From assembly GCF_004339765.1 (NCBI RefSeq), contig NZ_SMGO01000002.1:372001-436000 (forward strand): a DNA stretch of 64,000 nt, in the 5' to 3' direction. How positions within the stretch are numbered: the stretch's first letter is position 1; each line of letters begins with the position of its first letter. The notes under the pieces are model-generated. The model saw only the letters and a list, made by a program, of their open reading frames with translations, was not told where the DNA came from and made no database searches. A program made the position numbers and the translations under genes. The stretch comes from Albibacterium bauzanense (lineage in GTDB: Bacteria; Bacteroidota; Bacteroidia; Sphingobacteriales; Sphingobacteriaceae). This document shows positions 1 through 64,000 of this stretch, in pieces.

Positions 1-7
1 TAAAACG

Positions 8-520
8 ATGTTAGAAAATCTAGAAAACCTAATAAGAGAAAATGCCCAAGGAGCAATTATAAATAATAATGCTATTCCGAATGAAAAGAACGAAGCTGTA
101 ATTCACGCAGCATCAACTTCCATCGTAGACGTTTTAAAGCAAAAACTCGCATCTGGAGACATAAATGGCCTAATCAATTCATTTAAACAGGAAGGGGCAA
201 ACGCGGGTACAACAAGTGAAGTGTCAAATACATTTACAAACAAATTGCAGGACTTAGGAATCAATATGGATACTGCAAAGTCATTGGCATCATCCTTTAT
301 TCCAGCAATATTGGCACAATTCACTAAAAAAACTAATGATCCGAATGATAGCTCATTTGATTTCCAAGACATTGTTTCTAGCATCTCAGGTGCTGATGGA
401 AAATTTCAATTATCTGATCTTACCGATCTATTCAATAAAGGAGGCGCAGATAGTGGAGGTGCAGATGAGCAAACAAACAATCAAGGAAGTATTGTAGATA
501 AATTAAAAGGATTATTTTAA
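8..520 (+). CDS. Conserved helical protein of unknown function (DUF937-like)
   Basis: A 170-residue protein with no signal peptide or membrane segment. It looks mostly helical, with short amphipathic stretches (for example residues 36-60 and 85-107). A Gly/Asp/Asn-rich linker follows at about residues 143-158, then a final amphipathic helix ending KLKGLF. The overall make-up resembles small DUF937-type proteins common in Bacteroidota, but I see no catalytic motif and do not assign a function. It starts at an ATG 8 bases into the window, so its promoter and any upstream operon partner are cut off. It converges on trmB. Confidence 0.72.
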   Translation: MLENLENLIRENAQGAIINNNAIPNEKNEAVIHAASTSIVDVLKQKLASGDINGLINSFKQEGANAGTTSEVSNTFTNKLQDLGINMDTAKSLASSFIPAILAQFTKKTNDPNDSSFDFQDIVSSISGADGKFQLSDLTDLFNKGGADSGGADEQTNNQGSIVDKLKGLF

Positions 521-527
521 TTTATCT

Positions 528-566
528 AAATGGCTTTTAAACGACAGTTTTCTTTAAAAGCCATTT
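528..566. terminator. Inverted repeat between converging genes, overlapping the trmB 3' end
   Basis: Arms 528-541 and 553-566 are perfect 14-bp complements (AAATGGCTTTTAAA / TTTAAAAGCCATTT) around an 11-nt loop. The right arm and loop lie inside the last codons of trmB (stop at 537-539). It probably ends transcription from both sides, but neither strand has a long uninterrupted T-tract, so termination is an inference. Confidence 0.45.
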
Positions 567-1199
567 CAGATAATTAATATTCTTACCTACATCAAGATAT
601 TTCTTTTCGTAATAAGTCTTGATCGATAAAGTATCGTCTAAAAGATCTGAATGGTAAAGGTCGGTTGTATTCGCTATTATATGCTCTCCAAGCCCTTCTA
701 ATTTTTCAAAAGTATATTGATACAGACCATCATTATCTGTTTTTAAATGCATAAAACCGCCATCTTCAAGTAATATACGATAGGTATCCAGAAAGCGGTC
801 GTAGGTTAATCTTTTCTTTTCTCTGCTCACTTGTGGTTGTGGGTCTGGAAATGTTATCCAGATTTCTGAGACTTCCGACTCTGAAAAATAAGCTAATATA
901 TCTTCAATCTGGATTCTCAAAAAGGCAACATTCTTAACAGATTCCTGGATCGCCGCTTTTGCTCCCATCCAAATTCTATTACCTTTATAGTCAATTCCGA
1001 TAAAGTTCTTATCTGGAAAAGCTTTTGCCATATTTACTGAATATTCTCCTTTACCACAAGCCAGTTCAAGTACTATCGGATTATCATTATTAAAATGATT
1101 CTTTGACCAATTTCCTTTATTGACTAAGCCTTCTTCAAGCTGATATACATTTTCAAAAGTCCCAATTTCTGCAAACTTTCTTAGCTTATCTTTACCCAT
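537..1199 (-). CDS. trmB: tRNA (guanine-N7-)-methyltransferase TrmB
   Basis: SAM-dependent methyltransferase that makes m7G46 in the variable loop of tRNA; cytosolic. Counting from the ATG at 1199 (220 aa), the SAM-binding motif ELACGKGEY is at 45-53, the acidic ligand FIGID at 66-70, and the family FPDPQP signature at 117-122. An in-frame TTG at 1238 would add 13 residues, but family members usually begin at MGKDKLRKF. A TAnnTTTG box at 1243-1236 would start transcription between the two, so I choose the ATG. The gene is divergent from the GDP-fucose synthase gene. Its last codons carry a hairpin shared with the converging upstream gene. Confidence 0.93.
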   Translation of the reverse strand: MGKDKLRKFAEIGTFENVYQLEEGLVNKGNWSKNHFNNDNPIVLELACGKGEYSVNMAKAFPDKNFIGIDYKGNRIWMGAKAAIQESVKNVAFLRIQIEDILAYFSESEVSEIWITFPDPQPQVSREKKRLTYDRFLDTYRILLEDGGFMHLKTDNDGLYQYTFEKLEGLGEHIIANTTDLYHSDLLDDTLSIKTYYEKKYLDVGKNINYLKWLLKKTVV

Positions 1200-1235
1200 A
1201 AAATAGTATTGCTTTGCTTTATACTTTAATTGGGG

Positions 1236-1243
1236 CAAAAATA
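1236..1243 (-). promoter_or_regulatory. Bacteroidota -7 box for trmB
   Basis: The minus strand reads TATTTTTG, an exact match to the TAnnTTTG primary-sigma -7 element. Predicted transcription start is near 1232, about 30 nt before the trmB ATG at 1199. No clear -33 TTTG was identified. Confidence 0.5.
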
Positions 1244-1247
1244 GTTT

Positions 1248-1255
1248 TATCTTTG
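1248..1255 (+). promoter_or_regulatory. Bacteroidota -7 box for the GDP-fucose synthase gene
   Basis: TATCTTTG matches TAnnTTTG exactly and lies 17 nt before the GTG start at 1273. With the opposite-strand box at 1236-1243 it makes a very compact divergent promoter. Confidence 0.55.
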
Positions 1256-1272
1256 GATATCATTATAGAAAC

Positions 1273-2199
1273 GTGGAAAAAGACGCTAAAATATATATTG
1301 CGGGACATCGGGGAATGGTTGGGTCAGCTATTCTACGGAATTTAAAAGCCAAAGGATATTCCAGCTTCATATTACGGACTTCATCTGAACTTGATCTAAA
1401 AGACCAACAGGCTGTCATCCGTTTTTTCGAAAAAGAAAAACCTGACTATGTATTTTTAGCGGCAGCGAAAGTAGGTGGAATCAATGCAAATAATATATAT
1501 AGGGCCGATTTCTTATATGATAATTTGAGTATACAGAATAATGTTATTCATTGCTCTTACTTGCAAGGAGTCAAAAAACTCTTGTTCTTAGGATCAAGTT
1601 GTATCTATCCGAAATTAGCACCACAGCCTCTTAAAGAGAAGTATATTTTAAGTGGTGAGCTTGAACCTACTAATGAGCCTTATGCCATTGCGAAAATTGC
1701 CGGCATTAAACTTTGTGAAGCGTATCGGGATCAATACGCTTGTAATTTCATTTCGGTAATGCCGACAAATCTATATGGAGTTAATGATAACTATCATCCG
1801 GATAATTCACATGTTTTACCTGCTTTAATTAGAAGATTTCATGAAGCCAAAGTCAATAACCTCGCTGAAGTGGTTATTTGGGGAAGTGGTAAACCCTTGC
1901 GTGAGTTTTTATTTGCCGACGATATGGCAGATGCATCAGTTTTTTTAATGGAGAACTACGACGAGAAAGAGTTCGTAAATATAGGCACAGGGAAAGAAAT
2001 CAGTATTAGCGACCTAGCAAAACTGGTTAAAACAATCATTGGCTATGAAGGAAATATAGTATATGACTCAAGTAAGCCTGATGGCACTCCCAGAAAATTA
2101 TTAGACGTTACTAAACTTACGAATCTTGGATGGCATTACAACACAGAACTAAGAGAAGGAATAGAGATTGCCTACAAAGACTTCCTTAAGAATAACTAA
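1273..2199 (+). CDS. fcl: GDP-L-fucose synthase (NAD-dependent epimerase/reductase)
   Basis: Converts GDP-4-keto-6-deoxy-D-mannose to GDP-L-fucose by 3,5-epimerisation and NADPH reduction, feeding surface glycan synthesis. This 308-aa extended SDR has the nucleotide-binding motif GHRGMVGS at 11-18, the catalytic Ser-Ser-Cys at 108-110, and the YxxxK pair at Y137/K141 (YAIAK). Length is normal for the family. The start is GTG, supported by the promoter box just upstream and by the family-typical N-terminus. Its usual partner GDP-mannose 4,6-dehydratase is not in the window. The stop codon interlocks with the stop of the converging gene (4-bp overlap). Confidence 0.95.
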
Positions 2200-2663
2200 T
2201 AGGTTTCACTATCCGGCGGAATGCCGTAATCTTTCGTCCCTTTGTTTGCCTTTTTTGTCTTAGGTCGTATTATATCAGTAAGCTTATCAATTATCTTTGT
2301 TATTTTATCCTGATTAATACCTCCTGCCATCTTTTGTGTGGCAATTAGCAATAAAGCCTTTTTTATAAATCCTGCTTTACGAAAAAGCACCTTATTAAAA
2401 AGAAAAGGCAAACCAACTCTCAATGAATTCGTTAGCCAGTCTGCATTTGAATCTGTTGTTCCAAATGCATTTACATTATGGTTTATCTTAGGGAACCATG
2501 AAGTGAGATTATTAACAAATCGGATAGGAGATTCTACCTTATTTTGCAATAAAATGAACTGATCACTTAAATAGCTTTCTTGCTCCTTCTGTAAAAGCTT
2601 TAATCGAGCGATTTCAGCCCTAAGCTCTTCAACATTTCTAATACTTCTATTATTTGCTATCAT
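2196..2663 (-). CDS. Unknown protein, third gene of the YtxH/holin-like operon
   Basis: A 155-residue protein I do not recognise. The first 45 residues look like a short coiled coil ([18 protein letters not shown]). A weakly hydrophobic stretch follows around residues 80-115 ([24 protein letters not shown]), and the tail is basic ([10 protein letters not shown]). It overlaps the end of the preceding holin-like gene by 14 bp and lies downstream of the YtxH gene, so the three are probably one transcript acting at the membrane. That role is inferred from context only. Confidence 0.78.
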
Positions 2664-3015
2664 CTGATTCGTTCCATTTTTTAAAAAACTTTCTAATAGA
2701 AAGGTTAACTAGATTCTTTTCTATCCTTTCCTTAAATATTCTCAGAACAAGAATAAAGAGAATATATATACCAGTTACCGTTAAAAAACCTAAGGAGTTA
2801 CTATCGAATAAATCACCGAAATAAAATCCTAAACTGATGCTTAAAAACAATAGCGCAAAAAAACAGAATATAATAAATAACCCATCAGTTATAATACCAG
2901 ATACAAGATCAGAAACCCGACCAACAACCCTTAAGATTGTTAGTTCTTTTGTATTATCTATATATTCTTTTATCTTCTGCAGTACTCCTTGAAAAGAAAA
3001 TTTCGGATCTTCCAT
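2650..3015 (-). CDS. Phage-holin superfamily (Holin-X-like) membrane protein
   Basis: A 121-aa inner-membrane protein. Two long hydrophobic segments, about residues 38-63 and 76-93, are separated by a short acidic turn (GDLFDSN). A basic amphipathic tail follows (RIFKERIEKN, IRKFFKKW). This layout fits the phage-holin-III/Holin-X superfamily, which despite its name is widespread in Bacteroidota chromosomes next to YtxH proteins. Nothing suggests a phage: no lysis or structural genes are nearby. It sits between the YtxH gene (64 bp upstream) and the unknown 155-aa gene (14-bp overlap). Confidence 0.82.
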   Translation of the reverse strand: MEDPKFSFQGVLQKIKEYIDNTKELTILRVVGRVSDLVSGIITDGLFIIFCFFALLFLSISLGFYFGDLFDSNSLGFLTVTGIYILFILVLRIFKERIEKNLVNLSIRKFFKKWNESDDSK

Positions 3016-3078
3016 TTTTTATATTTTAAAAGAAGGTTAATCATATCCATGCATTAACCTTCCTTTGTTCGTTTATAT

Positions 3079-3348
3079 TCAGGCGTGTTCGTCTAAAGCA
3101 TCTTCGAATTCTGCTTTCCCACGATTCATTTTCGTTTTAATAGAAGAAACAACTTTTTCCTTTAACTCATTAAACTGTTCTTTCTGTTCTGCTGAACGCT
3201 CTTTAATCGCTTCACCTAAATCTTTTAAAGACTCATTTATCTTTTCACGTGTATCTGTCCCTTTTTCAGGCGCAAATAATAATCCTAATGCCGCACCTGC
3301 AGCTAATCCTGCCAATAAAGCCGCAACTATCTTTGTGTTATCATTCAT
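3079..3348 (-). CDS. YtxH domain-containing protein
   Basis: An 89-aa protein with one glycine/alanine-rich membrane helix at residues 6-26, the YtxH hallmark LLFAPEKGTDTREKI, and then a charged amphipathic helix to the C-terminus. YtxH proteins are small general-stress proteins anchored in the membrane; the molecular role is not established. It is first in a three-gene operon with the holin-like and 155-aa genes. An exact TAnnTTTG box lies about 50 nt upstream. Confidence 0.88.
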   Translation of the reverse strand: MNDNTKIVAALLAGLAAGAALGLLFAPEKGTDTREKINESLKDLGEAIKERSAEQKEQFNELKEKVVSSIKTKMNRGKAEFEDALDEHA

Positions 3349-3397
3349 AAATCTAATATTTTAAAATATAACCATTTAAAGTCTCTCTTTAAATATA

Positions 3398-3405
3398 CAA
3401 ATTTA
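3398..3405 (-). promoter_or_regulatory. -7 box of the YtxH operon
   Basis: The minus strand reads TAAATTTG, an exact TAnnTTTG match. A TTTG-containing run further upstream on the same strand (near 3415-3425) could serve as the -33 element. The predicted leader before the YtxH ATG is about 45 nt. Confidence 0.5.
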
Positions 3406-3463
3406 TGTACAAACTGTTTGCCAAAAACCATTAAATCTGAATGTTTTCTAATTAAAAACAGGT

Positions 3464-3500
3464 TTAAAAAAAAAGAGGCCATCTTTACAGATGGCCTCTT
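3464..3500 (-). terminator. Rho-independent terminator of the cold-shock gene
   Basis: A 12-bp perfect stem (3473-3484 with 3489-3500, arm AAGAGGCCATCT) closes a TTAC loop. It is followed on the minus strand by a run of Ts (the A-run at 3466-3474 on the plus strand). It begins about 20 nt after the stop of the cold-shock gene. Confidence 0.88.
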
Positions 3501-3519
3501 CACGATTTATGAATTAGTT

Positions 3520-3711
3520 TTAGATAACTTTAACATTTACCGCATTAAGTCCTTTTTTGCCTTGCTCTACGTCGAAACTAACGTTGTCGTTTTCGCGTAT
3601 GTTGTCAATTAGACCTGTTGAATGAACAAAGATTTCACTTTCTCCTGAGTTAGGAATTATGAATCCGAAACCTTTAGTTTCATTAAAAAATTTTACTACT
3701 CCTTCTTGCAT
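3520..3711 (-). CDS. Cold-shock domain protein (CspA family)
   Basis: A 63-aa single cold-shock domain, a five-stranded OB-fold that binds single-stranded RNA and DNA and melts RNA structure. RNP1 is KGFGFI at 13-18 and RNP2 IFVHS at 27-31, both with their aromatic and basic contact residues. It is monocistronic: a strong terminator follows and a near-consensus -7 box (CACTTTTG, one mismatch, 3747-3740 on the minus strand) precedes it. Confidence 0.95.
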   Translation of the reverse strand: MQEGVVKFFNETKGFGFIIPNSGESEIFVHSTGLIDNIRENDNVSFDVEQGKKGLNAVNVKVI

Positions 3712-3829
3712 GATTTTAAAATATAATATTAATAAAGTACAAAAGTGCGTAAAAATATTCTAATACTACTATATTTTTAATTTTCTTTTTTATTTCTCCA
3801 CAAATTTCAAAATGAAAAAGAAAATTATA

Positions 3830-5533
3830 TCAGAGTCCGTCCCCATATTTAAAGAAACTATTAACAGTTACAGGAAGCTTACCCTTGGTCTCTAGCTGTC
3901 TTAAAAATACTTTTGCTCCAGCATTCTGCATAATCTCATCATTTTGATAGGCTACAATAATTACAGGCGATGCTTCTATCCCAGGTAAAGAAGCTAATGT
4001 ATAAGGATTGGCAAATACAACGAATTGTGAATTTCTACTTGCTAACTCACTGATAAAGAGTTTAACATTTTCATTATAATTTAAAACACTGCCCGGCCTT
4101 GCATTCCCGTCATGCAAGGCTATAATGATCTGATCGTAGTTCCTTAAAGCAGAATTCACTTTTACAATCTCATCAGCTGTAGCATTTGAACTCAGAATAA
4201 AATTTAACTGATTATCAAAAGACTTACTTAATATTTGCTGAAAGAAAGATATCTTTTCAATACCTATACTAATAACAGCAGTTTTCTTCGAAAATGAATT
4301 TCGCAATAACTCTTCTTTACCTTTTAACATGGTAATGGAGTTATCTGCCAATAATTGATTAAAACGTTTTGCTGAATCACGATTTAGATCGGCATAAAGA
4401 TTCTGTGTTTGAATCGGTTTAAAATTATTCAGCCTCAACCAATATTTTGCTGCTAACACCTTCTTTACTCTTTTAGCTAATTCTTCCTTATCAATTCTGT
4501 TCATACGTATTGCTTTACGTATCATTTTATTTGCACGTTTACTATTCTGAGATAGTTCTAAAATATCATTACCTGCTATAATGGCACGCACATCTGCTTC
4601 TCCATCTTTAAAATATTTTACTACTCCTTCCATATCCATAGCATCCGTGAAAACCAATCCATTAAAATTCAATTCATTTTTTAAAAGGTCAGTCACTACA
4701 TGTTTAGATAAAGATGAGGGTAAATTAGGTGTATTATCTAAACTCGGAATATTCAAATGAGCAACCATTACACCTGATGCCCCTTCCTCAATTAATTTTT
4801 TAAAAGGATAGATTTCTAAAGAATCTAGTCTTGATTTACTGAAATCCAATTTAGGTAAATCATAATGCGAGTTAACATCTGTATCGCCGTGGCCAGGAAA
4901 ATGCTTTAAGCTGACAATAATTCCTTCACCCATCATTCCCTTCATATAGGCAGTGCCTTTTTGAGTAACGTTTTCCCTATTTTCACCAAACGAACGATAA
5001 TTAATAACTGGATTACGCGGATTATTATTTATATCAACAACTGGTGCGAAATTTATATTTACACCTAGTCGTTTAAGATCTTTGGCTACCTCTTGCCCCA
5101 TTCTATAAATCAATGTATTATCTTGAATGGCACCTAATGCCATCTGATAAGGATAAGAAATAGTAGAATCAGGCAATCGCATACCTAAGCCCCACTCTCC
5201 ATCTATTGCTACCAACAATGGAACCTCAGCTAAATTCTGGTACCTGTTAATAAGATCTGCATGCCTGACCGGGCCTCCTTGAAAAAGAAGTATTCCGCCT
5301 AATTTTTCCTTCTTAATAACTTTTGCAACAGAATCAATATAGCTTTGTCCTAAATTAGTATGGGTACGTACCATGAATAACTGAGCGATCCTTTCGCGCT
5401 TATTTAATTTCTTATAAACCGAATCTACCCAATCATGTTGTTGATTAATGAAGGTTACAAAATCACGCTCTTCCTGAGCCTTTAATTGACTACTAAAAGA
5501 CAAAAAGATTATTAATAAAACTATATTTTTCAT
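3830..5533 (-). CDS. Glycoside hydrolase family 3, beta-N-acetylhexosaminidase (NagZ-like)
   Basis: A 567-aa exported enzyme. Residues 1-19 form a signal peptide ending near LKAQ. The GH3 TIM-barrel domain carries KHFPGHGDT near residue 210 (the NagZ-type loop with its His/Asp acid-base pair) and TDAMDM near 296 (Asp nucleophile). Residues from about 390 form a GH3 C-terminal alpha/beta domain. NagZ-type enzymes remove GlcNAc from muropeptides. Many Bacteroidota homologues are about 1000 aa with a fused serine-hydrolase domain; this one lacks that half. Exact sugar specificity is not readable from sequence. Confidence 0.88.
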   Translation of the reverse strand: MKNIVLLIIFLSFSSQLKAQEERDFVTFINQQHDWVDSVYKKLNKRERIAQLFMVRTHTNLGQSYIDSVAKVIKKEKLGGILLFQGGPVRHADLINRYQNLAEVPLLVAIDGEWGLGMRLPDSTISYPYQMALGAIQDNTLIYRMGQEVAKDLKRLGVNINFAPVVDINNNPRNPVINYRSFGENRENVTQKGTAYMKGMMGEGIIVSLKHFPGHGDTDVNSHYDLPKLDFSKSRLDSLEIYPFKKLIEEGASGVMVAHLNIPSLDNTPNLPSSLSKHVVTDLLKNELNFNGLVFTDAMDMEGVVKYFKDGEADVRAIIAGNDILELSQNSKRANKMIRKAIRMNRIDKEELAKRVKKVLAAKYWLRLNNFKPIQTQNLYADLNRDSAKRFNQLLADNSITMLKGKEELLRNSFSKKTAVISIGIEKISFFQQILSKSFDNQLNFILSSNATADEIVKVNSALRNYDQIIIALHDGNARPGSVLNYNENVKLFISELASRNSQFVVFANPYTLASLPGIEASPVIIVAYQNDEIMQNAGAKVFLRQLETKGKLPVTVNSFFKYGDGL

Positions 5534-5736
5534 GGAAGCAAATTACATCTCAAATATACTAATGGTAATTCATTCTGAATCCTAAACGATTTAATCCTTT
5601 TATAATATTTATAAATTTTCAAGGTTTTTTCAATGAAAATTATCATTTAATTTATGGAATACCTTCCCTGTGTCAAATTACTTTAATGAAAATTAAAAAA
5701 ATAACAAAACTTTATTTATTTATAGATTATATTTTC

Positions 5737-5744
5737 TACATTTG
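5737..5744 (+). promoter_or_regulatory. -7 box of the arginine operon
   Basis: TACATTTG is an exact TAnnTTTG match; predicted start of transcription is near 5748, about 17 nt before the leader ATG. The -33 region is only a weak TTTA (about 5711-5718). Confidence 0.6.
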
Positions 5745-5764
5745 TTGTCAGATTTTTTATAACA

Positions 5765-5899
5765 ATGAAATCATTTTTAAACGATACAAACCTTATTCCT
5801 GCAGCACATAAAAGTGCTGTGTCACTGGATATTTGTATTCTTCGTTTTGCCAGCACACCTGCTTTAAGAGTCCGACGACCCCTAAAGCCAAGGGCTTAA
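5765..5899 (+). CDS. Arginine-rich leader peptide, putative attenuator of the arginine operon
   Basis: A 44-codon ORF (ATG 5765, TAA 5897) placed 21 nt after an exact -7 box and about 108 nt before the first biosynthetic gene. Five of its last 18 residues are arginine, and it ends RVRRPLKPRA. Such a position and composition upstream of an arginine operon fit a leader whose translation reports charged tRNA-Arg, or a nascent peptide that stalls the ribosome. A hairpin follows 19 nt after the stop. No signal peptide or domain is evident, so a stand-alone protein role is unlikely. The regulatory role is inferred. Confidence 0.72.
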   Translation: MKSFLNDTNLIPAAHKSAVSLDICILRFASTPALRVRRPLKPRA

Positions 5900-5917
5900 T
5901 ATTGGCATATCTCAGTT

Positions 5918-5946
5918 ATTTTTGAAGAAAGTCCCTCTTCAAAAAT
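5918..5946 (+). terminator. Leader hairpin, possible attenuator
   Basis: A perfect 11-bp stem (5918-5928 with 5936-5946, arm ATTTTTGAAGA) has the 7-nt loop AAGTCCC. It lies between the leader stop and the first structural gene. It has no strong T-tract right after the stem, so it may be Rho-assisted, or a pairing element rather than a classical terminator. The loop could pair with GGGCTT at 5892-5897, at the very end of the leader ORF, allowing for one bulged base. Confidence 0.5.
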
Positions 5947-6007
5947 TAATCAATAAATTTTTATCTTATATTAAAACGATTGTTTTAACAATAATGAATT
6001 TGTACAA

Positions 6008-6700
6008 ATGAACCTTTCAGATTTCATTGTAGTTCCTGCGACAGAAGTACATACCAAATATGCAGAACAAATCTGCACAGAAATGGCTGAATCAGCCAAA
6101 GCACGTGGTACTGGAATAGCGCGCAGAAAACCCGAATATGTTGCAAAAAAAATGCAAGAAGGGAAAGCAGTAATCGCTTTAACTAAAGAAGAAGGATTAT
6201 GGGCAGGCTTTTGCTATATAGAAACCTTTAGCCATGGCGAGTACGTTGCAAATTCTGGACTAATTGTTAATCCCGAATATCGTCAATGTGGATTAGCTAA
6301 GGCTATAAAGAAAAGGATTTTCTTGCTCTCAAGAGAAAAATATCCAACTGCCAAAATATTTGGTTTAACAACAGGTCGGGCAGTCATGAAGATAAATTCA
6401 GAGCTAGGCTATGAACCTGTCACTTATTCTGAACTTACAGACGACGAAGAATTTTGGAAAGGTTGCCAAAGCTGTGTAAATTACGAAACTTTATTAAGCA
6501 AGAATAAGAAAAACTGTATTTGTACAGCGATGCTTTGGGATCCGGTGGAAAAAGAAAAAGAGATTCGACAAAAGATTGAAGATAAAGCTCGTGCAAAAGA
6601 GCGTCTAAAACAGATCACCAAAAAATCGTCTCTTTTAAAAAGACTTAGTCTGAAATTTAGACGCTCAACCAAGATAGTTTTAACAATGATTCTCCATTAA
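6008..6700 (+). CDS. GNAT N-acyltransferase, first gene of the arginine operon
   Basis: A 230-aa GCN5-type acyltransferase. The fold core spans residues 1-150; LIVNPEYRQCGLAKAIKKRI near 86-105 is the motif A acyl-CoA site. Cysteines then occur as CQSC near 148-151 and CIC near 165-167, a pattern that could bind a metal. A lysine-rich coiled tail follows (about 175-225). As head of an operon that lacks a recognisable argA or argJ, it is the best candidate for the N-acyl-glutamate synthase step. The transcarbamylase in the operon suggests the acyl group may be succinyl. That is inference from context. The 24-bp gap to argG fits one transcript. Confidence 0.85.
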   Translation: MNLSDFIVVPATEVHTKYAEQICTEMAESAKARGTGIARRKPEYVAKKMQEGKAVIALTKEEGLWAGFCYIETFSHGEYVANSGLIVNPEYRQCGLAKAIKKRIFLLSREKYPTAKIFGLTTGRAVMKINSELGYEPVTYSELTDDEEFWKGCQSCVNYETLLSKNKKNCICTAMLWDPVEKEKEIRQKIEDKARAKERLKQITKKSSLLKRLSLKFRRSTKIVLTMILH

Positions 6701-6724
6701 TTAAATAAGTTCAACAAAATAAAA

Positions 6725-7918
6725 ATGAAGAAAAAAGTAGTATTAGCTTATAGCGGCGGATTAGATACATCATATTGTGTAATTTACTTAACTCGTGATC
6801 TGGGTTTAGAAGTACATTCTGTTTTAGTAAATACAGGAGGCTTTTCTGATGAGGAACTTAAACAAGTAGAAAAAAGAGCCTATGATATGGGAGTAACTTC
6901 ACATAGGACAGTAGATGAAGTTGAAAACTATTATGAGAGCAGTATTAAATACTTAATCTTTGGTAATGTTTTAAAAAATGCTACTTACCCCCTTTCTGTA
7001 AGTGCGGAACGAGTTTCACAAGCTACTGCCATAGCAAAGTACGCGAAAGAAATAAACGCTGACTTCGTAGCTCATGGAAGTACGGGTGCAGGAAACGATC
7101 AGGTTCGCTTTGACATGATCTTCAATATATTAATACCTGAAGTAGCTATTATTACTCCAATTCGGGATATGCAGTTAAGCCGGGAAGAAGAGATTGCTTA
7201 TTTGCAAAAGCATGGAGTGGAATTTAATGCAGAAAAAGCTAAATATTCAATTAATAAAGGAATATGGGGAACTTCGGTAGGAGGAAAAGAAACACTAACT
7301 TCCGATCAAACCTTACCAGAAGAAGCATGGCCTACCCCAATTACTTCAACTGAGGCACAAAAGGTAGTAATCGAATTTAAACAAGGCGAACCAGTAGCTT
7401 TAAATGGGGTACAGTTAAAACCTACAGAAGTTATACAAAAACTCCAAAAGATTGCTCAGCCTTATGGAATTGGCAGAGATATCCATGTGGGAGATACGAT
7501 TATTGGAATAAAAGGAAGAGTAGGATTCGAAGCCGCTGCACCTATAATTATCATTAAAGCACATCACACGCTTGAGAAACATACACTTACAAAGTGGCAA
7601 TTAAGCTGGAAAGATCAATTAGCTGCCTTTTATGGTAACTGGATGCATGAAGGGCAATTCCATGATCCGGTAATGCGTGATATTGAAGCATTTTTATCTA
7701 ACTCACAAGAATTTGTGAATGGAAAAGTAATCGTAGAGCTTAATCCTCATCGTTTCCAGATTATCGGCATTGAGTCAGAAAATGATCTTATGTCAAATAA
7801 ATTCGGAAGCTATGGAGAAATGAACAAATCATGGACGGCAGATGATGTGAAAGGTTTTTCAAAGATATTTGGCAACCAGGTTATGATTTGGCATAAAATC
7901 AACAAAGGAGAAAATTAA
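6725..7918 (+). CDS. argG: Argininosuccinate synthase
   Basis: Joins citrulline and aspartate with ATP to give argininosuccinate. This 397-aa protein has the N-type PP-loop SGGLDTS at residues 10-16 and the conserved HGSTGAGNDQVRF segment near 115-127, which contacts citrulline and aspartate. Length is normal. The stop is immediately followed by the ATG of argC with no gap, so the two are translationally linked. In this operon argG comes ahead of the acyl-pathway genes. Confidence 0.97.
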   Translation: MKKKVVLAYSGGLDTSYCVIYLTRDLGLEVHSVLVNTGGFSDEELKQVEKRAYDMGVTSHRTVDEVENYYESSIKYLIFGNVLKNATYPLSVSAERVSQATAIAKYAKEINADFVAHGSTGAGNDQVRFDMIFNILIPEVAIITPIRDMQLSREEEIAYLQKHGVEFNAEKAKYSINKGIWGTSVGGKETLTSDQTLPEEAWPTPITSTEAQKVVIEFKQGEPVALNGVQLKPTEVIQKLQKIAQPYGIGRDIHVGDTIIGIKGRVGFEAAAPIIIIKAHHTLEKHTLTKWQLSWKDQLAAFYGNWMHEGQFHDPVMRDIEAFLSNSQEFVNGKVIVELNPHRFQIIGIESENDLMSNKFGSYGEMNKSWTADDVKGFSKIFGNQVMIWHKINKGEN

Positions 7919-8908
7919 ATGGATTCACAAGAGAAAATAAAAATAGGTATTGTTGGTTCTGCCGGATATACAGGAGGGGAGCTAATCAGATTACTCATTT
8001 ATCATCCGTATGCAAACATTGTTTTTGCACATAGTGAGAGCAATGGAAGTAAACCTGTTTCTTCTGTACATACAGATCTCATTGGAGAAACTGATCTTAA
8101 CTTCTCTAATACTCTCAGCAACGATATTGATGTTCTATTTTTATGTGTCGGTCATGAAAATGCTCGTAAATTCCTATCTGAAACTAATATACCTCAACAT
8201 ATTCGAATAATAGATCTGAGTCAGGATTTTAGACTAACTGCAAATTCTAATTTTCAAGGAAGAGAATTTATCTACGGCCTGCCAGAATTACAACGCGATA
8301 AAATCAAAGTTGCTCGCAATATTGCAAATGCAGGTTGCTTTGCAACTACTATTGAACTTGCGCTGTTACCACTTGCAAATAAAGGGTTAATAAACTCTGA
8401 GGTTCATGTAAATGCTACTACGGGCTCAACCGGTGCTGGTCAAAACCCAAGTGCAACTTCTCATTATAGCTGGAGAAATGATAATCTTTCTGCGTATAAA
8501 ATATTTGAGCATCAACATTTACTAGAGATAGGAGAAGTACTCTCTAACGCTTCTCAGCAAAGTCCGGTCATAAATTTCATCCCTCAACGGGGTGCCTTTT
8601 CTAGAGGGATCTTTGCTACAAGTTATTTAAAGAGCGATCTCAGTATTGAAGAAGCTTACAATATATATGAAGGGTTCTATAACTCGCATTCATTTACGCA
8701 TGTTAGCCGAAATAATATTGACTTGAAACTAGTTGTAAATACAAACAAATGCTTGTTACACCTGGTGAAGCATCAAGACAAGCTATTAATTATTAGCATG
8801 ACCGATAACCTTATTAAAGGAGCAAGCGGCCAGGCTGTACAAAATATGAATATTATGTTTGGTGTGGATGAGCATGCAGGGCTCAACCTAAAATCAAGCG
8901 TTTTTTAA
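7919..8908 (+). CDS. argC: N-acetyl/N-succinyl-gamma-glutamyl-phosphate reductase
   Basis: NADPH-dependent reductive dephosphorylation of N-acyl-glutamyl phosphate to the semialdehyde. The 329-aa protein has a Rossmann motif GSAGYTGGEL at 13-22 and the catalytic cysteine C140 within NAGCFATT. Length matches family members of about 320-345. It directly abuts argG and is followed 10 bp later by argD. The natural acyl group may be succinyl, given the transcarbamylase downstream. Confidence 0.96.
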   Translation: MDSQEKIKIGIVGSAGYTGGELIRLLIYHPYANIVFAHSESNGSKPVSSVHTDLIGETDLNFSNTLSNDIDVLFLCVGHENARKFLSETNIPQHIRIIDLSQDFRLTANSNFQGREFIYGLPELQRDKIKVARNIANAGCFATTIELALLPLANKGLINSEVHVNATTGSTGAGQNPSATSHYSWRNDNLSAYKIFEHQHLLEIGEVLSNASQQSPVINFIPQRGAFSRGIFATSYLKSDLSIEEAYNIYEGFYNSHSFTHVSRNNIDLKLVVNTNKCLLHLVKHQDKLLIISMTDNLIKGASGQAVQNMNIMFGVDEHAGLNLKSSVF

Positions 8909-8918
8909 TCCGGAACTC

Positions 8919-10052
8919 ATGAAACCTTTCGATGTATACCCTCTAAATCCAATTGAAATTACCAAAGCTTTGGACTTAAAGGTTTGGGATAACAAAGGGA
9001 TAGAATACTTAGATCTATATGGCGGACACGCGGTTATTTCGATAGGTCATACTCATCCTCATTATGTAAAAAGACTTACTGATCAATTAAACAAAGTAGC
9101 TTTTTATTCTAATTCAATTGAAAATCCACTACAGGTTCAATTGTCTAATTTATTAGGACATATATCTGGTAAAGCAGAATATGATCTGTTTCTTTGTTCA
9201 TCAGGAGCTGAAGCAAATGAAAATGCATTAAAGATTGCATCCTTCTATAACGGCAGGAAAAAAATTATAGCATTCAAAGGATCATTTCATGGTCGTACCT
9301 CATTGGCAGTTGCCTGTACCGATAATTCAAAAATAGTTTCTGCAGCAAACGCGCATGATGTTGAGTTCCTTCCTTTTAATGACCTGGAAGCCTTAGAAGC
9401 TGCCTTTGAAAGCTATGGAAATGAGGTCTCGTCTGTCATTATTGAAAGTATTCAAGGTGTTGGCGGCATCAAAGTAGCTACTCCTGAATTCTTATCGAAA
9501 ATCAGAGAGCTCTGTAATGAGTATAATGCTGTGTTTATTGCCGATGAAGTTCAATGCGGTTATGGAAGAACCGGAGAATTCTATGCACAAGATTATTCGA
9601 ATCAATTGGCAGATCTTTATACCATGGCAAAAGGGATGGGTAATGGCTTTCCAATCGGAGGGGTTGCTATTTCTTCTAAATTTAAACCATGGCATGGAAT
9701 GCTAGGTACCACCTTTGGTGGAAGCCACTTAGCCTGCGCGGCAGCCATAGCGGTTTTAGAGGTAATTAACGAAGAGAATTTATTGGCAAATGCCGCTGAA
9801 ATAGGAACTTATTTACTAAAGGAATTAAAATCTTTTGATAAAATATCTGAAGTAAGAGGAAGAGGCTTAATGATCGGTATTGAATTACCGCAGGAGCTAA
9901 ATCAAATAAGGAAAAACTTGCTCTTTAAAGATCATATATTTACAGGAGTAGCGAATCCTAACATTATCCGTTTACTTCCTTCATTAACCATTTCTAAAAA
10001 AGATGCCGATTTCTTTTTAGAATCTTTAGATAAACGACTGAAGGAGGCTTAA
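8919..10052 (+). CDS. argD: N-acyl-ornithine aminotransferase (class III, PLP)
   Basis: Transfers an amino group from glutamate to N-acyl-glutamate semialdehyde, giving N-acyl-ornithine. The 377-aa fold-type I enzyme shows the phosphate-binding SSGAEAN at 94-100, DEVQ at 209-212 (Asp contacts the PLP ring nitrogen), and the Schiff-base lysine K238 in MAKGMGNG. Lengths of 375-400 aa are usual. It may also act on succinylated substrate or in lysine synthesis, as ArgD enzymes often do. Confidence 0.95.
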   Translation: MKPFDVYPLNPIEITKALDLKVWDNKGIEYLDLYGGHAVISIGHTHPHYVKRLTDQLNKVAFYSNSIENPLQVQLSNLLGHISGKAEYDLFLCSSGAEANENALKIASFYNGRKKIIAFKGSFHGRTSLAVACTDNSKIVSAANAHDVEFLPFNDLEALEAAFESYGNEVSSVIIESIQGVGGIKVATPEFLSKIRELCNEYNAVFIADEVQCGYGRTGEFYAQDYSNQLADLYTMAKGMGNGFPIGGVAISSKFKPWHGMLGTTFGGSHLACAAAIAVLEVINEENLLANAAEIGTYLLKELKSFDKISEVRGRGLMIGIELPQELNQIRKNLLFKDHIFTGVANPNIIRLLPSLTISKKDADFFLESLDKRLKEA

Positions 10053-10080
10053 TTAATATTGCATAAATAAATCAAAGCAA

Positions 10081-11037
10081 ATGAAAAAATTCTTCTCTGT
10101 AAAGGATGTACCTGATCTTCGGAAATTTATTTCTGAGGCAAAGAATGTAAAGGCAAACCCATTCGGTCAAGAAAATTTAGGAAAACACAAAACACTTGGT
10201 CTCATCTTTCTAAACCCAAGTCTTCGCACCCGATTAAGTACACAAAAAGCGGGGCTCAATCTGGGCATGCAAGTAATGGTAATGAATATGGGTCAGGAAG
10301 GATGGGCGCTTGAAACAAAGGATGGTGTAGTTATGGATGGTACTTCTGTAGAACATATTCGGGAAGCCGCTGCCGTTATTGGACAATACTGCGATATTGT
10401 TGGCTTACGTTCCTTTCCTTCTCTTAAAGATCGTGAGGCAGATTACACTGAAGAGCTTTTCAATAAATTCATGGAGTTCTGTAAAGTCCCTGTTGTAAGT
10501 TTAGAAAGTGCAACTCGTCACCCTTTACAAAGCTTTGCCGATCTATTAACTATTGAAGAAGAGAAAAAGGTTGAGAAACCAAAAGTTGTTCTTACCTGGG
10601 CCCCTCATGTGAAAGCTTTGCCTCAGGCGGTTCCAAACTCCTTCGCAGAATGGATGAACAGAGCTCAAAAAGAAGGTATGATTGATTTTATAATTACTCA
10701 TCCAAAAGGTTATGAGCTTTCAGAAGAATTTACTGAAGGAGTGACTATTACACATAATCAATCAGAAGCTATAAAGGATGCAGATTTTGTTTATGTAAAA
10801 AACTGGTCCGGCTTTCAAGAATACGGTAAAATAATTGCAACTGATGAAGAGTGGATGCTCAATTCCAAAAGGTTAAGCAATCATACCAAGGTTATGCATT
10901 GTTTACCGGTTAGAAGAGATGTTGAACTTGCCTCTGAAATATTAGACGGGCCACAATCGCTGGTTCAAACAGAAGCAGGAAATCGTTTATGGGCAGCGCA
11001 AACTGTTTTAAAAACTATTTTAGAAGACCTATCTTAG
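10081..11037 (+). CDS. argF': N-succinyl-L-ornithine transcarbamylase (SOTCase type)
   Basis: Carbamoylates an N-acylated ornithine to N-acyl-citrulline, unlike ordinary ArgF. The 318-aa protein has the carbamoyl-phosphate motif SLRTR at 47-51, followed by LSTQKA as in the Bacteroides fragilis and Xanthomonas enzymes. It also has HPLQSFAD near 147-154 and HCLPVRRD near 270. Residue 90, which separates the two specificities (Pro in B. fragilis SOTCase, Glu in Xanthomonas AOTCase), is Val here. Published Glu-to-Val substitution in AOTCase gives succinylornithine activity, so I favour the succinyl substrate. The alignment was made from memory without gaps over residues 1-90. Confidence 0.9.
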   Translation: MKKFFSVKDVPDLRKFISEAKNVKANPFGQENLGKHKTLGLIFLNPSLRTRLSTQKAGLNLGMQVMVMNMGQEGWALETKDGVVMDGTSVEHIREAAAVIGQYCDIVGLRSFPSLKDREADYTEELFNKFMEFCKVPVVSLESATRHPLQSFADLLTIEEEKKVEKPKVVLTWAPHVKALPQAVPNSFAEWMNRAQKEGMIDFIITHPKGYELSEEFTEGVTITHNQSEAIKDADFVYVKNWSGFQEYGKIIATDEEWMLNSKRLSNHTKVMHCLPVRRDVELASEILDGPQSLVQTEAGNRLWAAQTVLKTILEDLS

Positions 11038-11052
11038 AGGCTGAAAAAGAAA

Positions 11053-11841
11053 ATGAGGAAATTAACCGTCATCAAAATTGGAGGAAACATAATTGATAAT
11101 CCCGATCAGTTAAAGAACTTCTTAAACAATTTTTCAGCGATTAAAGGTCCTAAGATATTAATCCACGGTGGTGGAAAAATAGCAACCAAGCTTGCCGCTG
11201 ATTTAGGAATTGAAGCCAAGCTAATAGACGGACGTAGGGTAACTGATGAGCAAACGTTAGATATCGTAACCATGGTTTATGCAGGCTTGATTAATAAAAA
11301 TATCGTTGCAGGTCTGCAAAGTTATGGATGTAACGCTATCGGACTCTCAGGTGCAGATGGGAACTGCATAAAAGCAATAAAAAGACCTGTAAAAACTATT
11401 GATTATGGATGGGTTGGCGACCTGTTAGAGAACTCGGTAAATGCAGAAAGCCTTATTGCTTTCTTAAATGCAGACTTCACTCCGGTCTTTTCCGCAATCA
11501 CTCATGATGGAGAAGGACGGCTTTTAAACACCAATGCAGATACAATTGCTTCAAGCATAGCTGTTGCTCTATCATCCCATTTCGAAACCTCCCTTATTTA
11601 TTGTTTTGAAAAAAAGGGTGTTTTAAGAGATGTCAATGATGAGGGTTCTGTTGTTTCAGAAATAAAAGAAAAAGATTTCATTCCTTTACAAAAAGAAGGT
11701 ATAGTAACCGATGGAATGATTCCGAAGCTCCATAACGCTTTCGATGCAATAAATAAAGGTGTTAAGGAAGTTTTAATAGGTCAGGCTTCAGATCTTCCTC
11801 TTCTAAAAGAAAATAAATTTGGCTCACGAATACTGAAATAA
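11053..11841 (+). CDS. argB: N-acetyl/N-succinyl-glutamate kinase
   Basis: Phosphorylates the gamma-carboxylate of N-acyl-glutamate. The 262-aa amino-acid-kinase fold has the phosphate-binding lysine K8 with GGN at 10-12, the GGGK loop at 39-42, and the C-terminal DGM motif that contacts nucleotide. It lacks the long N-terminal helix of arginine-inhibited hexameric ArgB enzymes, so strong feedback inhibition is not expected (inference). That would put more weight on transcription-level control by the leader. Spacing to proC is only 7 bp. Confidence 0.94.
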   Translation: MRKLTVIKIGGNIIDNPDQLKNFLNNFSAIKGPKILIHGGGKIATKLAADLGIEAKLIDGRRVTDEQTLDIVTMVYAGLINKNIVAGLQSYGCNAIGLSGADGNCIKAIKRPVKTIDYGWVGDLLENSVNAESLIAFLNADFTPVFSAITHDGEGRLLNTNADTIASSIAVALSSHFETSLIYCFEKKGVLRDVNDEGSVVSEIKEKDFIPLQKEGIVTDGMIPKLHNAFDAINKGVKEVLIGQASDLPLLKENKFGSRILK

Positions 11842-11848
11842 TAAGACA

Positions 11849-12658
11849 ATGAAAAAAGTTACAATTATCGGATCGGGAAACATCGGTCTATCTTTAGCAA
11901 AAGGATTGGTTAACAAAGCCTTTTGTTCTCCAAAAGAAGTGACCTTAACTCGTAGAAATATCCAACATTTAACTGAAGCCGTTAGTCTTGGTTTTGAAAT
12001 TAGTTCCAATAATGCCGAGGCAATAAAAGGCGCTCATATCATTGTTCTAGCTATTTTACCTCAGCAATTAAATGATGTGTTAGAAGAAATAGCAAATCAT
12101 TTAGATCCTAAAAAACAATTGATTGTGTCGGTAATTTCTGGTGTAACCTGCCGGGATATCAAAAATAAGCTTGGTCAAGATATTCAGATTATTCGTGCAA
12201 TGCCTAATACAGCCATTTCAATCGGCCAATCTATGACCTGTATTGCAGGTGAAGAAGCCAGTAAGGAAAACATGCAGGAGGTAACCCGAATGTTTGAAAC
12301 CGTAGGGGCGGTGATGAAAATCAATGAAGATTTAATGACTGCTGCTACCGCTTTATGCTCTTGTGGTATCGCCTTTTTCTTAAGAGGAATCAGAGCGGCT
12401 TCTCAAGGAGGAGTGGAAGTAGGATTCCATGCTGATGAAGCATTAAAAATGGCTGTACAAACAGCTAAAGGTGCAGCCGATTTACTTTTACAGACACATA
12501 GCCATCCAGAAAGCGAAATAGATAAAGTAACATCTCCGAAAGGCTGTACAATAGCCGGACTAAATGAAATGGAACATAATGGGTTCAGTTCATCACTTAT
12601 TAAAGGAATAAAATTATCAGCTATAAAAGCTGGTGGCTTATATAGTGCCGACAGCTAA
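11849..12658 (+). CDS. proC: Pyrroline-5-carboxylate reductase
   Basis: Last step of proline synthesis: NAD(P)H reduction of pyrroline-5-carboxylate. The 269-aa protein begins with the Rossmann motif GSGNIGLSLA at 8-17. The C-terminal all-helical dimerisation domain contains the conserved SPKGCTIAGL stretch near 230. It is embedded between argB and argE with gaps under 10 bp. Placing a proline gene in an arginine operon suggests that glutamate-, ornithine- and proline-linked flux is controlled together, or that ornithine is turned into proline here. No proA or proB is in the window. Confidence 0.94.
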   Translation: MKKVTIIGSGNIGLSLAKGLVNKAFCSPKEVTLTRRNIQHLTEAVSLGFEISSNNAEAIKGAHIIVLAILPQQLNDVLEEIANHLDPKKQLIVSVISGVTCRDIKNKLGQDIQIIRAMPNTAISIGQSMTCIAGEEASKENMQEVTRMFETVGAVMKINEDLMTAATALCSCGIAFFLRGIRAASQGGVEVGFHADEALKMAVQTAKGAADLLLQTHSHPESEIDKVTSPKGCTIAGLNEMEHNGFSSSLIKGIKLSAIKAGGLYSADS

Positions 12659-12666
12659 TTCATACT

Positions 12667-13734
12667 ATGCAAAGTATACAGACTCTTACAAAGGAGAGTA
12701 TTCTTCTTTTACAATCTCTAATTTGTATACCTTCATTTAGCAAGGAAGAAGATAAAACTGCCTTAGAAATAAGCCGGTTTTTAAGAGAATCTCAGATAGC
12801 ATACCAACGAAAAGGTAATAATATCTGGTGTCATAACCGGTTCTTTGACCCTGATAAACCTACTATTCTTTTAAATTCACATCACGATACAGTTAAACCA
12901 AATTCAGGCTATACAAGAGATCCTTTTCTCTCTACTATTGAAGAAGATAAGTTATATGGCTTAGGGAGTAATGATGCTGGTGGCAGCTTAGTATCCTTAC
13001 TTGCCGCATTTCGTTATTTCAATGATAAAAAAGATTTGAAATACAACCTTTGTTATGCAGCTACTGCAGAAGAAGAGATTTCTGGCAGAAATGGTATTGA
13101 ATCTATATTTGATGATTTAGGGGAACTTGACTTTGCAATCGTCGGAGAACCAACTTTAATGCAGTTAGCAATAGCCGAGCGAGGATTAATGGTGATTGAC
13201 TGTGAAGCAACAGGCAAAGCAGGGCATGCTGCAAGAAATGAAGGAGAAAATGCTATCTATAAAGCGATAGAAGATATAAATTGGTTCAGAACTTTCAGAT
13301 TTCCAAAAGAGTCGACTGTATTCGGACCGATTTCAATGAATGTAACAATCATTGAGGCCGGATCACAACACAACGTTATTCCTGCCAGCTGTAAATTCAC
13401 TGTCGATATCCGAGTGACGGATGCTTATAGCAATGAAGAAGTTCTAGAAATCATTCAACGACATATAAAGTCGCAAGCAATTGCTCGATCTACCAGATTA
13501 AAACCATCATCTATCTCTTTGAGCCACCCGATTGTTAAAGCAGGTATTGCCCTGGGTCATGAAACTTATGGCTCTCCTACTACGAGTGACCAAGCTCTGT
13601 TAAACATTCCATCCTTAAAATTAGGTCCTGGAGATTCGGCAAGGTCGCATATGGCTGATGAATATATTTACATCCATGAAATTGAAGAAGGAATAAAATT
13701 CTATATTCAAATCCTTGATTCCATACTACATTAA
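12667..13734 (+). CDS. argE: M20 family deacylase (N-acyl-citrulline/ornithine deacetylase, ArgE-like)
   Basis: A zinc-dependent M20 amidohydrolase of 355 aa. Metal-binding residues include H73 in SHHDT and D103 in GSNDAGG; the catalytic Glu lies in the EEE run at 135-137. The dimerisation lid domain spans about 170-280. In the acyl-citrulline version of the pathway this enzyme removes the acyl group from N-acyl-citrulline just before ArgG acts, rather than from N-acyl-ornithine. The operon order is consistent with that. Which substrate it prefers is not visible in the sequence. Confidence 0.9.
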   Translation: MQSIQTLTKESILLLQSLICIPSFSKEEDKTALEISRFLRESQIAYQRKGNNIWCHNRFFDPDKPTILLNSHHDTVKPNSGYTRDPFLSTIEEDKLYGLGSNDAGGSLVSLLAAFRYFNDKKDLKYNLCYAATAEEEISGRNGIESIFDDLGELDFAIVGEPTLMQLAIAERGLMVIDCEATGKAGHAARNEGENAIYKAIEDINWFRTFRFPKESTVFGPISMNVTIIEAGSQHNVIPASCKFTVDIRVTDAYSNEEVLEIIQRHIKSQAIARSTRLKPSSISLSHPIVKAGIALGHETYGSPTTSDQALLNIPSLKLGPGDSARSHMADEYIYIHEIEEGIKFYIQILDSILH

Positions 13735-13766
13735 TTACACGATTCTATCCATAAAGATAAACTGAA

Positions 13767-15098
13767 ATGAAACTCTGGCAAAAAAATACAAAAACCGAAA
13801 ATGCAGTAGATAAATTTACCGTAGGCCAAGACAGGGAATTAGATGTTCATTTAGCTGCTGCTGATATCTTAGGATCATTAGCACACACGCAAATGTTGGA
13901 AAGTATCGGGTTATTGACCAAAGCTGAATTAGTACAGATTCAAGAGGAATTAAAATCAATTTTCAAAGAAGTAGAAAAGGGTGATTTCAAAATCGATAGT
14001 GATGTAGAAGATGTACATTCTCAAATAGAATTTCTTCTTACCCAACGTATAGGAGAAGCCGGTAAAAAAATACATAGTGGACGTTCACGAAATGACCAGG
14101 TTTTAGTTGATCTAAAGTTATTTTTCAGAAGTGAGATTGAACATATCGCTAATAATACCAACCTGCTTTTTAATCAACTAATTAATTTAAGTGAGAAACA
14201 TAAAGCAATCTTAATTCCCGGGTATACTCATCTTCAAATAGCGATGCCTTCATCCTTTGGATTATGGTTTGGTGCTTATGCAGAGAGTTTAATTGACGAT
14301 CTGGAGATGATGTTAGCCGCATGGAAAGTCTGCAATAAAAACCCATTGGGTTCAGCTGCTGGTTATGGCTCTTCTTTTCCTTTGAACCGGACTCTTACAA
14401 CCCAATTACTGGGTTTTGATACTTTAAATTACAATGTCGTATATGCACAGATGGGAAGAGGTAAAACTGAACGGGTTTTAGCCCAAGGCATGTCTTCTAT
14501 TGCAGCAACACTTGCTAAATTCTCAATGGATGTCTGTTTATATATGAATCAAAACTTTGGTTTTCTCTCTTTTCCAGACGAGTTAACTACTGGATCCAGT
14601 ATTATGCCTCATAAAAAAAATCCAGACGTGTTTGAACTTATCCGTTCTCGTTGTAATAAGATTCAAGCTTTACCCAATGAAATTGCTATGATGACTGTTA
14701 ATTTGCCTTCCGGCTATCATCGTGATTTACAATTACTAAAAGAGAACCTATTCCCCGCATTTGAATCACTAAACGAATGTTTAATTATGTGTAATCATAT
14801 GCTGGAGAATATTATTATAAAAAATAATATCATAGACGATACTAAATATGACTACTTATTTAGTGTTGAAGTGGTAAATAACGAAGTACTAAAAGGTGTG
14901 CCTTTTCGTGAAGCCTATAAGAATATCGGTATGTCTATAGAAAATGGAACCTTCAAACCTTTAAGAGAAGTAAATCATACACACGAAGGAAGCATTGGAA
15001 ACCTATGCAACGAACAAATCAAGGATCAATTTAATAAGGTTTACAGCTCCTTTAACTTTAACAAAGTTAATCAAGCATTAAAGGAATTAGTTTCCTAA
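13767..15098 (+). CDS. argH: Argininosuccinate lyase
   Basis: Splits argininosuccinate into arginine and fumarate. The 443-aa fumarase-superfamily protein has the signature SSIMPHKKNP at 277-286 (mobile catalytic serine loop), HSGRSRNDQ at 103-111, and the catalytic His in GYTHLQ near 152-157. It is the last gene of the operon; the next gene, hisS, faces it 30 bp away. Only a weak 6-bp stem lies in that gap, so how the operon ends is unclear. Confidence 0.96.
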   Translation: MKLWQKNTKTENAVDKFTVGQDRELDVHLAAADILGSLAHTQMLESIGLLTKAELVQIQEELKSIFKEVEKGDFKIDSDVEDVHSQIEFLLTQRIGEAGKKIHSGRSRNDQVLVDLKLFFRSEIEHIANNTNLLFNQLINLSEKHKAILIPGYTHLQIAMPSSFGLWFGAYAESLIDDLEMMLAAWKVCNKNPLGSAAGYGSSFPLNRTLTTQLLGFDTLNYNVVYAQMGRGKTERVLAQGMSSIAATLAKFSMDVCLYMNQNFGFLSFPDELTTGSSIMPHKKNPDVFELIRSRCNKIQALPNEIAMMTVNLPSGYHRDLQLLKENLFPAFESLNECLIMCNHMLENIIIKNNIIDDTKYDYLFSVEVVNNEVLKGVPFREAYKNIGMSIENGTFKPLREVNHTHEGSIGNLCNEQIKDQFNKVYSSFNFNKVNQALKELVS

Positions 15099-15128
15099 AA
15101 ATAGGGTTAATGTATTAAGAGAATACAC

Positions 15129-16508
15129 TTATTGCTCTCCAAAGTACTTTAACAACTCCGATTCTGTGAATTGCTGCTGGTCACCGCTTTTCATATCTTT
15201 AAGCGTATATACTCCTTTTTGCATTTCCTCTTCACCAACAAGAATAACAAAAGGAATATTCTTTGTATGAGCATAAGACATCTGCTTTTTCAATTTAGCA
15301 GCCGTTGGATATATTTCTACAGCAATACCTTGGGCCCGCAATCTTTGCAGAATCGGCAATGCATATCTTTCTGCAGCAGAGTCAAAATTACTAATTAATA
15401 TTTTTGTCCCCTCTTCCGTATCTTCCGGAAATAAGTTGAGCTCTTCCAAAACGTCATATATTCTGTCTGCTCCAAAAGAAATACCAACACCGGTTAAACC
15501 CGCCAAGCCAAACATTCCCGTTAAATCATCATAGCGCCCACCGCCACCAATGCTTCCCATCACTACCTCATTAGTTTTAACTTCAAGAATAGTACCGGTA
15601 TAATAGTTTAATCCACGTGCCAAGGTAATATCTAACTGCAGTTTTTCTAGAATTTGAGAATCAAGGACACCTACATAGGATATAACCTCCTCAATTTCCT
15701 CAATACCTTTTTTCCCAATTACCGATTCTCCCAAAAAGCTTTTTAATAAGTTTAATTGATCATCAATGTCTCCTGAAGACTCCAGTATTGGAGATAGTTT
15801 TTCCACATTATTATCCGTGAAGCCACGTTCAATCAACTCCTTCTTAACCCCATTCACACCTATCTTATCTAACTTATCAATAGCAACAGTCATTTCTATC
15901 AACAAATCGCTTCTGTCTAACACATCCGCAATGCCTGCTAAAACCTTCCTGTTGTTTATCTTTATATTAAAATCCTTTAACCCCAACTTCTGTAAGACTT
16001 CAAAATAAATGGCTATAAATTCTGCCTCATTTAAAAGGCTATCAGAACCAACAACATCTGCATCACACTGATAAAATTCACGATAGCGACCTCGTTGAGG
16101 GCGATCTGCACGCCAAACAGGCTGAATCTGATAACGCTTAAATGGATACGTGATCTCATTTTGATGCATAACCACATAGCGCGCAAAAGGAACTGTTAAA
16201 TCATAACGAAGTGCCTTTTCTGAAATAATAGGAGTTAATGCTTTGGAGGAAATTGTACTCAACTGATCTTTGGATATCTTAGATAGATAATCTCCTGAAT
16301 TCAATATCTTAAAGATTAATTGATCTCCTTCTTCTCCATATTTACCTGTTAAGGTATCCAGATTTTCAAAAGATGGAGTTTGTATTTCACTATAACCATA
16401 CTTCTTAAAAACCGTTTTAATAGTATTGAAAATATAATTACGCTTCTCCATTACTATTGGAGAGAAATCACGGGTACCTTTTGCTAAAGTAGGTTTAAGC
16501 TTTGCCAT
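15129..16508 (-). CDS. hisS: Histidine--tRNA ligase
   Basis: Class II aminoacyl-tRNA synthetase charging tRNA-His. Counting from the ATG at 16508 it is 459 aa. Visible motifs are motif 2 in the RPQRGRYREFYQCDADV stretch, the histidine A motif around LARGLNYYTGTI, and motif 3 near GGGGRYDDLTG/VGISFGADRI. The C-terminal anticodon-binding domain follows from about residue 370. An in-frame GTG two codons upstream is the longest reading. The ATG is preferred because a TAnnTTTG box at 16521-16514 ends just 5 nt before it, which would make the mRNA nearly leaderless. Confidence 0.96.
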   Translation of the reverse strand: MAKLKPTLAKGTRDFSPIVMEKRNYIFNTIKTVFKKYGYSEIQTPSFENLDTLTGKYGEEGDQLIFKILNSGDYLSKISKDQLSTISSKALTPIISEKALRYDLTVPFARYVVMHQNEITYPFKRYQIQPVWRADRPQRGRYREFYQCDADVVGSDSLLNEAEFIAIYFEVLQKLGLKDFNIKINNRKVLAGIADVLDRSDLLIEMTVAIDKLDKIGVNGVKKELIERGFTDNNVEKLSPILESSGDIDDQLNLLKSFLGESVIGKKGIEEIEEVISYVGVLDSQILEKLQLDITLARGLNYYTGTILEVKTNEVVMGSIGGGGRYDDLTGMFGLAGLTGVGISFGADRIYDVLEELNLFPEDTEEGTKILISNFDSAAERYALPILQRLRAQGIAVEIYPTAAKLKKQMSYAHTKNIPFVILVGEEEMQKGVYTLKDMKSGDQQQFTESELLKYFGEQ

Positions 16509-16513
16509 ATGCA

Positions 16514-16521
16514 CAAATGTA
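16514..16521 (-). promoter_or_regulatory. -7 box of hisS, 5 nt before the ATG
   Basis: The minus strand reads TACATTTG, an exact TAnnTTTG match. With the usual start about 4 nt past the box, the 5' untranslated region would be about 2 nt. Confidence 0.55.
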
Positions 16522-16584
16522 ATAATTACACCCCATTATGGAGTGAAGCATTATCAATTTCGAAGTAAAATAGAGTAAGATTTT

Positions 16585-17268
16585 TTATAAACTGATTTTC
16601 TCACCAATCTGCAATAAATGCAAATTCAATCCGGCCTCACGAAATTTCGAAATAGCCTCATCTGTATTAATTTTTATTGGAGGAAACGTATTATAATGGG
16701 TCCCAATAATATTCCTGCAATTAATAAACTTTGCTGCTTTTATTGCATCGCTAACATCCATTGTAAAAAACCCGCCGATTGGTAAAAAAGCCCAATCCAA
16801 GTTCTGATCGGCCAATAATTGCATTTCAAGTGTAAGAGCTGTATCTCCGGCAAAATAAATAATCTTACCTCCAGATTTTAACACATAGCCTGCTGCTACA
16901 CCTGCATATCCTCCTTCAGGATTACTATTAGTATGCAAAGCATACACCATTTTAGCTGAGCCAAAATCAGTTGAAATAGTTCCACCAAAATTCATTCCTA
17001 TTATCCTGTCTGCTGCAATTCCTTGCTTTTCAACCCAGTCAGCAGCTTCAACAATAGATACAACCTGTGAATTACCATTTCTCTGAATATCAACCAGATC
17101 AGCAACATGATCTCCATGACAATGGCTTAAAAATATATAATCAGGTTTTAAAGCCCCTACCTCAACATGTTTTGCTAATTTATTAGGAGTGATAAAAGGA
17201 TCAAACAATACCTCAACATCATTTAAATTTAGTCCCACTGTTGAGTGGCCATAATAAATCGCTTCCAT
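16585..17268 (-). CDS. Metal-dependent hydrolase, MBL fold (UPF0173/YtkL family)
   Basis: A 227-aa metallo-beta-lactamase-fold protein. The metal motif HCHGDH is at 49-54, further ligands sit in ALHTNS near 111 and AGDTAL near 140 (Asp), and a late His lies in GTHYNTFPPI near 189. The size and the terminal HYNTFPPI pattern fit the UPF0173 group, whose substrate is not firmly known. It ends a two-gene minus-strand run with ybaB (7-bp gap). Confidence 0.9.
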   Translation of the reverse strand: MEAIYYGHSTVGLNLNDVEVLFDPFITPNKLAKHVEVGALKPDYIFLSHCHGDHVADLVDIQRNGNSQVVSIVEAADWVEKQGIAADRIIGMNFGGTISTDFGSAKMVYALHTNSNPEGGYAGVAAGYVLKSGGKIIYFAGDTALTLEMQLLADQNLDWAFLPIGGFFTMDVSDAIKAAKFINCRNIIGTHYNTFPPIKINTDEAISKFREAGLNLHLLQIGEKISL

Positions 17269-17275
17269 TTTTCAA

Positions 17276-17581
17276 TTACTTATTAAACATCCCTCCAAGT
17301 CCGCCAAGCATATCTTTTGTAACTGCCTGCATTTCAGACTGATTAATCTCTTCAGCTTGTTTTAATGCCTTGTTAATTGCTGTTACCAACAGCTCTTCCA
17401 ACCCTTCATTACCAATCTCTTTTAAATACTCAGGATCAATTATTACATTTTTAATCTCCTTATTAGCAGTTGCAATAACTTTAATCTTGCCTCCTTCAAC
17501 TTCTCCGAAAACACTAATTGTATCAAGTCTCTTCTTTATTTCTTCTGCTTTCTGCTGCGCCTGGAACAATTTGTCAAACAT
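17276..17581 (-). CDS. YbaB/EbfC family nucleoid-associated protein
   Basis: A 101-aa member of the YbaB/EbfC family, dimeric DNA-binding proteins that coat the nucleoid. It has the family layout: an N-terminal charged helix (QAQQKAEEIKKRL), a three-stranded sheet with GGKIKVIATANKEIKNVIID, and a C-terminal helix rich in Glu/Gln, ending with a Gly-rich tail (LGGLGGMF). In many bacteria it follows dnaX and precedes recR; here neither is nearby, so no functional link to repair is implied by position. Confidence 0.92.
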   Translation of the reverse strand: MFDKLFQAQQKAEEIKKRLDTISVFGEVEGGKIKVIATANKEIKNVIIDPEYLKEIGNEGLEELLVTAINKALKQAEEINQSEMQAVTKDMLGGLGGMFNK

Positions 17582-17628
17582 CTCTTATAATTTTATTAAA
17601 AATACGAAATTTATAAAATATTATTATT

Positions 17629-18810
17629 TCAATCCATTAATTCACCATTTCCTGAATAAGCCCCCTGCCGAATTACCGGCATATCTAGTATCCCATATAA
17701 ATCGTCTAAGCGATTTAAACTTGCATTTGCCATATTAGACAATAATATGATGGTGATATCATTCTTAAGATCCCGAATGTATAAGTTCTTAAATCCATGC
17801 CACCAACCTGTATGGTATGCTATAATATGGTCTCCTTTTTCATAGAGACGCCATCCATAACCATAATTAAAAACACCATTGGTAGGTTTACTTCTACCCA
17901 CATAAGCAGAATCCAATAATTCTTTTCCTATAACCCGGCCTTCTACTAAGGCCCGGTCAAATAAATACAAATCATCTACTGTGCTATAGATTCCTTTGTC
18001 TCCAACAGGTCCGTCTAAAAAATTCTGAACTACAGAGCGTCGCCACACTTTATCATGACCAATAACCCTAGTCGGAATAGTTTCATAATCAGCCTTTGAG
18101 TAGACTGCAGTATTTTTCATCCCAAGTGGTTTGAATATATTCTCTTGCATAAAAACTGTAAAAGATTCGCCAGAAACCACTTCAACTATCGCTGCGAGAA
18201 CCATGAAATTACTGTTATTGTAAAGAAACCTGGCATCAGGCACATTATACCGCCCAGGCTTATGCTCAATAAGCAGGTCGATTACCTCTTTATTAGTTAA
18301 GCCTTTTCTTTTATCCTTCCAGATTCCGTCTACAAAATAAACGTAATTGGGTAAACCCGACCGGTGACTCAAAAGCTGCTTAATAGTCACTCCTTCATAC
18401 GGGAAATCAGGAAAGAAATCATTAACAGTTTGATCTAATCTCAACTTACCTTGTTCAATCAACATCAGAATTGCTGTGGCGGTTAAAGGCTTAGAAACAG
18501 ATGCCAGTTCAAATTGAGAATTAATATTTAAACTATCACGATGTAAATAGTCTGCCCAGCCAAAAGAATTCTTATAAATAATCTTTCCGCCTTTTGCAAC
18601 GAGTACATTTCCATTAAAAGCAGAACGACTATGTAATCTTTTCATAAACTCATCAATCCGTTTATCTGCATTCTCAGGAGAATAAACGAGCCGGATACTG
18701 TCTGTGATCTTTTGCTCTTCCTCCATTTTAATCCTTTTACTCTCGGCAGAAGAACAGGCAATTAAAGCTAAAGGAATAATAAAAACTAAAAGGTTTGTAA
18801 TTTTCAACAT
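17629..18810 (-). CDS. Serine hydrolase lipoprotein, class C beta-lactamase-like
   Basis: A 393-aa exported lipoprotein: signal peptide with lipobox LIAC, Cys at residue 19. The beta-lactamase/DD-peptidase fold shows SVSK near residue 103 (nucleophile Ser and general-base Lys), YNN near 196 as the YxN element, and HTG near 333 as the third motif. This set fits peptidases and esterases of the AmpC/EstB superfamily. A periplasmic D-amino-acid or ester hydrolase is likely, but resistance function cannot be claimed. It is separated from ybaB by 47 bp. Confidence 0.88.
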   Translation of the reverse strand: MLKITNLLVFIIPLALIACSSAESKRIKMEEEQKITDSIRLVYSPENADKRIDEFMKRLHSRSAFNGNVLVAKGGKIIYKNSFGWADYLHRDSLNINSQFELASVSKPLTATAILMLIEQGKLRLDQTVNDFFPDFPYEGVTIKQLLSHRSGLPNYVYFVDGIWKDKRKGLTNKEVIDLLIEHKPGRYNVPDARFLYNNSNFMVLAAIVEVVSGESFTVFMQENIFKPLGMKNTAVYSKADYETIPTRVIGHDKVWRRSVVQNFLDGPVGDKGIYSTVDDLYLFDRALVEGRVIGKELLDSAYVGRSKPTNGVFNYGYGWRLYEKGDHIIAYHTGWWHGFKNLYIRDLKNDITIILLSNMANASLNRLDDLYGILDMPVIRQGAYSGNGELMD

Positions 18811-19030
18811 ATTTCAAAAGGGATTTCGCTCTTTAATAACGACGAAATTGCGTAAATAAATTCAAAAATCCGATTTTATTAACATCTAATAAAGTCAATT
18901 ATTAAGAATCTACATTATAACAATTATCATCCTAAAATCAAATCCAATAGCTTTACTATTTATACTGATAATAAAGCAAGATTAAATTCAATTTAGAGAG
19001 AAGAGTCTTACTTGGAAAGGTATATATTTT

Positions 19031-19038
19031 TAACTTTG
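19031..19038 (+). promoter_or_regulatory. -7 box of fumC
   Basis: TAACTTTG is an exact TAnnTTTG match, 23 nt before the fumC ATG. TTGG at 19012-19015 may serve as the -33 element, with slightly short spacing. The remainder of the 18811-19061 gap is AT-rich with no gene seen. Confidence 0.58.
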
Positions 19039-19061
19039 TGAATAAATAAAATATTAATACC

Positions 19062-20459
19062 ATGGCATATAGAATAGAGCATGATACAATGGGCGAAGTA
19101 AAAGTTCCTTCAGATAAATATTGGGGCGCCCAAACTGAACGTTCAAGAAATAACTTTAAGATTGGAACTCCGGCTTCTATGCCAAAAGAAATTATCGAAG
19201 CTTTTGCCTATTTAAAAAAGGCCGCAGCCTATACAAACACCGATGCCGGAATATTGCCTTCAGAAAAACGAGATCTGATAGCACAAGTTTGTGATGAGAT
19301 TCTGGAAGGAAAATTACATGATCAGTTTCCTTTAGTTATCTGGCAAACCGGGTCTGGAACTCAATCAAACATGAACGTTAACGAAGTTGTTTCTAATCGC
19401 GCTCATGCTATACAAGGAAATAAATTAGGGGAAGGAACCCCTTTTATTCACCCCAATGATGATGTGAATAAATCTCAATCATCGAATGACACGTATCCAA
19501 CAGCAATGCACATTGCTGCTTATAAAATGCTGATAAATGTTACCATTCCAGGAATTGAAAAATTAAGAGATACATTAAAATCAAAATCCGAAGAATTCTC
19601 TAAAGTAGTTAAGATCGGAAGAACACACTTAATGGATGCAACTCCGATTACTTTAGGTCAAGAGTTTTCGGGTTATGTTGCTCAATTAACCTTCGGAATA
19701 CAAGCTCTAAAAAACACCTTACCTCATTTATCTCAATTAGCCCTTGGCGGTACCGCTGTAGGAACAGGCATCAATACTCCAAAAGGATATTCTGAAAATG
19801 TAGCAAAATATATTGCACAATTTACGGGCCTGCCGTTTATTACTGCCGAAAATAAATTCGAGGCCTTAGCTGCGCATGATGCTATCGTAGAAAGCCATGG
19901 CGCATTAAAGCAAATAGCGGTTTCTTTAATGAAAATTGCCAACGACGTCCGCATGCTGGCATCTGGCCCAAGATCAGGAATTGGAGAAATCATTATTCCT
20001 GAAAATGAACCAGGTTCATCCATTATGCCAGGTAAAGTAAATCCTACGCAATGTGAAGCTGTAACCATGGTGGCTGCTCAAGTTATGGGAAATGATGTAA
20101 CCATCTCTATTGGCGGATCCAATGGCCAATACGAACTGAATGTATTTAAACCGGTAATGGCTGCAAATTTCTTATTAAGCGCGCAATTAATCGGAGATGC
20201 CTGTGTTTCATTCAATGATCACTGTGCTATAGGTATTGAACCTAACTACAATGGTATCAAAAAGCATTTGGAAAACTCATTGATGTTAGTTACTGCATTA
20301 AACCCGCATATAGGTTATGAAAATGCTGCCAAAATTGCTAAAAAAGCTCATAAAGAAAACACATCTCTGCGTGAAGCTGCAATATCACTTGGCTTATTAA
20401 CCGACGAGCAATTTAATGAATGGGTAAGACCGGAAGACATGATTGGTGGTTTAAAGTAG
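19062..20459 (+). CDS. fumC: Class II fumarate hydratase
   Basis: Iron-independent fumarase of the TCA cycle converting fumarate to malate. The 465-aa sequence has [12 protein letters not shown] near 101, [11 protein letters not shown] near 143, [10 protein letters not shown] near 187, and the lyase signature [13 protein letters not shown] near 322. All are canonical class II residues. Fumarate released by argH and purine synthesis would also feed it. A lipoprotein gene follows 1 bp later. Confidence 0.97.
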
Positions 20460-20460
20460 C

Positions 20461-20988
20461 ATGAGCACTATCGATAACCAAATGATCAAATCCAGAATGA
20501 GCATTAGTATTTTCGTAATTCTAATGCTCATATTAGCTTCTTGTAAATTCAATTCGAAAATGCAACACCCTGGAGCGGAATCTCTTCAGGGCTCTTGGAC
20601 CGCTGAAAGCGTTCCTGGTCAAGATCAACTACAGCGATATGAACTTTACGATTTCCAATTCAATTGTGACTCTGTTTACGTAAAGATCAAAACGTTCTCT
20701 AAAACTAAAATGGATGTAGATTCCTGCTATGGAAATGGTCAATGGAACGAATATGCCCGAGGCGTTTATGTAGTTCGTGGAGATAGTTTAATAATTCAAG
20801 CTACTTATACTCATGAAAATTGGCGACAAAAGTTAACCGGGTGCCATCATATCGGTCAATATTTGCCTCGCTTCAAAATAGCTCAACAAACAACTGATTC
20901 CTTATATCTTGAAAATCGTTATAGTCACATTCCTATTCAATTAAGAAAGACAGCAACAACAACATGTGTACCTAAAGAGGTATATTAA
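20461..20988 (+). CDS. Lipoprotein of unknown function downstream of fumC
   Basis: A 175-aa protein with a signal peptide and lipobox LASC near residue 28, placing it in a membrane leaflet. The mature part has a GSWTAE start, regularly spaced aromatic and charged beta-strand-like segments, and four or five cysteines (for example CDSVY, CYGNGQW, TGCHHIG). The pattern resembles small lipocalin-like beta-barrel lipoproteins common in Bacteroidota, without a recognised ligand. Internal ATGs at 20482 or 20497 are possible starts and would give a shorter signal peptide. Its stop interlocks with that of the converging gene. Confidence 0.75.
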   Translation: MSTIDNQMIKSRMSISIFVILMLILASCKFNSKMQHPGAESLQGSWTAESVPGQDQLQRYELYDFQFNCDSVYVKIKTFSKTKMDVDSCYGNGQWNEYARGVYVVRGDSLIIQATYTHENWRQKLTGCHHIGQYLPRFKIAQQTTDSLYLENRYSHIPIQLRKTATTTCVPKEVY

Positions 20989-21566
20989 AACCCTTTAAAT
21001 TCCCAGATAGTATTTGGAGTAATGCAATAATCTAATGGCACATCCAGCGGATTTATATCTTCAATTAGATCAACCGGCTCAAATAAGGAAAGACCGACTT
21101 TAAGACAATCAGGACGGCAAACAGAAAGAAACCGATCATAGAAACCTTTGCCGTAACCTACTCTGTTTCCCATTCTATCGAATGTAAGAAGAGGCAATAT
21201 TACAACATCAAGCTGCTCTGCTAATACTACTTTTCCTGCCTTAGGCTCCGCTATACCCCATTTATTCAATTCAAGCACTAAGTCCTCCTCCCATGCATAA
21301 TGATGCATCGTAAGAGACCCCATATCTGACTTAGGTACCACCAATTGAATTTGAGGAAAGTTCTTCCGAAGCCAATTTATCAGTAAAGTTGTATCAGGCT
21401 CTTTAAAACCTTCTATAGGAAGAAATATGTGGATATAACTAAACCTCGCCCAATTAAACTGTTGAAATTTCGACAGCAGGTCATTGTTAAGAGAATCTTC
21501 TTCTTCTTTTGTTAAAAGTAAACGTACTTGTTTAAAGCGTTCTCGTAACTCTACTTTAGTAGCCAT
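20985..21566 (-). CDS. 5-formyltetrahydrofolate cyclo-ligase
   Basis: ATP-dependent conversion of 5-formyl-THF to 5,10-methenyl-THF. The 193-aa protein carries the family signature GNRVGYGKGFYDRFL near 135-149 (nucleotide and folate site) and an N-terminal R/K-rich region (RERFKQVR). Length is normal for the YgfA/MTHFS family. The stop codon overlaps the converging lipoprotein stop within a shared TTAA. It is separated from efp by 15 bp and probably shares its transcript. Confidence 0.94.
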   Translation of the reverse strand: MATKVELRERFKQVRLLLTKEEEDSLNNDLLSKFQQFNWARFSYIHIFLPIEGFKEPDTTLLINWLRKNFPQIQLVVPKSDMGSLTMHHYAWEEDLVLELNKWGIAEPKAGKVVLAEQLDVVILPLLTFDRMGNRVGYGKGFYDRFLSVCRPDCLKVGLSLFEPVDLIEDINPLDVPLDYCITPNTIWEFKGF

Positions 21567-21581
21567 TTAATGCCTGAAAAT

Positions 21582-22142
21582 CTACTTTACGCGTTCAATA
21601 TAATTACCGGTACGGGTATCGATCTTTACTCGATCTCCCTGGTTTATAAATAATGGAACCTTAATCTCTACTCCTGTCTCAACAGTAGCATTTTTAAGAG
21701 CGCCTGTAGAGGTATCTCCTTTTACAGCAGGCTCACTATAAGTAATCTCAAGCTCTACGCTTGTAGGTGCACTTGCCATAATAGGCTCATCACTTTCAAA
21801 AGCAACAATTACATCCATTCCTTCTTTTAAAAACCTTGCTGTTTCACCAAACAGATGCTTAGGAATATTGAATTGTTCATAATTGCTATTGTCCATTACA
21901 ACAAAAAAATCACCCTCATCGTACAGATATTGATAATCGTTTGTTTCAACACGAGCTATTTCTACCTCCTCATCTGTACGAAAGCGATACTCAGCAATCT
22001 TGCCGGTTTTAACGTTACGCATTCTGGCTTGATAAAAAGCTCGTAGATTTCCTGGGGTCCGATGTATAAACTCTTCAACTGTAACTAACTCACCATTAAA
22101 TCTTAAAACATTTCCTGTTTTTACGTCAGAAGCCTTTGCCAT
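21582..22142 (-). CDS. efp: Elongation factor P
   Basis: Three-OB-domain factor that helps ribosomes through polyproline stalls. It is 186 aa, the normal length, with the C-terminal signature region EPAVKGDTSTGALKNATVETG near 135-155. In the domain I loop, where E. coli has PGKGQAF with Lys34 modified, this protein reads PGNLRAF with Asn at residue 32. No beta-lysylation or rhamnosylation target is present. The neighbouring gene set has no modification enzyme (no epmA/epmB, earP or ymfI seen). A -7 box lies at 22203-22196. Confidence 0.96.
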   Translation of the reverse strand: MAKASDVKTGNVLRFNGELVTVEEFIHRTPGNLRAFYQARMRNVKTGKIAEYRFRTDEEVEIARVETNDYQYLYDEGDFFVVMDNSNYEQFNIPKHLFGETARFLKEGMDVIVAFESDEPIMASAPTSVELEITYSEPAVKGDTSTGALKNATVETGVEIKVPLFINQGDRVKIDTRTGNYIERVK

Positions 22143-22195
22143 TTAATTATAATTTATTTGATTTGATTTCAATACTATTTCCTAACAAAGATAAT

Positions 22196-22203
22196 CGTTT
22201 AAT
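22196..22203 (-). promoter_or_regulatory. -7 box of efp
   Basis: The minus strand reads TATCTTTG, an exact TAnnTTTG match. It lies between the ABC ATPase stop and efp, giving a leader of about 50 nt. Confidence 0.55.
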
Positions 22204-22233
22204 GCCTATCTGCAAAAACAACCCAAAACCTCA

Positions 22234-22851
22234 TTATTTATAGTCCTGTATCATCAAATGATGTGTACAGAAACTATATTCCTGAAGTTGATTAGAGCAA
22301 ACAACAAGCAATCGCTGTTCTGAGAACTCTTTAATTAATTGATGATACCACTCCACTCCTTGAACATCCAGGTTCGAAGTAGGTTCATCCAAAAAGAGTA
22401 AAGGAGTATCTGCACAACAAGCCAAAACGAGTTTCACCCGCTGCTTCATTCCAGAAGAGAAATACCGGATCTCTTTATTTTCAGATTTTTTAAGATCCAA
22501 TAACTGAATAATCCGGTCGGTATCCCAACCTTTAACTAGTTTCTTAAATCGAAAATGATAGGTTATTAATTCACGAAGCGTAAATTCTTCAATTAATTCA
22601 AGATAGGGTGCGGCCAATGATAAATGTTCAAAGACTTTGCTTACCTCAAGATCTGCATTATTTAAAGAATAGCCTAACTTCCCACTAGACGGACTTAAGT
22701 TGCCTGCAAGAACTTGCAAAAGAGTCGACTTCCCTGATCCGTTCGGACCTAAGATAGCATAACTTTCTCCTTGAATAAACTGGTAATTTACTTGTTTAAA
22801 GATCCATTCTCTATTAAACCTTCTACCAATATTCTCAAGCTCTATTTTCAA
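22234..22851 (-). CDS. ABC transporter ATP-binding protein
   Basis: A 205-aa ATPase subunit with Walker A GPNGSGKST near residues 35-43, signature YFSSGMKQR near 133-141 (a relaxed LSGGQ), and Walker B LLFLDEPT near 151-158 with the catalytic Glu. The start appears to be TTG at 22851; no ATG exists before the Walker A region. No permease is beside it; it is joined to lpxA (13-bp gap) in the lipid A cluster. Its partner and substrate are unknown, though the gene order suggests an envelope role. Confidence 0.88.
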   Translation of the reverse strand: MKIELENIGRRFNREWIFKQVNYQFIQGESYAILGPNGSGKSTLLQVLAGNLSPSSGKLGYSLNNADLEVSKVFEHLSLAAPYLELIEEFTLRELITYHFRFKKLVKGWDTDRIIQLLDLKKSENKEIRYFSSGMKQRVKLVLACCADTPLLFLDEPTSNLDVQGVEWYHQLIKEFSEQRLLVVCSNQLQEYSFCTHHLMIQDYK

Positions 22852-22864
22852 AACACACAGATTA

Positions 22865-23662
22865 TTACATCGCTCCTAATTTCCCTTGCCCAAAACCTTT
22901 CATCACCCCACGATTGGAACTGCGAATAAAGTCAAGAATCTCATCCCTGATTTCTGTCGGTTTAAATTCTGTTTCAATAATACCCAGGGCCTTGGTAAGG
23001 TTATTATGCTTAACAAATAAAGTCCGATAAATATCCTGAATCTCGTTGATCATCTCAGAAGAGTAGCCTCTTCTACGTAAGCCAACTGAATTAATACCTA
23101 CATAAGCGATCGGCTCACGCGCCGCCTTTACAAAAGGAGGAACATCTTTTCTTACCAGCGTACCACCAGCAATAAAAGCATGAGAACCAATACTGCAAAA
23201 CTGATGAACAGCAACCATACCAGCTAAGACAACATAGTCGCCTACCGTAATATGGCCTGCCAGTGTACTGCTATTTGAAAAAATACAATTATCTCCAACT
23301 ATACAATCATGAGCAATATGGCTATAAGCCTGAATAAGGCAATTCTTTCCAACACTTGTCTTCCACCGATCCTTTGTTCCTCTATTAATGGTAACACATT
23401 CACGTATGGTTGTATTATCACCAATTTCTGCTGTAGTTTCTTCGCCATCAAACTTTAGATCCTGTGGGATCCCTGAAATAACAGCCCCAGGAAAAATTCT
23501 ACAGCCTTTTCCAATTCGGGCTCCTTCCATAATAGTCACATTGGGACCTATCCAGGTTCCTTCACCAATCTCAACATTTTTATAGATAGTAGCAAACGGT
23601 TCAATAACCACATTGTTAGCAATCTTTGCTTCCGGATGTATATAAGCTAGAGGTTGAATCAT
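22865..23662 (-). CDS. lpxA: Acyl-ACP--UDP-N-acetylglucosamine O-acyltransferase
   Basis: First committed acylation of lipid A: transfer of a hydroxyacyl chain from ACP to the 3-OH of UDP-GlcNAc. The 265-aa protein is a left-handed beta-helix built of hexapeptide repeats (about residues 1-180), with the catalytic His region SNSSTLAGHITVGDYV and VAVHQFCSIG near 125-150, then a helical C-terminal domain. The ATG overlaps the stop of lpxC-fabZ by 4 bp, indicating translational coupling. Confidence 0.96.
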   Translation of the reverse strand: MIQPLAYIHPEAKIANNVVIEPFATIYKNVEIGEGTWIGPNVTIMEGARIGKGCRIFPGAVISGIPQDLKFDGEETTAEIGDNTTIRECVTINRGTKDRWKTSVGKNCLIQAYSHIAHDCIVGDNCIFSNSSTLAGHITVGDYVVLAGMVAVHQFCSIGSHAFIAGGTLVRKDVPPFVKAAREPIAYVGINSVGLRRRGYSSEMINEIQDIYRTLFVKHNNLTKALGIIETEFKPTEIRDEILDFIRSSNRGVMKGFGQGKLGAM

Positions 23663-25071
23663 AATGTAGTTTCGCTTTCTTTAATTCTCGTAATTTGAGC
23701 CATCATCTCAGCCTCAACCACAACCTTCTCTCCAACCATACCAACTCCTTTCATCTGTGCTATTCCTCTTCTTATCGGTTCCATCAGGTCACATCTAAAA
23801 ATAATGGTATCACCAGGAGACACTTGTGCTCTAAACCTGACGTTATCTATTTTTAAAAATAAAGTAATATAATTTCTAGGATCAGGAACGGTACTTAAAA
23901 CCAAAATACCTCCCGTTTGGGCCATCGCCTCAACTTGTATAACTCCTGGAAAAACAGGTGTCCCAGGAAAGTGCCCTTGAAAAAGATCCTCATTCATGGT
24001 CACATTCTTCACCCCAACAACATGTGTTTTCGATAATTCTAATATCTTATCTATAAAAAGGAAGGGTGGGCGATGAGGTAAGATATCCATGATCTGTACA
24101 ACATCATACAAAGGCTTCGCTGCAGGATCATAAAGATGAATCTTCTTCTTGCTTCTTTCCTTCTTTATAGCTGCTTTAATCTTTTTAGCAAAAGCTACGT
24201 TTGCTGCATGACCAGGTCTTGCTGCCATAATATGCCCTTTTAACGGCACTCCAATTAAAGCCAGATCACCTATCATATCCAGCAATTTATGTCGTGCCGG
24301 CTCATTCTGATAACGTAATTCTATATTATTTAGAATACCCTCTTTAGCTACTTTAATATCTTTACGGTTAAATAGCTTTGCCAAAGATGCCAACTCGGTA
24401 TCGTTCACATCCTTATCAACAATTACAATCGCATTATTTAAATCACCGCCTTTAATTAGATTATTGTCTACCAGTGTTTCCAGTTCATGCAAAAAGCAGA
24501 AAGTTCGGGATGCCGCAATTTCTGTCTTAAATTCATCAATGCTAGAAATAGATGCATGTTGGCTTCCTAAAACAGGTGAGTTATAATCAATCATGCAAGT
24601 CAAACGGTAACCCTCCAAAGGCATTGCTACCATTTCTACTTCCCGCTCAGGTTCTGTATAATGCATATTGTGAGGAATAACATAATATTCCCTATCCAAA
24701 TTCTGAAGCACATAACCTGCTTTTTCTAAAGCCTCTGTAAAAAAAGAAGAACTTCCGTCCATAATCGGAACTTCCGGCCCATCAATCTCAATCAATACAT
24801 TATCGATCTCCATCCCTACCAAAGAAGCTAATAAATGTTCGATGGTACTTACACTTGCGCCGTTTTGAGAGATTGTAGTCCCTCTCGATGTATCAGTAAC
24901 GTTATCAACATCTGCGTCAATAACAGGTTTACCTTCCAAATCAATCCTTTGAAATTTATAACCGTGATTCTCTGGGGCCGACTTAAACGTTAATGAAGCT
25001 GATCTGCCAGTGTGTAAACCCACACCAGAAATACTTACTTCGTTTTTAATGGTTCTTTGTTTCTCGTTCAT
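23659..25071 (-). CDS. lpxC-fabZ: Bifunctional UDP-3-O-acyl-GlcNAc deacetylase / 3-hydroxyacyl-ACP dehydratase
   Basis: A 470-aa fusion typical of Bacteroidota. Residues 1 to about 305 are LpxC, the zinc deacetylase that commits to lipid A, with STIEHLLASL near 75-84 and the HKLLDMIGDL region near 258-267 (metal His/Asp). From about 325 the FabZ hot-dog domain follows, with HRPPFLFIDK and the catalytic HFPGTPVFPGV...EAMAQ near 365-385. Fusing the two may balance hydroxyacyl-ACP use between lipid A and fatty acid elongation. It lies between lpxD and lpxA. Confidence 0.97.
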   Translation of the reverse strand: MNEKQRTIKNEVSISGVGLHTGRSASLTFKSAPENHGYKFQRIDLEGKPVIDADVDNVTDTSRGTTISQNGASVSTIEHLLASLVGMEIDNVLIEIDGPEVPIMDGSSSFFTEALEKAGYVLQNLDREYYVIPHNMHYTEPEREVEMVAMPLEGYRLTCMIDYNSPVLGSQHASISSIDEFKTEIAASRTFCFLHELETLVDNNLIKGGDLNNAIVIVDKDVNDTELASLAKLFNRKDIKVAKEGILNNIELRYQNEPARHKLLDMIGDLALIGVPLKGHIMAARPGHAANVAFAKKIKAAIKKERSKKKIHLYDPAAKPLYDVVQIMDILPHRPPFLFIDKILELSKTHVVGVKNVTMNEDLFQGHFPGTPVFPGVIQVEAMAQTGGILVLSTVPDPRNYITLFLKIDNVRFRAQVSPGDTIIFRCDLMEPIRRGIAQMKGVGMVGEKVVVEAEMMAQITRIKESETTL

Positions 25072-25111
25072 TCTTTCAAACTCTTCGCCAATCGGCGATT
25101 TAAGATTAAAG

Positions 25112-26140
25112 TTACTTTTTATTTATTAAGTTTTCTAATTCCAAAATCCGCTTCTCAAGCAAAGGTAACTTCTGTAAAGTTACCTGAATACGCATTTGAG
25201 ATGCATAATTAGATGCTGGTGTTCCCGCCCACTTTTTATCCGGTTCAACGATAGATCGGTTAATTCCTGATTGAGCCTGAACCTGAGTCCCTCTAGCAAT
25301 TGTAATATGTCCTGCAACCCCAACTTGTCCGCCCAATACAACATTTTCAGCAACTTTAGCACTTCCCGAAATCCCCGTTTGCGCAGCAATCACTGTATTT
25401 TCTCCCACCTCCACATTATGTGCTAACTGAATTAAATTATCAAGTTTTACACCATTACCAATCTTGGTAGATCCAAGAGTTGCCCGATCAATGGTTGTAT
25501 TTGCTCCAACTTCTACATCATTTCCAATGACAACATTCCCGATCTGATTGATCTTTTTATAAGTTCCATCTGCTTGCGGAGCAAAGCCAAATCCATCACT
25601 ACCTATAATCGCACCTGAATGAATTATTACACGATCTCCTAAAACACAATCATAGTAAACTTTCACTCCCGCATGAATTGTACAGTTGTCGCCTAAAGTT
25701 ACATTGTCGCCAATATAACTATGAGGATAGATTTTACAATTGTCACCAATCTTTACATAAGGTCCTATATAGCTAAAAGCAGCTATATAAACACCCTTGC
25801 CAATTTTTGCTGTTGGATGAATATAAGAAGGTTCTTCAATTCCCTTTTTGTCGAATCTTAATTGATTATAAGCATCCAGGAGAACAGAAAGAGCCGTATA
25901 TGCATCTTTAACACGTATTAATGTCGACTGAACTGGCTGTTTAACCAATTGATCTTCATTAACGATTACAATAGAGGCATTCGAACTATATAAATAAGTT
26001 TCATATTTCGGATTAGAAAGAAATGTAATGCTCCCATGTTGAGCTTCTTCTATCTTTGATATTTCAGAAACCGCAACCTCAGCATCACCTTCGATTGTTC
26101 CATTTATTAAATCACTAATTTGTTGTGCGGTAAATTGCAT
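25112..26140 (-). CDS. lpxD: UDP-3-O-acylglucosamine N-acyltransferase
   Basis: Adds the second hydroxyacyl chain in lipid A synthesis. From the ATG at 26140 the protein is 342 aa: an N-terminal uridine-binding domain (1-100), a hexapeptide-repeat beta-helix (about 105-300) containing the catalytic-His region [15 protein letters not shown], and a C-terminal helix ending in [11 protein letters not shown]. An in-frame TTG at 26146 is possible, but the TAnnTTTG box at 26151-26144 overlaps it, so transcription should begin at about the ATG itself. The gene is first of the lpxD, lpxC-fabZ, lpxA set. Confidence 0.95.
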
Positions 26141-26143
26141 CTG

Positions 26144-26151
26144 CAAATTTA
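26144..26151 (-). promoter_or_regulatory. -7 box of lpxD, 3 nt before the ATG
   Basis: The minus strand reads TAAATTTG, an exact TAnnTTTG match. The standard distance puts the start of transcription on the A of the lpxD ATG, so the transcript would be leaderless. Confidence 0.48.
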
Positions 26152-26199
26152 TATGTTACTAATTTATGAAGAAATAATTACCATATTGAAATCAGGGTG

Positions 26200-27441
26200 C
26201 TAAAATAAACCTTTTGAACGAAGATCTTTTGGAAAAGACACAATATATTTTTGCACCTTTTTCGATAAGACCTCAAGGTTAGATAAATCAGAAGCTTGCG
26301 TTATATCTTTAATCGTTCCATTCTTCATTAAAATTTTAATACTCCCATCTCCAACCTGATAAGCACTGTTAGAAATTGTTTTTGAATAAACAAGGTAGTT
26401 AACTTCCGCTTCCGATACATCAAAATAGTCTATTGCAGCTTCTTTAAGCTTTAACAATAGTTTTTCGTCGGGCTTATCATTACTCATCTCTACATTATTC
26501 AATTGCCGGTTCATCAATCGGCTACACAATAAAGATAAAGTCTTATCCGGATGATTTGTCCAAACCTTAATACTTGCCAATATATCAACGTCATCTAATT
26601 CAACAAAAGCAGCAAGATGTGCAGGATCTTTTTCAAAAGCCTCCTTTGTAATGCGCGTTGTTAAAAAATGTTTTAAAAATGGAGTAGCAAACAGATCATG
26701 CCCTTGCAAACTAAGCTGTTTAGCTCTATGAAGAATCTTAACCAACATCTGTTCAGCACTAATAACTGTTTTATGCAAATATACCTGCCAATACATAAGT
26801 CGTCTGGCAATTAAAAACTTCTCTATCGAATAAATCCCCTTCTCTTCAACAACAAGCTCATTATCAAAAACATTCAACATCTTTATAATCCGGTTGAAGC
26901 TGATCACTCCTTCTGTTACACCGGTAAAAAAGCTATCCCTAATAAGATAATCCATACGGTCTGTATCAAGCTGGCTGGATACAAGCTGATGCAAAAAGAA
27001 TTTCGGATAATTATTTCTGAAAATAGATATAGCAGTCGTTAACTGGCCATTAAACTCCTTATTCAACTTGTCCATTATTAGTCCGGAAATATCCTCATGT
27101 GAAACATCCTCTACAATAGAGTGTTCAAGCGAATGAGAAAAAGGCCCATGCCCGATATCATGTAATAATATAGCGATTAAAGCAGCTTCCTCTTCGTCGC
27201 TACTTATCTCTACACCCTTTCCACGAAGAGTTTCAATGGCCAATCCCATTAAATACATAGCACCCAAGGCATGCTGAAAGCGAGTATGAAGCGCCCCAGG
27301 ATAAACCATATGAGTTAAACTTACTTGTTTAATATATCGTAATCGCTGAAAATAAGGATGCTCAATTAAATCAAAAATCAATCCGCCAGGAATGGAAATA
27401 AATCCATAAACGGGATCATTGACTATTTTTTTCTTCTTCAA
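26200..27441 (-). CDS. HD domain phosphohydrolase (dNTPase-like)
   Basis: A 413-aa HD-superfamily protein. Metal-binding residues are seen in RFQHALGAMYL near 55-65 and the core HDIGHGPFSHSLEH near 95-108, with a further Asp in SSQLDTDRMDYL near 152-163. This arrangement matches the SAMHD1/dGTPase-like group rather than signalling phosphodiesterases; nucleotide substrates are likely but unproven. The start is TTG at 27441; no upstream ATG is in frame and the first internal ATG would remove the conserved N-terminus. It precedes lpxD in the same direction, a neighbourhood common in Bacteroidota. Confidence 0.88.
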   Translation of the reverse strand: MKKKKIVNDPVYGFISIPGGLIFDLIEHPYFQRLRYIKQVSLTHMVYPGALHTRFQHALGAMYLMGLAIETLRGKGVEISSDEEEAALIAILLHDIGHGPFSHSLEHSIVEDVSHEDISGLIMDKLNKEFNGQLTTAISIFRNNYPKFFLHQLVSSQLDTDRMDYLIRDSFFTGVTEGVISFNRIIKMLNVFDNELVVEEKGIYSIEKFLIARRLMYWQVYLHKTVISAEQMLVKILHRAKQLSLQGHDLFATPFLKHFLTTRITKEAFEKDPAHLAAFVELDDVDILASIKVWTNHPDKTLSLLCSRLMNRQLNNVEMSNDKPDEKLLLKLKEAAIDYFDVSEAEVNYLVYSKTISNSAYQVGDGSIKILMKNGTIKDITQASDLSNLEVLSKKVQKYIVSFPKDLRSKGLF

Positions 27442-27656
27442 TTTTTAAAATAAATTTCAACAAAGGTGCTATTTTTTTATCAATATATAGATTCAGCACA
27501 TCATATATAGAACTATATAAACTAAGATAAAGCTACTTATCTTAAAAAAATATTTTTACTTTAGAAGGAACACTTTTCTGTTAATGTTTGTTAAATTATT
27601 AATACCTAATAAAACATTCTTTAAGTTCGCGCTTTACATAGGTAAACTAACATACA

Positions 27657-29210
27657 ATGCAAGAAACGAATATATTATGGGCTGATGACGAGATTGATTT
27701 GCTCAAGCCCCATATCATGCTTTTAAATGAAAAAGGTTACTTTGTAAAAACTGTAACAAACGGTACAGATGCTGTAGAAGCTTTTAAAACAGCTTATTTC
27801 GATTTAGTATTTTTAGATGAAAATATGCCCGGATTAACGGGGCTGGAAACCTTAGCAGAATTAAAAAGTATCAATCCGGCTGTCCCAATGGTACTGGTTA
27901 CCAAAAACGAGGAAGAACACCTGATGGAGGATGCTATTGGAGCAAAAATCGACGATTATTTAATAAAGCCCGTCAATCCAAAACAGATTCTATTAACGAT
28001 TAAAAAGTTAACAGAAAATAAAAGACTAGTAAGTGAAAAAACTTCAATTGCTTATCAACAAGATTTTCGTGTATTGGGTATGACACTCAATGATCGCTTA
28101 GATCACGAGCAATGGGCAGAAGTTTATAAGAAACTTGTGTACTGGGAGCTTTCCCTCGAAAAATTAGAAGATGCAGGAATGCATGAAGTCCTCACTCTTC
28201 AAAAAGCAGAAGCAAATGCTCAGTTTTCAAAATTTATTGAAAACCATTACTTAGGTTGGATAAAATCTCCTGAAACCGGACCAGTGCTTTCTCATCAATT
28301 GTTTGCTAAAAAGCTATTCCCTTCCATGAAAAAGGAGAAACCTACTTTCTTCTTTTTAATTGATAATCTTAGGTACGATCAATGGCGCATTATCAATACA
28401 GTTCTAAGCAGCTATTATCATCTTGACGAAGAGGATCACTACTATAGCATTCTACCAACAGCAACCCAATATGCGAGAAATGCTATTTTTAGCGGTTTAA
28501 TGCCCTTAGAAATGGAAAAGCGATATCCTAAAATGTGGCAAAACGATGAAGATGAAGGAGGGAAAAACCTACATGAAGAAGACTTTATTGCAGATCAAAT
28601 AAAACGCATTATGCGTAAAGACAGCAAATTTTCTTACAATAAGATTCTTACTCTTGAACAAGGAAGAGATATTGCCGAGAACTTAAGCAATCTGATGGAG
28701 AATGACCTGAACGTATTAGTATACAATTTCGTCGATATGCTTTCTCATGCAAGAACCGACATGGCAATGATTCGTGAACTAGCCAGCGACGAATCTGCTT
28801 ACCGTTCTTTAACCCTTTCGTGGTTTGAGCACTCTCCTTTGTTAGATACATTGAAAAGACTTTCACAGAAAAACGTACGTATAGTCATCACAACTGATCA
28901 TGGAACTATTCGGGTAAAACACCCAAGCAAAGTAATCGGCGATCGAAATACCAATACAAACTTGCGGTACAAACAAGGGAAAAACCTTAATTTTATAGCC
29001 AAAGATGTTTTCCATATAAAGAATCCGCACGACGCCATGTTACCGAAGCTACATGTAAGCTCAAGCTTTATTTTTGCAAAAGAAGATACTTATTTCGTTT
29101 ATCCGAATAACTACAATCAGTTCGTGAATTATTATAATGAAACTTTCCAACATGGAGGAATCTCAATGGAGGAAGTTATCATTCCATACATTTCATATAG
29201 CACCAAATAA
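27657..29210 (+). CDS. porX: PorX: response regulator with PglZ-type phosphatase domain
   Basis: A 517-aa two-part protein. Residues 1-120 form a CheY-like receiver with the phospho-acceptor D54 in VFLDENMPG, acidic D10/D11 and the conserved Lys in YLIKPVNP near 102. From about 200 to the end lies a PglZ alkaline-phosphatase-superfamily domain with metal ligands in FFLIDNLRYDQW and TTDHGT. PorX, with the histidine kinase PorY and sigma factor SigP, controls type IX secretion in Porphyromonas. No porY or T9SS structural gene is in the window. tsaE begins 1 bp after its stop. Confidence 0.94.
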   Translation: MQETNILWADDEIDLLKPHIMLLNEKGYFVKTVTNGTDAVEAFKTAYFDLVFLDENMPGLTGLETLAELKSINPAVPMVLVTKNEEEHLMEDAIGAKIDDYLIKPVNPKQILLTIKKLTENKRLVSEKTSIAYQQDFRVLGMTLNDRLDHEQWAEVYKKLVYWELSLEKLEDAGMHEVLTLQKAEANAQFSKFIENHYLGWIKSPETGPVLSHQLFAKKLFPSMKKEKPTFFFLIDNLRYDQWRIINTVLSSYYHLDEEDHYYSILPTATQYARNAIFSGLMPLEMEKRYPKMWQNDEDEGGKNLHEEDFIADQIKRIMRKDSKFSYNKILTLEQGRDIAENLSNLMENDLNVLVYNFVDMLSHARTDMAMIRELASDESAYRSLTLSWFEHSPLLDTLKRLSQKNVRIVITTDHGTIRVKHPSKVIGDRNTNTNLRYKQGKNLNFIAKDVFHIKNPHDAMLPKLHVSSSFIFAKEDTYFVYPNNYNQFVNYYNETFQHGGISMEEVIIPYISYSTK

Positions 29211-29211
29211 C

Positions 29212-29625
29212 TTGAAAGAGATTATTTTAAACCAGCTCAATCAATTACCTCAAGTTGCAACACAGCTTCTGGAACTTGCTGGTGAGAAAAAAGTATTCCT
29301 ATTTGAAGCACCCATGGGCGCAGGAAAAACAACCATAATTAAAGCTTTATGTAAAGAATTAGGTGTAGAGGACCCCATTACCAGCCCTACATTTTCAATC
29401 GTAAATGAATATATCGGAAAAGATGGCCCTATTTATCACTTTGATTTTTATCGATTAAAAGATGAACAAGAAGCCTATGATTTAGGTTATGAAGAGTATT
29501 TCTATTCAGGGAACTACTGCTTTGTTGAATGGCCGCAAAAAATAAACTCATTATTGCCTGATGATGCTTTCCTCATTCAAATAGAAGTAGTAGATCAAAC
29601 TCGCCTATTGAAAATCGACGCATAA
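29212..29625 (+). CDS. tsaE: tRNA threonylcarbamoyladenosine biosynthesis protein TsaE
   Basis: ATPase partner of TsaB/TsaD in making t6A37 of ANN-decoding tRNAs. With the TTG start at 29212 it is 137 aa, the normal length, and begins KEIILNQLNQLPQVA as expected. Visible motifs are Walker A GAGKTT near 36-41, SPTFSIVNEY near 57-66 and the HFDFYRL motif. In-frame ATGs at 29137 and 29152 lie inside porX and would add unconserved residues; they remain possible. The TTG follows the porX stop by one base, so coupling is likely. Confidence 0.88.
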   Translation: MKEIILNQLNQLPQVATQLLELAGEKKVFLFEAPMGAGKTTIIKALCKELGVEDPITSPTFSIVNEYIGKDGPIYHFDFYRLKDEQEAYDLGYEEYFYSGNYCFVEWPQKINSLLPDDAFLIQIEVVDQTRLLKIDA

Positions 29626-29691
29626 GTTTGTACTTAAGCTTTTAATTTCTTTTTCGTACCTTAATCCCATCATTATGAATGAATCTAAGGT

Positions 29692-30903
29692 ATGAGCGAA
29701 TTTTCTAACTTAGCCCACCAGGCTTTAAGACAAACACAGGAAGTTTTACAAGAAATTGGTACCAGAAAGAATCAATTATTCATTGGAATCCCTAAAGAAA
29801 CCTCCTTTCAGGAGAATAGGATAGCATTAACACCCTTATCCGTAGCTTTACTAGTTGAGAACGGCCATCGTGTTATCATGGAAAGCGGAGCAGGAGCTGC
29901 CGCAAATTTTCTAGACCATCATTACAGCGAACAAGGCGCAGAAATTATCCCAGATAAGAAAAGTATCTATAAGGCTGACGTAATTATCAAAATATCGCCA
30001 CCAACCATGGAGGAAATCGATATGATGAAAAACGGCCAGGTTCTATTCTCGTCTCAACAACCTTCCTATTTAAGTCTGGAGCAATTACAGGCTATGATGA
30101 AAAAACGCATCACTGCAATTAGCTATGAATACCTGCGCGATGAAGGAAATATACTTACCGTAGTAAGGGCCATGAGTGAAATTGTGGGTGCCACATCCAT
30201 ATTAATCGCTGCAGAATATTTAAGCAATGTATTTGATGGGAAAGGCTTAATGTTAGGTGGAATAACGGGAGTTCCTCCAACAGAAATTGTCATTTTAGGT
30301 GCAGGAACCGTAGGCGAGTATGCTGCCAGAACAGCCTTGGCATTAGGCGCTCAGGTTAAAGTTTTCGATAGTTCCATATACAGGTTACGTCGTTTACAAA
30401 CCAATATTGGCAGCCTGGTATTTACATCCGTTATTCAGCCCATTGTTCTGCGAAAAGCAATTATTTCTTCAGATGTAGTAATTGGCGCGGTCCGTTCTGT
30501 TAATGGAAGATGCCCATGTCTTATTGAAGAAGCCACTGTAGAAAAGATGAAACCAAATTCCGTTATTATCGACGTAAGCATCGATCAAGGAGGTTGCTTT
30601 GAAACTTCACAAATTACCAATCACCTAAAACCAACCTTTAGAAAGCACGATGTAATCCATTATTGTGTTCCAAACATTGCTTCGCGGGTTGCAAGAACGG
30701 CCACCTATGCCCTGACTAATATTTTCACCCCCATATTACTCGAAATGGGAGAAATGGGAAGTATGATAAATTTAATATGGAACAGGCCGGGAATAAGAAA
30801 TGCCGTATATCTTTACCAGGGCGCATTAACTAATAAAGACATCGGCGAGCGCTTCAATATTACACCCAAAGACCTTGAGCTAATTGCTTTTTCTCACCGT
30901 TAG
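29692..30903 (+). CDS. ald: Alanine dehydrogenase / PNT N-terminal family protein
   Basis: A 403-aa member of the AlaDH/PntAA family, which deaminates L-alanine to pyruvate with NAD. The catalytic region GIPKETSFQENRIALTP lies near residues 24-40, the nucleotide-binding motif GAGTVGEYAA near 203-212, and the conserved GGCFETSQ near 302. Classical Ald is about 370 aa; this one has an N-terminal helical extension of about 22 residues, as in many Bacteroidota homologues. I see no PntAA membrane part. The AlaDH assignment is favoured but substrate is inferred. Confidence 0.86.
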   Translation: MSEFSNLAHQALRQTQEVLQEIGTRKNQLFIGIPKETSFQENRIALTPLSVALLVENGHRVIMESGAGAAANFLDHHYSEQGAEIIPDKKSIYKADVIIKISPPTMEEIDMMKNGQVLFSSQQPSYLSLEQLQAMMKKRITAISYEYLRDEGNILTVVRAMSEIVGATSILIAAEYLSNVFDGKGLMLGGITGVPPTEIVILGAGTVGEYAARTALALGAQVKVFDSSIYRLRRLQTNIGSLVFTSVIQPIVLRKAIISSDVVIGAVRSVNGRCPCLIEEATVEKMKPNSVIIDVSIDQGGCFETSQITNHLKPTFRKHDVIHYCVPNIASRVARTATYALTNIFTPILLEMGEMGSMINLIWNRPGIRNAVYLYQGALTNKDIGERFNITPKDLELIAFSHR

Positions 30904-30943
30904 AAAAACCAATCCCATATTTTAACGTTTCTAAAATATAAAT

Positions 30944-31885
30944 ATGCAGGTCAATATCAAATACTTTAAAAGATACTTCTCTCTTATTAAAGAAACACTC
31001 GCAGGGTTTTCAGAAGATAAAATAATGAAGAAAAGTGCTGCCTTAGCTTATTATACAGTCTTTTCTTTAGCTCCTCTTTTATTGATCATCATGTGGACAG
31101 TAAGTTTTTTCTATGGTGAAGACGCCATAGAAGGACGGGTTTTCAATGAATTGACAGATATCATTGGCCCAAGCGCTGCCAAGCAAGTTCAAGACATTAT
31201 TCAAAAGATCAGCGTTTCAGAAAAATCAGGAATAGCAATTATTATAGGAATCGGCACCTTAATTATAGGCTCTACAACAGTATTTATTGAAATTCAAGAT
31301 TCTATTAACTCCATCTGGGGCGTTCGGGCCAAACCTCAAAAAGGACTAAGAAAAATGATAATAGACCGTATGCTTTCTTTTTCTATCGTTATAGGCTTAG
31401 GCTTTCTGCTTATCGTCTCCCTGATAGTAAGTACCGTTATTGAGCTGCTAAGCAGCTACTTATTAACGATCTTTCCTGATACGATTGCCATTGTATTCAC
31501 AATCATAAACTTTGGAATAACCTTCATCGTAATTGCCATTCTATTTGGTGTAATCTTCAAATTCCTGCCCGATGCAGAAATAAAATGGAAACACGTTAGA
31601 GGCGGAGCCATTTTTACAGCAATCCTTTTTATCGTCGGCAAATACCTAATCGGCCTATACATGCAATTTACTGCACCAGAGAGTGCCTATGGTGCAGCCG
31701 GGTCGATTATAATTATTCTCCTCTGGATATATTATACATCAGCCATATTATATTTCGGAGCCGAATTTACTAAGGTATATACAAAATGGACCAGCGGAGA
31801 GATCTTACCTTCCCGATTTGCCGTTCGTGTTATACAAACAGAAATAGAACACGATGTACACCAACAAGATGATCTAAAGCGATAA
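30944..31885 (+). CDS. YihY/BrkB family integral membrane protein
   Basis: A 313-aa inner-membrane protein with about six transmembrane helices (roughly 37-57, 95-115, 143-170, 180-210, 220-240 and 255-275). It has the family motif AALAYYTVFSLAPLLL near 30-45 and AYGAAGSIIIILLWIYY near 250-266. The family was misnamed RNase BN; a transport role is suspected but not established. Its last 12 bp overlap the end of the converging pfkA. Confidence 0.9.
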   Translation: MQVNIKYFKRYFSLIKETLAGFSEDKIMKKSAALAYYTVFSLAPLLLIIMWTVSFFYGEDAIEGRVFNELTDIIGPSAAKQVQDIIQKISVSEKSGIAIIIGIGTLIIGSTTVFIEIQDSINSIWGVRAKPQKGLRKMIIDRMLSFSIVIGLGFLLIVSLIVSTVIELLSSYLLTIFPDTIAIVFTIINFGITFIVIAILFGVIFKFLPDAEIKWKHVRGGAIFTAILFIVGKYLIGLYMQFTAPESAYGAAGSIIIILLWIYYTSAILYFGAEFTKVYTKWTSGEILPSRFAVRVIQTEIEHDVHQQDDLKR

Positions 31886-32851
31886 GATATTTGCTATCTT
31901 CAAAAGATTAGGATTTACTTCCCTGATATGCTTAATAGCTCTGTCAAACGGAGTGAAACAAACATCAGGTCCTATCAAACCGGCCATTTCGCCCGACTTT
32001 CCAGCCAGAAGGCCTTCTACCGCTGCTACCCCTAATCGACTTGCCAATACACGATCCATACAAGAAGGTTTACCCCCACGTTGAATATGCCCCAATACAG
32101 AAACACGTACATCGTAATGAGGAAAACGATTTTTAACCCGATCTGCAACCTCAAAAGCACCTCCGGCCTCATCTCCTTCAGCAACAATAATTATTCTTGA
32201 AGATTTATTCTTCCTTGTTTTATCCATTCGGTCCAGCGTATCGCTGAAATCAAGATTAGCCTCAGGAATCAAAATAGCTTCAGCACCTGTACCAATTCCA
32301 CTTCTCAGTGCAATTAATCCAGAATCTCTGCCCATAACTTCTACAATAAATACACGATCGTGTGATTCAGCAGTATCTCTAATCTTATCTACAGCATCTA
32401 CAACCGTATTAATCGCTGTATCATAGCCAATTGTAAAATCAGTTCCTTGTAAATCATTATCAATTGTTCCTGGAATACCGATGATCGGAACATCGTGCTC
32501 ATCTATAAATTTCTTAGCACCCGTAAAAGTACCATCTCCTCCAATTGCAACCAAAGCATCAATCCCGGCTTCCTGTAATTTATCATAGGCTTGCTGTCTC
32601 CCCTCCACTGTAAGGAATTCCTGACTTCTGGCAGTTTTAAGAATAGTACCTCCACGTTGGATTATATTTGCAACAGACTTAGCATCCATTTCATACAAAT
32701 CTCCCTTAACTAATCCATCATACCCCCTCGTAATTCCAAAAACCTTTAAATCATAATATAAACCTGTTCTAACTACAGCCCGAATTGCTGCATTCATTCC
32801 TGGCGCATCTCCACCCGAGGTAAAAAGACCAATACTTTTAATCTGTTTCAT
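31874..32851 (-). CDS. pfkA: 6-phosphofructokinase
   Basis: Phosphorylates fructose 6-phosphate in glycolysis. The 325-aa protein has SGGDAPGMNAAIR at 12-24, GGDGTFTGA near 103-111 and PGTIDNDLQGTD near 123-134. The Gly in GGDG at the nucleotide site (rather than Asp) fits an ATP-using rather than pyrophosphate-using enzyme. RIG-type allosteric residues are partly present (GRDSG, GHIQRGG). It is monocistronic, with the YihY gene converging. Confidence 0.96.
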   Translation of the reverse strand: MKQIKSIGLFTSGGDAPGMNAAIRAVVRTGLYYDLKVFGITRGYDGLVKGDLYEMDAKSVANIIQRGGTILKTARSQEFLTVEGRQQAYDKLQEAGIDALVAIGGDGTFTGAKKFIDEHDVPIIGIPGTIDNDLQGTDFTIGYDTAINTVVDAVDKIRDTAESHDRVFIVEVMGRDSGLIALRSGIGTGAEAILIPEANLDFSDTLDRMDKTRKNKSSRIIIVAEGDEAGGAFEVADRVKNRFPHYDVRVSVLGHIQRGGKPSCMDRVLASRLGVAAVEGLLAGKSGEMAGLIGPDVCFTPFDRAIKHIREVNPNLLKIANILSL

Positions 32852-32935
32852 TCAAAAATTTTATTTCTTTATTGACGCTACTATTATAAGAAAAATTAAG
32901 CTATTACACGGTATATCTATGATAAGAAGCTGAAA

Positions 32936-35089
32936 TTATTTAAGGCCTTCAGCACGGTAAGCCTCTAGTCCGCTATCTAAGAACTCAATATAATTAGGAA
33001 TACTTAAATTATAGGCTTGAGCCGGAACAAGCTTTTGACCCTTAGAGTCTGCAATTACATAATAGGGCTGAGAATTGGTTCCAAAAACCGAAGCTTGCAT
33101 ATCACTCCATTTCTGTCCAATTCTTGCTATCTTTTTACCACTGAATTCAGAAACATACTTTTCAGACTCTTCCAGTTCGGTTTTATCATCTACATAAAGT
33201 GATATCAGAACAAAATCTTGTTTCAATCGCTTCAAAACTTCCGGATCAGGCCAAACGGAAGCTTCCATTTTCCTGCAATTAACACAGCTCCAACCTGTAA
33301 AATCAATTAAAACCGGCTTATTAACCTTTTGAGCATAATCAAGTCCTTCCTGATAATCATAAAACGCATCCAGGCCATGTGGTGCATGAAAAATATCCGC
33401 ATATTTCCGGCCTGAAGCTCCCTCGTTTGCTACATTGCTACTACCGATATTTCCATACGTTAACTTATTCAAATCAAAGTCTTGCGTAGGCTGTGGAGGC
33501 AACCAGGCACTAATACCTTTTAACGGGGCACCCCACATACCTGGAACCATATAAATGGTAAAAGAGAATATCAAAATAGCAAAGAATAAACGCGGTAAAG
33601 ACAATATTTTAATATCATCTGATGCAGACAACTTGATTTTTCCTAATAAGTAGAAACCAAATAATCCAAAGATTACAATCCATAATGCTAAAAACACTTC
33701 GCGGTCTAACAAACCCCAATGATATGCTAAATCCACATTAGAAAGGAATTTAAACGCTAAAGCCAGCTCTAAAAAGCCTAAAGAGACTTTAACCGTATTC
33801 AACCATCCTCCCGACTTTGGCATCTCTTTTAAGAATGCCGGGAAAAGAGCAAAAATGATAAAAGGAATGGCTAAAGCAATGGAGAATCCTAACATTCCGA
33901 TGGCCGGCCCTAACAAGGTTCCCTTTGATACTGCCTCTACCAATAAATAGCCAATAATAGGACCAGTACATGAAAAAGATACCAGGGCCAATGTAAATGC
34001 CATAAAGAAAATGCCAAGTAATCCGCCCTTATCCGACTTTTCATCCATTTTATTAACAAAACGAGAAGGTAAGGTAATTTCGAACGCTCCTAAAAAGGAA
34101 ATAGCAAAAACAAGAATGATGGCAAAGAATAAAAGATTAAATACCGCACTACTGGCAGCCTCGTTTAAGGCAGAAGCACCAAAAATAAGTGTAACGATCA
34201 TGCCCAGAGCTACGTAAATCACAACAATAGATATTCCGTAGATAATTGCATTCCAAATTCCTTTTGTCCGACTACCACTACGTTTCGTAAAGTAAGAGGT
34301 TGTCAATGGAACCATCGGATAGATGCAAGGCATTAAAAATGCCGCAAACCCTCCAATTAAGCCCGCAATAAAAATACCCCAAAGGCTTTGATTTTGAGAA
34401 GCATCGTCCTGATTATTAACACTGCTGATAGCTCCTGGTTTAACGATACTTGAATCACTCGCAGAAGAAGAATCAGCCCCAGAAAGAGAAGAGTCTAATT
34501 CAGCAGTACCCGAATCTTGTTGCATTCCTGCAGGTAAGGATACAATATTAGTTGACTCGTTAATACTACTAAGGCTTCCTGCTGCCGAAGATCCACTTGG
34601 CTTAACAAGCTCTGAACTAGCAAGCGAAGCTGCATTTGACGCATCTACGGAAATACTAAAAGGAACCTCTTCGGGCGGCAAACAGTGACTATCATCACAG
34701 GTCATAAACTCTAATACGCCCTTGACCGTAACCTTTGCCTGCGTTAATTTTATTTTCTGGGAAAACTTAACCTGCTTTTTATGCCAGGAAATCTGCATCT
34801 TAAACGTTGGATCAAAACCACCAACGGCTTTCGGACTCTCAGTTACTGTACCATCCAAGGTATAACCCGTACCTTTTTCAAAACTAAATGAAGTAGGAAT
34901 AGGACCTCCATCTTCAATGAATTGAGAATATACATGCCAGCCCGGAGCTATATCTGCTGTAATAACCAGCGTTGCACTACTCTTCGTAATATTTTCAGCC
35001 TCAAATTTCCAAGTAACAGGTGTATATATTTGCGCATTGGCAAATAAACCCCAAAAAAGTAAAATAAATACCGAGAAAATCTTCTTCAT
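32936..35089 (-). CDS. Protein-disulfide reductase, DsbD family
   Basis: A 717-aa inner-membrane protein that carries electrons from cytosolic thioredoxin to the periplasm. A signal peptide covers residues 1-19. The periplasmic DsbD-N-like domain (20-150) includes FMTCDDSHCLPPE with two cysteines. A Ser-rich linker follows (about 165-230). Eight or so membrane helices (235-540) form the CcdA-like core with MPCIYPMVP and FSCTGPIIG. The thioredoxin domain has CVNC near residue 603. All three redox Cys pairs needed for the relay are present. Partners such as DsbC or CcmG homologues are not in view. Confidence 0.92.
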   Translation of the reverse strand: MKKIFSVFILLFWGLFANAQIYTPVTWKFEAENITKSSATLVITADIAPGWHVYSQFIEDGGPIPTSFSFEKGTGYTLDGTVTESPKAVGGFDPTFKMQISWHKKQVKFSQKIKLTQAKVTVKGVLEFMTCDDSHCLPPEEVPFSISVDASNAASLASSELVKPSGSSAAGSLSSINESTNIVSLPAGMQQDSGTAELDSSLSGADSSSASDSSIVKPGAISSVNNQDDASQNQSLWGIFIAGLIGGFAAFLMPCIYPMVPLTTSYFTKRSGSRTKGIWNAIIYGISIVVIYVALGMIVTLIFGASALNEAASSAVFNLLFFAIILVFAISFLGAFEITLPSRFVNKMDEKSDKGGLLGIFFMAFTLALVSFSCTGPIIGYLLVEAVSKGTLLGPAIGMLGFSIALAIPFIIFALFPAFLKEMPKSGGWLNTVKVSLGFLELALAFKFLSNVDLAYHWGLLDREVFLALWIVIFGLFGFYLLGKIKLSASDDIKILSLPRLFFAILIFSFTIYMVPGMWGAPLKGISAWLPPQPTQDFDLNKLTYGNIGSSNVANEGASGRKYADIFHAPHGLDAFYDYQEGLDYAQKVNKPVLIDFTGWSCVNCRKMEASVWPDPEVLKRLKQDFVLISLYVDDKTELEESEKYVSEFSGKKIARIGQKWSDMQASVFGTNSQPYYVIADSKGQKLVPAQAYNLSIPNYIEFLDSGLEAYRAEGLK

Positions 35090-35098
35090 AACATCTTC

Positions 35099-35863
35099 TT
35101 AAAACACGAACTCAATCTCTTTAAAATTAAATCTTGCAGAATGACCATTGAAATCAACAATTAACTGTCCGTCATCCGCCACATCAATAATTTTACCCTC
35201 AACAGATACACCTTCCAAATTAAACTTTCTAACTTCGTTTAACCCATAAAGTGCCTTTTTATAGACTAACTGCAGATCTGCAATACCTTGATTCTTTAAT
35301 TGAAAATAACACTTTTCAATCGACTTACAAAGGTCGTATAATAAGTCAGTTAATATGTATTCACGATGTAATAATTCCTTTATAGAACATGCATTTTTCA
35401 ATCCTGAAAAGTCTTCCTGATTAACATTAATTCCAATGCCAACAACAGACTCCCTCCACTCGTTGCCCTGCAGTATATTCTCAATTAGGATTCCCCCTAA
35501 TTTACGATCACCTACATAAATATCATTTGGCCATTTAATCGCCAATTCTTCCCCAAGCAATGGGTAAAGTGCTTCATAAATTGCAACACAAATTACAATG
35601 TTGATATTAAATTGTTGAATTGGATTTAAAAAAGAAGGCTTTAATAAAATACTAAAGGTGAGATTTTTGCCCGATTCTGATAACCATTTATTACCGGATT
35701 GCCCTCTTCCACCAAACTGTTCCTCTGCCATTATAACAGTACCCTCACTAAATGGCGCAGATTTTGACAGTTCTTCTTTTAAGTAATCATTTGTAGAAGA
35801 AATACTCTTTAATGTAATAAATTTTTGACCATTAAGAAATGATGAAAAAGTGTTACTTTGCAA
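35099..35863 (-). CDS. birA: Biotin--[acetyl-CoA-carboxylase] ligase
   Basis: Makes biotinyl-AMP and biotinylates carboxylase carrier proteins. The 254-aa protein has the adenylate-binding loop GGRGQSGNKW near 50-60 (equivalent of GRGRRG), KWPNDIYV near 108-115, and GGILIENIL near 121-129. It has no N-terminal helix-turn-helix, so it is a monofunctional (group I) enzyme, not a repressor. The start is TTG at 35863 as no in-frame ATG precedes the catalytic domain. It is divergent from rsfS, with a 48-bp promoter gap. Confidence 0.93.
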   Translation of the reverse strand: MQSNTFSSFLNGQKFITLKSISSTNDYLKEELSKSAPFSEGTVIMAEEQFGGRGQSGNKWLSESGKNLTFSILLKPSFLNPIQQFNINIVICVAIYEALYPLLGEELAIKWPNDIYVGDRKLGGILIENILQGNEWRESVVGIGINVNQEDFSGLKNACSIKELLHREYILTDLLYDLCKSIEKCYFQLKNQGIADLQLVYKKALYGLNEVRKFNLEGVSVEGKIIDVADDGQLIVDFNGHSARFNFKEIEFVF

Positions 35864-35911
35864 GTGTTCAGTTAAAATAAAAGTAAATAATTGTCAAAAC
35901 TAATATAATTA

Positions 35912-36286
35912 ATGACAAAAAGTAGAAATCAAAATGAATCAACATACATTTCTGAAATCATCATACATGGTCTTCAAGAGAAAAAAGGGAATGAGATCGT
36001 AAGAGTTGACCTAAGAAAAATAAACAGTTCAGTGACAGACTATTTCGTAATTTGTCATGCAGATTCCTCCACTCAGGTTCGCGCATTAGCGGACAGCGTT
36101 GAGAAAGAAGTTTACCAGGCTTTACATCAAGATCCTTGGCATAAAGAAGGTTTCGAACAAGGCGAATGGGTTTTATTAGATTATGTAGATGTTGTAGTAC
36201 ATATCTTTAAAACAGAAAAACGTCAACATTATGGTATCGAAGACCTTTGGGGAGATGCCAAACTTGAAAATTATAAAAGTGCTTAA
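35912..36286 (+). CDS. rsfS: Ribosomal silencing factor RsfS
   Basis: Binds L14 (uL14) and blocks 30S-50S joining during starvation. The 124-aa protein has the RsfS core: DLRKINSSVTDYFVICHADSSTQVRALADSV (about 27-57) and GEWVLLDYVDVVVHIF near 88-103. Length is normal. It sits 70 bp ahead of ftsH in the same direction, an arrangement seen in many Bacteroidota. A near-consensus -7 box (TTACTTTG, one mismatch) lies about 55 nt upstream. Confidence 0.94.
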   Translation: MTKSRNQNESTYISEIIIHGLQEKKGNEIVRVDLRKINSSVTDYFVICHADSSTQVRALADSVEKEVYQALHQDPWHKEGFEQGEWVLLDYVDVVVHIFKTEKRQHYGIEDLWGDAKLENYKSA

Positions 36287-36355
36287 CCCCTTATCTTAAG
36301 GTACAAAAAAATATAGAGCAACCAGTAAACGTTGCAATAATCTAATAGTTCAAGA

Positions 36356-38464
36356 ATGAAAGAAAAATTTTCAAACCAGGCAAGTGGAAGAAAGAAAATT
36401 CCAAGTAAAAAAATTACTCCAAAACCGCCTCGGTTCAATATTATGTGGGTATGGATGGCTCTATTATTAGGCTTTTTTGTACTACAATATGTATTTAGTG
36501 GAGACACTGCCAAATCCATCACCTACCAACAATTCGAAGAGAATATGTTAAAGACTGGTGATGTTGATCACCTGGTAGCCTTTAAAAAGAATGAACTTAT
36601 TGCCGTTGAAGTTTACATTAAAAAAGATAAACTAGACGATCCTAAGTATAAAGAGGTAAAACCTCAGCCCAATGCACTTAATATGTCTGCAGAAGCAGGT
36701 CCGCAATATATTTTTACTGACGGATCTTTTGATGCTTTAGAAAGAAAATTAAATGCAGCTCAGGCAGAGGTTCCTCAAAATGAACGCGTAAGCTTAAAGC
36801 TTGAAGAAAGAAACAGCCCATGGACAGGCTGGTTGCTTACACTTCTGCCATTTGTATTAATTATTGCCTTCTGGGTATACTTAATGCGTAGAATGGGTAA
36901 TGGTGGTGGCGGCCCGGGTGGACAGATCTTCAATATTGGTAAATCCAAAGCAAAGTTATTCGATAAGGAATCACAAGTTAATATCACCTTTAACGATGTA
37001 GCCGGCTTAGAAGAAGCCAAGCAAGAGGTAATGGAAATTGTAGATTTCCTTAAAAACCCGAAAAAATACACCAACCTTGGAGGTAAAATTCCAAAGGGAG
37101 CTCTTTTGATAGGTTCACCAGGAACCGGTAAAACATTGTTAGCAAAGGCTGTTGCCGGTGAAGCTCAAGTTCCGTTTTTCTCCCTTTCGGGTTCAGACTT
37201 CGTAGAAATGTTTGTCGGAGTAGGAGCATCCCGTGTACGAGATCTATTCAAACAGGCAAAAGAAAAAGCCCCTTGTATCATCTTTATTGATGAGATTGAT
37301 GCAATTGGTCGTGCTCGTGGAAAAAACAGCATGATGGGTGGAAACGATGAAAGAGAAAACACACTGAATCAATTACTAGTTGAGATGGATGGTTTCGGAA
37401 CAGATTCAGGAATTATCATCCTTGCTGCAACCAACCGTCCGGATGTTCTAGACCCTGCTTTACTGCGTCCAGGACGATTTGACAGACAAATATCAATTGA
37501 TAAGCCCGATTTAGTAGGTAGAGAGCAGATATTCAAAGTTCACTTAAAACCTATTAAATTAGCTGAAGGGGTAGATGCCAAAAAACTATCTGCTCAAACA
37601 CCAGGATTTGCAGGTGCTGAAATCGCCAACGTATGTAACGAAGCTGCTCTTATTGCTGCACGTCGCAATAAAGAAGCGGTAGATATGCAAGACTTCCAGG
37701 ATGCTATTGACCGGGTTATTGGTGGATTAGAAAAGAAAAATAAAATAATATCTCCTGAAGAGAAACGCATAGTTGCCTACCACGAAGCAGGACACGCTAT
37801 TGCTGGCTGGTTCTTAGAACATGTAGATCCGTTAGTTAAAGTATCTATTGTACCGCGCGGTATAGCTGCATTAGGATATGCTCAATACTTACCTAAAGAG
37901 CAGTTCTTATACACTACCGAGCAGTTAATTGATAGTATCTGTATGACCATGGGTGGTCGTGTATCTGAAGATATCACTTTCGGAAAAATATCAACCGGAG
38001 CTCAAAACGACTTAGAACGAATCACCAAATTGGCTTATGCCATGGTAACCGTTTATGGTATGAACCACCGCGTTGGAAACGTTTCTTTCAATGAAGCACA
38101 AGAAGGCAATCAGTTCAATAAGCCTTATTCTGAGAAAACCGCCGAATTGATTGATGACGAAGTACGCATGCTGATTGCAGATGCCTACGATAGAACCAAG
38201 AAGTTATTATTAGATAATAAAGAAGGCTTGCAAAAACTAGCTGATAAATTATTGGATAAAGAAATCTTATTCCAATCAGATCTGGAAGACATTTTAGGCA
38301 AGCGACCATTTAATACACGTACAACCTACGATGAGTTTGTAAACAGCGAAACAAACAATCAAGAACAGATCACAGAAGACCTGGTTCACGATGCCGTTAC
38401 AGACCATCCTGATGCTGTAGAGAATAACCCTACAAGCGATCCGGCACCGAGTGATAATCTATAA
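36356..38464 (+). CDS. ftsH: ATP-dependent zinc metalloprotease FtsH
   Basis: Membrane-anchored AAA+ protease that degrades unassembled membrane proteins and regulators. The 702-aa protein has a basic N-terminus, TM1 at about 30-48, a periplasmic domain to about 155, and TM2 at about 158-176. The AAA domain has Walker A GSPGTGKT at 253-260, Walker [10 protein letters not shown] and an SRH. The M41 protease domain has HEAGH at 476-480. An acidic, unstructured tail of about 50 residues follows. A strong terminator directly follows. Confidence 0.97.
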
Positions 38465-38468
38465 AATT

Positions 38469-38498
38469 AAAGGCTAAGAGCAATCGCTCTTAGCCTTT
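38469..38498 (+). terminator. Rho-independent terminator of ftsH
   Basis: A perfect 13-bp stem (38469-38481 with 38486-38498, arm AAAGGCTAAGAGC) with loop AATC ends in TTTCTT. It sits 5 bp after the ftsH stop and 10 bp before the LUD gene ATG, so the LUD gene needs its own promoter or read-through. Confidence 0.85.
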
Positions 38499-38507
38499 CT
38501 TCGATCT

Positions 38508-39158
38508 ATGAAAGAATCTACCTCTAAAGAACAGATTTTAAAAAGAGTAAGGGTAGCCTTACTAGAAAAGAGAGACAATCCTTATTCGAACCTCGAAGAA
38601 ACACCCCTATACCCTCCATTTGAAGATCCGCTGGAAATAGTATTTGCAAAACAGTTTTCAGCCGTTGCCGGCAAATTTGTTTTCTGTGATGGCGAAATTG
38701 ATTTAGTTGAAAACCTCTTGGCCTTAGCGGATAAGCATGCATTAAGAAAAATGTATGCCTGGGAACCAAAATTACAAGAGCTATTAAATCACTATGGCTT
38801 CCCTTTCTATAGCACTGATACCGATTTCGATAAAGCAGATGCAGGAATAACCTTATGCGAAGCACTGGTTGCAAGAAATGGAAGTATTTTACTTAGCAAT
38901 GCCAGTGGGGCAGGAAGAAGGCTTAGCATCTTTCCTTCCATACATATAGTGATTGCCTACACCTCGCAACTAGTTGGCGACATCAAAGATGGTTTGGATT
39001 TCTTAAAAACAAAATACAAAGACGAACTACCTTCCATGATTAGCCTGGTTACCGGTCCTAGTCGCACAGCTGATATTGAAAAAACACTTGTATTGGGCGC
39101 TCACGGCCCAAGAGAATTGTACCTTTTCCTGCTCGATGATTCCATCGTAAACGTCTAA
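38508..39158 (+). CDS. LUD domain protein (LutC-like)
   Basis: A 216-aa LUD-family protein related to LutC, part of the LutABC lactate-utilisation iron-sulfur complex. It shows GITLCEALVARNGSILL near 113-129 and the late SRTADIEKTLVLGAHGPRELYLFLLD motif near 185-210, both family hallmarks. LutA and LutB are not adjacent, so a role in lactate oxidation is not supported by context; stand-alone LUD proteins after ftsH are common in Bacteroidota. It begins immediately after the ftsH terminator and is followed by a long palindromic gap. Confidence 0.87.
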   Translation: MKESTSKEQILKRVRVALLEKRDNPYSNLEETPLYPPFEDPLEIVFAKQFSAVAGKFVFCDGEIDLVENLLALADKHALRKMYAWEPKLQELLNHYGFPFYSTDTDFDKADAGITLCEALVARNGSILLSNASGAGRRLSIFPSIHIVIAYTSQLVGDIKDGLDFLKTKYKDELPSMISLVTGPSRTADIEKTLVLGAHGPRELYLFLLDDSIVNV

Positions 39159-39188
39159 ATAAGACAAGTTTATAAGACGATCAATATA

Positions 39189-39312
39189 CATTCCTTTACA
39201 TAATCGAATTATGTACGGGTATTCCTTCCGTTGAGTTTGCGTTATTTAGGCCTAAATAACGCAGACTCAACGGAAGGAATATCCATGTTCGAAACCAGCT
39301 TATAAAGGAATG
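39189..39312. repeat. Nested palindromic element, about 124 bp
   Basis: Outer 10-bp inverted repeats CATTCCTTTA (39189-39198) and TAAAGGAATG (39303-39312) enclose two structures. One is a 6-bp hairpin CATAAT-CGA-ATTATG (39199-39213). The other is a near-perfect loopless palindrome of two 31-bp arms (39220-39250 and 39251-39281) centred on AGGCCT, with a single mismatch that would be a G-U pair in RNA. Three more base pairs extend it outward (39217-39219 with 39282-39284). It has no T-tract. Symmetry around the whole gap suggests a mobile or recombinational origin rather than a simple terminator. I did not notice a second copy in this window. Confidence 0.8.
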
Positions 39313-39343
39313 CTTTTCTTTTACAAATAAATGTTCCATCAAA

Positions 39344-39373
39344 AGTAATTAATTACTAATATATTTAGTAATT
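39344..39373. promoter_or_regulatory. Overlapping operator-like palindromes before the radical SAM gene
   Basis: AGTAATT-AATTACT (39344-39357) is a perfect palindrome. AATTACTAA (39351-39359) with TTAGTAATT (39365-39373) is a second, sharing the middle half-site. The last half-site overlaps the -7 box at 39369-39376, a position expected for a repressor operator. The regulator is unknown. Confidence 0.5.
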
Positions 39374-39376
39374 TTG
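39369..39376 (+). promoter_or_regulatory. -7 box of the radical SAM gene, 4 nt before the ATG
   Basis: TAATTTTG matches TAnnTTTG exactly. Predicted transcription start is 39380, one base before the ATG, so the mRNA would be essentially leaderless. Confidence 0.52.
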
Positions 39377-39380
39377 ATAG

Positions 39381-40445
39381 ATGGATTCAGAAAGAGAATA
39401 TTTTAAAGGAAGAGGATCGCAAATAAATCCAAACAATAAATTTGCCCAAAACAAATATAAGACAGAATTTATTGAAGGGCTCGATGAAGAACTTCTGGAA
39501 AATTCATCTACCAAATTTTATCAGGAAACACCTAAGAAAATAATCAGCACCAATGATAGTCCGGATCTCTCTTTCAGACAATCCATCAATCCTTATCAAG
39601 GATGTGAACACGGCTGTATTTATTGTTACGCCAGAAACTCGCATGAATACTGGGGCTTTAGTGCCGGATTAGATTTCGAGCGAAAGATTATAGTAAAACA
39701 CAATGCAGCTGCATTATTAGAGGAAGCCTTTAATAAAAAAGGCTATCAAGCTGATACCATTATGTTATCTGGCAACACTGACTGTTATCAACCCATTGAA
39801 CGCAAATTAAAAATAACCCGTTCTTTACTCCAGGTATTTCAACGTTATCATCATCCCGTTTCTATGATCACTAAAAACAACCTGATTCTACGCGATATCG
39901 ATATACTGAGTGAATTAGCCAAAGAAAACTTAGTGCATGTAGCCATTACCATCAACTCTTTAAATGAAGAGCTAAGAATGAAGATGGAGCCTCGAACCGT
40001 AACAGCTAAAGGGAGATTGAAGGTGATTGAAAAATTAAGCAATGCCGGAATCCCCGTTTTTTTGATGTGCGCTCCTATTATACCAGGTTTAAACAGCGAC
40101 GAAATGCCTCAATTAATTAAAGCAGCAGCAGATTGTGGAGCAAAATCTGCAGGCTTTACCCTGGTAAGGCTTAATGGAGCAATTGCTGAAATATTCACAG
40201 ACTGGATAAATAAAACCTATCCGGATAGGGCAGAAAAAGTACTTCATGCCATTGCAGAAAGTCACGGAGGAAAATTAAATGACTCAGAATGGTCGCGCCG
40301 ATCAAGAGGAAGCGGGCAAATGGCAGAAAGCATCCATAAACTTTTCTATATTTCACGTAAACGATATATGGGCGATGCTCACCTGCCTCCTTTATGTAAT
40401 AATTTATTTACACCAAAACATGGCAAACAATTGAAAATGTTTTAA
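39381..40445 (+). CDS. PA0069 family radical SAM protein (spore photoproduct lyase-like)
   Basis: A 354-aa radical SAM protein. The iron-sulfur motif CEHGCIYCYAR near residues 76-86 (CxxxCxxC) is intact, preceded by INPYQGCEHG. A conserved SGNTDCYQPIERK segment near 130-142 and the C-terminal RGSGQMAESI region fit the PA0069/SplB-like group. The reaction is unknown; DNA-photoproduct repair has been suggested for the family only by similarity. The operator-like palindromes over its promoter suggest it is switched rather than constitutive. Confidence 0.87.
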   Translation: MDSEREYFKGRGSQINPNNKFAQNKYKTEFIEGLDEELLENSSTKFYQETPKKIISTNDSPDLSFRQSINPYQGCEHGCIYCYARNSHEYWGFSAGLDFERKIIVKHNAAALLEEAFNKKGYQADTIMLSGNTDCYQPIERKLKITRSLLQVFQRYHHPVSMITKNNLILRDIDILSELAKENLVHVAITINSLNEELRMKMEPRTVTAKGRLKVIEKLSNAGIPVFLMCAPIIPGLNSDEMPQLIKAAADCGAKSAGFTLVRLNGAIAEIFTDWINKTYPDRAEKVLHAIAESHGGKLNDSEWSRRSRGSGQMAESIHKLFYISRKRYMGDAHLPPLCNNLFTPKHGKQLKMF

Positions 40446-40470
40446 TCAATAAAATACCAAACCATATAAT

Positions 40471-40509
40471 TTTATTACCTTTCAAACTTTGCAAACCATA
40501 GGTAATAAA
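40471..40509. repeat. Inverted repeat upstream of the rhomboid gene
   Basis: TTTATTACCT (40471-40480) and AGGTAATAAA (40500-40509) are perfect 10-bp inverted copies 19 nt apart. The interval contains an AAACTTTG (one mismatch to the -7 consensus). It may be an operator or a weak terminator for the radical SAM gene; there is no T-tract. Confidence 0.4.
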
Positions 40510-40526
40510 TTGCTTTAAACAATCTT

Positions 40527-41165
40527 ATGCAAGAGTATCTTTTACAAACACCAGTTGCCAGTATTATTTTAGTATTTACTTTAGTAACCAGTATCTACAC
40601 ATTTTCAAATCCGGAATTATTCGGGAAGTTAATGCTTCATCCCTACAGCGTAAGCAGGGGAAAAAATGTATATACTATTTTAACAAGCGGTATTATTCAC
40701 CGCGATTGGATGCACCTTGCATTCAATATGCTAACCTTCTTTTTCTTTGCTTTCCCTTTAGAACAATTACTGGCGCAACTTAGTAGTTGGGGACATATTC
40801 AATTTCTAATAATCTATGTTGTAGCCTTAATTTTAAGTGATATTACAACTATTATAAAGGAAAAGAATAATTATCGCTATCATAGTTTAGGAGCCTCCGG
40901 TGCTATTTCGGCCGTCCTGTTCAGCTATATTTTGTTCAATCCAACAATGTCATTGTATTTGTTTTTTATCCCTATTCCTATCCCTGCAGTAATCTTCGGT
41001 CCTCTATTTTTGGTATATTGTGTTTGGGCAGCAAATGCAGCGCGCGATAGTATTAACCACGATGCTCACTTTTATGGAGCACTCAGCGGATTGAGTATCA
41101 CAATTCTAATGTATCCACAAATTATAGGGCACTTTATCAATGAAGTATTGGGAATGCTGGGGTAA
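40527..41165 (+). CDS. Rhomboid family intramembrane serine protease
   Basis: A 212-aa six-helix inner-membrane protease. The catalytic Ser lies in SLGASGAISAVLF near 130-142 (GxSG motif) and the catalytic His in HFYGALSGL near 182-190. HRDWMHLAFNMLTF near 58-71 supplies the conserved HxxxN helix-2 residues of the oxyanion site. All active-site positions are intact. Substrates are unknown. It follows the radical SAM gene by 81 bp, with an inverted repeat in between. Confidence 0.93.
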   Translation: MQEYLLQTPVASIILVFTLVTSIYTFSNPELFGKLMLHPYSVSRGKNVYTILTSGIIHRDWMHLAFNMLTFFFFAFPLEQLLAQLSSWGHIQFLIIYVVALILSDITTIIKEKNNYRYHSLGASGAISAVLFSYILFNPTMSLYLFFIPIPIPAVIFGPLFLVYCVWAANAARDSINHDAHFYGALSGLSITILMYPQIIGHFINEVLGMLG

Positions 41166-41185
41166 TTTTAAGACTTAAAATCTAC

Positions 41186-42175
41186 TTATTCTTTCAAAAG
41201 CTTTTTCACTTCTTCTAAAGAAATAAAAGACTGGTCTTTATCTTTAATAAAAGACATTGGATTTTCCGGATCTTTAATAATTTCGAACAAGGTATATCCC
41301 CAGGGTTTCCAAAAATTCTCGATTACTTGTCCGTAGGTTTTGGCTTGCCAATTATCAAAAATGGGGCGAGAATTAACTCCTAGTAAAGACATCGGTTCAA
41401 TGTAAAAACGATCATCTATAGAAGAGATCATATAATCTGGCAAACGATTAAAAAGATAGCAAGAATAAAAGAAACGTCCGCATAATTCTTCGAACTGGAT
41501 GGGATGAAGCTTCTGATCTTTTACAATGGATAGAATTTCTTCATGATAAGTTAAGTTAGCCCCGTTATCTTGTAAACAAGCAATAATACCGAGATTCTTA
41601 ATGCGTAAAGAATAAACCAAGGTGTTTATTTCATCCCGATAATTATAGGTATTCTCCGGATTATCGACTTCATAAACCAAGATGCTGAAAGGAAGGACAG
41701 TTTCATATTCAACATCTTGTATAAGCGACTGCAACATGGCATGCAGGTTTTTGAACTTATGAACCAATGTCTGCGAAAAGTTCATGTCTTCACCACTTAA
41801 TAGCTGCTGCCTGATACCTACTTGTATTTCATTGAAAATAATACCGTAAACCCATTTTGAGATCCATTGAAACAGCGTTACCTTATCTAGTTCTTTCACA
41901 CCTGCATAACCCTTTTCAAAAGCAATGCGAACCTGTTCATCCAAGTGGCTTAAACGTTCATAAACCTCGGGAGAACAAGGTAATTTAAGATCGCTATAAT
42001 TTTTATAGCTTTCATCGAGCATTTTAAAAGGCTGATCGCCAATGTTATGCTCCTTTAAGATCCACTCTGGAAAAACCGGATAAAAAGAAGGTTTCTCAAG
42101 TTTAACCCCACTTAAAAAACAGGTATTAGTATCGAAGTAGAATTTATCAAAAGGATTGTACAGCTGTTTTTCCAT
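41186..42175 (-). CDS. Conserved protein of unknown function
   Basis: A 329-aa cytosolic protein I do not recognise by family. It has no signal peptide or membrane segment. Residues 1-60 include an FDTNTCFLSGVKL segment with a cysteine, recalling short zinc-ribbon starts but with only one Cys. The middle is helical (about 70-160), and aromatic-rich stretches recur (FYSCYLFNRLPDYM, FWKPWGYTLFEIIKDPEN). Codon use matches neighbours. It is monocistronic, with an exact -7 box 5 nt before the ATG, and ends 20 bp from the converging rhomboid gene. Confidence 0.82.
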   Translation of the reverse strand: MEKQLYNPFDKFYFDTNTCFLSGVKLEKPSFYPVFPEWILKEHNIGDQPFKMLDESYKNYSDLKLPCSPEVYERLSHLDEQVRIAFEKGYAGVKELDKVTLFQWISKWVYGIIFNEIQVGIRQQLLSGEDMNFSQTLVHKFKNLHAMLQSLIQDVEYETVLPFSILVYEVDNPENTYNYRDEINTLVYSLRIKNLGIIACLQDNGANLTYHEEILSIVKDQKLHPIQFEELCGRFFYSCYLFNRLPDYMISSIDDRFYIEPMSLLGVNSRPIFDNWQAKTYGQVIENFWKPWGYTLFEIIKDPENPMSFIKDKDQSFISLEEVKKLLKE

Positions 42176-42180
42176 GCAGT

Positions 42181-42188
42181 CAAAGATA
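42181..42188 (-). promoter_or_regulatory. -7 box of the 329-aa unknown gene
   Basis: The minus strand reads TATCTTTG, an exact TAnnTTTG match ending 5 nt before the ATG at 42175; the predicted 5' leader is about 2 nt. Confidence 0.55.
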
Positions 42189-42289
42189 CCATTTATGCCC
42201 TTTCAAAAGTGTCAGTTAAAAGTTGAAATAAAAACAATAAATTCGCAACATAGAAACTAAAAGACTTTGTCCGAAAAATAAGGATCGCA

Positions 42290-42718
42290 ATGAAACCAAA
42301 AATTCATTTCTTTACAGAAGATATCGAGTTTAAATTAAAGAATAAAACAAATCTTAAAAAGTGGATTATCGAAAGTGTTGAAGCCGAGAGTTCATTTGTA
42401 GGAGAGTTGAATTTCATTTTTTGTTCGGATGAATACCTGTTAAAAATTAACCAGGAATACTTAAATCACGATACTTATACTGACATCATTACTTTCGATA
42501 ACAGTGAGGAAGATGATGAAATTTCTGGCGACATATTTATCAGTGCAGAAAGAGTTACTGAAAACGCTTCTCAGCTTAATATCGATCCTCAAACAGAATT
42601 ACATCGGATAATTATTCACGGCGTATTGCATCTTATAGGGTTTCTTGATAAAGCACCAAAGGATAAAGCGCTAATGACTTCAAAGGAAGATCATTATTTA
42701 AATAGGCGCAATTTCTAA
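42290..42718 (+). CDS. ybeY: Endoribonuclease YbeY (16S rRNA maturation)
   Basis: Zinc-dependent RNase needed for 16S rRNA 3'-end maturation and ribosome quality control. The 142-aa protein has NQEYLNHDTYTDIITFD near 55-72 (family motif) and the metal site HGVLHLIGF near 105-113. E. coli-type enzymes continue to DH with a third His; here the sequence is FLDKAPKD, so the third ligand is probably Asp, as in several Bacteroidota homologues as I recall them. Length is normal. A strong bidirectional terminator follows. Confidence 0.93.
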   Translation: MKPKIHFFTEDIEFKLKNKTNLKKWIIESVEAESSFVGELNFIFCSDEYLLKINQEYLNHDTYTDIITFDNSEEDDEISGDIFISAERVTENASQLNIDPQTELHRIIIHGVLHLIGFLDKAPKDKALMTSKEDHYLNRRNF

Positions 42719-42759
42719 ATAAATAAAGAGGTTTCCTTTTTAAATCAACAATTTATCTT

Positions 42760-42804
42760 TTAAACAAAAAAGCTATTCCGAAGTGGAATAGCTTTTTTGT
42801 TTAA
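42760..42804. terminator. Bidirectional Rho-independent terminator between ybeY and the zinc peptidase gene
   Basis: A perfect 20-bp stem (42760-42779 with 42785-42804), core AGCTATTCC / GGAATAGCT, has a 5-nt loop and A6/T6 tracts on the two arms, so it can end transcripts in both directions. It lies between the 3' ends of the converging genes. Confidence 0.92.
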
Positions 42805-42833
42805 TTAAAAGTGACTCTGCTTTATTAGTAGAA

Positions 42834-43520
42834 TTAGTCGCGGCTTCCAAATAAGAAGCTTGCATAATAAAGCAAAGTTGCCAATGAAGACAAGGCTGCA
42901 ACCACATAGGTCATAGCTGCCCATTTTAAGGCATCTTTAGCGCCGCTATGCTCAACACTGTCGCCCATAACACTCGGATTTAACTGAAGCCATGCCAATG
43001 CTCTTTTAGATGCATCAAACTCAACCGGCAAAGTAATGAATGTAAACATTGTTGTAATTGCCAAAGCACCTACACCAATTGCTAATACCAGTGGATTACC
43101 AGATGAGAAGAACATTAAAACACCAATGATCAATACAACGGATGTCATTTTGGATGCAATATTAACCATCGGAACCACAGCAGAACGCAATGTAAGCCAT
43201 GAATAAGCTTTAGCATGCTGAACTGCGTGTCCGCATTCGTGAGCGGCAACTGCAGCTGAAGCAACGCTTCTACCTTCATAAACTTCCGGACTTAAGTTAA
43301 CAGTACGGTCGGCTGGATTGTAATGATCGGATAATCTTCCCTCGGCCGATAATACCTGAACATCATAGATGCCATTGTCGTGCAGCATTTTTAAGGCAAT
43401 ATCTTTTCCACTCATTCCGCTTGCTAACGGAGTTTCTGAGTATTGCTTAAATTTGTTTTTAAATCTCCACTGTACTGCGAAACTTATAATCGCAATTGCG
43501 ATAAACAATATCATTCCCAT
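42834..43520 (-). CDS. Zinc metallopeptidase, YugP/Zn-peptidase-2 family
   Basis: A 228-aa inner-membrane metalloprotease-like protein. TM1 is at residues 1-17. The HExxH zinc motif is AAHECGHAVQHAKAY near 92-106, followed by two to three membrane helices (about 118-160 and 205-225). VNLSPEVYEGRSVAS just ahead of the zinc helix is a family hallmark. The fold is intact, but no substrate is known. A shared terminator separates it from ybeY. Confidence 0.9.
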   Translation of the reverse strand: MGMILFIAIAIISFAVQWRFKNKFKQYSETPLASGMSGKDIALKMLHDNGIYDVQVLSAEGRLSDHYNPADRTVNLSPEVYEGRSVASAAVAAHECGHAVQHAKAYSWLTLRSAVVPMVNIASKMTSVVLIIGVLMFFSSGNPLVLAIGVGALAITTMFTFITLPVEFDASKRALAWLQLNPSVMGDSVEHSGAKDALKWAAMTYVVAALSSLATLLYYASFLFGSRD

Positions 43521-43715
43521 ATTTTCTTTCTATTTTTTTAAATTTCAATTTTATACTGACTAACTATCAAATTATATACCGTTGTAAAAATAACAGAATA
43601 AATGAGCAAAAAACGCGCTCTTAAGTAATATTTTAATTATTAAGACTGATAAAGCCACTTATAAAAGATAAATACTGACAAAATAACAGGAGTTCTATTT
43701 CATCATCAATTTTAT

Positions 43716-43723
43716 TACCTTTG
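43716..43723 (+). promoter_or_regulatory. -7 box of rmuC
   Basis: TACCTTTG is an exact TAnnTTTG match 22 nt before the rmuC ATG. The rest of the 43521-43745 divergent gap is AT-rich with no gene or strong palindrome seen. Confidence 0.55.
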
Positions 43724-43745
43724 ATTTTACTAATATTTTTATCAA

Positions 43746-45122
43746 ATGGATTATTTAATCATTGCTCTTCTCTTTATATTATTTTTATTCGTGGCTTTAT
43801 TATTCTTTAAAAAATCAGGCAATAAAAAGGATAATGAAAGCATTGAACTTGATCTGATAAAAAAAGAACGCGATGATCTGACAATACAGCTGGCAAGATC
43901 AGAACAAGAAGTTATTAGTTTGCAGGAAGAAAAGAAGAATATGCTTGCTCTTTTAAAGCAGGATAATGAACAATTGCGCATTGATTTAGCAAGAGAAAGA
44001 GATGAGCATATTCAGGCACAAAAGCAGTTAGAAAAAGTCAATTCTTATTTTAATGCTCAAACTGAAAAAATAAATGAGCAGAAAGAAGAGATTAAATCTA
44101 TTAAAGATCAATTGAATAAAGATTTTGAATTGATTGCCAATCGTATTTTACAAGAGAAATCAGATCGTTTTACAGAATCAAATCATAAAAATCTATTTCA
44201 GATATTGGATCCATTAAAGGAGAACCTTAAAACCTTTGAAGCAAAAGTAGACAAGGTTTATAATGAAGAAACCAAAGATAGAAATTCATTAAAAGGTGCT
44301 GTAGAATTATTGATTGAACAAAGTAAACAAATACAGGATGAGGCAAATAGTTTGACGAGGGCGTTAAAAGGCAATAATAAAAAGCAAGGAAACTGGGGAG
44401 AAGTTATTTTAGAACGTGTATTGGAAAGATCAGGCTTATTGAAAGATAGAGAATATCGTTTACAAGCTAGTTTTACAGATAGTGAAGGGCAACGATTACA
44501 GCCGGATGCTATTATTGATTTACCTGATGATAAAAACTTAATAATAGACTCGAAGGTATCATTGATTGCTTATGAAAGATGGATAAATAGTGAACTTGAA
44601 GAAGAAAAATTGGAGTATGCAAAACAGCATCTTCAATCGGTTAAAAACCATATTATAGAGCTTTCTTCAAAAAATTATTGTGATATCTATCAAATCAATT
44701 CTCCTGATTTTGTATTGCTATTCATTCCTATTGAATCTTCCTTTAGTATGTCTATTAGTTTAGATGGCGACTTATTTAATTTTGCATGGGATAGACGAGT
44801 AGTAATTGTTAGTCCGTCGACTCTTTTAGCAACTTTAAGAACCATTGCTGGTTTATGGAAACAAGAACGTCAAAACAGAAATGTAATTGAAATTGCCAGG
44901 GAGGCCGGATTATTATATGATAAATTTGTAGGCTTTACCGAAGATATGGATAAGGTAGAAAAGCAAATTAATTTACTTAGCCGCACGCATGATGATGCCC
45001 GCAAGAAATTAGAAACCGGTCGGGGTAATATTATCTCTAAGATTGAAAAGCTTAAAACATTGGGAGCAAAAACTAGTAAAGGATTGGATCCAAAATATTT
45101 GGATGAAGATTTAATGGATTAA
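43746..45122 (+). CDS. rmuC: DNA recombination protein RmuC
   Basis: A 458-aa member of the RmuC family, which limits sequence inversions at short inverted repeats. Residues 1-21 form a membrane anchor, a long coiled coil follows (about 28-130), and the conserved nuclease-like core spans about 195-400. The core includes GNWGEVILERVLERSGL near 216-232, LQPDAIIDLPDDKNLIIDSKVSL near 255-277 (PD-D/ExK-like) and FVLLFIPIE. The nuclease activity is inferred from the fold in the family. It converges on thiL 15 bp away. Confidence 0.92.
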   Translation: MDYLIIALLFILFLFVALLFFKKSGNKKDNESIELDLIKKERDDLTIQLARSEQEVISLQEEKKNMLALLKQDNEQLRIDLARERDEHIQAQKQLEKVNSYFNAQTEKINEQKEEIKSIKDQLNKDFELIANRILQEKSDRFTESNHKNLFQILDPLKENLKTFEAKVDKVYNEETKDRNSLKGAVELLIEQSKQIQDEANSLTRALKGNNKKQGNWGEVILERVLERSGLLKDREYRLQASFTDSEGQRLQPDAIIDLPDDKNLIIDSKVSLIAYERWINSELEEEKLEYAKQHLQSVKNHIIELSSKNYCDIYQINSPDFVLLFIPIESSFSMSISLDGDLFNFAWDRRVVIVSPSTLLATLRTIAGLWKQERQNRNVIEIAREAGLLYDKFVGFTEDMDKVEKQINLLSRTHDDARKKLETGRGNIISKIEKLKTLGAKTSKGLDPKYLDEDLMD

Positions 45123-45136
45123 GCTCAAATAATCTA

Positions 45137-46189
45137 TTAATCTTCCTCTTTCTTTTTAAGTGAATTCCAGCCTTGAGCAATTAAAGGGTGTACTTTATTA
45201 GACTTAGAGATCATATCACATCCTGCCGATGGTTCAGTAATATGCCCGATAACAGTTATATCTAATAAACCTTTAACCTTATCATAATCACTTTGTGGAA
45301 TTGTGAATAAAAGTTCATAATCTTCACCTCCACTTAAAGCACAAACGGTAGGATCTAAACCAAATTCGAAAGCAGTATCGTAGGTCATTGGATCAATGGG
45401 AATCTTTTCTTCATAAATTTTACAGCCTTTATCAGATTGTTTACAAATATGAAGTATTTCTGATGCCAAACCATCGGACACATCAATCATAGAATTTGGA
45501 AGTATATCTTTTTCTGCTAATAACTCTACAATATCTCTTCTTGCTTCGGGTTTTAATTGTCTTTCAACAATGTAATCTTTCCCTTCTAAATCAGGTTGGA
45601 TATTCGGGTTATCCAAGAATATTTTCTTTTCACGTTCCAGTAGTTGCAAACCTACATAAGCACCTCCTAAATCGCCTGAAACACATATTAAATCACCTTC
45701 TTTTGCTCCATTACGATAGACCACTTTAGATTGATCAACATAACCAATACTGGTTACACTAATAACTAAACCTTGTGCTGAGGCAGAAGTATCTCCTCCT
45801 ACTAAATCAACATTGTATTTTTTACAGGCTATTAGAGCTCCTTCATAAATTTCCTCAACAGCTTCTAATGGAAATTTACTGGATAGACCAATGGAAAAAG
45901 TGATTTGAGATGCTATACCATTCATGGCATAGATATCACTTAAATTAACCTGAACGGCTTTATATCCCAAGTGTTTTAAAGGTACATAGCGTAAATCAAA
46001 ATGTATACCTTCTAATAATAAATCAGTTGAAATTAGTGTTTTTTTATCGGCAAAATCTAACACTGCAGCATCGTCACCAATGCCTTTAATGGTCGATTTT
46101 TCATTCGGTATAATTGATTTTGTTAAATGATCAATTAAACCAAATTCGCCTAATTCTTCTAAATTCGTTCTTTCTTTATTATCAAACAT
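45137..46189 (-). CDS. thiL: Thiamine-monophosphate kinase
   Basis: Phosphorylates thiamine monophosphate to the active cofactor TPP. The 350-aa protein has KGIGDDAAVLD near 41-51 and STDLLLEGIHFDL near 60-72 (metal and ATP residues), DLVGGDTSAS near 125-134 and MIDVSDGLASE near 225-235. All Asp-rich metal motifs are present. It follows nadA by 20 bp, so both cofactor genes (NAD and TPP) are likely one transcript from the nadA promoter. No TPP riboswitch is visible. Confidence 0.95.
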   Translation of the reverse strand: MFDNKERTNLEELGEFGLIDHLTKSIIPNEKSTIKGIGDDAAVLDFADKKTLISTDLLLEGIHFDLRYVPLKHLGYKAVQVNLSDIYAMNGIASQITFSIGLSSKFPLEAVEEIYEGALIACKKYNVDLVGGDTSASAQGLVISVTSIGYVDQSKVVYRNGAKEGDLICVSGDLGGAYVGLQLLEREKKIFLDNPNIQPDLEGKDYIVERQLKPEARRDIVELLAEKDILPNSMIDVSDGLASEILHICKQSDKGCKIYEEKIPIDPMTYDTAFEFGLDPTVCALSGGEDYELLFTIPQSDYDKVKGLLDITVIGHITEPSAGCDMISKSNKVHPLIAQGWNSLKKKEED

Positions 46190-46209
46190 ATTATTTATTT
46201 CTAATGGAA

Positions 46210-47208
46210 TTATAAACCTAATTGAGCTGATATTTCAAGCATTCTTTCAATCGGTTTTCTGGCACGCTCTATAACTTCCGGTTCTAAATCAATTTCAGGA
46301 AGCTCGTACTTCATGCAATTATAAAGCTTTTCAAGAGTATTTAATTTCATATGCGGACAATCATTACATGCACATGCATTATTTGGAGGTGCAGGAATGA
46401 AAGTCTTACCAGGATTGGCTTTTTGCATTTGATAAATAATACCACTTTCTGTCGCTACAATAAATGTTTGAGCTGGATTTTCTTTGGTATATTTTAATAA
46501 TCCTGATGTTGAACCAATATAATCAGCATTTTGGAGGATATGATTTTCACATTCAGGATGTGCTATTAATTTTGCTAGTGGAAATTCCTCTCTTAATTTG
46601 TTAATTTTTTCTTGAGAGAATATTTCATGAACCATACAGGCACCATTCCATAAAACGATATCTGTTCTACCTGTTTTTTTAATTACATAATCACCTAAGT
46701 TCTTATCAGGACCAAAAATAATATTTTGATCTAAAGGTAAACTTTGAACAATCTGAACAGCATTGGATGAAGTACAAACAATATCACTCAAAGCTTTTAA
46801 TTCTGCTGTACAGTTTACATAGGTAATAACCAGATGATCTGGATATTGCTCTTTAAATTTTGCAAATAAATGTGGCGGACAGCTATCTGATAATGAACAA
46901 CCTGCCTTTAAATCAGGTAGTAAAACTTTCTTTTTTGGAGATAATATTTTAGCAGTTTCTGCCATAAAATGAACACCGGCAAAAACGATAACATCTGCTT
47001 CTGTTTTAGCTGCTTCTTGAGATAATCCTAAACTATCTCCAATATAATCAGCAACATCTTGTATTTCAGAATCTTGATAATAATGCGCTAAAATAACTGC
47101 ATTCTTTTCAATTTTTAATTGCTTAATTGCTTCTACTAAATCTAATGAAGGATCAATTGCTTCGTCAACAAATCCTTTTTCATTTAAATCTACTTCGTAA
47201 GTTTCCAT
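46210..47208 (-). CDS. nadA: Quinolinate synthase
   Basis: Condenses iminoaspartate with dihydroxyacetone phosphate to quinolinate, using a [4Fe-4S] cluster. The 332-aa protein has the three expected cluster cysteines in conserved settings: NCTAEL near 130, GACMVHEIF near 195 and CACNDCPHM near 281. Also seen is [19 protein letters not shown] at 40-58, a substrate-site signature. Its partner nadB is divergent across a 467-bp AT-rich gap, so the two NAD-synthesis genes may be jointly controlled there. Confidence 0.96.
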
Positions 47209-47675
47209 TTTTTATTTTAAACCCTTTCACAAAAATACACAAAATAATGAATTCAATATTTTCATCTTTTAACATGACAACAATAGTAAAAACTATTTTA
47301 TATAAAATTCTTTTACTGTTTATTATGGTGTTGGTAATGTTGAGAAGAAGTATCTCTATTATTTTGAAATTTACTTATAGTTTTAAACTAACAATTTCTT
47401 AACATTATTATGACACTTAATTACTTGAATCTCAATTACTATTTATTTACCCACTATCTTTAACAATTATAGATGTGAATTTCTTTGTTGTAAGAAAAGC
47501 GTGTATAACTGATAGTTTTTCTTGTATAACTTTTTGTTTTTTGTAGATAGTTTTTGATTTAATGTCAATTTTTTGATTTCTAATTATTGTCTAACGATTA
47601 GTTCACATAAATTTCACACCTTTATGCTAGTTATCCACTAAAATGTTAAAAGATATTTTAATTTAATTTTTTAAA
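47209..47675. other. AT-rich nadA-nadB gap, candidate replication origin
   Basis: The longest gene-free stretch here (467 bp). It holds DnaA-box-like 9-mers: TTATCCACT at 47631-47639 and, on the minus strand, TTATACACG at 47508-47500 (each one base from TTWTNCACA), plus weaker TTATACAAG at 47529-47521 and TTACCCACT at 47447-47455. Near them are duplicated GATAGTTTTT blocks (47511-47520 and 47547-47556) and very A/T-rich tracts at 47400-47600 and 47641-47675. Base-composition skew changes in this neighbourhood. No convincing protein gene or RNA is seen inside. Confidence 0.4.
47230..47237 (-). promoter_or_regulatory. -7 box of nadA-thiL
   Basis: The minus strand reads TATTTTTG, an exact TAnnTTTG match 21 nt upstream of the nadA ATG. 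Confidence 0.5.
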
Positions 47676-49262
47676 ATGAATGATGTTGATTTCTTAGTTG
47701 TAGGATCGGGTATTGCCGGGCTTAGTTTTGCTTTAAAAGCTGCCAAACATGGTAAGGTTCTTATCATTACAAAATCTAATGAGGATGAATCAAATACAAA
47801 ATATGCGCAGGGCGGTGTAGCGGCAGTTGTGGATAAGTCTGACTCGTTTGAGAAGCATATAGCTGATACTCTGAATGCTGGAGATGGTTTGTGCGATAAA
47901 AAAATTGTGGAAATCGTTGTGAAGGAAGGTCCTTCCAGAATTGATGAAATTATAGAGTATGGAACCCACTTTGATAAGACGCTTAAAGGTAAATATGATT
48001 TAGCGAAAGAAGGCGGGCATTCAGAGAATAGGATCCTTCATTATAAAGATATAACAGGATTTGAAATTGAACGGGCTTTATTAGCTAAAGTACATGAGAA
48101 TGAGAATATTACTATTTTCACTCATTATTTTGCTGTTGATTTTATTACTCAATATCATTTAGGAAAACACGTTGATAAGTATTCTCAGGATATTAATTGT
48201 TTTGGTATTTATGCTCTTAATACCAAGGAGAACAAAGTTGAGAAGTTTTTGAGTAAGGTTACAGTTATTGCAAGTGGTGGAGCGGGACATATTTATTCGA
48301 GTACTACTAATCCTGTTATTGCTACTGGCGATGGTATTGCAATGGTTTATAGAGCAAAAGGAAAAGTTAGAAATATGGAGTTTATTCAATTTCACCCAAC
48401 GGCTTTATATAATCCGGGAGAGTATCCTGCCTTTTTGATTTCTGAAGCTTTACGTGGTTTTGGAGGAGTTCTTAGAAGATTGAATGGTGAAGAGTTTATG
48501 TTTGAATATGATAAAAGGGGTTCATTGGCACCTCGGGATATTGTAGCACGTGCCATTGATTCGGAAATGAAAAAGTCGGGTGAAGATTATGTTTATTTAG
48601 ATATAACGAGTAAATCTAAGAATGAACTGTTAACTCATTTCCCTAATATTTATGCAAAGTGTTTAAGCATTGGAATTGATTTAAGTAAAGATTTTGTTCC
48701 GGTAACACCAGCTGCTCATTATTTATGTGGTGGTATATATGTGGATGAAGTAGGGCAAACAAGTATTAATCGCTTATATGCTTGTGGAGAATGTGCATCT
48801 ACAGGCTTACATGGTGCGAATAGATTGGCTTCTAATTCTTTATTAGAAGCTACAGTATTTGCACATCGTATTTATGAAGATGCTATTAAAAAGTTTGAGT
48901 CTTATACGGTTCCTGATAATATTCCGGATTGGGATTCATCCAATACACAATTGTCGAATGAAGATATCCTGGTAATCCATAACCTACGTGAAACTCAGAA
49001 GATTATGAGTGATTATGTAGGAATTGTAAGATCTGATTTCCGATTAGATAGAGCTATCAGAAGATTGGGCCTTATATATGAGGAAACAGAAAGTTTCTAT
49101 AAGAATACGAAGCTTTCTGTTAAATTGTGTGAAGTCAGAAATGTAATTCAGGTAGCTTATATTGTTATTAAAAGTGCTATGCTACGTAAAGAAAGCAGAG
49201 GACTACATTATACAACGGACTATCCGAAACATGCTGAAGAGGTTCATGATACCTTATTTTAA
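47676..49262 (+). CDS. nadB: L-aspartate oxidase
   Basis: FAD enzyme that oxidises L-aspartate to iminoaspartate, the substrate of NadA. The 528-aa protein begins with the dinucleotide motif GSGIAGLS at 10-17, followed by TKYAQGGVAAV near 41-51 (flavin site), EFIQFHPTALY near 230-240, and the late GLHGANRLASNSLLEA near 375-390 shared with succinate dehydrogenase flavoproteins. It is the first long plus-strand gene with markedly G/T-rich codons, in contrast to plus-strand genes in the left half. Confidence 0.96.
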   Translation: MNDVDFLVVGSGIAGLSFALKAAKHGKVLIITKSNEDESNTKYAQGGVAAVVDKSDSFEKHIADTLNAGDGLCDKKIVEIVVKEGPSRIDEIIEYGTHFDKTLKGKYDLAKEGGHSENRILHYKDITGFEIERALLAKVHENENITIFTHYFAVDFITQYHLGKHVDKYSQDINCFGIYALNTKENKVEKFLSKVTVIASGGAGHIYSSTTNPVIATGDGIAMVYRAKGKVRNMEFIQFHPTALYNPGEYPAFLISEALRGFGGVLRRLNGEEFMFEYDKRGSLAPRDIVARAIDSEMKKSGEDYVYLDITSKSKNELLTHFPNIYAKCLSIGIDLSKDFVPVTPAAHYLCGGIYVDEVGQTSINRLYACGECASTGLHGANRLASNSLLEATVFAHRIYEDAIKKFESYTVPDNIPDWDSSNTQLSNEDILVIHNLRETQKIMSDYVGIVRSDFRLDRAIRRLGLIYEETESFYKNTKLSVKLCEVRNVIQVAYIVIKSAMLRKESRGLHYTTDYPKHAEEVHDTLF

Positions 49263-49282
49263 TTTAGATCTATATAAAAAAT

Positions 49283-49792
49283 ATGGCTTTAATTCTTCCT
49301 GTTAAAGGTGTACATCCGGTTATTCCGGAGAATTGTTTTGTTGCTGAAAATGCTACTATTGTGGGTGATGTACGATTAGGCGAGAATTGTTCTGTTTGGT
49401 TTAATGCTGTTATTCGTGGTGATGTAAATCTTATTAGAATCGGGCATCATAGTAATGTTCAGGATGGTGCTGTTATTCATTGTACTTATAAAACAGCTTC
49501 TACTACCGTAGGAAATTATGTTTCTATCGGGCATAATGCGCTTGTACATGGTTGTGTTATTGAAGATCATGTGTTGATAGGAATGGGAGCCATTGTGATG
49601 GATCATGCTCTTGTAAGAGAGTATGTTATTATTGCTGCAGGTGCTATTGTTTTAGAGAATACAGTTTGTGAGTCTGGATTTATTTATGCCGGTATACCTG
49701 CACGTAAAATTAAGCCTATCAGTGATAAGCAAAAAGCTATGTTGAATACATTACCTCATAATTATGTGATGTATTCGAGCTGGTTTGATTAG
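49283..49792 (+). CDS. Gamma-class carbonic anhydrase family protein
   Basis: A 169-aa left-handed beta-helix trimer with hexapeptide repeats from about residue 15 to 135. Putative metal histidines are in VIHCTY near 65, IGHNALVHGC near 83-92 and nearby, consistent with gamma carbonic anhydrases (CamH/PaaY/YrdA type). YrdA-type members often have low or no activity, so catalysis is not certain. It follows nadB by 20 bp and likely shares its transcript. Confidence 0.9.
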   Translation: MALILPVKGVHPVIPENCFVAENATIVGDVRLGENCSVWFNAVIRGDVNLIRIGHHSNVQDGAVIHCTYKTASTTVGNYVSIGHNALVHGCVIEDHVLIGMGAIVMDHALVREYVIIAAGAIVLENTVCESGFIYAGIPARKIKPISDKQKAMLNTLPHNYVMYSSWFD

Positions 49793-49796
49793 AATA

Positions 49797-51593
49797 TTAT
49801 TCGTCTTCTTTAGGCGTAATGGTTCCTGATTTTATAAAGGGTTCTTCTGTGCCATTATTTTCAGGATTGGTTTCTTCTTCTATTATGTCTGGCTCTGGTT
49901 TTGGTTGAGGCAGATTATTGATAGTTCCTTTAGCAGGAACGGTAACGATTTCTTCTTGCTCCCAATTTGGCCTGATGGTTATTATTTTATTCCAATACCA
50001 GAGTTGTTCCGGCTGCCTTTTTTCTGCAAGATTTCCAGTATCCCATATTTGATTGGCATTATCATCGTAGATTACTCTGACCGAATAGTTTCCGCCCGGG
50101 AATTGCTTGTAACTTATTTTTTGCGAAGAATTTATTGTATGTACAGTTGCTACCTGGGTTTTATCTTCTTTTATTAATTCAATGATATAATTGTTAGAAT
50201 CTGGTAATTGTACATTTAAAATGATATCGCCGTAGTTTTCGGTATCATCAAATGTAAATTTTCTTTGTCCGGCTTGAGATTTTTCTCCAAAATGACCAAT
50301 AAATGCACCCTCTTCTAATTCCAATAAATAGGTTCTTCTTGGCCGCCAACGGTAAGTTAAATTTGCTTTTCGTTGATTGTTATTATCTAACGTAAGTTGA
50401 AAATTATTTACACGAATGGTATCTTCGAGTAGTTTTATTTTTGAAATGTCTGCAGATTCTATAGGCGCAGCAGCTGTAAATACCACGTTTTTAATCGCAT
50501 CAACACGTTGTGTGGATAGATTATCAGATATAAGTATAGCACGTTCGTATTTATCGTTTTTATTTCGTCTTAATAGTATGGTATCTAAAGGTATAGAGTT
50601 TTGACTTAGTTCTACTTCGAGGGTGTCAAAAGTTAGTTCGGGCAGCCATATAAAAGCGCTATCGCGCATTTTGGTGAATTCTGTTATTTTGTTTTCATCT
50701 AATCTGGTATTGTTTAAAATTCTTAAGCTTGGATCTGCTACCGGTTTATTGAAAGACAATAAGATTCTTCCGGTAGGTTCAATTTTCCTCTCCATCACTC
50801 TGAAGTCGGCAGGTATTTCTTTAAAGGTACTTAATTTGATTCCGCTTATATTTTTATCTAAGACTATGCTGTCTTTTAAAAAGCCTATTTCTTCATCCGG
50901 ACTGTTATAGATACGATCGTTGTTGTTTTCTTTTAATGCATAAATACGATAAGTATTTTCGCTTAGGTTCTTGAACTGAAAGTTTCCTGAACTATCTGTT
51001 CGTGTAAATATATTAGCTTTTCGTTTTCCAAATATTGAATCCTGCTTAATAGGAATTAATAAAACGACTATATCTTTTTCTGGTTCCAGAATATAAGAGC
51101 TTATCACATTTCCTGATAATGTTAGAGAATCTATTTCATCACCCGTTGAAAAAACATAGCTGTAATTGAGAAGTGGATTTGATTCATTAACATCAACCAA
51201 TCCTTTTCCAAAATTCAAAGAGTAGGTAGTATTTTCTGCGAGTGTATCGGGTAATTTAATAAACAATGATTTCTTTTTAATTCTTAGCTCAGGTGTAGCA
51301 TCGACGTCTGGGGAGATACTAAACTCTGTAAACTCATTATTTAATTTTACATACTCGTCGAATTCAATTTCAATTTCGCGAGTCGTAAAATTCTTTGTAA
51401 GATTGGCAGGTGTTTCTTTTACTATTTTTGGAGGAATAGAATCTCTAGGTCCTCCGCTGGGCTGTTGCATGCTTGCACAACCAGAAATAAAGGCTGACAT
51501 GATAAATAAGAACATCAAAAAGCATAATATTTGATTTAAGCTTATTTTTAAGCGATTTAAGCCATTTTCATACTTTTTGATATTATACCTCAT
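49797..51593 (-). CDS. Ig-like domain lipoprotein of unknown function
   Basis: A 598-aa exported lipoprotein. A basic N-terminus and hydrophobic stretch end with lipobox ISGC near residue 39, followed by a PSGGPRDSIPPKIV start typical of Bacteroidota SbsA/Big_5-like Ig domain proteins. The next region (50-150) forms such an Ig-like domain (FDEYVKLN...FSISP). Later beta-rich segments resemble CarboxypepD regulatory-like repeats (FQFKNLSENTYRIYALKENN; YSVRVIYDDNANQIWDTGN). The tail is Pro/Glu-rich. The role is not known. It converges on the carbonic anhydrase gene 4 bp away. Confidence 0.85.
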   Translation of the reverse strand: MRYNIKKYENGLNRLKISLNQILCFLMFLFIMSAFISGCASMQQPSGGPRDSIPPKIVKETPANLTKNFTTREIEIEFDEYVKLNNEFTEFSISPDVDATPELRIKKKSLFIKLPDTLAENTTYSLNFGKGLVDVNESNPLLNYSYVFSTGDEIDSLTLSGNVISSYILEPEKDIVVLLIPIKQDSIFGKRKANIFTRTDSSGNFQFKNLSENTYRIYALKENNNDRIYNSPDEEIGFLKDSIVLDKNISGIKLSTFKEIPADFRVMERKIEPTGRILLSFNKPVADPSLRILNNTRLDENKITEFTKMRDSAFIWLPELTFDTLEVELSQNSIPLDTILLRRNKNDKYERAILISDNLSTQRVDAIKNVVFTAAAPIESADISKIKLLEDTIRVNNFQLTLDNNNQRKANLTYRWRPRRTYLLELEEGAFIGHFGEKSQAGQRKFTFDDTENYGDIILNVQLPDSNNYIIELIKEDKTQVATVHTINSSQKISYKQFPGGNYSVRVIYDDNANQIWDTGNLAEKRQPEQLWYWNKIITIRPNWEQEEIVTVPAKGTINNLPQPKPEPDIIEEETNPENNGTEEPFIKSGTITPKEDE

Positions 51594-51670
51594 TTCTTTT
51601 AAATTAATTAATTCTGTGCTTTTTAAATAGGTCGGTTTTTATTATAATTAACTTACTGAAAATAAGCTGT

Positions 51671-53530
51671 TTATGATAAATGAACGACTAAAACTGAAAT
51701 ATCTGAAGGAGTAACGCCTGAAATCCTGGATGCTTGTCCAATTGTTCGTGGTTTTACCTTATTTAATTTTTCTCTTGCTTCTTTAGATAAGGAGTTCAGT
51801 TTTGAATATTCAAAATCTGGATTGATCATTTGATCTTCCATCTTTTTCATTTTATTGATCAGTTCGAATTCCTTTTGAAAGTAGCTTTCATACTTAACTT
51901 TTATTTCGGCTTGCTCAATTGTTTCTTCATCGAATTTATTTAATAGTACTTTAAACTCTGCATTTGAATTGGCAAGATCGTAAATATTAAGCTGAGGTCT
52001 CGTTAAAAGATCAACCATTTTCTTGTTTTGTGTTAAGGGGCTATTATTGTTTTCAACAAGAATTGGGTTGATTAAATCTTTATCGATTGATGTTTTTCTT
52101 AAGTAGTTTATTATCGTATTTGCATTTTCTACCTTTTCGTTTACTTTATCAAGTCTGTCTTGTGAGACCAAACCTAGTTTATGAGCTAATGGAGTTAGGC
52201 GTTCATCTGCATTATCTTGACGTAATAATAAGCGATGTTCTGCACGAGAGGTAAACATACGATAAGGTTCTTCTGTTCCTTTGGTTACCAGGTCGTCAAT
52301 AAGAACACCTATATAAGCTTCGCTTCTTTTAAGGATAAGTTCATGCTGATCGTTTATTCTTTGATGTGCATTAATACCTGCTATCATTCCTTGACTGGCA
52401 GCTTCTTCATAGCCGGTTGTTCCATTAATTTGCCCTGCAAAGAAAAGATTTTTGATTAAGAAGGTTTCCAGTGTTGCGTCTAATTGCATTGGTGGAAAGA
52501 AATCATATTCAATTGCATAGCCAGGACGGAACATCCTTGCATTTTCGAAGCCAGGGATCTTTCTCAGAGCTTTGTATTGAACATCTTCAGGAAGGGATGT
52601 AGAAAAGCCATTAACATAAATTTCTACTGTATTCCAACCTTCCGGTTCTACGAATATCTGATGTCTGTCTCTTCCTGCGAATCTGTTTATTTTATCTTCA
52701 ATGGAAGGGCAATAACGCGGACCTAGTCCTTTTATCCTGCCTGTAAACATTGGAGATTTTTCAAAGCCTTCTTTTAAGGTTTCATGTACACTTTCGTTGG
52801 TATAAGTAATCCAACAGCAACGTTGTTCTTTAGGAGTTTCAACATCGGTATAGGAGAATTTGCCTTTTTTATCGTCTCCCCATTGCTCTTCCATTAAAGA
52901 ATAATTAAGGCTTCTGCCATCAACCCGTGGAGGTGTTCCGGTTTTCATTCTTCCTGCTGTAAAGCCTAAGCTGATCAGTTGTTCTGTAAGTCCGGTAGCT
53001 GCTTTCTCTCCTGCCCTGCCTCCGCCAAATCTTTTTTCACCAATATGAATTAACCCATTTAGGAAAGTTCCATTGGTTAACACAACAGAGTCTCCCGGTA
53101 TTTCTATTCCTAATGATGTTTTTACCCCTACTGCTTTTCCGTCTTTTACCAGTATTTCATTTACTGTGTCTTGCCAGAAATCTATATTATCTCTGCTTTC
53201 AAGCTGAAGGCGCCATTCTTCTGAGAAACGCATTCTGTCATTTTGCGTTCTCGGACTCCACATAGCAGGTCCTTTTGATTGGTTTAGCATCCTGAATTGA
53301 ATGGTGGTTTTATCAGCAATAATACCTGATAGGCCTCCCATTGCATCAATTTCGCGTAATATTTGACCTTTAGCAACACCACCCATAGCAGGATTGCAGC
53401 TCATTTGCGCAATAGTTGTCATATTCATGGTAACCAATAGTACGCTTGAACCTAGATTGGATGCTGCAATGGCGGCTTCGCAACCGGCATGTCCTCCTCC
53501 AACAACAATTACATTATATTTCTTAAACAT
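51671..53530 (-). CDS. mnmG: tRNA uridine-5-carboxymethylaminomethyl(34) synthesis enzyme MnmG
   Basis: FAD enzyme that, with MnmE, adds the cmnm5 group to U34 of several tRNAs. The 619-aa protein has the FAD motif GGGHAG at 11-16, [16 protein letters not shown] near 51-66, the [12 protein letters not shown] segment near 153 and [11 protein letters not shown] near 272, all family hallmarks; the C-terminal helical domain that contacts MnmE and tRNA is complete (ISGVTPSDI near the end). Two CACGTG-core sites stand between it and the preceding ABC-F gene. mnmG is often near oriC in bacteria. Confidence 0.97.
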
Positions 53531-53544
53531 GGTATTTTAATAAT

Positions 53545-53560
53545 AGTTCCACGTGAAACA
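53545..53560. other. parS-like site 1
   Basis: AGTTCCACGTGAAACA differs from the general ParB site TGTTTCACGTGAAACA at position 1 (A) and position 5 (C); C at position 5 occurs in Bacillus parS sites. The inner CACGTG is intact. It is 15 bp upstream of the mnmG start. Confidence 0.65.
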
Positions 53561-53570
53561 TTTTGTATAA

Positions 53571-53586
53571 TGTTCCACGTGGAACG
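53571..53586. other. parS-like site 2
   Basis: TGTTCCACGTGGAACG has a perfect 14-bp palindrome (GTTCCACGTGGAAC) around CACGTG. Its centre is 26 bp from that of site 1. It abuts the stop codon of the ABC-F gene. Confidence 0.62.
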
Positions 53587-55464
53587 TTAATTTTCTTTTT
53601 CTAATAAAGCGAACCAACGCTCTTCTTTTTGAGATAATTCTTTATTTAAAGTTTCAACCTCTTGTGCGATCTCTATTAATAAATTATGATCGCTTACTGT
53701 ATTCATTGTTTCCGACTTCTCTTGAATTTTTTCTTCAAGTTGAGGAATTTCTTTTTCGAGTGCCTTTAGCTCTTGTTTTTCTTTAAAGGTAATTACATTC
53801 TCTTGAACTTTTAATACAGGCTTCTCAATAATTATATCTTGTTTATTGTTTTTTGTAGTTCTTTCTTTTGCTTCCTTTTCTTCTAGTTCCTGTTCAATTT
53901 TATAATCAGAATAGTTTCCATTGTAAACTTTAAGTTCTGGCGAATCTGTAAATATGAATAGCTGATCAGTTAAACGGTCTAATAAATATCTATCATGTGA
54001 AACAAGAATTAGAACACCCGAATAGTTTTCTAAAAACTCCTCCAATACATTTAACGTATCAATATCCAGATCGTTTGAAGGCTCATCCAAAATTAAGAAA
54101 TTTGGATTGGTGATCAGAACGCGTAATAGCTGTAAGCGTTTTTTCTCACCACCACTTAATTTGCTTACAAATCCGAATTGCTTTTCTGGCGGAAATAAGA
54201 AATGAGTTAATAACTGAGAAGCACTGATGAGATCTCCATTAGCCATCTTAATGAATTCTGCAATGTTTTTTACGATATCAATTACGCGTTCATTTTCATT
54301 TAGTTTTAAACCGAGCTGACGATAATAGCCAAACACAGTAGTCTCACCTTTAACCACGGTTCCATGATCTGGTTCTAGAATACCTGTTATCAAATTTAAA
54401 AAAGTAGACTTCCCTGTCCCATTCTTTCCTGCTAAACCAATTCTGTCTCCCTTTTTGAACGTATATGAAAAATCATCAATGATAACGTGCTTGTTAAAGG
54501 ACTTGCTCAAGTTGTTTACTTCAAGGATCTTTCCTCCTTGTCTGGATATCTTAACGCTTAATTGAACAGACTCTTTTACGTTCTTATTTTGAGTTTTCTC
54601 TTCAAGGTCATAATAGGCGTCAATGCGTGATTTTGATTTTGTTCCCCTGGCTTGAGGTTGACGTCGCATCCATTCAAGCTCCTTTCTTAAAAGATTTTGA
54701 TTTCGCTCTAAAGCAATGGATTCACCAGCTTCACGTTCCTCCTTTATATTCAGGAAATTGTCGTATTTTCCTTTATAGGTATATATTTTTCCTTTATCCA
54801 GTTCTCTTATTTCTGTACATATGTTGTTCAGGAAATAGCGGTCATGGGTAACAAAAATGAGTGTTTTCTGTTTGGTAGTTAAAAGCTTTTCAAGCCACTC
54901 GATGGTTTCAATATCCAGGTGGTTGGTTGGCTCATCCAGTATATAAACGTCGGGTTCGTTAATTAATAGCTTAGCAAGGGCCAGCCGTTTTTGTTGTCCG
55001 CCAGATAAATCCTTTATTTCTTGATCTAGATTTTTTAACCCCAATCTGCTTAATACGGTCTTAATATGATATTCATATTCCCAAGCATTAGAAGCACTAA
55101 GTTTCTCCGTTACTTCTGCAAGTTTTTCTTCTTGAATAGGATCCATCTCAATTAATCTCTCGTATTCTTTTATTAGTTGCTGTTGTTCGTTGTCAACGCT
55201 AAATACAAAGTCATTAATGGTTGTTAAACCCTCGAATTTAGGATCTTGTTCTAAATAGCCTATGTTAATTCCTCTTTCAGAAACGACCTTTCCGAGACTT
55301 GGGGTTTCTATTCCGGCGAGTATTTTAAGAAGAGTTGATTTTCCAGTCCCATTGATTCCCACTAATGCCACCCGGTCTCCCTTTTGTATTCCAAAAGAAA
55401 GATCTTTAAATAACCAACGATCACTATAAATATGACCAAGCAGTTCTGTTGATAAAATACTCAC
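53587..55464 (-). CDS. ABC-F family ATPase (Uup-like)
   Basis: A 625-aa soluble protein with two ABC domains: Walker A GINGTGKST near 35-43 and GKNGTGKST near 345-353, signatures LSGGQQKRL near 153-161 and LSGGEKKRL near 435-443, and Walker B VYILDEPTN and FLILDEPSN. An interdomain linker (about 235-290) and a C-terminal coiled coil (about 555-620, rich in Glu/Lys) place it with Uup, which acts on ribosomes and DNA transposon excision in E. coli. It starts at GTG overlapping the preceding stop by 4 bp (GTGA). Confidence 0.93.
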   Translation of the reverse strand: MSILSTELLGHIYSDRWLFKDLSFGIQKGDRVALVGINGTGKSTLLKILAGIETPSLGKVVSERGINIGYLEQDPKFEGLTTINDFVFSVDNEQQQLIKEYERLIEMDPIQEEKLAEVTEKLSASNAWEYEYHIKTVLSRLGLKNLDQEIKDLSGGQQKRLALAKLLINEPDVYILDEPTNHLDIETIEWLEKLLTTKQKTLIFVTHDRYFLNNICTEIRELDKGKIYTYKGKYDNFLNIKEEREAGESIALERNQNLLRKELEWMRRQPQARGTKSKSRIDAYYDLEEKTQNKNVKESVQLSVKISRQGGKILEVNNLSKSFNKHVIIDDFSYTFKKGDRIGLAGKNGTGKSTFLNLITGILEPDHGTVVKGETTVFGYYRQLGLKLNENERVIDIVKNIAEFIKMANGDLISASQLLTHFLFPPEKQFGFVSKLSGGEKKRLQLLRVLITNPNFLILDEPSNDLDIDTLNVLEEFLENYSGVLILVSHDRYLLDRLTDQLFIFTDSPELKVYNGNYSDYKIEQELEEKEAKERTTKNNKQDIIIEKPVLKVQENVITFKEKQELKALEKEIPQLEEKIQEKSETMNTVSDHNLLIEIAQEVETLNKELSQKEERWFALLEKEN

Positions 55465-56111
55465 GTTAATTCTTTTATTATGTTTGATTGATAGATATGG
55501 ATCCCTTTTATCTCCTTTTTCGCCTGCGACAACATGGCTTTAGCAATATCGGTTGCAGCTATGCTTCGATATTTCTTCAGAGAGCCTATAAGTAAGGGGT
55601 TAATTATATTAAAAATAAGTGTACTTATTTTTTCTAACGGACGGCTCTCATTTCTTTTACCAATGATGAGCGAGGGTCTATAAAAATGAATACCTTGGAA
55701 AGGTAATTTAGAAATATCGGCTTCTATTTCACCTTTCATTTTTAAGTAAGTACTTGATGATGAGGTGTTTGCCCCTAATGATGATACAAGATGAATGTAC
55801 TTAGCCCCATTTTTAAGAGCTATTTTACTTCCCAACACAGGATAATCATGATCGATCTTATAATACTCTTTTTGATCGGGAGTCTTACTTTTTGTAGTTC
55901 CAAGGCATGAAAATAGAATATCTCCCTGCAAGCTATCTTGATTTTCTTCTAATTTTTCGAAAGTTGATATTATTTGAGTAAGTTTATTATTTGACAGGGA
56001 TAGTTTTTTTCTAACTATTATGGTGACTGAAGAAAAATAAGGATCATTTAAGGCCAATTTCAGCAACTCACTACCTATCAAACCACTTGCTCCAAAAATT
56101 AAGGCTCGCAT
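55461..56111 (-). CDS. NAD(P)-binding SDR-like protein (atypical epimerase)
   Basis: A 216-aa short-chain dehydrogenase/epimerase-like protein. The nucleotide motif IFGASGLIGSELL is at 4-16; the central FSCLGTTKSK near 68-77 and YIHLVSSLGANTSSSSTYLKMKGEIE near 104-129 retain Ser and the Y...K pair. The group is related to HTATIP2/YtfG-type oxidoreductases, often acting as complex I assembly-like or detoxification proteins; a specific function is not assigned. The stop overlaps the GTG of the ABC-F gene. Confidence 0.85.
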   Translation of the reverse strand: MRALIFGASGLIGSELLKLALNDPYFSSVTIIVRKKLSLSNNKLTQIISTFEKLEENQDSLQGDILFSCLGTTKSKTPDQKEYYKIDHDYPVLGSKIALKNGAKYIHLVSSLGANTSSSSTYLKMKGEIEADISKLPFQGIHFYRPSLIIGKRNESRPLEKISTLIFNIINPLLIGSLKKYRSIAATDIAKAMLSQAKKEIKGIHIYQSNIIKELT

Positions 56112-56130
56112 ATTTTAATTATTAACGATG

Positions 56131-56138
56131 CAAAAATA
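56131..56138 (-). promoter_or_regulatory. -7 box of the SDR/ABC-F operon
   Basis: The minus strand reads TATTTTTG, an exact TAnnTTTG match 19 nt upstream of the SDR gene ATG. Confidence 0.5.
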
Positions 56139-56198
56139 CACATTTCCATCGGAGGCATGATAATTGGATGTAAATCGTTTTAAAAAACACGAAATATT

Positions 56199-57998
56199 AT
56201 GATGAATAGTAAAACCTATGAGACTGGGATTATTGGGAATTGTGCCTTTATGGCTCATGTAAAAAGGGATACTAATATCTCATGGCTTTGTTGGCCACGT
56301 TTTGATAGCTCGTTTGTATTTGGAAGTTTATTGGATGACGTGAAGGGAGGTGAATTCTCTATTTTGCCCATTTCTAAAGAGCATACATCAAAACAGTATT
56401 ATATTGAGAATACGAATGTTTTACGTACTGAAATAACGAGTGAGGATGGAACGTATCGTGTAACAGATTTTGCTCCTCGATTCAGTCAGTATGACCGTTA
56501 TTTTAAACCTTTAATGCTTGTTCGGAAGATTGAACCAATTGATAAGAATCCAAAGATTAAAGTTCGTTGCAAACCTGTTTATGATTATGGAAGATTGGAA
56601 TTAGATAGCTATCAAGGGAGTAATCATTTGGTCTTTCAGGGCGGACCAGAACCTATTCGATTAACGACAAATATTCCTTTAAGTAATTTGACTGAAGAGC
56701 GGTCTTTTGTACTTACAGAAGCTAAGTATATTTTTCTTACCTACGGTAGTCCGTTAGAAGCTCCTATTGTTAGTACTGCAGAACATTTTTTGAGAGAGAC
56801 AATTAACTATTGGCGTATATGGATCAAGCACTCCACGATCGCTCCGGTTTATCAGGAAGCAGTGATTCGTTCTGCGTTGGCTTTAAAAATTCATCAATTT
56901 GAAGATACAGGTGCAATCATCGCAGCAGGTACAACCAGTCTTCCCGAATCTGAAGGAAGCGGAAGAAATTGGGACTATCGTTATTGCTGGCTTCGTGATA
57001 GCTTTTATGTTTTAACAGCATTGAACCACATTGGCCAGTTTGAAGAAATGGAAGGCTATGCTAATTATATCGCAAATATATCTTTTGAAGCTAAAGGAAG
57101 GTTTCAGCCATTATATGGAATTACGGGTAAAAGAGAATTGACAGAGGAAATTCTGGATCATTTAGCAGGTTATCGGGGTAATCAACCTATTCGTATTGGT
57201 AATCAAGCTTATGAACACATTCAAAATGATGTATATGGACAGGCCTTGATATCTTTACTTCCTCTTTATACTGACCATCGTTTTGTTTTTAGAGAAAGAA
57301 CAGATTCAAGCCAGTGGGTTTCGTTTTTATTAAACAAGATTGAGCAGACTATTGATGAAAAGGATGCAGGTATTTGGGAGTTTAGAAATTTCGCAAATCG
57401 ACATAGCTATAGCAATTTATTCCAGTGGGCCGGTAGTAATGCTGCATTAAAGATCGGTATTGCGATTGAGGATACTCAAATACAGGAACGGGCACAAAGG
57501 TTGATTGACCGAGCTATAGAGCATATTGAGAAATGCTATGATCCTGAGCGTAAAGTTTATACCCATGCGGTTGATAGCCCTCATTTAGATGCAAGTACCC
57601 TTCAGCTTATATTGATGAATTATTTAGACCCTGCTTCTGAGCGGGCAAGAGATCATTTGATTGCTTTGGAAAAGGAATTAAAAACTCCTGAAGGATTGTT
57701 CTACCGTTACTTGCATTCTGATGATTTTGGCAAACCAAAGACCACTTTTCTGATCTGCGCATTTTGGTATGTTGAGGCTTTAGCAAGTGTAGGAAGAATT
57801 GAGGAGGCACAGGAGACTTTTGAAAAGTTATTAAGTTACGGTAATCATTTAATGTTATTTAGTGAAGATATTGATGAAAACGATGGCAGTCAATGGGGAA
57901 ATTTTCCACAAGCTTACAGCCATGTCGGTTTAATGAATGCTGCTTATAGAATCTCTCAAAAGTTAGATAAGCCATCCTTCTTAACGAAACAAGAATAG
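56199..57998 (+). CDS. Glycoside hydrolase family 15 (trehalase/glucoamylase-like)
   Basis: A 599-aa protein: an N-terminal beta-sandwich (about 1-190, beginning GIIGNCAFMAHV) and an (alpha/alpha)6 barrel (about 210-585). The barrel has SEGSGRNWDYRYCWLRDSFY near 250-270 with the general-acid region and a second conserved stretch near 540-570 (DGSQWGNFPQAYSHVGL) that ends in the catalytic-base area. Bacterial GH15 members with this layout include trehalases. Being tail to tail with the trehalose-synthesis fusion supports trehalose as substrate, but isomalto- or glucosylglycerol remain possible. Two ATGs stand in tandem at the start. Confidence 0.88.
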   Translation: MMNSKTYETGIIGNCAFMAHVKRDTNISWLCWPRFDSSFVFGSLLDDVKGGEFSILPISKEHTSKQYYIENTNVLRTEITSEDGTYRVTDFAPRFSQYDRYFKPLMLVRKIEPIDKNPKIKVRCKPVYDYGRLELDSYQGSNHLVFQGGPEPIRLTTNIPLSNLTEERSFVLTEAKYIFLTYGSPLEAPIVSTAEHFLRETINYWRIWIKHSTIAPVYQEAVIRSALALKIHQFEDTGAIIAAGTTSLPESEGSGRNWDYRYCWLRDSFYVLTALNHIGQFEEMEGYANYIANISFEAKGRFQPLYGITGKRELTEEILDHLAGYRGNQPIRIGNQAYEHIQNDVYGQALISLLPLYTDHRFVFRERTDSSQWVSFLLNKIEQTIDEKDAGIWEFRNFANRHSYSNLFQWAGSNAALKIGIAIEDTQIQERAQRLIDRAIEHIEKCYDPERKVYTHAVDSPHLDASTLQLILMNYLDPASERARDHLIALEKELKTPEGLFYRYLHSDDFGKPKTTFLICAFWYVEALASVGRIEEAQETFEKLLSYGNHLMLFSEDIDENDGSQWGNFPQAYSHVGLMNAAYRISQKLDKPSFLTKQE

Positions 57999-58015
57999 TT
58001 AAGATGTGTAATTTT

Positions 58016-60190
58016 TTAGGGTTGTAATAAATATTGCAGAAGATTGCGCACCTCGTGAAAGTCTTCTAAGAAGTAACGAGCTGCTGATATATGGTTGCCT
58101 ACCTTTATGCTAAAAGCATTTTCAGGTAAGGCTTTAAAGATATCCTCGTCAGTATAATCATCTCCTATGGCTAATATAAAATCATAATCTGATTTGTTTA
58201 TTATGCTTGAAGTAGCTTTTCCTTTATTTACTTCTGAGTTCTTTACTTCAACAACTTTGTCTCCGTTTAAGAGTTGAAGACCATGAGTGGCTGTAATATA
58301 ACGTAAATTGTCCATTAGTTCATTTGCTCTCAGGGATCCCAGTCCTTTTTGAACTTTTCGATAATGCCAGACCAGTGAATAGCTTTTTTCTTCGACAAAT
58401 GCTCCAGGCGTTCGATCGCAAAATGCATCCATTAATAGATGGACCTCTTCTTTCCAGGACATCGATAAATCTGCCTTTTGTTTCCAGGGGCTTCCGGCCT
58501 TTTTTCTCCAGGCGCCATGTTCTGCAATCAGATCCAGCGCTTTATGACCAAACCATTTTTCCAGTGTCTCGTATTTTCTGCCACTAATTAATGCAGTATG
58601 GTTTCTTTTATCAAAAGTAAAACGATCAAGCAAATCGTAAAGATCATCATCTGGTGAGGCTAAGTCGATTTGGGTCTTAAACCCTACGAGAGTTCCATCA
58701 TAATCTAAGAGTATTAACCTGTTTTTGGATGCGTTGAATTTTTCTTTAATCTGGTCTCTAATAGAGTCTTTAACCCTACCGGCTTTCATAGATAATTGCG
58801 TGCTTTTAATATCTTTTAACCGCTGCATATATATTTTAACCCAGTGGTAGATATTATATTTGAAAACCATTTGGCGCATGGCAATCATCCTCTCTCTCAT
58901 TTCCTCTTCAGGCATATTTAAAGCCTCTATCAAAGCATTTTTAACCTTATGAATATTGTTTGGATTAACAATAATGGCATCTATGAGCTCTTTTGATGCA
59001 CCAGCCATTTCACTAAGAATAAGTACGCCGGTATTGTCGTTTCGACTTGCAACATACTCTTTGCAGACTAAGTTCATTCCATCGCGCATAGGAGTAATTA
59101 AACATACGTCTGCGATATTGTATAGAGCAGAAAGGAATTCAACAGGATAACTTTGGTAAAAGTAGGCTATAGGATACCATTCAAGTTTTCTATAATGCGA
59201 ATTGATATTTCCTACAATACGATCTATTTCATTTTTAAGACGCTGGTACTCTGCTACATTATCACGAGAGGGCACAACAATCATAAATAGAACCACTTTT
59301 TCGTGGTAGTCGGGATTCTCTTGTAAAAATAGCTCGAAAGCTTCAAGACGTTGAATAATCCCTTTGCTGTAATCTAAGCGGTCAATAGAAAGGAATATTT
59401 TTTGATTCTTGTAATGTTCTTTTAGGCTCTTAATATGTTCTATAACAGTCTCATCATTTGATAGGTCTGAAAACTTTTGAGCATCAATACCCATTGGGAA
59501 AGGCTCAACGCCAATTGCCCGGTCTCCCGATCGAATCATATTTCCATCAACATGAAGATCTAAAAGATGGGTTGCTGCGCTAATAAAGTGTCGAACATCA
59601 TCGAATGTATGGAACCCAATAAGATCTGCACCTAGCATGCCTCTTAGTAGTTCCTTTCTCCAGGGAATTAATCGGAAAAGTTCTTGAGAGGGAAAGGGAA
59701 TATGCTGAAAGAATGCAATAGATATATCAGGAAATTGCTTCCGTATAATTCCTGGGAGAAGTAATAGTTGGTAATCGTGTATCCATAAAGTATCTCCTGG
59801 CTCTAAATAGGATAAGATTACAGTAGCAAATTTCTCATTAACCTCTTTATAGGATTCCCAATTATCTGGATCGAAGCGAGCATAGGTGGAAATATAATGG
59901 AATACAGGCCATAATATTTCATTTGAAAAGCCTTCGTAATAATGTTTTATGTCGTTTTCTTCAAGAAAAACAGGAATGAGATTTAAATCTTTAAGTTTTT
60001 CAGTAACGTCTTTTTCCTCTTCTTCTCCAATGATCATTCCCGGCCAGCCGATCCATATATTATTGTTCTCTTTATAAATAGAACCTAATCCTGTAGCCAA
60101 GCCCCCTTCGCTTGAATTAAAAAGTAATTCATTATTTTCTTGTGTAATTTTTACTGGTAGACGGTTAGAAACTATGATTGTTTTGCCCAA
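58016..60190 (-). CDS. otsA-otsB: Bifunctional trehalose-6-phosphate synthase / trehalose phosphatase
   Basis: A 724-aa fusion. Residues 1 to about 470 are a GT20 synthase, with the glucose-6-phosphate and UDP-glucose site residues in WIGWPGMIIG near 47, IHDYQLLLLPG near 135-145, FFQHIPFPSQELFRLIPWR near 160-178 and DRLDYSKGI near 270. From about 480 a HAD phosphatase follows with LLDYDGTLVGF near 497 (nucleophile Asp) and AIGDDYTDEDIF near 680. Trehalose made this way protects against osmotic and drying stress. Start is TTG at 60190. It converges on GH15. Confidence 0.95.
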   Translation of the reverse strand: MGKTIIVSNRLPVKITQENNELLFNSSEGGLATGLGSIYKENNNIWIGWPGMIIGEEEEKDVTEKLKDLNLIPVFLEENDIKHYYEGFSNEILWPVFHYISTYARFDPDNWESYKEVNEKFATVILSYLEPGDTLWIHDYQLLLLPGIIRKQFPDISIAFFQHIPFPSQELFRLIPWRKELLRGMLGADLIGFHTFDDVRHFISAATHLLDLHVDGNMIRSGDRAIGVEPFPMGIDAQKFSDLSNDETVIEHIKSLKEHYKNQKIFLSIDRLDYSKGIIQRLEAFELFLQENPDYHEKVVLFMIVVPSRDNVAEYQRLKNEIDRIVGNINSHYRKLEWYPIAYFYQSYPVEFLSALYNIADVCLITPMRDGMNLVCKEYVASRNDNTGVLILSEMAGASKELIDAIIVNPNNIHKVKNALIEALNMPEEEMRERMIAMRQMVFKYNIYHWVKIYMQRLKDIKSTQLSMKAGRVKDSIRDQIKEKFNASKNRLILLDYDGTLVGFKTQIDLASPDDDLYDLLDRFTFDKRNHTALISGRKYETLEKWFGHKALDLIAEHGAWRKKAGSPWKQKADLSMSWKEEVHLLMDAFCDRTPGAFVEEKSYSLVWHYRKVQKGLGSLRANELMDNLRYITATHGLQLLNGDKVVEVKNSEVNKGKATSSIINKSDYDFILAIGDDYTDEDIFKALPENAFSIKVGNHISAARYFLEDFHEVRNLLQYLLQP

Positions 60191-60269
60191 TTTTATTGTG
60201 TTTTATTTACTAATAAGACATAATATACATTAAAATGTTTGGAATTGGAGAAAATTCTTGAAGATACCT

Positions 60270-60277
60270 TACTTTTG
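60270..60277 (+). promoter_or_regulatory. -7 box just before a 53-codon ORF
   Basis: TACTTTTG is an exact TAnnTTTG match, with TTG 22 nt upstream (60245-60247) as a possible -33. Its end is 4 nt before the ATG at 60282. Confidence 0.5.
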
Positions 60278-60281
60278 TAAG

Positions 60282-60443
60282 ATGCGGGTAATTCTGATTT
60301 TTACATTCGTTTTTTTAATTGGAATCATGCTTTTCTTTCGATATTATGAGAAAGCACCAAGAAGTTTTAAAAATTGGTTGGGAAGGTTAATAGGCATATT
60401 AGCGATTTTGGGGTGGATTTATTTGCTGATTAAAATAAGATGA
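60282..60443 (+). CDS. Small membrane protein of unknown function
   Basis: A 53-codon ORF (ATG 60282; an in-frame TTG at 60258 would add eight residues and lies before the promoter box). It has two hydrophobic stretches (about residues 3-15 and 38-49) around a basic centre (YYEKAPRSFKNWLGR), so it could be a hairpin-like membrane microprotein. It lies between otsAB and rpsP. Coding status is supported by the box geometry and a clean composition only. Confidence 0.5.
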   Translation: MRVILIFTFVFLIGIMLFFRYYEKAPRSFKNWLGRLIGILAILGWIYLLIKIR

Positions 60444-60496
60444 TTGTGAGGAAGATATAATTATTTAAATCATTATATCTTTATATAAATATTATC

Positions 60497-60504
60497 TATC
60501 TTTG
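60497..60504 (+). promoter_or_regulatory. -7 box of the rpsP operon
   Basis: TATCTTTG is an exact TAnnTTTG match followed by CAGCC, as commonly seen at strong ribosomal and tRNA promoters in this phylum. It gives a leader of about 50 nt before the rpsP ATG. Confidence 0.65.
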
Positions 60505-60558
60505 CAGCCCCGCAGCATGTTGTTCCGGGAGATATGTTGAATACATAAATTAATTATC

Positions 60559-61104
60559 ATGGCAACTAAAATCAGATTGCAAAGATTCGGTAAGAAAGGT
60601 AAGCCTTTTTACCATGTAGTAGTAGCAGATTCTCGTGCACCTAGAGACGGGAAATTTATTGAACGTTTAGGTTCTTATAATCCAAATACTAATCCAGCTA
60701 CAATTTTATTAGATTTTGATAAAACTTTAGATTGGATGAATAAAGGAGCTCAGCCTACTGACACAGCTCGCGCTATTCTTTCTTATAAAGGAATTCTATA
60801 TAAGAAACATTTACAAGGTGGTGTTAAAAAAGGTGCTTTCGATGAAGCAGTTGCAGAAGCACGTTTCGAAGAATGGTTGAAAGGAAAAGAGAGCAAAATC
60901 TCAGATAAGAAAGAAACTTTAGCCTCTAATAGTGCTGAAAGCAAGAAAGCTGCTTTGGTTGCAGAAGCTAAAAAGAAAGAAGAGATAGCTGCAGCAATTG
61001 TTGCTAAAAATACTCCTCCTGCTGACGAAGTAGCTGAAGAAGCAGAAGAAGCTCCAGTTGATTCAGAATCTTCAGAAGAAGAAACTCCTGCTGAAGAAGC
61101 ATAA
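60559..61104 (+). CDS. rpsP: 30S ribosomal protein S16 (bS16) with long acidic tail
   Basis: The conserved S16 domain occupies about residues 1-85 ([38 protein letters not shown] start, then YNPNTNP). The remaining hundred residues are an Ala/Glu/Lys-rich tail, predicted disordered or helical, ending in repeated EEA/EE blocks. Typical S16 is 80-90 aa, so this 181-aa form doubles it; similar extensions are common in Bacteroidota. It leads the rpsP-rimM-trmD group, with a terminator-like hairpin before rimM. Confidence 0.97.
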
Positions 61105-61123
61105 ATTTCTTTTATACTTATAG

Positions 61124-61166
61124 AATGTCATTTCAAGAGAGTTTTCTTTAGAAATGACATTTTTTG
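61124..61166 (+). terminator. Terminator-like hairpin between rpsP and rimM
   Basis: An 11-bp perfect stem (61124-61134 with 61151-61161, arm AATGTCATTTC) is extended inward by AAGA/TCTT and is followed by a T-run. It is located 20 bp after the rpsP stop and 11 bp before the rimM ATG. It should reduce rimM and trmD expression relative to S16. Confidence 0.78.
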
Positions 61167-61176
61167 TTAATACGCT

Positions 61177-61707
61177 ATGGATTATAATGAAAGCTTCAAA
61201 ATAGGTTATATTACCAAAACTCGCGGATTAAAAGGAGAGATTCAGTTATTCTTTGAATTTAAAGACCCTGACCTGCTTGATTTAGATCTGATTTTTATTG
61301 AAATAAATCGTCAGTTGGTGCCCTTCTTTGTTTCATCATATAAGCTGCAATCAAATAATACCGGATATTTTTTCTTAGAAGACATTGATCATATCGATAA
61401 AGCTCAAGAGCTGCTTCGAAAAAGTGTTTTTCTCCCTAATACTAAAATGCCTGAGAGAGAAGAAGGAGAGTTTTTGATTGAAGATTTGAAGGGTTTCAAT
61501 GTTTTTGATAGTAATTACGGCGAGTTGGGTGTTATTCTCGAAATCAATGAATACCCTCAACAATTTGTAGCTACTGTTTCGTATCAATCTCAGGAGGTTT
61601 TATTTCCATTGAGCGATGATTTCATTGAAGAAATTGATGAAGAAAAGAAAGAGCTTCATATTAATTTACCCGATGGCTTGTTAGATGTATATTTGAATCA
61701 GTCTTAA
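61177..61707 (+). CDS. rimM: Ribosome maturation factor RimM
   Basis: Binds S19 and the 30S head during 16S processing. The 176-aa protein has the N-terminal RimM barrel, with IGYITKTRGLKGEIQLFFE at 9-27, and a C-terminal PRC-barrel starting about residue 100 (FLIEDLKGFNVFD). It ends ELHINLPDGLLDVYLN. Length is normal. It lies 19 bp ahead of trmD. Confidence 0.94.
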   Translation: MDYNESFKIGYITKTRGLKGEIQLFFEFKDPDLLDLDLIFIEINRQLVPFFVSSYKLQSNNTGYFFLEDIDHIDKAQELLRKSVFLPNTKMPEREEGEFLIEDLKGFNVFDSNYGELGVILEINEYPQQFVATVSYQSQEVLFPLSDDFIEEIDEEKKELHINLPDGLLDVYLNQS

Positions 61708-61726
61708 TTTGTAATCTTAATTTGCG

Positions 61727-62404
61727 ATGCGTTTTGATATCATAACGGTATTACCTGGTTTACTCGAAAGCCCTTTTGGACATTCGATTCTACAGCGTGC
61801 GCAGAAAAAAGGTTTGGTTGAGATTGTGGTGCATAATTTAAGAGACTATGCAGAAAATAAGCAGAAAAGTGTAGATGACTACCCTTACGGTGGCGGCGGA
61901 GGAATGGTAATGTCTATACAACCATTTGCAAGTTGCATTGAGAAGTTGAAAGCTGAGCGTGATTACGATGAGGTTATATTTATGACCCCTGATGGGATTA
62001 CGCTGAATCAGAGCGCAGCTAATGAACTTTCTATCCGTAAGAACATCATTATCTTATGCGGTCATTATAAGGGGATAGATCAGCGGATCCGGGATATTTA
62101 TGTAACAAGGGAAATATCCATTGGTGACTATGTTTTATCCGGAGGAGAGCTTCCTGCTGCTATTCTGGTAGATGCTGTTGTTAGATTGATCCCTGGCGTA
62201 TTATCAGATGAAACATCTGCTCTGTCTGATTCCTTTCAGGGAGATCTTTTAGATGCGCCGATTTATACTCGTCCGGCAAATTGGAATGGCCACATGGTTC
62301 CTGAAGTTCTATTGAGTGGGAATCAATCGGTCATTGAAAATTGGCGCTATGAGGAGGCTTTACAGAGAACGAGAGACAGGCGTCCTGATTTACTGGACAA
62401 TTAA
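61727..62404 (+). CDS. trmD: tRNA (guanine-N1-)-methyltransferase TrmD
   Basis: Makes m1G37 next to the anticodon, preventing frameshifts. The 225-aa protein shows the trefoil-knot SPOUT core: [10 protein letters not shown] near 53-62, [12 protein letters not shown] near 109-120 and [29 protein letters not shown] near 130-158. The catalytic Asp of the second region and the knot residues are conserved. It is the third gene of the S16 group. Confidence 0.97.
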
Positions 62405-62470
62405 TTTTGTGAAAGATGAGATTGTTAAATATATTTTAAAATAAGCATTTAAAATCTCGAAAAAAATAAC

Positions 62471-62506
62471 TAATATTGCAATCCGATTTTTACGGGTTAA
62501 AAATCG
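62471..62506 (+). promoter_or_regulatory. rplS promoter and leader hairpin
   Basis: TAATATTG (62471-62478, one mismatch to TAnnTTTG) would start transcription near 62482. The first transcribed bases fold into a 9-bp stem (62484-62492 with 62498-62506, arm CGATTTTTA, loop CGGGT). The hairpin sits 19 nt before the rplS ATG, a position suited to autoregulation by L19 itself. Confidence 0.45.
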
Positions 62507-62525
62507 TCATTAATTACTTACAATC

Positions 62526-62873
62526 ATGGATTTAGTAAAGTTTGTAGAAGAACAAGCGGTAACAAGAAACGAAGTTCCCGCATTTAGAGCAGGTGATACA
62601 ATTAGTGTTCACTATAAAATTCGCGAAGGAAATAAAGAGCGTGTTCAGGTTTATCAAGGTGTAGTAATTCAACGTAATAGCGTTGGAACCAGCGAAACAT
62701 TTACAGTTCGTAAAATGTCTAATGGTGTTGGTGTAGAACGTATCTTCCCTATTAATTCTCCAAATATCGAAAAGATAATGGTAAATAACTATGGAAAAGT
62801 TCGTCGTTCGAAGATCTATTACCTACGTGCCTTAACTGGTAAAGCTGCTCGTATTAAATCGAGAAGAGTTTAA
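62526..62873 (+). CDS. rplS: 50S ribosomal protein L19 (bL19)
   Basis: L19 lies at the 30S-50S interface. The 115-aa protein has [31 protein letters not shown] (about 20-50) and [20 protein letters not shown] near 76-95, and ends in the basic [10 protein letters not shown]. Length is normal. It is separated from trmD by 121 bp with its own promoter, unlike in E. coli where rplS is the last gene of the same operon. A strong terminator follows. Confidence 0.97.
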
Positions 62874-62890
62874 TAAAAGATATTTAAATG

Positions 62891-62925
62891 AAACAGCCCC
62901 ATGAAAATCATGGGGCTGTTTTTTT
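62891..62925 (+). terminator. Rho-independent terminator of rplS
   Basis: A perfect 14-bp stem (62891-62904 with 62908-62921, core CAGCCCCATGA) has the loop AAA and is followed by a T-run. It lies between the converging rplS and methyltransferase genes. Confidence 0.92.
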
Positions 62926-62930
62926 GTTTC

Positions 62931-64000
62931 TTATTCTTCTCGTTTGCTTCCTTCATAAAGCTCGTATTCCATTAGCCGGCAATCAAGTCGGCCATTATAG
63001 AATTCGATTTTTCTAGCTGCACGCAATCCTATTTTCTTTGCCAATTCCGGATTTCCGGTGAATACGTAACCAAGGTACCCTTTGCAAGAGCCTTTAAGAA
63101 AGTCACCGATCTCTTTATAGGTTATTTCTAATTTGCTATGAACCCCTAGCCTTTCACCATATTCTGGGTTGAATACCACAACTCCATTTCCTTCCGGAAT
63201 ATCGGTTTCTTTGAAGTCACAAACAGTAAAATCAATTAATTTATCAACACCAGCTGTTTTTGCATTATTAATTGATATCTCTACTGCTTCTGCAGAAATA
63301 TCAGAGGCTATTATCTTAGCTTGGACGTTTTTATGGATAGCAGCTTTTAATTGTCTGCGTTCTTCAAAAAAGACTTCTTCATCGTAGCCTAGAATATGCA
63401 TAAAGGCATAATTCATTCGAAAAAGACCAGGTTTTCTGTTGCTGGCAATTAAAGCAGCCTCAATCGCTAGTGTTCCTGAACCACACATTGGATTAACAAA
63501 AAGAGATTCCATATCCCATTTTGTTGCGTATACCACGCCTGAAGCTAAAGCTTCTAGCATAGGCGCTTTCCCTGGGTGCTTGCGGTATCCATGTTTAGCT
63601 AAAGTCTCTCCAGAGGAGTCAATATATATTTCGGCTTGATTCTCTTGCCAGTAAAGGTGTATTACTGTTTTGCTTAAATCCGGGCCACTATTTGGTCTTA
63701 GGCCTTTTCTTGCCTTGATACGATCGGCAATAGCATCTTTTACCTTTAGGTTAGCAAAGAGAGGGGTTGTAATGCTTTCGTTGTTAACATTGGAATTGAT
63801 GGAAACATAGCCATTGAAATCAATGAGATCTTCCCATGCTATGGCTGCAACCTCACGGTATAGATCGTCGGCATTTTTAGCCTCAAAAGATTTAATAGAA
63901 TATAATATCTGACTTGCACAGCGCAGGTTTAAGTTTAGCTTTATACATTCGGTAAGACTTGCTTTTAGCTCTACTCCTGTTGAGAAGGAACGACCGATTG
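62931..64000 (-). CDS. THUMP-domain rRNA methyltransferase (RlmL/YpsC family), 5' end truncated
   Basis: The reading frame stays open from the stop at 62931 to the window edge (about 356 residues visible), so the start lies beyond base 64000. Visible parts are a THUMP RNA-binding domain (the residues around SIKSFEAKNADDLYREV), then the methyltransferase region with DSSGETLAKHGYRKHPGKAPMLEALASG, the SAM motif NPMCGSGTLAIEAA, and the catalytic NPEYGERL (N-P-P/E-Y type). It is related to enzymes making m2G2445 in 23S rRNA. Reading it as a 209-aa protein from an internal Met would cut off the THUMP domain. Confidence 0.93.
   Translation of the reverse strand, partial: IGRSFSTGVELKASLTECIKLNLNLRCASQILYSIKSFEAKNADDLYREVAAIAWEDLIDFNGYVSINSNVNNESITTPLFANLKVKDAIADRIKARKGLRPNSGPDLSKTVIHLYWQENQAEIYIDSSGETLAKHGYRKHPGKAPMLEALASGVVYATKWDMESLFVNPMCGSGTLAIEAALIASNRKPGLFRMNYAFMHILGYDEEVFFEERRQLKAAIHKNVQAKIIASDISAEAVEISINNAKTAGVDKLIDFTVCDFKETDIPEGNGVVVFNPEYGERLGVHSKLEITYKEIGDFLKGSCKGYLGYVFTGNPELAKKIGLRAARKIEFYNGRLDCRLMEYELYEGSKREE

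Follow-up and report, generated by a model that had tools for sequence, protein, structure and literature searches.

The arginine operon of Albibacterium bauzanense is headed by a short, arginine-rich leader ORF that, together with the RNA folds around its end, probably serves as the arginine sensor of many Bacteroidota lacking ArgR, with the position of a ribosome pause as the signal. The sequences make it rather likely that this leader is an arginine-responsive, ribosome-mediated attenuator of the operon, acting mainly by closing translation of the first gene, which encodes a GNAT-family protein. Computational comparison with related loci revealed the leader itself, selection on its end, codon bias and RNA pairings, and detected ArgR never co-occurs with it. 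Ribosome-mediated control is the best reading because the leader, its Arg-rich end and a loop-to-tail RNA pairing are conserved, most of them with covariation. The locus combines features of such attenuators, namely a selected short ORF, codons for the end product enriched near its end and, in Sphingobacterium and allies (clade A), RNA pairing of the leader end that a stalled ribosome would block.

The window analysed here is the whole 64,000-nt stretch of contig NZ_SMGO01000002.1 (positions 372,001 to 436,000), and all features described lie on its forward strand. A previous sequence-only reading had described an exact TAnnTTTG box 20 nt before a 44-codon ORF with five Arg among its last 18 residues and the end RVRRPLKPRA, and all of these are present. 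The box, a promoter -7 element (TACATTTG, 5737-5744), precedes an ORF (5765-5899) with its ATG at 5765, its TAA stop at 5897-5899 and the translation MKSFLNDTNLIPAAHKSAVSLDICILRFASTPALRVRRPLKPRA, whose C-terminus reads LRVRRPLKPRA. Among 199 relatives' loci, 70 carry an exact box within 110 nt of the leader ATG (expected 0.018 per locus), with a position peak 31-60 nt upstream of it. The nine-gene arginine operon predicted downstream was also borne out, with the order GNAT-argG-argC-argD-carbamoyltransferase-argB-proC-argE-like-argH. Gene identities from argG to argH (6725-15098), including the acetyl/succinylornithine carbamoyltransferase-like gene, come from NCBIfam matches, while the operon-head GNAT (6008-6700), the presumed regulated gene, has only weak Pfam matches and no NCBIfam model, and is probably the N-acylglutamate synthase of the pathway. 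A five-codon ORF (MNLYK, 5994-6011), matched by MSLCQ in the sister species, overlaps the GNAT ATG with its TGA, which could reflect translational coupling or chance.

Relatives were found by searching the GNAT protein in a family sample and a class sample, with matches in 178 of 201 and 99 of 295 genomes, respectively, and argG adjoins GNAT, the order seen in the window, in every checked locus except one. Ahead of GNAT, leader-type ORFs occur in Sphingobacterium, Parapedobacter, Olivibacter-like genomes, Mucilaginibacter, Pedobacter, Daejeonella, Chitinophagaceae and Myroides, the genus names being those of a named genome collection except for Olivibacter, which was assigned by kinship. Their N-terminal part is variable and their C-terminal end conserved, the last residues before the stop reading R.RRPILPRA, RRPFMPRV, SRRRPYMPRV, SRQNFTPRI, VPFFPRR, RFSRSRA and similar. 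Leaders were called by rule as ORFs with an ATG start, 24-75 codons, a stop 40-200 nt upstream of GNAT, Arg at position -2 and at least two Arg within the last ten residues. This rule was satisfied in 217 of 290 loci, a partly redundant set, compared with 1.4% of shuffles and 3/290 reverse strands, so the window leader is not a chance ORF. Leader length has a median of 44 codons with a tight spread around it. At least one rule-based leader was found in 17 of the 33 families of the class sample, a few single matches being doubtful. The possibly most distant members, far outside the window's family, are two loci of one family (L334 and L336, family f12), whose short leaders end NRIRNRRPSRA 54 nt upstream of GNAT. 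Of 100 genomes, 12 contain the tail pattern, each a single time (backwards control, 0), and across these 100 genomes it was located in the arginine operon only. A second weak peptide match in the window genome (C2:457463) was dismissed as chance, as it falls within a long GTPase-like ORF.

The leader tail is selected as protein, and in four of five groups the 12 codons before it drift. The pN/pS of the last 12 versus the preceding 12 codons is 0.22/0.86, 0.36/0.81, 0.45/0.90, 0.27/0.41 (Pedobacter) and 0.38/1.02 in five groups. The check suggested with the sequence-only reading, for a leader with a conserved end ahead of GNAT-argG in relatives, therefore came out positive, both in the 217 loci and in the tail pN/pS of 0.22-0.45. 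Arg stands at -2 in 163 of 167 ORFs picked solely by having at least three Arg in the last ten residues. Because tail DNA is near-invariant in close relatives and forms part of RNA helices, one could imagine that RNA structure alone is conserved around a chance ORF from which no peptide is translated. Such an account hardly seems credible against amino-acid-level selection with synonymous change across groups that differ in their RNA pairings, a conserved length and start, and Arg(-2) across families.

In the window, only three pairings are present at and after the leader end. The P1 hairpin (5887-5906; GCCAA, 5887-5891, with UUGGC, 5902-5906; 5 bp) encloses the leader stop codon, and the 11-bp P2 hairpin (5918-5946, arms 5918-5928 and 5936-5946) presents the loop AAGUCCC, just as the sequence-only reading had it. 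The third is a pseudoknot between GGGCUU (5892-5897), comprising the last Arg-Ala codons and the first stop base, and AAGUCC of the P2 loop (5929-5934). The earlier suggestion of this pairing holds, except that the bulge it invoked is unnecessary, as six continuous pairs form, one of them G-U. The sister species retains the P2 hairpin with a different stem sequence and the loop AAGCCCC. The window leader region folds only slightly better than shuffles (z -1.63). A long-range helix was searched for in the window and is not claimed, since the best leader-to-GNAT duplex reaches only -5.2 kcal/mol, versus -11.3 kcal/mol in the sister species. An A/U-rich hairpin (UUAAAAC-GAUU-GUUUUAA, approximately 5970-5987) lies near the GNAT start and is not followed by a U-run.

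Relatives extend this picture considerably. Given 35 Sphingobacterium-type sequences, RNAalifold, unprompted, paired leader CGACCY with RGGUC, which lies directly before the GNAT start; the 5' arm of this helix in Sphingobacterium and Parapedobacter is the equivalent of window codons CGA CGA CCC (Arg-Arg-Pro, 5873-5881), which contain the rare CGA pair. In clade A, the stop-codon hairpin, second hairpin, loop-to-tail pairing and long-range helix form a covarying pseudoknot. Counting these four helices (long-range, P1, loop-to-tail and P2), 93.8% of cells are paired versus 28-43% in slid controls, the P1 counts being underestimates because five Sphingobacterium rows are shifted one column in P1. 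The compensatory changes that had been proposed as a check were found, with 54 two-sided changes versus 18 in shuffles and a covariation score of 0.262 versus 0.157, although the covariation partly reflects relatedness and that of the long-range helix rests on one column. Loop-to-tail pairs switch between CGAGCU/AGCUCG and CGGGCU/AGUCCG, and a further paired change is CCU/AGG to CCC/GGG. A second alignment, including the window and sister species, is 94.2% paired with 16 versus 4 two-sided changes. In a register-free test, 98% of clade A sequences have a P1 of at least 6 bp versus 9% of controls, and 88% versus 13% have the long-range helix. The latter was rejected as a general rule, being absent or weak outside clade A: Mucilaginibacter has tail-to-downstream pairing (78% vs 34%) and neither P1 nor long-range helix, and the Pedobacter helix is weak (55% vs 24% at 6 bp, 10% vs 8% at 7 bp). 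When the leader end was masked in 50 clade A sequences, the GNAT start region opened in 29 and closed in 4, its mean unpaired probability rising from 0.28 to 0.38.

We infer that the leader is translated, that ribosomes stall on it and in which direction the operon responds. The mRNA would start just before the leader ORF, judging by the promoter box. With ample Arg-tRNA, the ribosome would read through the tail, its rare CGA and remaining Arg codons included, and leave at the stop, and the freed end would form the hairpins at and behind the stop codon, joined by the loop-to-tail pseudoknot. In Sphingobacterium, Parapedobacter and Olivibacter-like genomes, it would also pair just upstream of the GNAT start, which would shut off translation of the first gene and reduce expression of the operon. 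With scarce Arg-tRNA, the ribosome would stall on the tail Arg codons and cover the pairing strands, and GNAT would stay open. In clade A, stalling at any of the tail Arg codons would place the ribosome over the strand that pairs with the region upstream of GNAT, so that starvation would open GNAT, and this geometry favours translational attenuation.

The sequence-only reading had proposed the architecture of ribosome-mediated attenuation; the conserved pairings uphold the ribosome-mediated part, whereas its classical transcriptional form lacks a terminator in the window. No intrinsic terminator was found in the window, where the best terminator-like score is -0.4 kcal/mol, or in the sister species, and terminator signals in Sphingobacterium, Mucilaginibacter and Pedobacter differ little or not at all from those in shuffles. 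P2 was rejected as an intrinsic terminator, the sequence after it being A/U-rich and free of a U-run. With no terminator in the window, the leader is not classed with the trp-type attenuators. In clade B (Daejeonella and allies), a hairpin plus U-run 10-14 nt before GNAT is present in 50% of sequences versus 19% of shuffles, and a strong terminator of this kind (-12.2 kcal/mol) was seen in Parapedobacter. Even with these signals, classical transcription attenuation through an intrinsic terminator between leader and GNAT appears quite improbable as the explanation. As terminators are confined to certain lineages and the window has none, different lineages may have swapped the output and retained the sensor. 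Six Daejeonella-type loci (L139, L143, L151, L152, L221 and L225) have two hairpin/U-run units directly before GNAT (GACUA..UAGUCUUUUUU and CCG..CGGAUUUUUUU), which are apparently tandem intrinsic terminators.

Codon usage is skewed in the tail. CGA makes up 295 of 617 tail Arg codons (48%) versus 87/1279 (7%) in the GNAT gene, and is enriched in five of six groups. Among the 30 tRNA loci scanned in the window genome (six others of long, class II size were left out), tRNA-Arg anticodons were ACG, CCG, TCT and CCT, and no tRNA-Arg(TCG) was found. CGA is therefore presumably read by tRNA-Arg(ACG) alone, through inosine, and CGA-inosine is the weakest pairing. The exception is Pedobacter, whose leaders have about two tail Arg codons, none of them CGA, which is odd for a starvation sensor.

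The tail is also conserved beyond Arg, with Pro(-3) in 149 and F/Y/I(-5) in 173 of 199 leaders and A/V/I common at -1. It is kept in Mucilaginibacter and Pedobacter, which lack P1 and a strong long-range helix; that residues other than Arg stay conserved even there suggests that the peptide itself may slow the ribosome, either at Pro-Arg or on reaching the stop. TGA ends 125 of 174 leaders but only 8 of 106 of the GNAT genes that follow, a hint that termination itself plays a part. Together with the length held near 44 codons, these features speak for an arrest peptide, whose hydrophobic-x-Pro-Arg-Ala/Val/Ile-stop tail would stall the ribosome at the penultimate Arg or the stop, free arginine or arginyl-tRNA being sensed in the tunnel or A site and the RNA switch lying downstream of the stall. 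A peptide-only sensor would have no need of the strong bias toward rare CGA, and in clade A arrest at high arginine would open GNAT, the wrong sign for a biosynthetic operon, which makes this mechanism on the whole unlikely as judged from the sequences. We are similarly doubtful of its broader form, a widespread arginine-sensing arrest peptide of about 44 residues, often stalling at UGA and exchanging with ArgR at the operon head across Bacteroidota.

The relation to ArgR is compatible with ribosome-mediated attenuation. ArgR (PF01316) was not found in the window genome by a search that detected 9 of 14 controls, which fits leader-based control. In the class sample, 38 genomes have only the leader, 8 only ArgR, none both and 52 neither, with no data for one, and given the 52 genomes with neither the association is modest on these counts alone. 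Of 98 GNAT-bearing genomes in this sample, 60 yielded no leader, and in 52 of those ArgR was not detected either. In seven genomes (L323-L329), argR lies directly upstream of GNAT-argG on the same strand, the place occupied by the leader in others. Of the eight ArgR calls, one (G361) is a weak match at another site in its genome. The presence of argR at the same operon head in other lineages suggests that two unrelated sensors exchange for one task.

The trp, his and leu attenuators of Enterobacteria have end-product codons at the operon head, mutually exclusive RNA pairings and an intrinsic terminator. Here, too, a codon cluster for the end-product amino acid heads its biosynthetic operon, with mutually exclusive RNA pairings; unlike those leaders, which end in an intrinsic terminator, the window has none, the relatives' leader pairs with the GNAT start region and conservation of the peptide tail is not limited to Arg. 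The arrest peptides TnaC and SpeFL stall for other ligands and likewise have conserved non-sensor residues at their end, which here are Pro(-3), a hydrophobic side chain at -5 and Ala, Val or Ile at -1. The fungal arginine attenuator peptide is a eukaryotic leader, similarly placed upstream of an arginine gene, that arrests at high arginine; no sequence relation is claimed. The closest known system is orf34-speF of Salmonella, a short leader ORF (orf34/SpeFL, also in E. coli) with Arg codons that respond to arginine, whose end is able to base-pair to the ribosome-binding region of speF, the ribosome position deciding the fold (PMC6386406). Our leader resembles it in having Arg codons and an end that can pair near the start of the downstream gene, but orf34/SpeFL controls polyamine rather than arginine synthesis, involves Rho and RNase G and lies about 500 nt from its gene, compared with about 110 nt here; by the Pfam test (no match to E 0.1) the SpeFL/ORF34 peptide is unrelated to the window leader. 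The leader has no match in Rfam, Pfam (to E 0.1) or NCBIfam, and Rfam models at gathering score (riboswitches, T-boxes and others) gave 0 matches in the window and 0 in ten relatives' loci. The earlier remark that such control is little described in Bacteroidota is roughly right: we found no description of an arginine leader in this phylum in the openly readable texts (main texts without supplements), while clues to leader-peptide attenuation upstream of amino-acid operons have been mentioned for Flavobacterium psychrophilum, of the same phylum, in one main-text sentence, a passage that does not name arginine and gives no account of the operons, peptide or mechanism (PMC9723704).

Bacteroidota are major bacteria of soil, water and gut, and the control of their amino-acid synthesis is little known. 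A leader conserved over many families and coupled, in some of them, to a pseudoknot that extends to the start of the first gene would explain how arginine synthesis is controlled where ArgR is not detected. Because peptide, codons and RNA are separately conserved, which part senses arginine is directly testable.
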